Shown piece after piece: positions 1 through 31,819 of a stretch of 31,819 nt of DNA (positions within the stretch are counted from its first letter, which is position 1; each line of letters begins with the position of its first letter). A program made the translations under genes and the position numbers. Origin of the DNA: a virus; IMG/VR virus record IMGVR_UViG_3300008469_000296, positions 1 through 31,819 of that record; one strand, 5' to 3'. The notes below the pieces were generated by a model. The model had not been told where the DNA came from and did not search any database. It saw only the letters and a list, made by a program, of their open reading frames with translations.

Positions 1-1784
1 ATATTATATTTTGATAGCATTTCAATTTCTTCTGAATTGTTTACTAATTTGTCAATCTCTTCTTTTATTTTCTCAAAAACACATTTGAAATTGGAATTTT
101 TCATAAATTTTTGAAATTTTGGAGAATTGTAATGTGAACTTCTTACACCATATACTTCATTTACAAACCCAGATTGTTTTGCAATTTTTAAGATTTCATC
201 ACATCTTGTATCAAACCCAAACAAATCAATCATATTATATTCTTCACATTCATTGTTGATGATCGGAACAATTAAAATTTCATTTTCTTCTTTTACACCT
301 TGTGGAAGCTGACCGAAAGAATTTCTGCGAAAACCTTCATATTCATATCGTTTAAAATGTGATCCATCAGAAAAAGAAAATGATTTTCTTTTTTTCTTTT
401 CAAATTTGTAACTGCTAATTCTTGAATAATTAGGATTTCCAATATACTGCAATGCATCTTGTGAAACCAATAAAATTTCACTTTCTCTTTTTTCTGATAT
501 TAATTTTCTTGCTTTTGTGATACCAGAAGATTTTGATTTTTCATCATTCAATATAATTTTAGCATTTTTCATTGGTTTAAATGTTTGTTTATGTGATCTT
601 TTGAGAAAATCGCATCTGTCAATTTTGGTATATGATGTGTCCTTATAATGTACCATTTGTGTAATGTTTGTTGGATCTATATAAAACGATCCATCTTCAC
701 TGATTTTCTCAACTATTTCTGTGTTTCTAAGTGCAGCAACAACTATTTGTTGCTGAAAAATATCACAAGCATCATTAAATTCCAAAGCCATATCATATTC
801 ATTTTCTGCGGAACTAATATCATCATAAATTTTATTTTTGATATCAATCAAAATTGTTTTTACTTTTTTTGCTATATTTTCAATTGTTTGTTTATCATAT
901 CCTAAAGATTCTCTCGATGCTGAAATATCCAAATCACCGATTTGGAATGGGATCACTAAGTTCATATGTTGGAATAATGAACTTATGATTTCAACATTTT
1001 CTTTTTCTTCATCAGTTGCAATATCTTCGTCAATATTAGTCAATTTGGTAATATCTAATGGATATTCAATATTCCCTTGAATGGCTATCCATTGATTTTC
1101 ACCCCATTTATAATTCTTCACGATTTTTATATCACCGATTGTATCATGGATATCATATTCTTCAAAAACAAATTGTTCAGTTCCTCTTATAATAGGTCTA
1201 ACAGCAAATGGTCTAAAAACAATTTGCGATTCTCTTTTAAATTCGTTGAAATCTTGAGGTTTCACAGAAAATGAAACCTCAACACCGTTTGGCAGATCAG
1301 ATGATTCTTCACTCAGAACTTGTACAACTGGAATCATAGATGAATCTATATAGCACATATATGTACCTGTCACACAGTTCTTTGTAGAAACAACAGTAAA
1401 TGAATCAGTATATGAAAAAGGAGATTTTGATCCTAATCCTAATGCGCCTATCATTTCATTTGAGTTTGTTTTAGTTGATTCGAAATATGTAGAATATAAT
1501 TTCATGATTTCATCATGATCCATACCTGTTCCAAAATCTTGTATGCTGAAATATGGTTCTAATGGATTTGGTAAATGTACTTCAAATGGAACATCTGATT
1601 TATTTGCCGCAACATGACCATCATATGCATTACAACTTAGTTCCCTAATAACTGCTTTGATTTTATTACTATATAAACCATCTGAAAGAATTTTAAATGC
1701 TTTCGCACTCGCCTTAATTTTGAAATTATTTGATTCTGTTTGAAATGTGTTATCCACATTTCTTGTTTGTGAGTTAAGCTTCAT
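1..1784 (-). CDS. rIIA: RIIA-like protein, N-terminal part (runs off left edge)
   Basis: The frame is open from an ATG at 1784 to the window edge, giving 594 complete codons. It starts MKLNSQTRNVD after an AAAGG ribosome site. The first 130 residues carry the GHKL (HSP90-type) ATPase motifs: RELSCNAYDGH (N-box), DFGTGMD (G1) and GALGLGSKSPFSYTD (G2). These match T4 rIIA closely, including the SKSPFSYTD stretch and the later SLGYD segment corresponding to T4 SREALSLDD. T4 rIIA is 725 residues, so roughly 130 are missing on the left. In T4, RIIA is a membrane-associated protein needed to escape exclusion by the lambda Rex system; its biochemical role is unclear. The gene has its own promoter at 1810-1842, about 25 bases upstream. 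Confidence 0.9.
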   Translation of the reverse strand, partial: MKLNSQTRNVDNTFQTESNNFKIKASAKAFKILSDGLYSNKIKAVIRELSCNAYDGHVAANKSDVPFEVHLPNPLEPYFSIQDFGTGMDHDEIMKLYSTYFESTKTNSNEMIGALGLGSKSPFSYTDSFTVVSTKNCVTGTYMCYIDSSMIPVVQVLSEESSDLPNGVEVSFSVKPQDFNEFKRESQIVFRPFAVRPIIRGTEQFVFEEYDIHDTIGDIKIVKNYKWGENQWIAIQGNIEYPLDITKLTNIDEDIATDEEKENVEIISSLFQHMNLVIPFQIGDLDISASRESLGYDKQTIENIAKKVKTILIDIKNKIYDDISSAENEYDMALEFNDACDIFQQQIVVAALRNTEIVEKISEDGSFYIDPTNITQMVHYKDTSYTKIDRCDFLKRSHKQTFKPMKNAKIILNDEKSKSSGITKARKLISEKRESEILLVSQDALQYIGNPNYSRISSYKFEKKKRKSFSFSDGSHFKRYEYEGFRRNSFGQLPQGVKEENEILIVPIINNECEEYNMIDLFGFDTRCDEILKIAKQSGFVNEVYGVRSSHYNSPKFQKFMKNSNFKCVFEKIKEEIDKLVNNSEEIEMLSKYN

Positions 1785-1809
1785 GTTTACCTTTCTTTTT
1801 ATATAATAT

Positions 1810-1842
1810 ATTATATTAAAATTGTGCTTACATATACCTTAA
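1810..1842 (-). promoter_or_regulatory. Middle-type promoter for rIIA
   Basis: Read on the minus strand: distal box TTAAGG, 5 bases, proximal box GTAAGC, 10 bases, then TATAAT (1815-1810). The box spacing is the same in eight intergenic sites of this window. The -10 element lies about 25 bases from the rIIA start codon, so the leader would be very short. The variant proximal box GTAAGC is shared only with the folE promoter. Confidence 0.7.
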
Positions 1843-1858
1843 TTTTTGAAAAGATTTT

Positions 1859-1881
1859 GGAGATAACAAGATATTATCTCC
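1859..1881 (-). terminator. Hairpin terminator after the GNAT/ABC pair
   Basis: A perfect 8-bp stem (GGAGATAA / TTATCTCC) with a 7-base loop lies 13 bases past the ABC ATPase stop codon. On the minus strand it is followed by AAAATCTTTTC. The U-rich tail is imperfect, but the position between an operon end and the rIIA promoter fits an intrinsic terminator. Confidence 0.55.
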
Positions 1882-1893
1882 GTTAGAGAGTTT

Positions 1894-2535
1894 TTAAATT
1901 TCTAAAAAATGCCCTTTTTTGACAAATTCAATTTTTTTCATCGATCTCATTTCATAAACTTCGCTGTTTATTGTTAATGTGTGATCTACTGTGTTATAAA
2001 CCCAATCAGGTTGAAGATAAGGAATTATGTCTTCATGAACAGATGCGAATACAACGTTTTTATAATCTTCAGTTCTAATTAATCTTTGCAAAGATTTTGA
2101 TAGCCCGAGAGCGGTTGGACGATCTATAACCGAAGTGAATTCATCATACACAGAATTTGACTTGATAGTTTTTGCCAAATCGACCCTATACCGTTGCCCT
2201 GTAGATAGTATATTATATGGCACAAGCCATTGGGGGATTGAATTGAATCCAACACCCATCAGTTTTTTTTCTGCATCTTTGTAGCTTCCAAATTGAGAGC
2301 ACACTGCCTCATTATTATCCCATTTAAAAAAGGTTTGTGTCCCGAAATCATTGAGAAGCAATGATTTCCCTGAACCAGATGACCCAACAATCAAACCAAT
2401 ATTGTAATCTTTAGGCAATTTTTCAAAATCAATTTTGTGTTTTGTGAAAACATATTCTTCTTTGAATTCATATGTAAAATTCTCACAAACCTGTTTGACA
2501 ATATCGCTATTTATCAGTTTAGTTTTTAGTTCCAT
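1894..2535 (-). CDS. ABC-type ATPase, partner of the upstream GNAT protein
   Basis: This 213-residue protein is a stand-alone ABC ATPase domain without membrane segments. It shows Walker A GSSGSGKS (about residues 51-58), a signature-like LSTGQRYRVDLAKTI, and YDEFTSVIDRP in the Walker B/D-loop position, followed by a switch His in ASVHED. The start ATG lies inside the end of the GNAT gene (17-base overlap), which implies translational coupling. ABC ATPases fused to a GNAT domain are a known family (COG2401, described as an ABC ATPase fused to a predicted acetyltransferase), and here the two domains appear as separate neighbouring genes. The substrate is unknown; a role in nucleobase or DNA modification is only an inference. 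Confidence 0.8.
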   Translation of the reverse strand: MELKTKLINSDIVKQVCENFTYEFKEEYVFTKHKIDFEKLPKDYNIGLIVGSSGSGKSLLLNDFGTQTFFKWDNNEAVCSQFGSYKDAEKKLMGVGFNSIPQWLVPYNILSTGQRYRVDLAKTIKSNSVYDEFTSVIDRPTALGLSKSLQRLIRTEDYKNVVFASVHEDIIPYLQPDWVYNTVDHTLTINSEVYEMRSMKKIEFVKKGHFLEI

Positions 2536-3352
2536 CTTTTTTCCTTTCTTTTAATTTCATTCTTTCTTCTTTAGTAAGAACTTTTCTTTTATTTTTTTTA
2601 AATATTCTTTGATGCTCTATTTTAGATTGTCTGTGCTCATCAGTTTCTGTTGATAATTCTGGTAATTGTTTTCTTACTAACACTTCATTATTGATATTAT
2701 AATATGGTTTTAATAAATTAAACAACTCTAAATAATACGGTTCATTATCTTTTGTTAACTCATTTCCCAAATCAAAATATTCTTTTTGTAATTTATTAAA
2801 TTTTACTGGGTCATAAAGCAATTTGTAATTTTTTGGTTTAACAAAGGAATGTCTATACATTTTTATACCATCTCTCAGACCTGACATACATTTCTGACCA
2901 GCTGTTGCCTTCGCTTTATATTCTTGTTGATTATGCAATGTCGGTTCCCACAATTCAGATGATTCTCTGTACTCACCCAACCTAGGATGAAACGTTGCTG
3001 AATAAACTTTGAATCCCATATCTGTATATAACTCTGCAATTGTATTTATTATCTTTGCACCGAACCCCAAACCTTGATATTCAGGTAAAACAACAACCCT
3101 GGTCAATCTTTTTGAATCCTGTTTAGGCGAAATTTGGAACAATAATCCTGCACAGCCGACAAGTATTTCTTTCCCATCAATTACCCAATAAAATGTAAAA
3201 AATTTAGAGCCTAAAGGAAGTGATTCCTTTATTGGCTTGTTTGCTGTCATATAATGATGTGGGTGGAACACACTCCATAAATGTTTCTCACCCTCTTTGA
3301 CCCTAAACTTTTCCTTTTCCTTCTTAAATGTGCCCATTTTTATATCTTTCAT
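2519..3352 (-). CDS. GNAT-family acyltransferase, partner of an ABC ATPase
   Basis: The central part carries the acetyl-CoA-binding GNAT signature RVVVLPEYQGLGFGAKI, followed by an amphipathic helix and a beta strand, then SSELWEPT. The C-terminal 60 residues are strongly basic (KKNKRKVLTKEERMKLKERKK), which could contact nucleic acid. I place the start at the ATG at 3352, giving 277 residues, because AAGG lies 6 bases upstream across the polymerase stop codon. A longer TTG reading from 3370 would sit inside the polymerase gene. It overlaps the ABC ATPase gene by 17 bases. Together they resemble a split version of the COG2401 fusion. Phage Mu Mom is a distant GNAT relative that modifies adenine, but I see no specific Mom motif here. 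Confidence 0.75.
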   Translation of the reverse strand: MKDIKMGTFKKEKEKFRVKEGEKHLWSVFHPHHYMTANKPIKESLPLGSKFFTFYWVIDGKEILVGCAGLLFQISPKQDSKRLTRVVVLPEYQGLGFGAKIINTIAELYTDMGFKVYSATFHPRLGEYRESSELWEPTLHNQQEYKAKATAGQKCMSGLRDGIKMYRHSFVKPKNYKLLYDPVKFNKLQKEYFDLGNELTKDNEPYYLELFNLLKPYYNINNEVLVRKQLPELSTETDEHRQSKIEHQRIFKKNKRKVLTKEERMKLKERKKDGTKN

Positions 3353-3360
3353 AATAAGCC

Positions 3361-4414
3361 TTAGAACCAATCATCAATAGTTGTACTTCTTTCAGATTCA
3401 TATCCCATCACTTCTAACATCATTTCAATAGGTGATATGAAGAACTTTTGAAACATCAATTCTTTATCTAATATTTTATCCAAACCAGTTTCGTTGAGAA
3501 ACTTAGAATCTACAAACCCCATTATTTCATTATTCTCTGCTATATTAGGAACAGAAATAAAAACATATTTTATTTTATCTCTTTCAGTAATCAATTCAAA
3601 TTTATTTTGAAGATCTTGTTTCTTCAATAAATTATTATGTAGTATTGCCGCTCTTGAGTTAATAGGTGCAGGCACATACTTTCCTGTCTCTTCGCTAATT
3701 CTTTTATATTTCCCATCTATCAATTGATAATCCAGCCGAGAAACACCAGAAACTCTTGAAATATCATCAATATTAGCTTTCATAAACAATTGTTTTATTT
3801 CTGCTATTCTTTCTTGAATTTCTTTCTCATTTTTATCCATCAGCAAATCAACAGATTCTTTAAGATGTTTTCTACAAAAAGCAGGTGTTGAACTTCTTAT
3901 GATCTCCAATCCAGTAACTGCAATTTTTGGAGATTCGATGAGTCTATCACCCTCATCATAAATAACTCTCATAACATATTTCTTTTTAGCTACGTGAAGT
4001 GCTCTATCAGCAATTTTTTCGAGTTTCGCACCTATAGCAGCAGAATCATATGAATTAAATCTTTGTGCATAATAATCTGTATATTCGTTAACAGCAGTAT
4101 CAATATGTTTTTCGACGAAGTCTATTAAAGTATCCAAGAACATATTTTTAGTTTCTAAATTCATATCTTCATATTCAACACCATTAAATTTATTTTTAAT
4201 AATAGCTTCAACTATTGGCTCCAGTGTAACATAAACACTATCAGTGTCTGAATACACCCAATAATTAACACTTTTTTCATTCTTCAATAACAAATTTATT
4301 TTTTCATTCAATGCTCTCCCTACACCTCTAATATATGCTCTACCATTTCCAGTAATGCTTGCTGCAATGTCTCTATTAAACAAAACAAAATATTTGTTTG
4401 AAAGAGCTCCATAT
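3361..4414 (-). CDS. 43: DNA polymerase (gp43-like), exon 2
   Basis: This is the C-terminal part of the family B replicative polymerase, separated from exon 1 by a group I intron. Splicing joins ...ATGAACTCGCT to ATATGGAGCTC, restoring NSLYGALSN (motif B, the nucleotide-binding helix), and the frame then continues through FVLFNRDIAASITGNGRA. Motif C is YSDTDSVYV with the two catalytic aspartates. The joined reading frame is 2793 bases, 930 residues, against 898 for T4 gp43. An unspliced message would stop shortly after exon 1. The protein ends TTIDDWF; the T4 polymerase C-terminus binds the sliding clamp, and this ending recurs on other proteins in the window. The next gene's ribosome site overlaps its stop codon. 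Confidence 0.93.
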
Positions 4415-4698
4415 CAATCTAAAGTCAACCTTTCGGTTTGTTATAGTTGGACTATACCTTCACATATTGTGGACATATTATAGTCTCTGAACCTTCATCC
4501 TTTAATCACACTCGCGTGCAAATCTATCGGTAGGATGCTTGGATGCGGATTGTCCAATCTTGTATGATATTACCATACCTTCTAACCATTCTGTTAGAAG
4601 CCACTTAATAAATTACTTTATTAGTTTGGTTATACAAGCTCTAAGGAGTTCCCCGATCAGTTTAATGTCTTTATACTCACCATATTGTTTGTTAGTTT
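4415..4698 (-). ncRNA. Group I self-splicing intron in the DNA polymerase gene
   Basis: The 284-base intron has no ORF. P1 is a perfect 7-bp helix: the exon end ACTCGCT (4705-4699) pairs with the internal guide GGTGAGT (4681-4675), with the expected U-G pair at the 5' splice site. The 3' end is G (4415). Core elements are recognisable on the minus strand: a Q-like segment AATCCGCATCCAAGC (within 4537-4555), an R-like GTTCAGAGACTATA (about 4479-4492), and an S element AAGGTATAGTCC (4460-4449). R and S pair as GACTATA/TATAGTC to form P7. The layout resembles phage group IA introns such as T4 td. Both splice sites follow independently from P1 pairing and from restoring polymerase motif B. Confidence 0.92.
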
Positions 4699-6437
4699 AG
4701 CGAGTTCATTGAAATTTTCAGAGCCATCTGATTAGCATTCCAATATGCTTCTTTTTTACTGCAAACTGAAACTAATTCATTTGCTTTATCTATTGTTAAA
4801 CTATTTAAATTAACAGCATATAATTCATCAAACGATATTGAATTATCTTCAATAGTTTCCAAATTCCAATTAAAGTCACTAGATGAACCATCAGCGTTTA
4901 TACCATCTTTGATGTGTTGTTTTATCCTTGAACCCATTGTTTTATATTTCAACATTTTTTGTTTTGCAATTTTTCTATCAGAATAAATTGTGTCAATCAC
5001 TTCAGGAATAATACCTAGTTTATCATTTTTGAAAAATGCATTGATACCAAATGAAACATTGTGTTTTTTACAAATAGGCTCTATTTCATCCATGACTTTT
5101 TCATCAAGGAATTTAGTCTCATCTTCATCCCTTTGGTATTTATTTCTTAATGCCAATAATTCAGGATGCAATCTTTCTTCAGGGATATATGTCTCTGCTG
5201 ACATATTATGTGCCTTCATACCAAGTAATGGATACATTGAATTAACATCGATACTTGCTTCCCATTTATGCATTCCTTTTTGTGGATCAGCAACATAACC
5301 ACCTATTACACCTTTGTTTAAGGTATGCATTTCATCTTTTGGCATAATCAATCCTCTATAATATGCAAGATTAGTTAAATACATTCCCCAAGGTTTAACA
5401 GTCCCAAATGTATCATCATAGTTGATTCCCATCATATAAGCCAATGTTCTCATTAATTCCATTAAATTCAGTTTCATATCCAATTCATATAATATTTCAA
5501 TATCTTTTACAGCATACGAAATAAATTTATCATAATCACCTAAAAAGAATTCTGCAATATTATCAAATTCGCCGTAGTCAACTTTTCCTGACCCTTCACC
5601 CAGCTCGACTTTAGCAATATTATCAAGAGCATATGAAGTTTGTGTAGTATAAGTAAACTGCTTATACGCTTCCATCATATCAATTAAATAAACTCCTCCC
5701 CAGGATACAATCTTATTTCCACCAAACCCATCTTTTTCTGATACTGCACCTACAGGAGATAATTTCCTATGATTCACTCCACTTAAATTTTTTGCTCTAT
5801 TTGTAAGATAAGGGAAGTCAAAATATTCTCCGTTCCACGCAGTCAATATTGCTGGCTTCATATGGTCCATCAATTTGAAGAAAACTTCAAATAAATTTTC
5901 TTCGGTATGACAAACTTTCAGTGTCACATCAGGATGTTTTTCTTTGAATGCCACAGGATCTTTCACATTATCGATTACTAATATTATTTTTCCGTTTGTA
6001 AAATTATCATAAATTTGAATAGCATTCACTGGCCATTTTGCTTCGGTTGGATCAGGGAATCCTGCCCCAGGAGGTGGAACGGCTTCTATATCCAAGTACC
6101 AAATTCTCGAAGTAAATTGTTCTTGTTCTTTAAAATAATTATTTCTGATATGTGTATAAATATCATTTGATTTTCCAAATATCTCTTGATTCAATGTTTC
6201 TTTAGTTTTTATGAAATCATTCATTTCTTTGTGATTCAAAAAATTATGTTTTTGTAAGTATTTATCTTGTGAAAGTATAAATTTATAATCAGTTTTTTTA
6301 TTTTGTGGCGATTTTGTAAAAACTTCATATGTTGGCTTGAATGGTTTAAATGTAACTTCATTTGTTTCTGTATCAAAAAGTCTTTCAAATAATTTATTAT
6401 CTTTTGTTTTAAATATCATTTCATATTGTCTACTCAT
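4699..6437 (-). CDS. 43: DNA polymerase (gp43-like), exon 1
   Basis: This exon encodes the N-terminal domain, the 3'-5' exonuclease and the first part of the polymerase domain of a T4-type family B polymerase. Exonuclease motifs are YLDIEAVPP (Exo I), AWNGEYFDFPYL (Exo II) and YAVKDIEILYELD (Exo III). Polymerase motif A is SIDVNSMYPLL, with the first catalytic Asp. The exon ends inside motif B, after the second base of the Leu codon in NSL. Without splicing, translation would add Asn and stop at 4692. The ATG at 6437 follows CGGAG at good spacing. It lies directly downstream of the HNH gene and a 12-bp hairpin. Confidence 0.94.
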
Positions 6438-6465
6438 TTTTTTCTCCGTTAAAAATCATTATAAT

Positions 6466-6492
6466 GTTACTAAATCATTTTGATTTAGTAAC
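6466..6492 (-). terminator. 12-bp hairpin between the HNH and polymerase genes
   Basis: A perfect 12-bp inverted repeat (GTTACTAAATCA / TGATTTAGTAAC) with a 3-base loop overlaps the stop codon of the HNH gene. The minus-strand tail is ATTATAATGATTTTT, only partly U-rich. It could end or attenuate transcription before the polymerase gene, or act as an RNA-processing or stability stem. Confidence 0.5.
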
Positions 6493-7618
6493 TTGCCTTT
6501 ATTATCATTTCTTTATTATTAACATCTTGATTGAACTCAGTAACATATAATTTACAATTGTTTGTATATTGAACTAAATCAGAAAGCGTTTTCAATTTTT
6601 TATTTTTCTTCTTTTGCTTTTCCAAAACCTTTTCAATTTTTTCTGATTCCAATTTCATATGAATAAACATCTTAACAGCAGAATGATCTCTTTGCATATG
6701 ATAATTATCACAAATCCATTTTACTGAACAGCCACTTTTATAATCCCTTAAAATATTATCTGAATTCGTTTCGCAAATATTGATCACTCTATTTTCATTA
6801 ACGGATTCTGCTGATTCAAATTTTGAAAGTATTTCATCATTCTCAATTAAATCAGCCAATTCTAATGGTTTGATTTTAAATTTTTGTGCAATAAATTTCA
6901 CATCATGACCTGTTTCGAGTAATTGTTTTATTTTTTCATATTCAATTTCAAATGCAGCTGCACATTTAGTTTTTTTCGATAATTTTATCCCGAAAGCTTT
7001 GGCAATTCTAAGAACTTCTCTTTTGGGTGATTTGCCTTCAATTCCTAGATTTTTTGCTAATTCAAAATGTGTGTTTATGTTATTTGTATATGAAGATAAT
7101 TTATATATATTAACAATTCTTTGCACATCTTCCTTATCAAATTTTATAAACACATCATCAGCATAATATTTTTTCATTATTGAAAAAAGATTTTTTCTGA
7201 ATTTTTCAACTCTTAAATCAAATGCATCAAGTTGTGCATTCCCCCATCCGAGTGTGTGTTTGAGATAATATTTTGTATTATCTGTATTGATCGAAGAATT
7301 CAAGTTTCCTTTAATAGGAATAAAATTCTCAATATAATTACTTTGTTTATTTGTGGCTTGAGCATCTATGTGTTCGATGCTCAAGTAATTTCCAAATTTA
7401 TGGTGTTGCTCATTTGTATTTTCTGCTGTTTGATACAAATCAATTTTTTCTTGTGTGATTATACATCTTTTATCACCTGCTAACCAGCATTGTTTCCTGA
7501 ATGTTGCATCTTGATAATTTTCTTTGATATTTAAAAAGATGAAAAGTTCGTCTAAAGTTAATGAATCATAATCATCAACTCTAAATATTTTAGCTGTCTG
7601 TTCTGTTAAATTTAGCAT
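6485..7618 (-). CDS. HNH-type endonuclease, probable free-standing homing endonuclease
   Basis: The N-terminal half (residues about 45-120) carries an HNH-like core: CIITQ, then LSIEHIDAQ with the catalytic His-type motif, then NYIENFIPIKGNLN with the conserved Asn. This pattern is typical of phage HNH homing endonucleases. The remainder (about 130-377) is basic and contains repeated short helical segments that look like DNA-recognition units, for example VKFIAQKFKIKPLELADLI and VKWICDNYHMQRD. The gene lies between folE and the intron-bearing polymerase gene, 9 bases after the folE stop. I infer it may mobilise itself or the neighbouring ORF-less intron. A non-homing role cannot be excluded. 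Confidence 0.75.
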   Translation of the reverse strand: MLNLTEQTAKIFRVDDYDSLTLDELFIFLNIKENYQDATFRKQCWLAGDKRCIITQEKIDLYQTAENTNEQHHKFGNYLSIEHIDAQATNKQSNYIENFIPIKGNLNSSINTDNTKYYLKHTLGWGNAQLDAFDLRVEKFRKNLFSIMKKYYADDVFIKFDKEDVQRIVNIYKLSSYTNNINTHFELAKNLGIEGKSPKREVLRIAKAFGIKLSKKTKCAAAFEIEYEKIKQLLETGHDVKFIAQKFKIKPLELADLIENDEILSKFESAESVNENRVINICETNSDNILRDYKSGCSVKWICDNYHMQRDHSAVKMFIHMKLESEKIEKVLEKQKKKNKKLKTLSDLVQYTNNCKLYVTEFNQDVNNKEMIIKASY

Positions 7619-7627
7619 AAAAATCCT

Positions 7628-8422
7628 TTATTTTTTAACTGCTTCTCTTATATTAACATCTTCAAATGCACCACCATAATATTCACTCGTGAATGCACCG
7701 TCAGATGATTTTGCTCCTCTAAATGATTCGCATCCGTGTACCATATTGAATAAGCCAACATACACTGAATCTGTTTTTGCTGCAGATTTTACTTCATCGT
7801 ATAACATTTTTGTCAGATCTTCTTGTAGAAAAAATCTCTGTGAAATCCAATCCGCAACTCTTTGTAATTTGCTTATCCCTAATACGAATTTGTCAGGAAT
7901 GTAACTAATAATAGCATAACTATCGGGTCTCGCAACTGAAGAAAAAGTAATAAAATGATGAGAACAATTTGAAACAATATCAACCCTTTTTGTTATTGGA
8001 ATATTTTTATTCCCGTTATTCGGGAAGCTTGCCAATCTCGGTCTTTTTGACCATCTTCCACCACCTAATTCTTTATCATCATGGGTATCAAACCCACACC
8101 ATACTTTTGCAATTCTTTGAAAAGTTCCTATATTGCCTTCACTTAAATTTTGTGAAATATTTGGATCCGATAAATCTATTTTCATAGCTTCAAATGCTTT
8201 TTTGATATAATTCCCTGTCGTCCATCTCATAATAAAATGAACTTTATCATCCCAGTTTTTGCCATCTTCAGTATCAAAAACATTATCATTTGCAGCAAAT
8301 GACTTTGAATTTTCATATATTTTTTTGGCTTCATGATAACCTTCAATGCTTCCGAATCTATCAATAAAAGCTTCACTGACATCTAACTCAATATTCTCTT
8401 CGATTTCATTTTTTTTGTACAT
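7628..8422 (-). CDS. folE: GTP cyclohydrolase I
   Basis: FolE converts GTP to 7,8-dihydroneopterin triphosphate, the first step of 7-deazaguanine synthesis. The C-terminal half is clear: SNCSHHFITF holds the zinc Cys and the following His pair, GISKLQRVADWISQRFFLQEDLT matches the GLSKLARIV...QVQERLT region, and VHGCESFRG supplies the second zinc Cys. The N-terminal 130 residues are longer and more diverged than in bacterial FolE (264 residues against about 220) but keep the helical EGNIGTFQRIAKVW region. It has its own promoter about 70 bases upstream and is the first gene of the transcript that continues into the HNH and polymerase genes. Confidence 0.9.
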   Translation of the reverse strand: MYKKNEIEENIELDVSEAFIDRFGSIEGYHEAKKIYENSKSFAANDNVFDTEDGKNWDDKVHFIMRWTTGNYIKKAFEAMKIDLSDPNISQNLSEGNIGTFQRIAKVWCGFDTHDDKELGGGRWSKRPRLASFPNNGNKNIPITKRVDIVSNCSHHFITFSSVARPDSYAIISYIPDKFVLGISKLQRVADWISQRFFLQEDLTKMLYDEVKSAAKTDSVYVGLFNMVHGCESFRGAKSSDGAFTSEYYGGAFEDVNIREAVKK

Positions 8423-8490
8423 ACATTCAACTCCTTTATTTGTTTAACTTGTTGGATTTAACAAAACTTTTATGTTTGCTTCCATAACAT

Positions 8491-8523
8491 ATTATATGCT
8501 AAGAAAGCTTACATATACTTTAA
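8491..8523 (-). promoter_or_regulatory. Middle-type promoter upstream of folE
   Basis: Minus-strand boxes are TTAAAG, 5 bases, GTAAGC, 10 bases, TATAAT (8496-8491). The distal box overlaps the stop codon of the QueF-like gene. The TATATGTAAGC core is shared with the rIIA promoter. The leader before folE is about 65 bases. Confidence 0.65.
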
Positions 8524-8867
8524 ATTTGAAAAATATTATTTTTATGTCTCAATGGATCAAATTCCTTACCATATTCTATTGTTTGTTGTATTCCACCTCT
8601 TGCAGTCAAGTCTACTATCACACCTAAAGCCATACAAGTATTGTTAAAATGTTCGAATATATATTGTGCAATGTCTTCTGCTGCTATTTTAACTTGTCTA
8701 AGAGAAGTTATATATTTCTTTAAATCTAATAAGTTAACTGTCGTTTTTGCTGTCACAAATTTAATATAAACAGTTCCACGATACGGCTGTCCACTCAATC
8801 CTAAAAATAAAAGTTCAGGTGTTTGTAACTCTACTCTTGTTCCTGGTTTTGTATCTATTGTTCTCAT
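8520..8867 (-). CDS. QueF-like T-fold protein lacking the catalytic cysteine
   Basis: This protein of about 115 residues aligns along its length with the queF product two genes upstream. GQPYRGTVYIKF aligns with [17 protein letters not shown] aligns with the substrate-binding FHED, and LTARGGIQQTIEYG aligns with [13 protein letters not shown]. The SLCPKT segment that holds the thioimide-forming Cys is replaced by FLGLSG, so nitrile reduction by the known mechanism is not expected. I place the start at ATG 8867 because AGGAG lies 6 bases upstream, overlapping the preceding stop. It may be a non-catalytic QueF subunit or a different T-fold enzyme acting on a 7-substituted deazaguanine, such as the predicted decarboxylase DpdL; the latter is only a suggestion. 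Confidence 0.65.
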   Translation of the reverse strand: MRTIDTKPGTRVELQTPELLFLGLSGQPYRGTVYIKFVTAKTTVNLLDLKKYITSLRQVKIAAEDIAQYIFEHFNNTCMALGVIVDLTARGGIQQTIEYGKEFDPLRHKNNIFQI

Positions 8868-8875
8868 TTTTTCTC

Positions 8876-9718
8876 CTATAGCCAATCGTTTAAATCTGTT
8901 GGCTTTGTTTCTTTCGGTTTTTCTTTTTCTTTTTTCAAAGTATAGCTAAAACAACTTTGGTGATTTGTATGGAATTTTTTCTTAAAGTTTTTAAGATTTT
9001 TAATTCCTCCTGATGTCCCCATCGAAATAACTCTCGCTCCATTATCAAATCTATCAGCAAATGCAGCCCATAAAATTAATTCATATTGATCATTTACCAC
9101 TTTATCTACTGTAGAATCAGATGCATATGTCAATTGATATGATACATCATCTTTATTATAGAATGCAACAGATGCAATGAATTTTCCATCTTTTTTCACA
9201 TTATAGAAACTATAATCTTTATTATTTAAAAAATGTACAGCATTTTTATATCTATTTGGGCTGAATGTCATTTTAAAAACTCTTGGATCTTTGTGTTTTT
9301 CTTCGATCCATAAATCAGTCAAATCATTTAATTCTTGATATGAAATTTCTGCTATTTCAAATCCTTCTCTTTGAACGAATCTTTTAGCTCTTCTAATCAT
9401 AGCATTTCTCTTTTTAGAAAGATTTTCTTGAATGATATGATTATCTTCAGTAGATGTTGATGTTCCTTTTTTAAATCCTAACTCGGTTAATTCAGGCAAT
9501 TCATTAACCGAGTACACATTTGTTTTAGTAAAATCAATTAACTGCTTATTCATAATATCAACAAACTTATCTTCATTTTTTAATACAACATAAGTAATAG
9601 CTCCTTTATTATAATAAACTTCAAATCCACAATCATTTTCTAAAATAGTCGAGCTTCGCTTATAGCATTTTTGAACACCCAGTGTTAATTCGTGGATGGT
9701 ATCGATGTTTTTTTCCAT
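8876..9718 (-). CDS. FemX/GNAT-like acyltransferase in the base-modification cluster
   Basis: The 280-residue protein has the pattern of the GNAT/FemAB (DUF2156-like) acyl- or aminoacyltransferases: RRAKRFVQREGFEIAEIS, then LTDLWIEEKH, FIASVAFYN, YQLTYASDSTVDK, and a closing MGTSGGIKNLKNFKKKF that matches the conserved Gly-rich turn before the FKxxF helix. It lies between queF and the QueF-like gene, so a tailoring step on the aminomethyl group of preQ1 is a reasonable inference. A charged linker (KEKEKPKETKP) leads to the C-terminus DLNDWL, which resembles the polymerase ending DDWF. An alternative is acylation of a protein or cell-wall component. The substrate is not determinable from sequence. 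Confidence 0.65.
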   Translation of the reverse strand: MEKNIDTIHELTLGVQKCYKRSSTILENDCGFEVYYNKGAITYVVLKNEDKFVDIMNKQLIDFTKTNVYSVNELPELTELGFKKGTSTSTEDNHIIQENLSKKRNAMIRRAKRFVQREGFEIAEISYQELNDLTDLWIEEKHKDPRVFKMTFSPNRYKNAVHFLNNKDYSFYNVKKDGKFIASVAFYNKDDVSYQLTYASDSTVDKVVNDQYELILWAAFADRFDNGARVISMGTSGGIKNLKNFKKKFHTNHQSCFSYTLKKEKEKPKETKPTDLNDWL

Positions 9719-9726
9719 TTTCCTTC

Positions 9727-10227
9727 CTAGCCTATTCTCTGTGGATTTAAATTTCTATTCATAAATCTATGTTTTTCAATTTCATCATATTTTTCTTCGC
9801 CGTTACTGTAAGTAAATGTTGGATGAATGCTAATATTACCTCTCGGATAAAATAAACCAACAACTTCGAGATATTTAGGATCCATTAATTCAACCAAATC
9901 TTTCCCTATTTTATTTGTCACATCTTCGTGAAATTCACCATTATTCATAAAACTAAATAAATATAATTTCAATGATTTTGATTCCACCATTTTAATATTC
10001 GGTATATAATTGATTATCAGTGTTGCAAAATCGGGCTGGCTTGTTTTTGGGCAAAGGCTTGTAAATTCATCAGCATTTAATGTAACCCAATAATCTCTTT
10101 GTGGATGGACATTCTCAAATGTCTCTAATGCATCTGGTGCATATTCATATTTATAAACAGTTTTACCTGAACCAAGTGAAGCAACCTCTTCACCTCTTTT
10201 TTCTTGATATTCTTTTAATTCGCTCAT
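9727..10227 (-). CDS. queF: preQ0 reductase (NADPH-dependent 7-cyano-7-deazaguanine reductase)
   Basis: QueF reduces the nitrile of preQ0 to the aminomethyl group of preQ1. The 166-residue protein is nearly full length against the short bacterial class and carries every key motif: [15 protein letters not shown] with the catalytic Cys and Asp, the NADPH-binding [12 protein letters not shown], and FHED with the substrate Glu and catalytic His. It starts directly after the queE stop codon, with its AGGAG ribosome site inside the last queE codons, so the two are translationally coupled. Its presence predicts that the phage makes preQ1, and so possibly dPreQ1 or a derivative in DNA, or feeds queuosine in tRNA. 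Confidence 0.95.
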
Positions 10228-11025
10228 TTATACTCCTCTTTTATCATTATGTATTCTAATATGTAATCTATCACTATATCTCAAACTATGCTTCACAGCA
10301 AATTCATAAACTTCATAAGCATTTTCTTCTACTTCTTTTGAAGTTTCACCTTTCGGCATAACATAAACTACACCAAACGTAGGAACCATTGACAGAAATT
10401 CAAATATCTCATTGCTTTCATTCTTTATAGAATCTGCTGAAAGTACAAATTTAAAATACGAGCCCTCTGTATATTTTAGATATTCATTCACTACTTCTGG
10501 TTTCCATCTTTTATGTGGTTCTTCTCCACTCGCAGACATTTTGACTGACATACTGAATGAAACTTTTTTGTAAACATCATATTTGTTAAAATCAATTGCT
10601 ATAGTACCATTTGTTTCAAAAAATATTTTGAAACCTCTTGAATTAAAATACTCGATTGTTCCAATCATAACTTCATCTCTATGATGTAACAAAGGTTCAC
10701 CACCAGTAAAAATAATTATGGGTTTCTCAGCATTGCCATTTTCTATTGTATTAGCATCAGGTAGAACTTTTTTAATATCCTCTACTAAATCCTTTGCTTC
10801 ATCATAATATGTCCAAATGTGTTTAAAATGCTTAGCATTTACAGCATGAATGCTATCACAACCGGTTATAATAGTTTTATTGTCAAGCGGCGATGTTGTT
10901 TTGCAACCAAATCCGCTACAAGTTAAATTACATCCACCAGTTCTTACGAATATGGCAGGAACACCCATTTGTGCTCCTTCTCCTTGAACAGCATTACCAA
11001 AAATTTCATCTATAGGTAAAGACAT
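10228..11025 (-). CDS. queE: 7-carboxy-7-deazaguanine synthase (radical SAM)
   Basis: QueE is a radical SAM enzyme that rearranges carboxy-tetrahydropterin to 7-carboxy-7-deazaguanine. The 265 residues open with the typical IFGNAVQGEGAQMGVPAIFVRTGGCN. The iron-sulfur ligands read CNLTCSGFGC, a CX3CX4C spacing rather than the usual CX3CX2C. The SAM-binding FTGGEPLLH and FFETNGT motifs follow, then the QueE-typical SMSVKMSASGE. A 30-residue insert after the cluster loop matches the longer QueE class. It lies 2 bases downstream of queC. Confidence 0.93.
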   Translation of the reverse strand: MSLPIDEIFGNAVQGEGAQMGVPAIFVRTGGCNLTCSGFGCKTTSPLDNKTIITGCDSIHAVNAKHFKHIWTYYDEAKDLVEDIKKVLPDANTIENGNAEKPIIIFTGGEPLLHHRDEVMIGTIEYFNSRGFKIFFETNGTIAIDFNKYDVYKKVSFSMSVKMSASGEEPHKRWKPEVVNEYLKYTEGSYFKFVLSADSIKNESNEIFEFLSMVPTFGVVYVMPKGETSKEVEENAYEVYEFAVKHSLRYSDRLHIRIHNDKRGV

Positions 11026-11027
11026 TA

Positions 11028-11804
11028 TTATAATTCCTTTCTTATTTTTGTAATATCATCTTTTGTAATATCAAATTTGTTTAATATTTCTTCATCTGAA
11101 TAGCCTGCTGAAATATAACCAGTTAATTTCTCACTGCAAGTATTGCACTTTCCACATTCCTTTCCTGATCCATTATCTCCGTTATAACAAGACCACGTAC
11201 TTTCAAGTATATCCCAACCAAATTCAGAAGATAATTTTTTTGCTATTTTCAATTCATCATCTTTGTAAAGTTCCACAAAAGGAGCAACAAATTGAATTTG
11301 GTTTTGTCTATTCAGAACTAATACATTGTTAACTGCATCTCTAAATGCTAAACTAGTATCCCAATATCCATATTCATCTACAGCATTCAATCCTTGAAAA
11401 ATAAATCCACAATCTTTTGCTTCTGCATAAGCAGCAGTAATAGATGCAAATTGTAAATTTCTAAATGGTACATATGTATTAACTTGTGGGTCACCAGAAT
11501 TTTCCTCTGCAGTTTTTGGTGTAAGTGCAGAACCTTCGATTAATGCAGAAGTTTCAATTGCAATTTCTTTTAAATAATCTAAATTAATTATTTTAAATTC
11601 TATACCAAGTTTATCAGCAGTTTGCTTAGCAGCATCCAATTCTATCGAATGTCTTTGTCCAAAGTTAAATGCTAACGCTTTAACTTTATCAGATCCATAT
11701 TTATTAACAAGTAGATATGTTAATGTGGTCGAATCTAATCCACCACTTAAAGCAACACAGACATTTCTATCTGTTTCTGGCAATTCAATATCAGTTATTT
11801 CCAT
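11028..11804 (-). CDS. queC: 7-cyano-7-deazaguanine (preQ0) synthase
   Basis: QueC uses ATP and ammonia to convert carboxy-deazaguanine, through its amide, to the nitrile preQ0. The N-terminal PP-loop is VALSGGLDSTTL. Conserved family motifs follow: FNFGQRHSIELDAAK, TYVPFRNLQFASIT and GLNAVDEYGYWD. The C-terminal zinc site is ESTWSCYN...CGKCNTC. At 258 residues it is slightly longer than the usual 220-235. It is the first gene after the promoter at 11830-11862 and leads a tight queC-queE-queF-acyltransferase run. Confidence 0.95.
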   Translation of the reverse strand: MEITDIELPETDRNVCVALSGGLDSTTLTYLLVNKYGSDKVKALAFNFGQRHSIELDAAKQTADKLGIEFKIINLDYLKEIAIETSALIEGSALTPKTAEENSGDPQVNTYVPFRNLQFASITAAYAEAKDCGFIFQGLNAVDEYGYWDTSLAFRDAVNNVLVLNRQNQIQFVAPFVELYKDDELKIAKKLSSEFGWDILESTWSCYNGDNGSGKECGKCNTCSEKLTGYISAGYSDEEILNKFDITKDDITKIRKEL

Positions 11805-11829
11805 TTCATTTCCTCCTCTTATTTAATAT

Positions 11830-11862
11830 ATTATAGGATATTTTACCTTAAATCTACATTAA
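11830..11862 (-). promoter_or_regulatory. Middle-type promoter upstream of queC
   Basis: Minus-strand boxes are TTAATG, 5 bases, TTAAGG, 10 bases, TATAAT (11835-11830). It lies between the amidotransferase stop and the queC start and would drive queC, queE, queF and the acyltransferase. Confidence 0.7.
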
Positions 11863-11873
11863 AAAATATTTTA

Positions 11874-12497
11874 TTATTCAAATTCTCCTTGAATAATGAT
11901 ATTGAATCTCTTAGTTTTAAACTCACTGACTTCTATGATATTTTTATTTTCAAAATCAATCTTATAAATAGTATCATAATTTATGCATTTTGAATCTTCG
12001 AATCTTTCAGAAGAGATATTCAAATCTGTGTCAATATAAAGTTTACCGTGTTTAGTTCTAAAAATAAAATAATCTTTCCCGTTGTAATATAAACAAGAAA
12101 ACAACCCTTCTATTGAATCCAATATTTCAAATCCGAATTTTTCAATTGATTTGTGTAACAATTCAGTATCAAATGCAATGTTAATATTTAACTTATTTTG
12201 CAAATATTTTATGCCTCTTGGAGTGAGTATACCGTTGTGCCAAAGTTTGCTTCCGTTATGTAAGGTAGGATGAATTCTATCAAAATCCTTAACCATACCA
12301 CCTGTAGGCGCTTGAATATGTGAAATGATATATCCATTTCCATTTATTTGATCGAGGCATTCAAAATTAAATGTCCCAAAACCTTTTTCAGTTTTGCCAT
12401 CATTGGTCACGCTCCAAGAAAAACTTCCTCTGTGCATATTCAATTTAACTAAATCTGAAACCTTTTCTTTTTTGAAAGAAGCAATGATACTACACAT
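11874..12497 (-). CDS. Stand-alone class II glutamine amidotransferase
   Basis: The protein begins MCSIIASF, so after Met removal Cys1 is the Ntn-type glutaminase nucleophile. Downstream motifs fit the fold: MHRGSFSW (arginine for glutamine binding), ISHIQAPTGG and HNGSKLWHNGIL (the conserved NG/WHNG loop), then ELLHKSIEKFG and IEGLFSCLYYN. It is 207 residues with no synthetase domain, so it must hand ammonia to a partner. In other phages a glutaminase domain fused to QueC (Gat-QueC) is linked to amidated deazaguanine in DNA. Here it lies between dpdA and queC, so candidate partners are QueC or an enzyme acting on the inserted base. Its ribosome site overlaps the end of dpdA. Confidence 0.8.
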   Translation of the reverse strand: MCSIIASFKKEKVSDLVKLNMHRGSFSWSVTNDGKTEKGFGTFNFECLDQINGNGYIISHIQAPTGGMVKDFDRIHPTLHNGSKLWHNGILTPRGIKYLQNKLNINIAFDTELLHKSIEKFGFEILDSIEGLFSCLYYNGKDYFIFRTKHGKLYIDTDLNISSERFEDSKCINYDTIYKIDFENKNIIEVSEFKTKRFNIIIQGEFE

Positions 12498-12506
12498 TTT
12501 AATCCT

Positions 12507-13877
12507 TTATATCCAATCATCTATTGATTTCTGATTTCCAGAAATTTTTTCGAATTTCTCATATGTATCAACTCTTGCAATTCTATTAGAATGAATATTT
12601 GAAGCAATCGCAAATTCTCTCCATTTTAAATATTCTTCATAATTGGTTACATTAGTCAATGACACAAGTATTTTTGTTTTTGAAGTTTTGCTCAAAAAAC
12701 TTAAAAATGATTCTGAATCTTTGATTATTTCATTTAATTGTTCCGTAAAGTTCATGCCTTGGGATATAATAAACATAACAAACATTATTATTCCATTATG
12801 CAATTTTTCCTTTTCCACTTCAGGACATTCGTGTTCCCAAATAGCTTTGAAACTTCTACTAGTAGAATCTAAAAAATAATGTCTGAATTCTTCATAATTC
12901 ATTTTTGAAACTTCATTTACACCCAATCTCGTCATATTATCTTGTATTTCTGAAAGTATGATATCAAATTCAGCAGGTACATGATCATCTGGTTCAACCC
13001 TTCCAAAATTATATGTTTTACCTGTACCTGATTTATATCTTCCAAAAACGTGCGAACTCGATAGAGAAGTGCTATCATAACTGATATGAGTTTCTTTCGG
13101 TAAATAACCTGAATTTACCATCGCAATAATTGGTGCGAGTCTTCCTATTGAACCAACACCAAGTAAATGTAATCTTTTTTTGATAATATCAGGACAATTT
13201 AATTTGGGGATAATTGAATACATATCAGCAGCCTCTAAAATTCCATTTCCGATACACGTATCAGCAATCGCAAGGCCTTCAATATAATCAATATCTTCAT
13301 CCCATTCTATTTGCTCAAAAACGCCATTACTGAAATTTATCCAATCTTCTGGTGAATTCCCTTGTAAAATTATAAATACTTTAGTTTTATGTTTCCCTTG
13401 TTTAAAAAATTCTATTTGTTGTTTAATATTTTTCCCTGTAGAAATACCTTTGTCGTATACATGTTCACCTACGACAAATTTTCCAGCCATTTCAGTTCTT
13501 GCTGATGCACCTTTCATAGCTTCGTCAATATAAAGCGGAATCTCATCAAAACACATTGCATAATCACCTGCTGTTTGATTATCGTAAATTTGCATTTTCA
13601 TATTATCATCAAGCACTTTGTTTTTTGTGGTGATAATTTGAAGACCACCTGAATCTACATAAACTTTGGTGCCATATTGTTTAACAAGATCGCCTTGATC
13701 TGCTTCTGTGAATGCATTGAATAAAACAGAACACGGATTATTAGGATAATATTCATTGAATGATTTAAATATCGAAGCAATATTCTCAATCAATTCAGGA
13801 TCATCATTAATTCTCGGATTATTGAGTTTGAAGAAACCTAATCCACTAAATATATACTCTAATTTCATATTTTTCAT
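12507..13877 (-). CDS. dpdA: DpdA-type DNA guanine transglycosylase
   Basis: The 456-residue protein is TGT-like. Motifs in order are YVDSGGLQ (first active-site Asp), MCFDEIPLY (Asp/Glu recognising the base), ILQGNSPEDW, GLAIADTCIG, LHLLGVGSIGRLAPI, and SYDSTSLSS, where the Asp is the likely nucleophile. It lacks the TGT C-terminal zinc site, as phage DpdA proteins often do. In phages DpdA exchanges guanine in DNA for preQ0 or related deazaguanines. Its setting among folE, queC, queD, queE, queF and a glutaminase fits this role rather than tRNA modification. The protein ends SIDDWI, matching the polymerase ending IDDWF. Which DpdA subfamily it belongs to needs a phylogeny. Confidence 0.88.
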   Translation of the reverse strand: MKNMKLEYIFSGLGFFKLNNPRINDDPELIENIASIFKSFNEYYPNNPCSVLFNAFTEADQGDLVKQYGTKVYVDSGGLQIITTKNKVLDDNMKMQIYDNQTAGDYAMCFDEIPLYIDEAMKGASARTEMAGKFVVGEHVYDKGISTGKNIKQQIEFFKQGKHKTKVFIILQGNSPEDWINFSNGVFEQIEWDEDIDYIEGLAIADTCIGNGILEAADMYSIIPKLNCPDIIKKRLHLLGVGSIGRLAPIIAMVNSGYLPKETHISYDSTSLSSSHVFGRYKSGTGKTYNFGRVEPDDHVPAEFDIILSEIQDNMTRLGVNEVSKMNYEEFRHYFLDSTSRSFKAIWEHECPEVEKEKLHNGIIMFVMFIISQGMNFTEQLNEIIKDSESFLSFLSKTSKTKILVSLTNVTNYEEYLKWREFAIASNIHSNRIARVDTYEKFEKISGNQKSIDDWI

Positions 13878-13886
13878 TCTATTTCC

Positions 13887-14489
13887 TTATACCTGTTGCT
13901 CTACAATTTTATTAACAAATGGTTTTGGTCGCGAAGTATTTTTGTGATATCTGATTAGCTTATCATACATTTCAGGATCATTCCAATTGTTTTTCACATC
14001 ATCAGAAAAAACAATATCTTCTAAATCAAATTGTGCCCAACTCAAATCATCTTTAAAGCTTTGTGCACAACCAGTTGCTGTTTCGGCAACTCTTACCGAA
14101 AATGCAGAAACGCCTTTTTCGCCGTTATTAAATTCAGTAGCTTGAATAATTTTATCGAGTACAAACAAAAACATCAGAGAATATGCTTCTGCACTTGGAG
14201 AAACAGGCATTTCTACCCATCTATTACATTCTTTTTTCATAAATGTTTTAAATTTTTCACTCTCTTTATTCCAAAGCGAATATGATAGTTCAAATGAACT
14301 GATAATATCTTTAATAGTTCCTTTCATCAATCCAAAATCTAAAACCATTTGACCATTATCAAATCCTTTAGATGTAAAAAATGCCTCTACCACATATGAA
14401 TGAGAATGTATTGATTTCTTACATCTTTCTGAACTACAATTTCTTACTATGTGCTGACCGTTAAATTTAAATAATTTTCTGATTATCAT
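13887..14489 (-). CDS. queD: 6-carboxytetrahydropterin synthase, C-terminally extended
   Basis: QueD converts dihydroneopterin triphosphate to 6-carboxytetrahydropterin. Visible motifs are KFNGQHIVRNCSSERCKKSIHSHSY, where the first His and the HSH pair bind zinc and a Cys acts in catalysis, then MVLDFGLMKGTIKDII, PSAEAYS and VRVAETATGCA. The protein has 200 residues against about 120 for bacterial QueD. The T-fold ends near residue 150 and an extra acidic then basic tail of about 50 residues follows, with no known domain. It lies 9 bases upstream of dpdA and 5 bases downstream of an unknown gene. Confidence 0.9.
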   Translation of the reverse strand: MIIRKLFKFNGQHIVRNCSSERCKKSIHSHSYVVEAFFTSKGFDNGQMVLDFGLMKGTIKDIISSFELSYSLWNKESEKFKTFMKKECNRWVEMPVSPSAEAYSLMFLFVLDKIIQATEFNNGEKGVSAFSVRVAETATGCAQSFKDDLSWAQFDLEDIVFSDDVKNNWNDPEMYDKLIRYHKNTSRPKPFVNKIVEQQV

Positions 14490-14494
14490 TTTTT

Positions 14495-14845
14495 TTATCC
14501 TTTGTAATTATATTTCAATATTTTTGAATGGGGTTTTAATATATCAGTATAGCTTTCTTTTCCTATTTTCACGGTACAATTTAATGGTTGCTGTAAAAAA
14601 TAATAAAGAACAGAATGAACATCTTCAAAAATTGATAAGCTATTATCTAATAAAAAGAATCTATAACTGAACTCAGTAATTTGTTCATTATCTGTCACTA
14701 AACAGTGATCCAAATAATCAATAATTGTCAGATATTTATCAGCTTCTTCCTTTCCAAGAATTCTATTAAATTCAATTGATATTTCAATTGAGCCACCTAT
14801 TAATGGGTTATGACCCATTTCTACAACATCTGATATCTTATACAT
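14495..14845 (-). CDS. Unknown protein upstream of queD
   Basis: This 116-residue protein has a good AGGAG ribosome site and lies 5 bases before queD. I do not recognise the family. It has alternating hydrophobic strands and helices (GGSIEISIEFNRIL, IIDYLDHCLV, VHSVLYYFLQQ) that loosely recall a T-fold protein with a QueD-like LDH segment. The zinc-binding histidines and the catalytic Cys are absent, so it would not be an active QueD. It could be a divergent T-fold partner of QueD or an unrelated phage protein. Confidence 0.7.
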   Translation of the reverse strand: MYKISDVVEMGHNPLIGGSIEISIEFNRILGKEEADKYLTIIDYLDHCLVTDNEQITEFSYRFFLLDNSLSIFEDVHSVLYYFLQQPLNCTVKIGKESYTDILKPHSKILKYNYKG

Positions 14846-14885
14846 ACTAACTCCTTTTTTTATTTTTTGATAAAATTTCTAAATA

Positions 14886-15320
14886 TTAAATTTCCCAAGG
14901 ATATACAATCCAGCCTTCCGGTTTTTCATTTATATATATTTGGTTTTTATCATCGTGATTTTTATGACCGTGTAAAGTAATACTTTTGATTTTTATATTA
15001 GGATAATTATGATGAAAATATTCTTTCACTTTCCCTATAGTTTTACCAGAATCGTAAATATCATCTAATATTACTAAAGTTTGATCTACAGATATGCCAG
15101 CATTAAAAATCATCATTGCTTCTTTATCATTTTGTCCATCATATGTTTGAAATTTCATAATCGATAGTGGCAATTTTAATATGTTGCTGAGATGTGCACC
15201 AATCCCAAGCGACCCTCTGTAAATTGAAACGAGATGTGGATTTTCAAATCCAAGTATTATATCTCTCATTTTAGCAATATCATTATTATAATCTTTATTT
15301 GTATAGTAAATTTTCATCAT
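14886..15320 (-). CDS. Gpt-like xanthine/guanine phosphoribosyltransferase
   Basis: The enzyme transfers a purine base to PRPP to give the nucleotide. The PRPP loop is TLVILDDIYDSGKTIGKV, and an earlier VSIYRGSLGIGAHLSNIL matches the VSRGGLVPGALLA region of E. coli Gpt. The C-terminus GWIVYPWEI matches the Gpt ending TWIEQPWD, where the Trp-Ile segment packs on the purine. I choose the ATG at 15320 (144 residues), 5 bases after AGGAG; a longer reading to 15377 has no ribosome site. It sits just upstream of the queD-dpdA genes, so recycling of guanine released by DpdA is a plausible job. Confidence 0.78.
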   Translation of the reverse strand: MMKIYYTNKDYNNDIAKMRDIILGFENPHLVSIYRGSLGIGAHLSNILKLPLSIMKFQTYDGQNDKEAMMIFNAGISVDQTLVILDDIYDSGKTIGKVKEYFHHNYPNIKIKSITLHGHKNHDDKNQIYINEKPEGWIVYPWEI

Positions 15321-15342
15321 TTTATCTCCTTCATTTATAAAT

Positions 15343-15636
15343 CTATTTAACGTTTGACTTATTTGAAAAAATTTCAAATAATATCGCTGAATAATTCATT
15401 CCGATTTGGTTATCAAGATTTTGTTTGATACTGAATAAAACTCTTAACGGGAATGAACTAACATTTCTTTTTCGTGCTTTTAACCAAGAATAAAATTCTT
15501 TTTCCAATAAAAATATTTCAGATATCTTTTTAATGTCTCTATATGTATAAATAAGCGAAATAAAATATCTGATTATATACCAAATTCTAAAATTGTTATT
15601 TCTTAATAATACTAAGAATCTAAAAAAATTTAACAT
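15343..15636 (-). CDS. Unknown small basic protein with hydrophobic N-terminus
   Basis: The 97-residue ORF follows AGGA and ends 22 bases before the phosphoribosyltransferase start. The first 32 residues are rich in Phe, Leu, Ile and Tyr (FFRFLVLL, YIIRYFISLIY) but interrupted by arginines, so a membrane anchor is possible but not clear. The rest is basic. No family recognised. Confidence 0.55.
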   Translation of the reverse strand: MLNFFRFLVLLRNNNFRIWYIIRYFISLIYTYRDIKKISEIFLLEKEFYSWLKARKRNVSSFPLRVLFSIKQNLDNQIGMNYSAILFEIFSNKSNVK

Positions 15637-15645
15637 TGGATTTTC

Positions 15646-15921
15646 CTAATACGTAAGTGTTAAAGCAATCGCCTCTTCAAAAGTTTGAAAATTTGGTTTG
15701 TTTTTCATAACAAACTCTTCAAATTTTTCTGCATTGCCATCACCCTCTTGCCAATTTTCTATATAAGGTATGTTTCCGAATATAAATGCCTTGTATTCCA
15801 AATCAGATCGTTTGGTTCTATTTTCAATTTCTTTTTTTGTTTTATATATCGCTGATAAACCGATTCTATTGAAATTATCAGCCTCTTCATTTGCTTGTGC
15901 TAATTTACTCGATTGTAACAT
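15646..15921 (-). CDS. Unknown protein
   Basis: I place the start at the ATG at 15921 (91 residues, MLQSSKLAQ), 8 bases after AAGG. A longer reading from a TTG at 15987 lacks a ribosome site. The protein is mixed charged with a compact C-terminal half (YKAFIFGNIPYIENW). No family recognised. The upstream stretch 15922-16041 holds a decayed-looking ORF start described among the findings. Confidence 0.55.
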   Translation of the reverse strand: MLQSSKLAQANEEADNFNRIGLSAIYKTKKEIENRTKRSDLEYKAFIFGNIPYIENWQEGDGNAEKFEEFVMKNKPNFQTFEEAIALTLTY

Positions 15922-16041
15922 ATTCATATCCTTCAATTTTAAATCTTTATTTAAACCTATTATATTCGTCGTGTGCTGCCTTTTCAATTAGTGCTTACAT
16001 AATTAATCCTTTCAATTTTTATTATGATTGAAACGCATTTA

Positions 16042-16407
16042 TCATTGATTACAATAATCTATTAGCCATTTTATTCTAAAAGAACAATTCCATTTATTTG
16101 AAATATATGCAAAATCACTTCTTATTGTTTTCGGATCATATCCATATGTTTCAATGCCATTTCTATGATCGCGATCTACATGAAGTGAAATCCTATAAAG
16201 CTTTTTTAATTCAGGAAGAATTGAATCTACATTTTTCAATTTATAATCAATCGGCTCTTCAAAGAACTTATGAACCTTATATAAATATCTAGTTTCATTA
16301 GGAGTATCTCCTAATGAAAGATTTTTGTTTTCAAAATATGATAAAATCATAATCATTTGTTTAGTATAAAATTTATCTATTTTATTTTTTTGTTTGTATT
16401 TTTTCAT
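16042..16407 (-). CDS. Unknown protein
   Basis: A 121-residue basic protein beginning MKKYKQKNKIDKFYTKQM after an AAGG ribosome site. The second half has several aromatic and His residues (LHVDRDHRNGIETYGYD). No family recognised and no membrane segment seen. Confidence 0.6.
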   Translation of the reverse strand: MKKYKQKNKIDKFYTKQMIMILSYFENKNLSLGDTPNETRYLYKVHKFFEEPIDYKLKNVDSILPELKKLYRISLHVDRDHRNGIETYGYDPKTIRSDFAYISNKWNCSFRIKWLIDYCNQ

Positions 16408-16455
16408 GTTTTTTTGCCTTATTGATTATTATCGTTTCTAGTGAATTATATTAGA

Positions 16456-16818
16456 TTAAAAGAAATCCTCAAAATCTTTTAATTCAGCGGATAATTCCTC
16501 ATCAGTCAATGGTTCAGATTCGCTCACACATTCTATATAATCCAATAAACATTCTAATTCTAAAATATAATGATTAAGCTTATTAGTATTGATTATTACA
16601 TTGCTTTTAAAGAATTTTGCTCTTTTGCCTGTAGTTTTTGGAATATTCATCCCTATTTTAATAATGGCATTATTTTGCTCTTTCAATAATATCAATTCAT
16701 TGATATTTGCTACTACATCATTATACACTGAAATTATATTAGACGAATTTAATATATTTCTACTTAAAAGAAGCTTATTAATATTATTATATGAATATTC
16801 TTTATATTCCCATTTCAT
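16456..16818 (-). CDS. Unknown protein
   Basis: A 120-residue protein, largely helical by composition, with a very acidic C-terminus (SESEPLTDEELSAELKDFEDFF). Its ATG lies inside the end of the small membrane-protein gene (17-base overlap), so translation is probably coupled. The upstream GGGG is an imperfect ribosome site. No family recognised. Confidence 0.6.
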   Translation of the reverse strand: MKWEYKEYSYNNINKLLLSRNILNSSNIISVYNDVVANINELILLKEQNNAIIKIGMNIPKTTGKRAKFFKSNVIINTNKLNHYILELECLLDYIECVSESEPLTDEELSAELKDFEDFF

Positions 16819-16966
16819 TTGTCTGCCCCACTCTATTATTTTTATCCTTGATGAAACTTATTATCATCTCTACGAAATCTGCTAAAATTAATATAGTATT
16901 TCCTAAAACGAAAGTTAGTACCGCGAAAACTGTTGCCATTATAATTAGTATGAATAAAATTTCCAT
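16802..16966 (-). CDS. Small single-pass membrane protein
   Basis: This 54-residue ORF begins MEILFILIIMATVFAVLTFV and stays hydrophobic to about residue 40, with only an Asn at 23 and an Asp at 30, then ends in a polar tail (KDKNNRVGQ). It is likely one long or two short membrane helices. Its ATG overlaps the upstream stop as TAATG, with AAAGGA at proper spacing. Small inner-membrane proteins of this kind are common in T4-like phages; the function is unknown. Confidence 0.65.
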   Translation of the reverse strand: MEILFILIIMATVFAVLTFVLGNTILILADFVEMIISFIKDKNNRVGQTNEMGI

Positions 16967-17277
16967 TATTGTCCTTTATTTATTATTTTTTGTTGTTCAA
17001 TTAGATTGCATTTTAATTTTGTTAATCTGTCTATATCATGTTGTATTTTTTCTAAATCAGTATTTACATATTCTTGGAATTCTATATCATCCACATCCGC
17101 TTTTTCGATAGTTTCAATTCCATTCAAAAAATGATTAGATAATATTACTTTTTTAAAGGCGATAGATTCTTCATCTAATTCTTCATCACAAGAAATGAAA
17201 GCACTCTTTATTTCTTTTGTGCCTTCTCTTACTGGAATAATTTTATAAAAAAGTGAATTTGCATTGCTCATATCCAT
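16966..17277 (-). CDS. Unknown acidic protein
   Basis: A 103-residue acidic protein (CDEELDEESIAFKK, KADVDDIEFQEYVNTD) with a short coiled-coil-like C-terminus (LEKIQHDIDRLTKLKCNLIEQQ). It is the first gene after the promoter at 17308-17340 and is coupled to the membrane-protein gene by a TAATG overlap. No family recognised. Confidence 0.65.
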   Translation of the reverse strand: MDMSNANSLFYKIIPVREGTKEIKSAFISCDEELDEESIAFKKVILSNHFLNGIETIEKADVDDIEFQEYVNTDLEKIQHDIDRLTKLKCNLIEQQKIINKGQ

Positions 17278-17307
17278 GATTTTTATTTCCTTTCTTTTAT
17301 TTATAAT

Positions 17308-17340
17308 ATTATAAGGAATTTTTCCTTAAAATTCCATTAA
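17308..17340 (-). promoter_or_regulatory. Middle-type promoter upstream of the small-gene operon
   Basis: Minus-strand boxes are TTAATG, 5 bases, TTAAGG, 10 bases, TATAAT (17313-17308). The sequence right after TATAAT includes TATAAATA, which equals the T4 late-promoter core, so this site might also serve late transcription. Confidence 0.7.
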
Positions 17341-17367
17341 TTTTTCTACAAATTTAAATATCCTTAA

Positions 17368-17388
17368 GCCAATATTTTAAATATTGGC
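17368..17388 (-). terminator. Hairpin with the DMP19-like gene's stop codon as its loop
   Basis: A perfect 9-bp stem (GCCAATATT / AATATTGGC) has a 3-base loop that is exactly the TAA stop codon of the upstream gene. It separates that gene from the next promoter. The tail is not a U-run, so it may be a terminator, an RNA-stability stem or a translational end signal. Confidence 0.45.
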
Positions 17389-17877
17389 GTCAATTAATTT
17401 TCCAAATTCTTCATATACTTCATAGAATCTTTTATCCAATGTTCTAGTAAAATATGAATTCATTCTACCATAATCATCATTTTCTTCTTCTATTATGTAA
17501 TACTCATCTTTTATAACATCATATTCTTCTTCGAAAATAATTTTATTTTTATCGATTTCATCTTCAGAAAAATCTTCTAGTATGCTTATCATCTCAATAA
17601 AAATATTATTATCTTTTAATTGTGGGAACAATTCTTTTATATCACTAACCATTTTACTATGAAGATCAACATTATCGTATATTTCAGAATATTCATCGTT
17701 TACATCTGATGCATATCCATTTTGAAAATATTGTTGGAATCCACCATTGTTCACTTGATATGTACAAAGAGCATATTGAAATAAAGCACCTTCTAATTTT
17801 CCTTCTTTTTCATATACAGCTTTTGTTTCGTTTTTATGTTTTTCCCAGTTTGTTTGGTAATTATTTTCTATTGTCAA
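17377..17877 (-). CDS. DMP19-like (DUF4375) acidic protein, possible DNA mimic
   Basis: The 166-residue protein contains the DUF4375/DMP19 hallmark QVNNGGFQQYFQNGYA (about residues 41-56) in a mostly helical fold. It is very acidic, with roughly 38 Asp/Glu against 16 Lys/Arg, the acids concentrated in the C-terminal 80 residues (SEDEID, EEEYD, EEENDDY). DMP19 of Neisseria is a described DNA-mimic protein that keeps a transcription factor off its operator. In a phage, a mimic could block a host repressor, nucleoid protein or restriction enzyme; this is inference. The start is a TTG after AAGGA; no ATG is available nearby. It has its own promoter. Confidence 0.75.
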   Translation of the reverse strand: MTIENNYQTNWEKHKNETKAVYEKEGKLEGALFQYALCTYQVNNGGFQQYFQNGYASDVNDEYSEIYDNVDLHSKMVSDIKELFPQLKDNNIFIEMISILEDFSEDEIDKNKIIFEEEYDVIKDEYYIIEEENDDYGRMNSYFTRTLDKRFYEVYEEFGKLIDANI

Positions 17878-17904
17878 TTTATATCCTTTTATTTTATATA
17901 ATAT

Positions 17905-17937
17905 ATTATAGCATATTATACCTTAAAGTAAGATAAA
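17905..17937 (-). promoter_or_regulatory. Middle-type promoter for the DMP19-like gene
   Basis: Minus-strand elements are a weak distal box (TTTATC), 5 bases, TTAAGG, 10 bases, TATAAT (17910-17905), about 28 bases before the TTG start. This member has the poorest distal box of the set. Confidence 0.65.
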
Positions 17938-17967
17938 ATATGATAATATTTTATCAAAATATTTAAA

Positions 17968-18510
17968 TTAATTAAAATTCAAAGGAGATTCATTTATGCT
18001 TTGTTTCGGAACGCCAAATCCTAAATCGACTGCTTGACCAGGTGTTTGCTGTGGCTGAGCATCCATTTTTTGCACCAAAGCAGAATTATCATCTTCTTGA
18101 TCAAAAAATCGCATAGTATTGAAATCAACACCAAGTAAGTTTGTGCTCAGTCTACCAGTTCTTCTGTTTTTTAGAAATTTAATAGCAATTTGTTTTTCTT
18201 CAAACATTTGCTCATTTGCAAGCAATGCCATAACAACATCAGCTGTTTGAATAATTCCTAATGAATCTGCAATTGTATCCATACCAGCATCCATATTTCC
18301 GTAAGCACTATTATGTGTTAAAATTCCATTACACATAAATAAATGATCATCAGAAACTTCAATATCAATAGTATCAATATCTCCACAAGGTACTATAGAA
18401 ACAATTTCATCATCAAAATCAACTGATGTGAAATCAAAATTGTCATCAAAATTATGTTTGAATAAACCTTCTAATTCTTCTCTATCATCTTCCCAATTCA
18501 GTACTTCCAT
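17968..18510 (-). CDS. 41: Replicative helicase gp41, C-terminal fragment with C-intein
   Basis: The 180-residue ORF opens with a very acidic extension (residues 1-35), then the intein C-terminal block: DEIVSIVPCGDIDTIDIEV, DDHLFMCNGILTHN (blocks F and G, penultimate His and terminal Asn, residue 67). Ser+1 begins the C-extein SAYGNMDAGMDTIADSLGIIQTADVVMAL, which is the last part of the DnaB-like helicase core, including FLKNRRTGR (arginine-finger region). The ATG overlaps the stop of the N-half as TAATG and has AAAGGA upstream, so it is a designed restart rather than an obvious frameshift. The half closely resembles the known split intein gp41-8. Confidence 0.9.
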   Translation of the reverse strand: MEVLNWEDDREELEGLFKHNFDDNFDFTSVDFDDEIVSIVPCGDIDTIDIEVSDDHLFMCNGILTHNSAYGNMDAGMDTIADSLGIIQTADVVMALLANEQMFEEKQIAIKFLKNRRTGRLSTNLLGVDFNTMRFFDQEDDNSALVQKMDAQPQQTPGQAVDLGFGVPKQSINESPLNFN

Positions 18511-19829
18511 TATTTTATTCCTTTGCTACAAATTTTGTCCCCAGGTTTGAGATTATATAGTATACTTTTCAGACCTTCAGGTGTTGGGAATCTATGTTGT
18601 TTTGAAACTTTAATAGATTTTCCGGATTTGGTTTTTATTATGAATCCCTCTTGTTTGTGAACGTCGGATACATATTTTACTTTTCTTTTTTGATTATTAG
18701 TTCCAGTGATTTCATCACCTACCTTTAAATCACCAATATTAACATCTTTACCATCAAAAGTAGTAACCTTTTCACCAGTTTCAATACATCTATTCAATTG
18801 TCCAAATGTCACGACTGGCATATCTTCTTTTTTACAAAAACCGTGTAACTCTTCTGCGATTGCTTTATAATATTGATAGTTTCCACCAGATTGTGCTAAT
18901 GTAACTCTTGATGATGCCATAAGTGTCAAATAATCAATTACTACAGCATCAGGCTTAAAACCATCTTCAGATTCTAACTCATTCATGAGCGCTTTCATTT
19001 TAAGAACTGACATTTCACCAGCAGGATATTCCTTGATTATGAGTTTACCACACGATGGTTCGATCTTTTTTATTTTGCTGATATATTCTTCCTTTGATAA
19101 TTTCCACAATTCATTTGCAGGATGATTTATTAAATTCGAATCTATTCTTTTTCCTATTTCATATTCTGGCATTTCAAGTGTTAGAAATAAAACATTTTTC
19201 TTTTGAAGCATCATCGCAGCAGTAACACTTACACCATAAGCAGATTTTCCACCGTGAGAAGGGGCAACTATTACATTCAATGACTTCTTACTAAATCCAC
19301 CATTTAACTCTTTATCAATTGTATTTGTACCAGTTTTTACCGTCTCTTCATTATTATGATAATATTCATATCTCGAATCTGCATTTGTATTATACTCCAT
19401 ACCGGTATCATAATCAAAGGTAACTGCGAGTGCTTTTTCAACACAACCCAATACACCTTCAAATGGTTTATCATTTTCAATAATATTAGCAGATTCATAA
19501 ATCGCATCAACAAGTTCAATTTTTTGAATGTATTTTTCAGTTTCTCCTAATAGAAAATCATAATTATCTAATGGAGAATCTTGTACTATTTTCTTGAATT
19601 GTGAAATCACGGAAGGTTTCAAACTATCCTGGATTTCATTGCTCTGTTTAATAATCAATGACATTTCTTTAAAAGATGGTTTTGTATCATATTTTATCAC
19701 ATACCCTTGTATAATTTTAAATAGCTCTGAATTTTCAAGAGTTTTAAAGTGTGATGATTTTAAATGTGGATATACCTTTCCAAAATAGTCATTACTTTCA
19801 ACAATGTGTTTCAAAATTATATTTTCCAT
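18510..19829 (-). CDS. 41: Replicative helicase gp41, N-terminal fragment with N-intein
   Basis: This is the 5'-3' hexameric helicase of the phage fork. Residues 1-347 are the N-extein: a helical N-terminal domain, then Walker A APSHGGKS, LTLEMPEYEIGKRID, and VVIDYLTLM (Walker B). It breaks at VVTFGQLNR, the conserved strand before the DNA loop. Cys348 starts a 92-residue N-intein: CIETGEKV (block A), and KSIKVSKQHRFPT (block B with its His), ending Lys-rich at GIK. Joined exteins give 460 residues against 475 in T4 gp41. The insertion point, LNR before Ser, is the same as in the published gp41-8 split intein as I recall it. Unspliced, this fragment would lack part of the ATPase core. Confidence 0.92.
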   Translation of the reverse strand: MENIILKHIVESNDYFGKVYPHLKSSHFKTLENSELFKIIQGYVIKYDTKPSFKEMSLIIKQSNEIQDSLKPSVISQFKKIVQDSPLDNYDFLLGETEKYIQKIELVDAIYESANIIENDKPFEGVLGCVEKALAVTFDYDTGMEYNTNADSRYEYYHNNEETVKTGTNTIDKELNGGFSKKSLNVIVAPSHGGKSAYGVSVTAAMMLQKKNVLFLTLEMPEYEIGKRIDSNLINHPANELWKLSKEEYISKIKKIEPSCGKLIIKEYPAGEMSVLKMKALMNELESEDGFKPDAVVIDYLTLMASSRVTLAQSGGNYQYYKAIAEELHGFCKKEDMPVVTFGQLNRCIETGEKVTTFDGKDVNIGDLKVGDEITGTNNQKRKVKYVSDVHKQEGFIIKTKSGKSIKVSKQHRFPTPEGLKSILYNLKPGDKICSKGIK

Positions 19830-19831
19830 TT

Positions 19832-19972
19832 CTACCCTTTATAATATATTCTTAAATATTCAAATATTGTGTTATGTGGGATGTATACGTGTTTTTCACA
19901 TTCCATAATAAATTCTTCAACTGTATTTGTTTTCTTTTGAATATCATCCAATTTTTCTTTATACATTTCCAT
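19832..19972 (-). CDS. Small unknown protein between smpB and helicase
   Basis: A 46-residue ORF (MEMYKEKLDD...) whose ATG overlaps the smpB stop as TGATG and whose TAG lies 2 bases before the helicase ATG. The tight coupling at both ends argues that it is translated. It is charged, with one Cys, and I do not recognise it. Its 3' end supplies the AAAGGG ribosome site of the helicase gene. Confidence 0.55.
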   Translation of the reverse strand: MEMYKEKLDDIQKKTNTVEEFIMECEKHVYIPHNTIFEYLRIYYKG

Positions 19973-20436
19973 CAATAATCCTTCATTTGTCTTTTTGAAT
20001 CCATATCCATTTGCTTCCTTTTCAGAGTTTCTCTTTTATCGTGTAATTTTTTCCCTCGGACTAAACAAACCTCAACTTTTACTTTATTGCTTGTTTCTGG
20101 TTGATAAATTTTCCTAGGGACTAAAGTCAACCCCTTTTCTGTCACCAGTTGAAACATTTTTGATATTTCTTTTTTATGCATAAGCAATTTCCTATCTCTG
20201 TCTGGTTCATTTTTAGTGAATCTGTTTATGCTATAATCCGGAAGCGAGATGTGCATACCAAAGATAAACATTTCATTTTTAATGATTTTAATATGACTTT
20301 CTCTGATTGATGCTCTATTAGCTCTTATTCCTTTAATTTCTCCACCAGTTAACTGAATACCAGCTTCATAGGTTTCTAAAACTTCATACTCAAAATTAAC
20401 CTTTTTGTTTTTAGAATATATTTTATCATTTTTCAT
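19972..20436 (-). CDS. smpB: SmpB, tmRNA-binding protein
   Basis: SmpB binds tmRNA and delivers it to stalled ribosomes in trans-translation. The 154 residues match bacterial SmpB along the whole length: YEVLETYEAGIQLTGGEIKGIR, then MHISLPDYS, DRDRKLLMHKKEISKM, GLTLVPRKIY, and GKKLHDKRETLKRK. The C-terminal tail, which in SmpB probes the empty mRNA channel, is present but short. The ATG at 20436 follows GAGGG; the preceding TTG is unlikely. It has its own middle-type promoter. No tmRNA gene fits in any gap of this window, so it would act with the host tmRNA or one encoded elsewhere in the phage. Confidence 0.92.
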   Translation of the reverse strand: MKNDKIYSKNKKVNFEYEVLETYEAGIQLTGGEIKGIRANRASIRESHIKIIKNEMFIFGMHISLPDYSINRFTKNEPDRDRKLLMHKKEISKMFQLVTEKGLTLVPRKIYQPETSNKVKVEVCLVRGKKLHDKRETLKRKQMDMDSKRQMKDY

Positions 20437-20492
20437 CAAATTCCCTCATATGATTTTTGTAACATCATACCACCTTTCAATTTTTGTTATAT

Positions 20493-20525
20493 ATTATATT
20501 GTAATTTTCCTTAATTTTTCCTTAT
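20493..20525 (-). promoter_or_regulatory. Middle-type promoter for smpB and the helicase operon
   Basis: Minus-strand boxes are ATAAGG, 5 bases, TTAAGG, 10 bases, TATAAT (20498-20493). Both boxes are good matches, making this one of the clearest tandem-box members. Confidence 0.72.
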
Positions 20526-20540
20526 AATTTTGTTCAACTA

Positions 20541-20568
20541 CGAAAATAATTGATCAAAATTATTTTCG
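20541..20568 (-). terminator. Hairpin after dda
   Basis: A perfect 11-bp stem (CGAAAATAATT / AATTATTTTCG) with loop GATCAA begins 5 bases after the dda stop codon, just before the smpB promoter. There is no U-run after it. The position suggests transcription termination or 3'-end protection. Confidence 0.5.
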
Positions 20569-20573
20569 CGATT

Positions 20574-21884
20574 TTAATATCTCAAAATTTTAACAGAATT
20601 TGAAGCTCTTGTGAGTGCAACATACATCAATCTATACATAAATTCCATATCTTGAAATCCGCTAAAATCTTCAATTTCTCTCAAATCAATATAAACGTCT
20701 TCAAAAGTACTACCTTGTAGCTTATGTATGGTTGATGCATAAACATATTTCACATCACTAAATGAATTTTTGATTTTAAAGAAATCAGCCCAAGCAGTTT
20801 TTTTATCATACCCTTTAGCATTTTTTGCTATTGCAGAATACATTTCTAATACTTCTTTGAATCTTTGCTCTGAGTAGGGATCAACAACTTTGAATGGTTT
20901 GTTTTCTTCATCTTTTATATCCCAATAAAGGATGTTAACATTAGGATCTTCAATTTGTTCACATTCTTTGATTGTGACAACGTCACCATTCATATGAAAT
21001 ATTTCATCGCCTTCTACATGAGCATCTTGAAAAACTACTTCATCGCCAGGAACAAACAAAGGAATGTCTCCTTTTTTCACCTTTCTGATCCCTGAATTAT
21101 ATTTATTGACTCTTGAATTTGTATACGCAGTTAATATTTTATCATTAGCATTATTAAAATAATCATTCATAAATTCCTTCGGATCAACAAATATTGAAAT
21201 AGAATTTCCGAAATTTGTATCATCTCTCATCAAATTTCTGATAGGATCAAATTTTCCATTCTCTATATATAAACGCAGCTTTGTAGCTTCTTCGATGATA
21301 GGATTGTCTAAAGCCTGTCTAACTATCTCACTGAGTTTATGTTGAGATTTCATCTCAAAAACTGGATTGCTCTCACCATCTACAGGAGGAAGTTGCAAAT
21401 AATCCCCAATAAACAAAACAACTTTCACTTTAGAAGATTTTATGGAACTCTTGATATATTTGAATAGCTCAGCACTTATCATACTTGATTCATCGACTAT
21501 TAAAACATCAACTCTTGTTTTGTCTTTGTTGAAATTATCCATAATAAGTTCTTGTAAACCTGATTGAAAATTTGGTTGCAATTTTAAATTCAAAAAACTA
21601 TGAATAGTAGAACTTTCAATTTCTAAATCATTTTTTTCAAGCATATCTTTCGCGACTCTTAAACTTTTATGAGTAGGAGTAGTTAATTTAATTTTGAGTT
21701 TTCTTCCTCGATGTTTCATTCCCATTAGAGTTTCTACAATTTGAGAAGTCATGAATGTTTTACCAACACCTGCTGGTCCTATGAGTGAAATAATAGATTC
21801 ACTCCAAAGATTGTCATTTAATGCTTCTTTTATGTCTTTTATTATGCCTTCATATGCTTCTTGTTGGTGCTCAGTTAATGCCAT
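20574..21884 (-). CDS. dda: Dda-like SF1 DNA helicase
   Basis: Dda is a 5'-3' helicase of the RecD/Pif1 group that displaces proteins from DNA and helps start replication and recombination. The 436 residues (T4 Dda 439) show all motifs in order: LIGPAGVGKTFMTSQI (Walker A), TPTHKSLRVAKDML (Ia), VLIVDESSMI (II), FIGDYLQLPPV (III), TAYTNSRVNKYN (IV region), YASTIHKLQGSTFEDVYID (V) and MYVALTRASNSVKIL (VI). The start ATG follows AAGGA. It is followed by a hairpin. Confidence 0.93.
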   Translation of the reverse strand: MALTEHQQEAYEGIIKDIKEALNDNLWSESIISLIGPAGVGKTFMTSQIVETLMGMKHRGRKLKIKLTTPTHKSLRVAKDMLEKNDLEIESSTIHSFLNLKLQPNFQSGLQELIMDNFNKDKTRVDVLIVDESSMISAELFKYIKSSIKSSKVKVVLFIGDYLQLPPVDGESNPVFEMKSQHKLSEIVRQALDNPIIEEATKLRLYIENGKFDPIRNLMRDDTNFGNSISIFVDPKEFMNDYFNNANDKILTAYTNSRVNKYNSGIRKVKKGDIPLFVPGDEVVFQDAHVEGDEIFHMNGDVVTIKECEQIEDPNVNILYWDIKDEENKPFKVVDPYSEQRFKEVLEMYSAIAKNAKGYDKKTAWADFFKIKNSFSDVKYVYASTIHKLQGSTFEDVYIDLREIEDFSGFQDMEFMYRLMYVALTRASNSVKILRY

Positions 21885-21940
21885 TTATTATCCTTCTTTC
21901 TATTAATTTATTTTTATATGCACATTCAAAATATTTACTA

Positions 21941-22912
21941 TCAAATATTTACCAGTTCTCCAAAATCAAATTCGTAAATTTTTTCTTGTATTGATTGTAA
22001 AATAGTTTTGAACTGCTCAAAACTAGTATCATTTGAAACAGTTACTCCAAATGCATTTAAATGTCCGCCCGCAGATGTTACTGATGGTAACATTATCGAT
22101 GTGTCAACAATTTCTTTTTTAATTTTCATAGCAATATCAGGATGTAAATTTCTAAACCTAATTGAAATCCTATTATAAGATGTTGCTATCAAGTAAACTT
22201 GATATTCAGAAAAATCTACAGTCAAAAAAGGAATGAAATTATCAGCAAATGCAAACATGAATTTTTTGTTGCTGTCAACTGTTATGTAATTTGCTTCAAA
22301 TAATTTTTTAAAATATTCATTTTTTTCAGTTAAAATTTCTTTGTATCTTCTTTTGAAAAAAGAAGGCATTTTATAGTCATTTGTTTCAACTTGAATAGTC
22401 CAACCTTTTATTTTAATATCCCAAAATAATGTGTTAAAAACCCACCCGATTTTAAATAATGGATCATTTTCTAACCATATATCATATGAGTTGATTATGC
22501 TGACCAATTTTTCTAAATTTTTATTTGATGGTTTTAGATACAAATATGTCAATTTTGTTGCAGAAGCTTTTATTGAATGTATAAAAATAAAATTCTCTCT
22601 CTGTTTCAATTTTTCAAAAAGCTCAAAACACTGATCATCATATTCATGATGATCTATATAAATAAATTTGATATTTGAATATGAATTCACCATTCGTTCT
22701 AATTTTTTTAAATCAGATAACTGAAATGATAAATCAGTTAGGAACACTTCATTTGTTAATTCTGATAAGTTGTCAATGACAATATCAATATACTCGCTAA
22801 TCCCATCATACCCTGTATTGAGATATAATGCACCATCTCTTGTTTCCTTGATACTAAATTGTGAACCAACACCATCCATATCATTATGTGATAATGATAT
22901 TGTACTATACAT
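21941..22912 (-). CDS. DHH-family phosphoesterase
   Basis: The 323-residue protein has the DHH metal-binding motifs: HNDMDGVGS near the N-terminus, VFLTDLSF, and YIDHHEYD around residues 86-93. It also has the C-terminal DHHA1-type GGHLNAFG. Family members hydrolyse nanoRNA, pAp, cyclic dinucleotides or single-stranded DNA. The substrate cannot be assigned here. In a phage, options are clearing short RNA for nucleotide supply, RecJ-like end processing, or destroying a cyclic-nucleotide defence signal. It overlaps the upstream gene by 8 bases and has a weak GAAAG ribosome site. Confidence 0.82.
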   Translation of the reverse strand: MYSTISLSHNDMDGVGSQFSIKETRDGALYLNTGYDGISEYIDIVIDNLSELTNEVFLTDLSFQLSDLKKLERMVNSYSNIKFIYIDHHEYDDQCFELFEKLKQRENFIFIHSIKASATKLTYLYLKPSNKNLEKLVSIINSYDIWLENDPLFKIGWVFNTLFWDIKIKGWTIQVETNDYKMPSFFKRRYKEILTEKNEYFKKLFEANYITVDSNKKFMFAFADNFIPFLTVDFSEYQVYLIATSYNRISIRFRNLHPDIAMKIKKEIVDTSIMLPSVTSAGGHLNAFGVTVSNDTSFEQFKTILQSIQEKIYEFDFGELVNI

Positions 22913-23384
22913 TATTTTTCTTTCTTTTTGTTTTTATGATTCCACCTTGTCTATAAATATCATTTATTTTATCAATTTCCACTTGAGGCAACATATCAGC
23001 ATATCTATTTCCTATTGCAATATTGCACTTGTAAAATTTACAAATATTTTCTATAGATTCATCATCAATTGTTTTATTTTTTTTCGGATAAGGAATATAT
23101 TTGATAGCACCCCGAGGGATGAGCTTATTCACTAAATTATACACTTGGTCTATCGGAATTTCGTGAATATTCACGAAATTTGCAATATCAATAGTTGCTG
23201 GATGATTTGATAATATTTGAAGAAACAGAAATTCTTGTAACGAATTTGTTTCTTCAGCTGTTGCGACAAATCTTTTGTTAAAACAAGAATTTATTATTTC
23301 AAATGAATTCTTCTTTTTTTCTTTTGTGGTTGTAGTTTCTTCTTCTACTTCTTTACTTTTTGGAATTCCCCATTCATCTAACAT
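22905..23384 (-). CDS. Unknown protein with winged-helix-like core
   Basis: A 159-residue protein starting MLDEWGIPKSK at the ATG at 23384, 5 bases after AGGAG. A Lys/Glu/Thr-rich linker (about residues 11-27) leads to a central segment, LQEFLFLQILSNHPATIDIANFVNIHEIP, followed by YNLVNKLIPRGAIKYIPYPKK, which reads like a winged-helix DNA-binding domain. The C-terminus is strongly basic. The N-terminal LDEW resembles the acidic-Trp endings of other proteins here, but it is at the wrong end. I do not recognise the family; a replication or transcription accessory role is possible. Confidence 0.65.
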   Translation of the reverse strand: MLDEWGIPKSKEVEEETTTTKEKKKNSFEIINSCFNKRFVATAEETNSLQEFLFLQILSNHPATIDIANFVNIHEIPIDQVYNLVNKLIPRGAIKYIPYPKKNKTIDDESIENICKFYKCNIAIGNRYADMLPQVEIDKINDIYRQGGIIKTKRKKNNV

Positions 23385-23422
23385 CAATTCTCCTTTGTGA
23401 TGACTATAATAATTACCAAATA

Positions 23423-23752
23423 TTATTTAGATTTGTACTTCAATTTTCCTTTATTTACTGTTCTTTCTATTTCAGGAATTGGCTCAAGAATTCCTAAAAC
23501 ATCTATTGATGGTATCAATAGTAGCCCATCACCATCATAATCATCAAACTGAATAGGATGAGATCTAGGAACACCATAATAAACATAATCACCTACTTTC
23601 ATATCATTTACCTTTGGACCAACTGAAAGTATGTGCCCTGATTCAGGGAATTCATTTGTTGTTGTTAATATAATACCTGATGCTGTTTGTGTTTTATAAT
23701 ATGGTTCAATTAATACTCTGTCGTGTGTACATTTAAATCCTGCTGCTTTCAT
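23423..23752 (-). CDS. 31: GroES-like cochaperonin (gp31 analogue)
   Basis: The 109-residue protein matches Cpn10: CTHDRVLIEPYYKTQTASGIILTTTN contains the mobile loop that binds GroEL. It is followed by GHILSVGPKVNDMKVGDYVYYG and a C-terminal LLLIPSIDVLGIL strand. T4 gp31 (111 residues) replaces GroES so that host GroEL can fold the major capsid protein. Here the sequence looks closer to bacterial GroES than T4 gp31 does. It sits downstream of uvsX, with TTAAGGAG as its ribosome site. Confidence 0.9.
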   Translation of the reverse strand: MKAAGFKCTHDRVLIEPYYKTQTASGIILTTTNEFPESGHILSVGPKVNDMKVGDYVYYGVPRSHPIQFDDYDGDGLLLIPSIDVLGILEPIPEIERTVNKGKLKYKSK

Positions 23753-23799
23753 TTATTTCTCCTTAAAATTGGTTAATTGTTATTATAATATGTGTTTAA

Positions 23800-24882
23800 T
23801 TACATTCCTAAATCTTCTGAATGATTATTATCAAAACAAGGAATTTCTTGATTCACTTCATCGAAATCACCATCTTCTGATAATTCACTATGAGCAAATC
23901 CATATTTCTTTTCTAAATACCATTTAAAATCAGTTTTAGCTAATATCGGTCCCCAGAATTCTTTATTGTATATAGTTGATTCTCTTACTTTTTTATCATC
24001 CTCAATACACGCTCTCTGATAAAAACCATTTGAAGGCTTTACAATATAACCACCTTCTAGTGCATCATTGAGCAATCCATAATAACTATTGATCCCACCA
24101 TCATATTTGATGAGAATTTTTAACTTTGTAATTTTTTCCTTTACAAAACGACCCTTGGCGGCAACCATTGTAATTATAGTACCTTCAACATCACCAGATG
24201 ATGATTTATCAGTTGCTTTTGATGTTGCTTGAACAATTGATGATGAAGCATAAAACACCCCTTGACCACCGCCAATAGTAGGAAGAGAATACATATCCAT
24301 CGACTCATATGTTGTATTGACGATAAAAATAGTGGTCGGGAATAACCCCATAAGCAATCTTGACAGTGCATTTTTCTTTTTTGCAATAGTCATATCAACC
24401 GTATCTTTTCCAGCTTCTGCATCATTTCTCGTTTTAGATGTTGTTAAGCCACCCCAAGAATCAATTACTATTAACACATTTTCTTTTTCTTTTTTAGAAA
24501 GATCTTTTAATGAACCAACACAAATTTGTTGAACTTTTTCTATTTCATTTTCTTGAATTACTAATAAATCCTCCTCTCCAGTTTTGCACCCAACAGATTC
24601 AGCAAATCCAGGAGAATATGCATATTCAGAATCAATTAATATTACTTCCATTCCTTTTTTCTGCGCACCTTTAATCACCTTTAATGCTTGATAAGATTTC
24701 GAACTAGCACTGAAACCTGCTATCATTGATATTTTATTTTTTGGAATTCCGCCATCTAACTTACCAGAATATAAAACATTTAAAGATAATGTACCAGTGT
24801 TTATGAATTCTTGATCAATATCACCAGAATATACTAAATCCTTCATAATTTTGTCTTTTCTCATTTTTGCTAATAAACTCAT
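23800..24882 (-). CDS. uvsX: UvsX, RecA-like recombinase
   Basis: UvsX forms filaments on single-stranded DNA and drives strand exchange and recombination-dependent replication. The 360 residues (T4 391) show Walker A GFSASSKSYQALKV, EVILIDSEYAYSPGFAESVG, VLIVIDSWGGLTTSK (Walker B), FIVNTTYESMD and the GGGQGVFYASSSIV region, then an acidic C-terminus (SEDGDFDEVNQE). It is 9 bases downstream of gp44. In T4 uvsX lies elsewhere, so the order differs here. Confidence 0.92.
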   Translation of the reverse strand: MSLLAKMRKDKIMKDLVYSGDIDQEFINTGTLSLNVLYSGKLDGGIPKNKISMIAGFSASSKSYQALKVIKGAQKKGMEVILIDSEYAYSPGFAESVGCKTGEEDLLVIQENEIEKVQQICVGSLKDLSKKEKENVLIVIDSWGGLTTSKTRNDAEAGKDTVDMTIAKKKNALSRLLMGLFPTTIFIVNTTYESMDMYSLPTIGGGQGVFYASSSIVQATSKATDKSSSGDVEGTIITMVAAKGRFVKEKITKLKILIKYDGGINSYYGLLNDALEGGYIVKPSNGFYQRACIEDDKKVRESTIYNKEFWGPILAKTDFKWYLEKKYGFAHSELSEDGDFDEVNQEIPCFDNNHSEDLGM

Positions 24883-24891
24883 TTCAACTCC

Positions 24892-25869
24892 TTATTTAAA
24901 TTTGATATTCGCATCTTTCATACATTCAGTAAAAAATGCCATTAAAGTTATTATTTTATTTTTAGCCTTCATTGACATATCTTGATATTTTGCTAATAAA
25001 ATTATTACTGCAGGTTGAGATTCAGGTACAATGTATTCATCTAAATGCTTCCATATATAACTATACATAATGTCAGGAACTGTTATATCATTTAGCAAAG
25101 ATCTAACTTTCATAAACTCATTTTTTCCAGTTTCTATCATAATATTTTTGCTTACATCATTTGAATTTGCTAGTTGCTCAAGAACCAACTTACCATCCAC
25201 ATGATTGTGCTGAATAAACATCACCATTTCTCTTGTAGAAGGATAGAAGTTTTTCACAACTTCTTGTACTTGCGAAGAATCAGCAGTGACATTCTCATTT
25301 TGAAGAATAAAATTAATTCTGTGATATATTTGTTTTCCTAATTCTGATTTATGATCTTGATATATCTTATCTAAATCATATATTTGTAATCTATTCAGTA
25401 AAGGATCAATTATCTTATCTGGATAATTACCAGTAAAAATAAATCTACAATTTTTAGAAAATGTTTCGAGATCACTTCTTAATGTAGCTTGAGCATTTGA
25501 TGTTAAATAATCTGACTCATCATAAACAACGATTTTAATTTTGCCCATCACTGACACTGTCGATGCAAATTGCCCAACCTTTGCTCTAATTGTATCAATA
25601 CCATTATCTTTTGAAGCATTTATCCATAACACATCAGCATCGAGAGTTTTTATAATTGCATTCGCAAGTGAAGTTTTTCCAGTTCCGGGTAAACTTCCAA
25701 ATAATCCAATGTTTGGGATTTCACCATCATTCATCCATTTATTCAGAACTTTTTTCATATCATCTGGGAACACCAAATCCTGGATATTTTGAGGTCTATA
25801 TTTTTCTGCCCAAATAAAATGTTTTTCATCAACTTTAGTCATATCACCTAACATTTGCACTTTTTCCAT
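24892..25869 (-). CDS. 44: Clamp loader large subunit (gp44-like, RFC AAA+)
   Basis: The 325-residue AAA+ ATPase (T4 gp44 319) opens with FIWAEKYRPQNIQDLVFPDD, followed by Walker A GSLPGTGKTSLANAI, VVYDESDYLT (Walker B, DExx box), and FIFTGNYPDKIIDPLLNRL, which carries sensor 1 and the arginine-finger region. With gp62 it loads the gp45 sliding clamp. It is the first gene after the promoter at 25896-25928. No gp45 clamp gene is present next to it, unlike the T4 order. Confidence 0.94.
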   Translation of the reverse strand: MEKVQMLGDMTKVDEKHFIWAEKYRPQNIQDLVFPDDMKKVLNKWMNDGEIPNIGLFGSLPGTGKTSLANAIIKTLDADVLWINASKDNGIDTIRAKVGQFASTVSVMGKIKIVVYDESDYLTSNAQATLRSDLETFSKNCRFIFTGNYPDKIIDPLLNRLQIYDLDKIYQDHKSELGKQIYHRINFILQNENVTADSSQVQEVVKNFYPSTREMVMFIQHNHVDGKLVLEQLANSNDVSKNIMIETGKNEFMKVRSLLNDITVPDIMYSYIWKHLDEYIVPESQPAVIILLAKYQDMSMKAKNKIITLMAFFTECMKDANIKFK

Positions 25870-25895
25870 TTTTATTCCTTTGTTGTTTGTAATAT

Positions 25896-25928
25896 ATTAT
25901 ATTGTATTTTACCTTAAATCTTGATTAA
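25896..25928 (-). promoter_or_regulatory. Middle-type promoter for gp44 and uvsX
   Basis: Minus-strand boxes are TTAATC, 5 bases, TTAAGG, 10 bases, TATAAT (25901-25896). An 18-base stretch covering both boxes is identical to the promoter at 31499-31531. The distal box overlaps the stop codon of the preceding gene. Confidence 0.72.
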
Positions 25929-26491
25929 AGTTCCAAAATATCCATTAAAGATTTTATTTTATTGACACTTTCATCTTTGAAGGTCACATAAAGCATAACA
26001 AATCTCAATTTTCTAATAGTGTGACCAATAATCCTTGATTTTGATAATGCTTCAATATCTTCACCACAAAAGTTCAAATAAAACCATGCAGTGTAAAATT
26101 TTATTTTTTTTGCATTGAATTCTCGAAAAACCTTTTGAACAGTCAATTCATCCATATATTTATCTTGTAAATACTTCACATCTCTTTTTATATTATTATC
26201 ATATTGTAAAATATCTTGCTTAAATTTCATCGCCTCTTTCATATCAGCATTCGCTATTTCAGAAACGAATCCTCTAAATGATGAAGGTGTCTTAGTAAAC
26301 ATGATAAACAATGATAACAAAACAAAATTCTCTTTTGTTGTGCCTTCATATTTACGATAAGGGAATACATTTTTCATTTTTTCTCTAGGAGATTCACCGT
26401 GTTTAGAACTTAACATTCGCATTTTTAATTTTTGGTCATAACATAAAAATATTCCATTTGAAATATTATATTGAGTCCAATAATTTAACAT
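25925..26491 (-). CDS. Unknown protein, candidate clamp loader small subunit (gp62)
   Basis: The 188-residue protein is the length of T4 gp62 (187) and sits directly beside gp44, though upstream of it rather than downstream as in T4. It is helical and basic, with segments such as FREFNAKKIKFYTAWFYLNFCGEDIEALSKSR, but I cannot match it confidently to gp62. The middle resembles a small-terminal helical bundle (LQDKYMDELTVQKVF). Size and position are the only real support. An unrelated replication protein is equally possible. Confidence 0.5.
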   Translation of the reverse strand: MLNYWTQYNISNGIFLCYDQKLKMRMLSSKHGESPREKMKNVFPYRKYEGTTKENFVLLSLFIMFTKTPSSFRGFVSEIANADMKEAMKFKQDILQYDNNIKRDVKYLQDKYMDELTVQKVFREFNAKKIKFYTAWFYLNFCGEDIEALSKSRIIGHTIRKLRFVMLYVTFKDESVNKIKSLMDILEL

Positions 26492-26500
26492 ACTATTCCT

Positions 26501-26902
26501 TTATTTTTTGCTAAGGAGTTTTTCTAACTCCTTGAATTTTATCATTTTATTTTCAATCTGAGAATCAGTTTCAACTTTTTTGTTGAAACTTTTCTGAGAT
26601 GTATACACTCTCTTGAAATTATTAACTGATTCTTCGAATGTGCTAATTAACATAATATTCTGTCGATCATTTTTTTCATTTTCAACCCATTCAAAACAAT
26701 ATAACAAATCATCGAGGAATCCTATTAACTGATCCTCACTTTTAAAAACTATACCAAAATTACCTTTCCCTAACAATAGAGTTAGATTTATGAGTTGAAT
26801 GTCTAAAGATTTAGACAAGTCACAAACAAAATCATCAACTTCGACGCCTCTATTAAATATACTACTGATTCCAAAATAATCCTTTGATACTTTATAGAAC
26901 AT
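26501..26902 (-). CDS. Unknown protein
   Basis: A 133-residue protein from the ATG at 26902, which overlaps the stop of the gp33-like gene as TGATG. The ribosome site AGGAG lies inside the codons for that protein's IGDW tail, so the two genes are tightly linked. The first 80 residues are mixed alpha/beta (INLTLLLGKGNFGIVFKSEDQLIGFLDDLLYC). The remainder is charged and helical. No family recognised. Confidence 0.6.
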   Translation of the reverse strand: MFYKVSKDYFGISSIFNRGVEVDDFVCDLSKSLDIQLINLTLLLGKGNFGIVFKSEDQLIGFLDDLLYCFEWVENEKNDRQNIMLISTFEESVNNFKRVYTSQKSFNKKVETDSQIENKMIKFKELEKLLSKK

Positions 26903-27240
26903 CACATCCAATCTCCTATTGATGTCTCACAAGAAACATCATCTTCAAATTTAAATTGGTTGTGAATAACCAAATCATTCTTAAAAATAGTTAAAAATTG
27001 TTTATCCTTTTTTAACTCTTCACCCACATCAATAACATCATATCCTTTTTGTTCACAAAAAGCAACTATTATCTCAGAAAGAGGGAGATCTTCAACCACA
27101 TTATTATTTTTCCAATCCATAATTTGCATAAAAATATTTTCAAAATCATATGATGTTATGATATCATCAGCTCGCTTAAAAATAAGTTTATTATTCTCGA
27201 ACTGTTCATTTGTTATTAACCCTAAATAGCTATCATTCAT
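26902..27240 (-). CDS. Candidate late-transcription coactivator (gp33-like)
   Basis: From the ATG at 27240, with GGAGG 8 bases upstream inside gp46, the protein has 112 residues, equal to T4 gp33. A central helical part (EIIVAFCEQKGYDVIDVGEELKK, then FLTIFKNDLVIHNQFK) resembles the gp33 core that grips RNA polymerase, and the C-terminus SIGDWM parallels the hydrophobic, acidic gp33 tail that binds the sliding clamp. In T4, gp33 with gp55 links the clamp to RNA polymerase for late transcription. Identity is low, so the call rests on length, pattern and tail. Confidence 0.5.
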   Translation of the reverse strand: MNDSYLGLITNEQFENNKLIFKRADDIITSYDFENIFMQIMDWKNNNVVEDLPLSEIIVAFCEQKGYDVIDVGEELKKDKQFLTIFKNDLVIHNQFKFEDDVSCETSIGDWM

Positions 27241-28993
27241 GAGAAACACCTCCTGTTATGTTTGTCATCTCAGAGAAAACATCTCTCTTAATAGAAAAGT
27301 TTCTTGAAATGATCTCATCCTTGCTTTTTATATCATTATTATGTGTTATCAGAATAACATTTTTTGTCGGAGAAAAAACTTCAAAAATAATCCGCAGTGC
27401 TTCATCCATACCTTCGACATCTAATGATGAATCCATATATTCATCAAGTATTAAAAGATTAGTGCTCACACCATTTCTTGTTTCAATTAGTTTCAAGAAA
27501 CTGAATAAAATACTGAATGTTATACGCTGTTTTTGACCATTAGAAAGACTATTAAATTCCTTAGTTTCTGATCTCGACAAAATTTGTTCTTTGAATTTTG
27601 TATCAATAATGAAATTAAACTCAGTTGCACTAAACATTTCTATAAATTCATTTATATATTTATTTAAAAGAGGCAACTGTTTTGATAAAATAAAACCTTT
27701 CAAATTATCATCACTAACAATTTTTTCGATTTTTAGATATTTTGATAAGGTATCCTTTATTATAAGTAAATCTTCCTTAATTCTTCCTAAATCTTGTTCT
27801 TGTTTATCGACTTCATCATAGTCGATTTTAGATTCTTTCCATTCTAATACATTGCTCAGTTCTTGATTATGAGTATCTATTTCTGCAATAATCTGATTTC
27901 TATTTTGTCCGATCCGTTTTGAATTGAGCAGTGCTTCTTTTAATTTGTCCCGTCTTTCTCTTGATGGTTTACTTTCCTTTTCCAATTCACCATTTTGTTT
28001 TTCTAAATGAGATAACATTTCTCGCTCATTCGCAATGTCTATACCATCCTTCACTTTTACTTCGTGTTTACAATTCTCGCATATAATAGCTTGATCATCA
28101 TTCCTTTGCGAAATCTCAATGTTCACTCTATGTTTATGCATCTGAGATTGATTTTTCTCTATCATACCATCAATCTTTGAAACATCATCATTTAATTTAT
28201 CATATTCCAATTTTAATTTTTTGAGTCTCTCAATCCCTTTATTGTATTCATCAAGCTTTACTTTTTTCGAATCAATTGTATCATTCAATGATTGTATCAT
28301 TGAATCTTTTTCATTATTAAATCTTTTATTTTGCATTTCCATTTGAAGAATATTTCTACGAGAAGATAAAATGCTAGAATTCAGCACTTCTACTTTGTAT
28401 TCAAATTCCGTTTCCTGTGTTTTGTAATGCGCTTTTTTCTCTTTAATCTTGTCTCTCATTTTCAAGAAGACAGAAGTATCAGTGATAATTTGGAATACTT
28501 CTTCTTTCTCTTTAGAGTTTAATTCCATAAAGTTTTTTGATAGACTAAGGTTCGCACCGAGTGCAATCAATTGTCTGAACACATTTTCATTTAGACCAAT
28601 GATATTCTCTTCAAGAAGCAATTGATATTCTCTCACTGTATGGCTTTGATCAATGAGTTCATATTCAATATTATTTTCAGAAACTGTACCTTTGTATATT
28701 TCAAATTTGTTTGGTTTCTGCCCTCTGATGATTTTAAAATTATCATTATTGACTTTGAATATCAAAGTCACTAAAAGATTTTTGCCATTCTTATCATTAA
28801 CAAGAGTTCCTAATTTTATTTTCCTAAATGGTTTTCCAAATAATGCAAATGTGATTGCATCTACCATTGTTGACTTACCGGATCCATTCTTTGCTGAAAT
28901 AATATCAATTCCATTTTGAAAATCATATGTTGTTTCTTTATTACCATAACTTAAAATATTTTTAAATGTTACTCTTTCGAATTCTAATCTCAT
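27233..28993 (-). CDS. 46: Recombination endonuclease subunit gp46 (Rad50/SbcC-like)
   Basis: With gp47 this ATPase processes DNA ends for recombination-dependent replication and host DNA breakdown. The 586 residues (T4 560) show Walker A ISAKNGSGKSTMVDAITFALFG, a long coiled coil (about 185-430) interrupted by the zinc-hook CENC near residue 305, the signature SLSNGQKQRITFSIL, Walker B LLILDEYMD and a D-loop SSLDVEGMDEAL. It starts right after the gp47 stop, and overlaps the next gene's start. Confidence 0.94.
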   Translation of the reverse strand: MRLEFERVTFKNILSYGNKETTYDFQNGIDIISAKNGSGKSTMVDAITFALFGKPFRKIKLGTLVNDKNGKNLLVTLIFKVNNDNFKIIRGQKPNKFEIYKGTVSENNIEYELIDQSHTVREYQLLLEENIIGLNENVFRQLIALGANLSLSKNFMELNSKEKEEVFQIITDTSVFLKMRDKIKEKKAHYKTQETEFEYKVEVLNSSILSSRRNILQMEMQNKRFNNEKDSMIQSLNDTIDSKKVKLDEYNKGIERLKKLKLEYDKLNDDVSKIDGMIEKNQSQMHKHRVNIEISQRNDDQAIICENCKHEVKVKDGIDIANEREMLSHLEKQNGELEKESKPSRERRDKLKEALLNSKRIGQNRNQIIAEIDTHNQELSNVLEWKESKIDYDEVDKQEQDLGRIKEDLLIIKDTLSKYLKIEKIVSDDNLKGFILSKQLPLLNKYINEFIEMFSATEFNFIIDTKFKEQILSRSETKEFNSLSNGQKQRITFSILFSFLKLIETRNGVSTNLLILDEYMDSSLDVEGMDEALRIIFEVFSPTKNVILITHNNDIKSKDEIISRNFSIKRDVFSEMTNITGGVSHE

Positions 28994-30109
28994 TTACGAC
29001 TCCGTTTCTATTTCTGATATTAAACTTGATGTAAGGTCCAATAAATCAGGTGCATCATTTTTTATAGTAGATATTATTAATTCAGTTGTTGAAATATTCT
29101 CATCATCATCATTTATATAATCATCGCCTATTAAATTAGATAACTCAACATTATTTGTGACAGTGAATTCACATCCTATTCTTCTCAATTCAAATATATC
29201 ACTTTCGTAATCTTTTGATTTTTCACACGCATTATTCACAAAAAACTTTAATTTATGATTCACTAGATCTTCATCGATATCATTGCCATTTTCATAATAT
29301 ACTGGATGTGAATGAAGTCCTTTTACTTCAACTCTACCATTCTCATTTTCCTCATCGTATTTGATTTTTACAAATTTGGGTGAAACATTGTTTTCAATGA
29401 ATTCAGTATCACCAAATTTATCCCAAACAAAGAAACCTCTGCTTGTTTCATAATCGCCCCAATTGAGCTGAAAAGGAGTGCCAACATATTGTATAAACCC
29501 ATTAGTTGATTTTATATGATAATGACCACTAAAAACCTTTTTTAGCTTTTTTCTTTTTTTCAAAAAATCAGATGTTAAAATAGAATTTTCATCTTTGTGA
29601 CCTTTTATCATTTCAAAATTCCTGATTTCTAAATGCCCAAATAATATTTCTACACCAATCAACTCTTGCTCTGTTAATGTGCCATCAATTATCCAGGGCA
29701 CAAAATAACAAATCTGATTGTTAATAGTGAGCTTAGTCCTTTCCTTGAAAACCTTAACATTATGTGGATACAATCGTTCAAATGTTTGCATAAGATTGAC
29801 ATCTAATTTTGAATTATAATAAATATCGTGATTTCCTAATATTGTTATCATCCTAAATTTTTTCTTAACCAATACATCAAAAAAACGATTTAATATTTTA
29901 TTAAAAATTAAGATATCCATTGATTTTCGATGATCTAAAAAATCTCCCATCTGGATAATAGTATCAATGCCATTATCCTCCATATACAAAAATAATTGTT
30001 TTTCAAAAAACATAATCTGTTCTTCAAAAGAAACACTTGAAAACCCCTTTGAGCCAAAATGTGTATCACCAACAATTACAATCTTTTCTCTATCAAAATT
30101 CAATTCCAT
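28994..30109 (-). CDS. 47: Recombination endonuclease subunit gp47 (Mre11/SbcD-like)
   Basis: The nuclease partner of gp46. Metallophosphoesterase motifs are complete: VGDTHFGSKG (I), QMGDFLDHRKS (II), ILGNHDIYYNSK (III), ILFGHLEI (IV) and FSGHYHIKS (V). The length is 371 residues against 339 in T4, with an acidic C-terminal tail (DDYINDDDENIS). The ATG adjoins the stop of the preceding small gene and follows GAAGG. Confidence 0.93.
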   Translation of the reverse strand: MELNFDREKIVIVGDTHFGSKGFSSVSFEEQIMFFEKQLFLYMEDNGIDTIIQMGDFLDHRKSMDILIFNKILNRFFDVLVKKKFRMITILGNHDIYYNSKLDVNLMQTFERLYPHNVKVFKERTKLTINNQICYFVPWIIDGTLTEQELIGVEILFGHLEIRNFEMIKGHKDENSILTSDFLKKRKKLKKVFSGHYHIKSTNGFIQYVGTPFQLNWGDYETSRGFFVWDKFGDTEFIENNVSPKFVKIKYDEENENGRVEVKGLHSHPVYYENGNDIDEDLVNHKLKFFVNNACEKSKDYESDIFELRRIGCEFTVTNNVELSNLIGDDYINDDDENISTTELIISTIKNDAPDLLDLTSSLISEIETES

Positions 30110-30328
30110 TTATGACCTTCTTTTTTTAATCTTTGTGATTTTTCGTATGCCTTTTAAATCACACAAAATTTTATCTATATTAGGTATAACCAAAGCAATC
30201 GCGATAAAGCACTCATTCAATTCACCCAATAAATTTTGCGCCTCTTCAAGTGTTGAAAATTTATCTTCTGTTATTTTAATGTTTCCTTTTTGTTGGCACT
30301 GATAAACACAATTATATCTCTCTTCCAT
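30110..30328 (-). CDS. Small unknown protein upstream of gp47
   Basis: A protein of about 72 residues. The ATG at 30328 (MEERYNCVYQCQQ) is 8 bases after AAGG, while the in-frame ATG at 30334 is only 2 bases away and less likely. It has a basic C-terminus (KITKIKKRRS) and two Cys near the N-terminus. No family recognised; the length and place between two phosphoesterase genes recall the small ORFs around 46/47 in T4. Confidence 0.6.
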   Translation of the reverse strand: MEERYNCVYQCQQKGNIKITEDKFSTLEEAQNLLGELNECFIAIALVIPNIDKILCDLKGIRKITKIKKRRS

Positions 30329-30339
30329 TTCCATATCCT

Positions 30340-31140
30340 TTATATCTTAAATTGTTTGATCATAGTATATGTATTTTCCATCGGATATCCTAGTGGGTTG
30401 ATTTTCAAATTCACTGCACCATATTGAAAATCATATGAAGTATGTGTATGACCTGCAACGTGTATTTTGCAATTAGTAGATTCAACTAATTCATATAACG
30501 GAGCATGATAAAATTTATTCGATTCATTACCAATAAATAGTGGATCCATCATTTGATCTGGTATTTTAAAGCAAGGAACATGAGAAATCAATACATCACA
30601 TTTTATCTTCTCAAGTTTTGCTTTTTCTTTGTTATAAAACTTTTGCGTATCAAAAGAGCAACTCAATGATTTCTTTTCCATAATCAAACGAGAATCATTC
30701 ATGATTCTCTTCCAATCATCAATATCAGATGGTGTTGGCAAATCATACCACATACCAGTTCCACCAAAAACAACATCGCCTATTTTAACTGTTTGCCCAT
30801 CAAGAAATGTAACACCAGCATCATAACATATTTCTTTTAATTCTATCAAACGATTTAATGAATAATATTTGTATTTATTTCTCATTGAATTTGAAATCAA
30901 ATATAAATCATGATTGCCCCAAGTAACAACAATTTCATTGTATATTTGTTTCAGTTGTTTGAATAATGATACCAGTTGAGAATTATAATGTGTCAAATCG
31001 CCAGCAATGACTAATACATCACCACCAGCTGGTTGAATCATATTGATAAATTTCTCGATTTTATCATCCAATTTTTTCCCATTGATATCACCGTTAATCC
31101 AAAAATCCAAATGCAGATCACTAATATAATCAATTTTCAT
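30340..31140 (-). CDS. Calcineurin-like metallophosphoesterase
   Basis: The 266-residue protein carries the full metal-binding set: YISDLHLDFW (I), LVIAGDLTHYN (II), VTWGNHDLYLI (III), ISHVPCFK (IV, His) and VAGHTHTSYDF (V). It lacks the gp47-type extra domain and is not obviously a second nuclease; nucleotide or phosphoprotein hydrolysis are alternatives. It lies just upstream of the 47/46 pair, separated by one small gene. Confidence 0.85.
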   Translation of the reverse strand: MKIDYISDLHLDFWINGDINGKKLDDKIEKFINMIQPAGGDVLVIAGDLTHYNSQLVSLFKQLKQIYNEIVVTWGNHDLYLISNSMRNKYKYYSLNRLIELKEICYDAGVTFLDGQTVKIGDVVFGGTGMWYDLPTPSDIDDWKRIMNDSRLIMEKKSLSCSFDTQKFYNKEKAKLEKIKCDVLISHVPCFKIPDQMMDPLFIGNESNKFYHAPLYELVESTNCKIHVAGHTHTSYDFQYGAVNLKINPLGYPMENTYTMIKQFKI

Positions 31141-31159
31141 ATTTATCCTTTATCCTTTA

Positions 31160-31372
31160 TTAACAAGCTATCATAACTGTATATTTATTAAATTCCGTTT
31201 TTTCAATAGGTGTGATTTTCATATCAATAATATTAATCACACCTTCATGATTTGTCGGGAATATATGTTTTATTTGAATTTCTAATTCTTCTAACAATGA
31301 TACATTAGAATCTATTCTTCTTTCAAATTCTATTGTATTCCAATTTTGATGTTCTTTGTAGTGTATTTCCAT
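31160..31372 (-). CDS. Small unknown protein
   Basis: A 70-residue ORF beginning MEIHYKEHQNWN after AAGGA, the first sizeable gene downstream of the promoter at 31499-31531. It looks like a compact alpha/beta protein (INIIDMKITPIEK, YTVMIAC). A 10-bp inverted repeat (31208-31217 with 31235-31244) lies within it. No family recognised. Confidence 0.6.
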   Translation of the reverse strand: MEIHYKEHQNWNTIEFERRIDSNVSLLEELEIQIKHIFPTNHEGVINIIDMKITPIEKTEFNKYTVMIAC

Positions 31373-31498
31373 TATAATTCCTTGTTTATTTCAATTCATT
31401 TAATTCTAAAAGAGCTATTAGAATTACCAATATCTGATATTCGCGCTACTTTTTATTACATTGTCATAAAAATCCTTTATAATTATTATTAAAAATAT
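31373..31498 (-). other. Leader region with three-codon minigene and hairpin
   Basis: This stretch between the promoter and the 70-residue gene holds a strong ribosome site AAAGGA followed by ATG ACA ATG TAA (31467-31456), and then a perfect 9-bp hairpin (31401-31409 with 31418-31426, 8-base loop). It has no longer ORF. The arrangement resembles a leader minigene, but function is unproven. Confidence 0.4.
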
Positions 31499-31531
31499 AT
31501 TATAGTAAATTTAACCTTAAATCTTGATTAA
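31499..31531 (-). promoter_or_regulatory. Middle-type promoter at the right end
   Basis: Minus-strand boxes are TTAATC, 5 bases, TTAAGG, 10 bases, TATAAT (31504-31499). It overlaps the 3' end of the kinase gene and would transcribe the leader minigene, the 70-residue gene, the phosphoesterase and 47/46. Confidence 0.72.
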
Positions 31532-31819
31532 CTTTGATAATCTTTTAATTTCCTTTTCGCCTTCTTTTGTACAATAAAATGGGATACTAAAATTGAGTTC
31601 ATCAATTTTTTGCAGGACAGTCTCAGAATAATTTTGTGGCATCCCTGTATTATCTAAAATCAAATCATATTTTAAATCCAAATCATCTAATTCCTTTTCA
31701 CTAGGATGCAAATCATCAGATACAATATCATTATTAATAACTTTGATAACATATGGGCTAAACCCTAACATGTTCAACAATTCACTGCCAAATCTAAAAT
31801 CGGGTATAAATATATATTT
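31517..31819 (-). CDS. Deoxynucleoside monophosphate kinase (gp1-like), C-terminal part
   Basis: The frame is open from the right window edge to a stop at 31517, giving 100 residues of an incomplete gene. The visible part reads YIFIPDFRFGSELLNMLG, then VIKVINNDIVSDDLHPSEKELDDL and YDLILDNTG. This matches the closing portion of phage dNMP kinases, where a DVRFPNE segment is followed by an HPSE motif. Such kinases phosphorylate dGMP, dTMP and modified dCMP for phage DNA synthesis. The N-terminal P-loop lies beyond the window, so the call is tentative. Confidence 0.65.
   Translation of the reverse strand, partial: KYIFIPDFRFGSELLNMLGFSPYVIKVINNDIVSDDLHPSEKELDDLDLKYDLILDNTGMPQNYSETVLQKIDELNFSIPFYCTKEGEKEIKRLSKLIKI

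What the first reader, a model, noticed from the sequence alone, without database searches (positions are those of the whole stretch)
17968..19829. Naturally split intein in the gp41 helicase with adjacent halves
N-intein (92 residues, Cys1) and C-intein (67 residues, His-Asn, Ser+1) sit in two ORFs that overlap by TAATG, with a ribosome site for the second. Most known gp41 split inteins have the halves further apart. The N-half ends Lys-rich and the C-half begins with a roughly 30-residue acidic extension not seen in gp41-8, suggesting charge-guided assembly.
Basis: partly seen in the sequence, partly recalled or inferred. Interest (0 to 1): 0.75.

Follow-up and report, generated by a model that had tools for sequence, protein, structure and literature searches.

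The report
Overlapping-gene split intein in phage helicase
A phage replication helicase is encoded as two overlapping genes whose protein halves carry the two pieces of a self-splicing element (a split intein) and are presumably joined after translation; it belongs to a known family, but the halves sit unusually tightly together, probably because the homing-endonuclease gene that usually lies between them was lost.

Summary
On the minus strand the T4-like gp41 helicase is coded by two ORFs (19829-18510, 18510-17968) overlapping by one base in TAATG. The first ends in a 92-aa N-intein; the second starts with a 67-aa C-intein and has AAAGGA 8 nt before its ATG. Splicing at QLNR|SA restores a gap-free helicase. 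It is a gp41 split intein at the gp41-8 site.

The surroundings change the interpretation. Of 129 distinct split gp41 inteins at three sites, 94 have an endonuclease-sized gap, 24 have adjacent halves, 10 are intermediate and only this one overlaps. Two near-identical contig pairs (99.9%, about 97%) differ by loss of the intervening gene across short repeats, so adjacency arises by endonuclease loss. The acidic extension is not unique: the endonuclease-bearing nearest relative (L003) and L004 have comparable ones. Basic-N/acidic-C charge is typical of the site. The halves are probably translationally coupled (inferred).

No splicing was shown. A sequencing frameshift is unlikely but not excluded, since no second copy of the junction was found. 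New variant of a known kind.

The parts
18510..19829 (-). gp41 helicase N-terminal half ORF (439 aa) including N-intein
   Evidence: Pfam DnaB_C E 4.5e-19; phrog_19 DnaB-like replicative helicase E 3.7e-69
18789..19829 (-). N-extein, residues 1-347, ending FGQLNR
18513..18788 (-). N-intein, 92 aa, Cys1; block-B-like SKQH
18519..18524 (-). Shine-Dalgarno AAAGGA for the C half, 8 nt spacing
18508..18512 (-). TAATG: stop of the N half overlapping the start of the C half by 1 nt
17968..18510 (-). gp41 helicase C-terminal half ORF (180 aa) including C-intein
   Evidence: phrog_19 DnaB-like helicase, residues 68-145, E 3.5e-13
18310..18510 (-). C-intein, 67 aa, ends ILTHN
18412..18510 (-). acidic N-terminal extension of the C-intein (33 aa, net charge -10)
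17971..18309 (-). C-extein, residues 68-180, starts SAYGN

Best explanation
This is a naturally split class-1 intein in the T4-like replicative helicase gp41, at the site QLNR|SA. The two halves are made from one mRNA. Ribosomes finishing the N half at TAA most likely re-initiate at the overlapping ATG with the help of the AAAGGA site (inferred), so both halves are made together in matched amounts. The intein halves then associate and splice in trans, joining residues 1-347 of the first protein to residues 68-180 of the second into a 460-aa helicase (inferred from intact catalytic residues and a gap-free extein). The adjacent layout most likely arose when the homing-endonuclease gene normally found between such halves was deleted. 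Such loss is shown in near-identical relatives and inferred for this lineage.
For: Intein residues intact: Cys1, SxxH, penultimate His, Asn, Ser+1; match to the solved gp41-1 intein. The spliced protein aligns without a gap across the junction to the DnaB-like helicase 8dtp, E 1.3e-51. Ribosome site present. The same split at the same site occurs in dozens of phage contigs. L004 at the same site has adjacent halves with a 19-nt gap and its own ATG. L003, best match to the C half and the tree neighbour (SH-aLRT 80), has a 350-aa ORF between the halves. L091 with and L096 without the intervening gene are 99.9% identical in the flanks, and L054/L058 with and L047 without about 97%; the missing segments are bounded by short repeats (TTACAAAAAA; GCTGGAA) and L096 keeps DNA of the 3' end of the insert found in L091. 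Coupling by termination-reinitiation needs overlaps or very short gaps, and -1 nt is one of the two commonest overlaps (PMC10666635).
Against: No splicing assay and no read data. The window intein has the longest branch of its tree (2.38 changes per column), so a weakened intein is possible and its placement is unsure. Similarity of the extension to that of L003 is modest (shuffle p about 0.01). Deletion of an endonuclease in the window's own lineage is inferred, not seen. The structure prediction of the C half failed (mean pLDDT 35).
Confidence: 0.85

Rival explanations
1. The break is a one-base assembly or sequencing error, or a recent mutation, in a contiguous cis-splicing mini-intein.
For: The two frames differ by one base within a short A-rich stretch (aataaaaTAATG), and contiguous gp41 inteins of 128-143 aa exist at the same site in 6 loci.
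Against: The break coincides with an ATG carrying a good ribosome site, seen at only 6% of other ATGs. Contiguous relatives lack the 33-aa acidic segment, while split relatives L003, L135 and L004 carry a comparable one. Split forms outnumber contiguous ones 53 to 6 at this site.
Confidence: 0.08
2. A -1 ribosomal slip at A-AAA before the stop fuses the halves into one precursor that splices in cis.
For: A -1 slip at ATA AAA TAA would enter the C-half frame.
Against: No canonical slippery heptamer by inspection, no stable downstream structure (z = +0.76), and a ribosome site suited to independent initiation.
Confidence: 0.03
3. The intein halves are present but splicing is weak or lost; the halves act as a non-covalent two-piece helicase.
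For: Long branch of the intein.
Against: All splicing residues are intact in both halves, and the break lies in a conserved helicase motif, where an unspliced 92-aa tail would be expected to harm function (inference).
Confidence: 0.05

Closest known systems
gp41-8 split intein (sequence from memory; 45% N, 57% C identity in short MAFFT alignments)
   Same: Same protein, same flanks QLNR|SA, similar N-half length (about 90 aa), basic N / acidic C
   Different: C-intein 67 aa with a 33-aa acidic extension against about 45 aa; halves overlap by 1 nt
gp41-1 split intein (solved: 6qaz, 6riz)
   Same: Same intein fold family and host protein
   Different: Other insertion site (RSGY|SSSD type, flanks from memory); gp41-1 C-intein is 37 aa
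Fractured genes with a free-standing endonuclease between split-intein halves (Dassa et al. 2009; seen only in reference lists; content from memory)
   Same: Helicase gene broken by a split intein; relatives L003 and L135 have this layout
   Different: No gene between the halves here; ORFs overlap
MIJ3 PolB split intein with HNH endonuclease (PMC6892783)
   Same: Phage split intein in a replication gene
   Different: Different host protein; endonuclease still between halves

Membership tests
gp41 split inteins, gp41-8 site | N-intein and C-intein on separate ORFs of the same gp41 gene | tested here: met
gp41 split inteins, gp41-8 site | Insertion at Q-x-N-R | S in the helicase | tested here: met
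   about 50 split relatives at the same site; gp41-8 flanks from memory
gp41 split inteins, gp41-8 site | Sequence homology to gp41 inteins in both halves | tested here: met
Class 1 inteins | Cys/Ser1, block B His, penultimate His, terminal Asn, Cys/Ser/Thr+1 | tested here: met
   Cys1, SKQH, HN, Ser+1
Class 1 inteins | Protein splicing activity in trans | not testable with these tools
   needs co-expression
Fractured gene (Dassa type) | Free-standing endonuclease gene between the halves | tested here: not met
   gap -1 nt; so it is an endonuclease-less relative, not a full member of that layout

The most novel reading that the evidence does not exclude
A split intein whose two halves are translationally coupled by a one-base stop-start overlap, produced by deletion of the homing endonuclease together with the upstream part of a longer C-intein extension; a stage between endonuclease-bearing split inteins and contiguous mini-inteins.
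Probability: 0.45. Interest if true: 0.55.

Novelty: new variant of a known kind. Interest (0 to 1): 0.42.

Why it matters
Split inteins of this family are used as protein-ligation tools. The data give natural with/without pairs that show how the endonuclease is lost while the gene stays broken, and an overlapping pair in which matched supply of both halves may be built into the mRNA. Together with contiguous forms at the same site this makes the question whether split and contiguous inteins interconvert directly testable.

Tried and rejected
Searching viral contigs with the N half alone or with the window's Dda-like helicase gave no relatives; alignments of inteins did. Bacterial and archaeal genome contigs gave gp41 or DnaB relatives but no gp41-type intein. 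Exact junction search in viral contigs: none. AlphaFold of the C half with a 4-row alignment was uninformative, so no fold search was made. Frameshift-stimulating structure: none found. Pfam search of the acidic extensions gave nothing above cut-off; the CheR_N hit of the L003 extension (19.5 bits, cut-off 27) was not used. Endonuclease state (with/without) is not clustered on the intein tree (15 changes, shuffled mean 15.6), in line with repeated change, but most branches are weakly supported and the direction of change cannot be read from the tree.

Full report
What is there. The window is a whole 31,819-base IMG/VR virus record, a fragment of a T4-like phage by its genes: UvsX, a clamp-loader gp44-like ATPase, gp46/47-like proteins, a Dda-like helicase and a family-B DNA polymerase. 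Nearly all genes are on the minus strand. The gp41 helicase occupies 19829-17968 in two ORFs that share one base, TAATG at 18512-18508. The first ORF carries helicase residues 1-347 and a 92-aa N-intein, the second a 67-aa C-intein and 113 helicase residues.

Is it an intein? The two halves placed end to end hit the solved gp41-1 intein at E 7e-9 and DnaB inteins more weakly. Cys1, SKQH, LTHN and Ser+1 are intact. When the intein is left out, the protein aligns over the junction without a gap to the DnaB-like helicase of 8dtp (E 1.3e-51). Aligned with gp41-8 (sequence from memory) the halves are 45% and 57% identical and share the flanks QLNR|SA.

Relatives. Scans of viral contigs with the two half-alignments returned about 160 loci, and a third scan added more. 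I searched their six frames with profile HMMs for N- and C-intein and classified insertion site and spacing. Three sites occur in gp41: a, Q-x-x-R|S; b, R-x-G-[FY]|S; c, [SA]-[ED]|S. Counting distinct sequences, 129 are split. In 94 the gap is 670 nt or more, mostly with an ORF of about 220-460 codons; 10 have gaps of 130-419 nt; 24 have gaps of 0-129 nt; and this one overlaps by 1 nt. Six, all at site a, are contiguous inteins of 128-143 aa. The start codon of the C half was chosen by rule, so single gap values may be off; the sample is biased to relatives of the query. That the intervening ORFs are homing endonucleases rests on the known fractured-gene layout and on inspection, not on a family hit.

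How adjacency arises. L091 (about 1,260-nt insert with a 418-codon ORF) and L096 (gap 21 nt) are 99.9% identical on both sides; L054/L058 and L047 are about 97% identical and differ in the same way. The missing segment is bounded by TTACAAAAAA in the first pair and GCTGGAA in the second, and L096 continues with DNA that in L091 is the 3' end of the insert, as a deletion between repeats would leave it. So endonuclease-less adjacent halves look like a derived state in these cases. On a tree of site-a inteins the eight adjacent forms count as eight separate occurrences.

The window's own lineage. The tree puts the window next to L003 (SH-aLRT 80) within a group with L004 and L135, but on a very long branch. 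L003 has the gp41 N half, a 350-aa ORF and the gp41 C half, followed further on by the polymerase gene. L003 and L135 keep an ORF between the halves and carry C-intein extensions of about 70 aa that are clearly related to each other; the window and L004 have no such ORF and extensions of 33 and 28 aa. The shared end is IDFNDEI in L003 and L004, IEFNDEI in L135 and VDFDDEI in the window. The likeliest reading is that the ORF and the upstream part of the extension were deleted together, possibly twice; this is inference.

Charge. At site a the mean net charge is +5.6 for N and -9.2 for C halves, at site c +5.8 and -10.7, at site b +1.0 and -4.4. The window (+8, -18) is at the strong end, but so are the C halves of L003 (-20) and L135 (-18). 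Charge attraction between halves may be real for the family, but nothing singles out this one.

Coupling. A -1 overlap with AAAGGA 8 nt before the ATG fits termination-reinitiation. Published tests in E. coli and Haloferax show that coupling is almost abolished by gaps of about 20 nt, and that -4 and -1 overlaps are by far the commonest and are enriched for subunits of complexes (PMC10666635; also PMC6728339). By that measure the window pair should be coupled, and most other gp41 split inteins should not. Several other gene pairs in this window also abut or overlap, so tight packing is ordinary for this genome and the overlap need not be selected for splicing.

Verdict. A real, probably functional, naturally split gp41 intein, a known kind, in an unusually tight layout that is best explained by loss of its endonuclease gene. 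Shown here: the anatomy, the family, the insertion site, the intact residues, and endonuclease loss in near-identical relatives. Inferred: trans-splicing, translational coupling, and endonuclease loss in this lineage.

Noticed in passing
window 4424-4700 (-): The DNA polymerase gene is also interrupted, by a likely group I intron of about 277 nt without an ORF (Rfam RF00028, full-length match, 17.4 bits, below the 50-bit gathering score). Exons read ...KISMNSL | YGALSNKYFVLFNRDIAA.
   Followed up: partly
window 6485-7618 (-): A 377-aa ORF just upstream of the polymerase gene has an HNH-like stretch by eye (LSIEHIDAQATNKQSNYIENFIPIKGNLN); no Pfam or PHROG match. Possibly a free-standing endonuclease.
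   Followed up: no
L002 2382-5362 (ON528746.1): Shigella phage ESh36, an 'UNVERIFIED' T4-like record, has a gp41 split intein at site c with a 332-aa ORF between the halves; it was the only phage record matching its C-intein. A culturable model if confirmed.
   Followed up: partly
L003 1692-1913, L135 5410-5616, and site-c loci such as L054: C-intein halves with conserved 50-70 aa N-terminal extensions of unknown role, no Pfam match above cut-off.
   Followed up: partly
L042, L128, L129, L157: Contiguous gp41 inteins nested among split ones; the linker of L042 (REMSNVFEIDDEI) resembles the start of a split C-intein, as if the halves had been fused again.
   Followed up: partly
L072, L073: Contigs in which gp41 carries two split inteins, at sites b and c, so that the helicase is in three pieces.
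   Followed up: no
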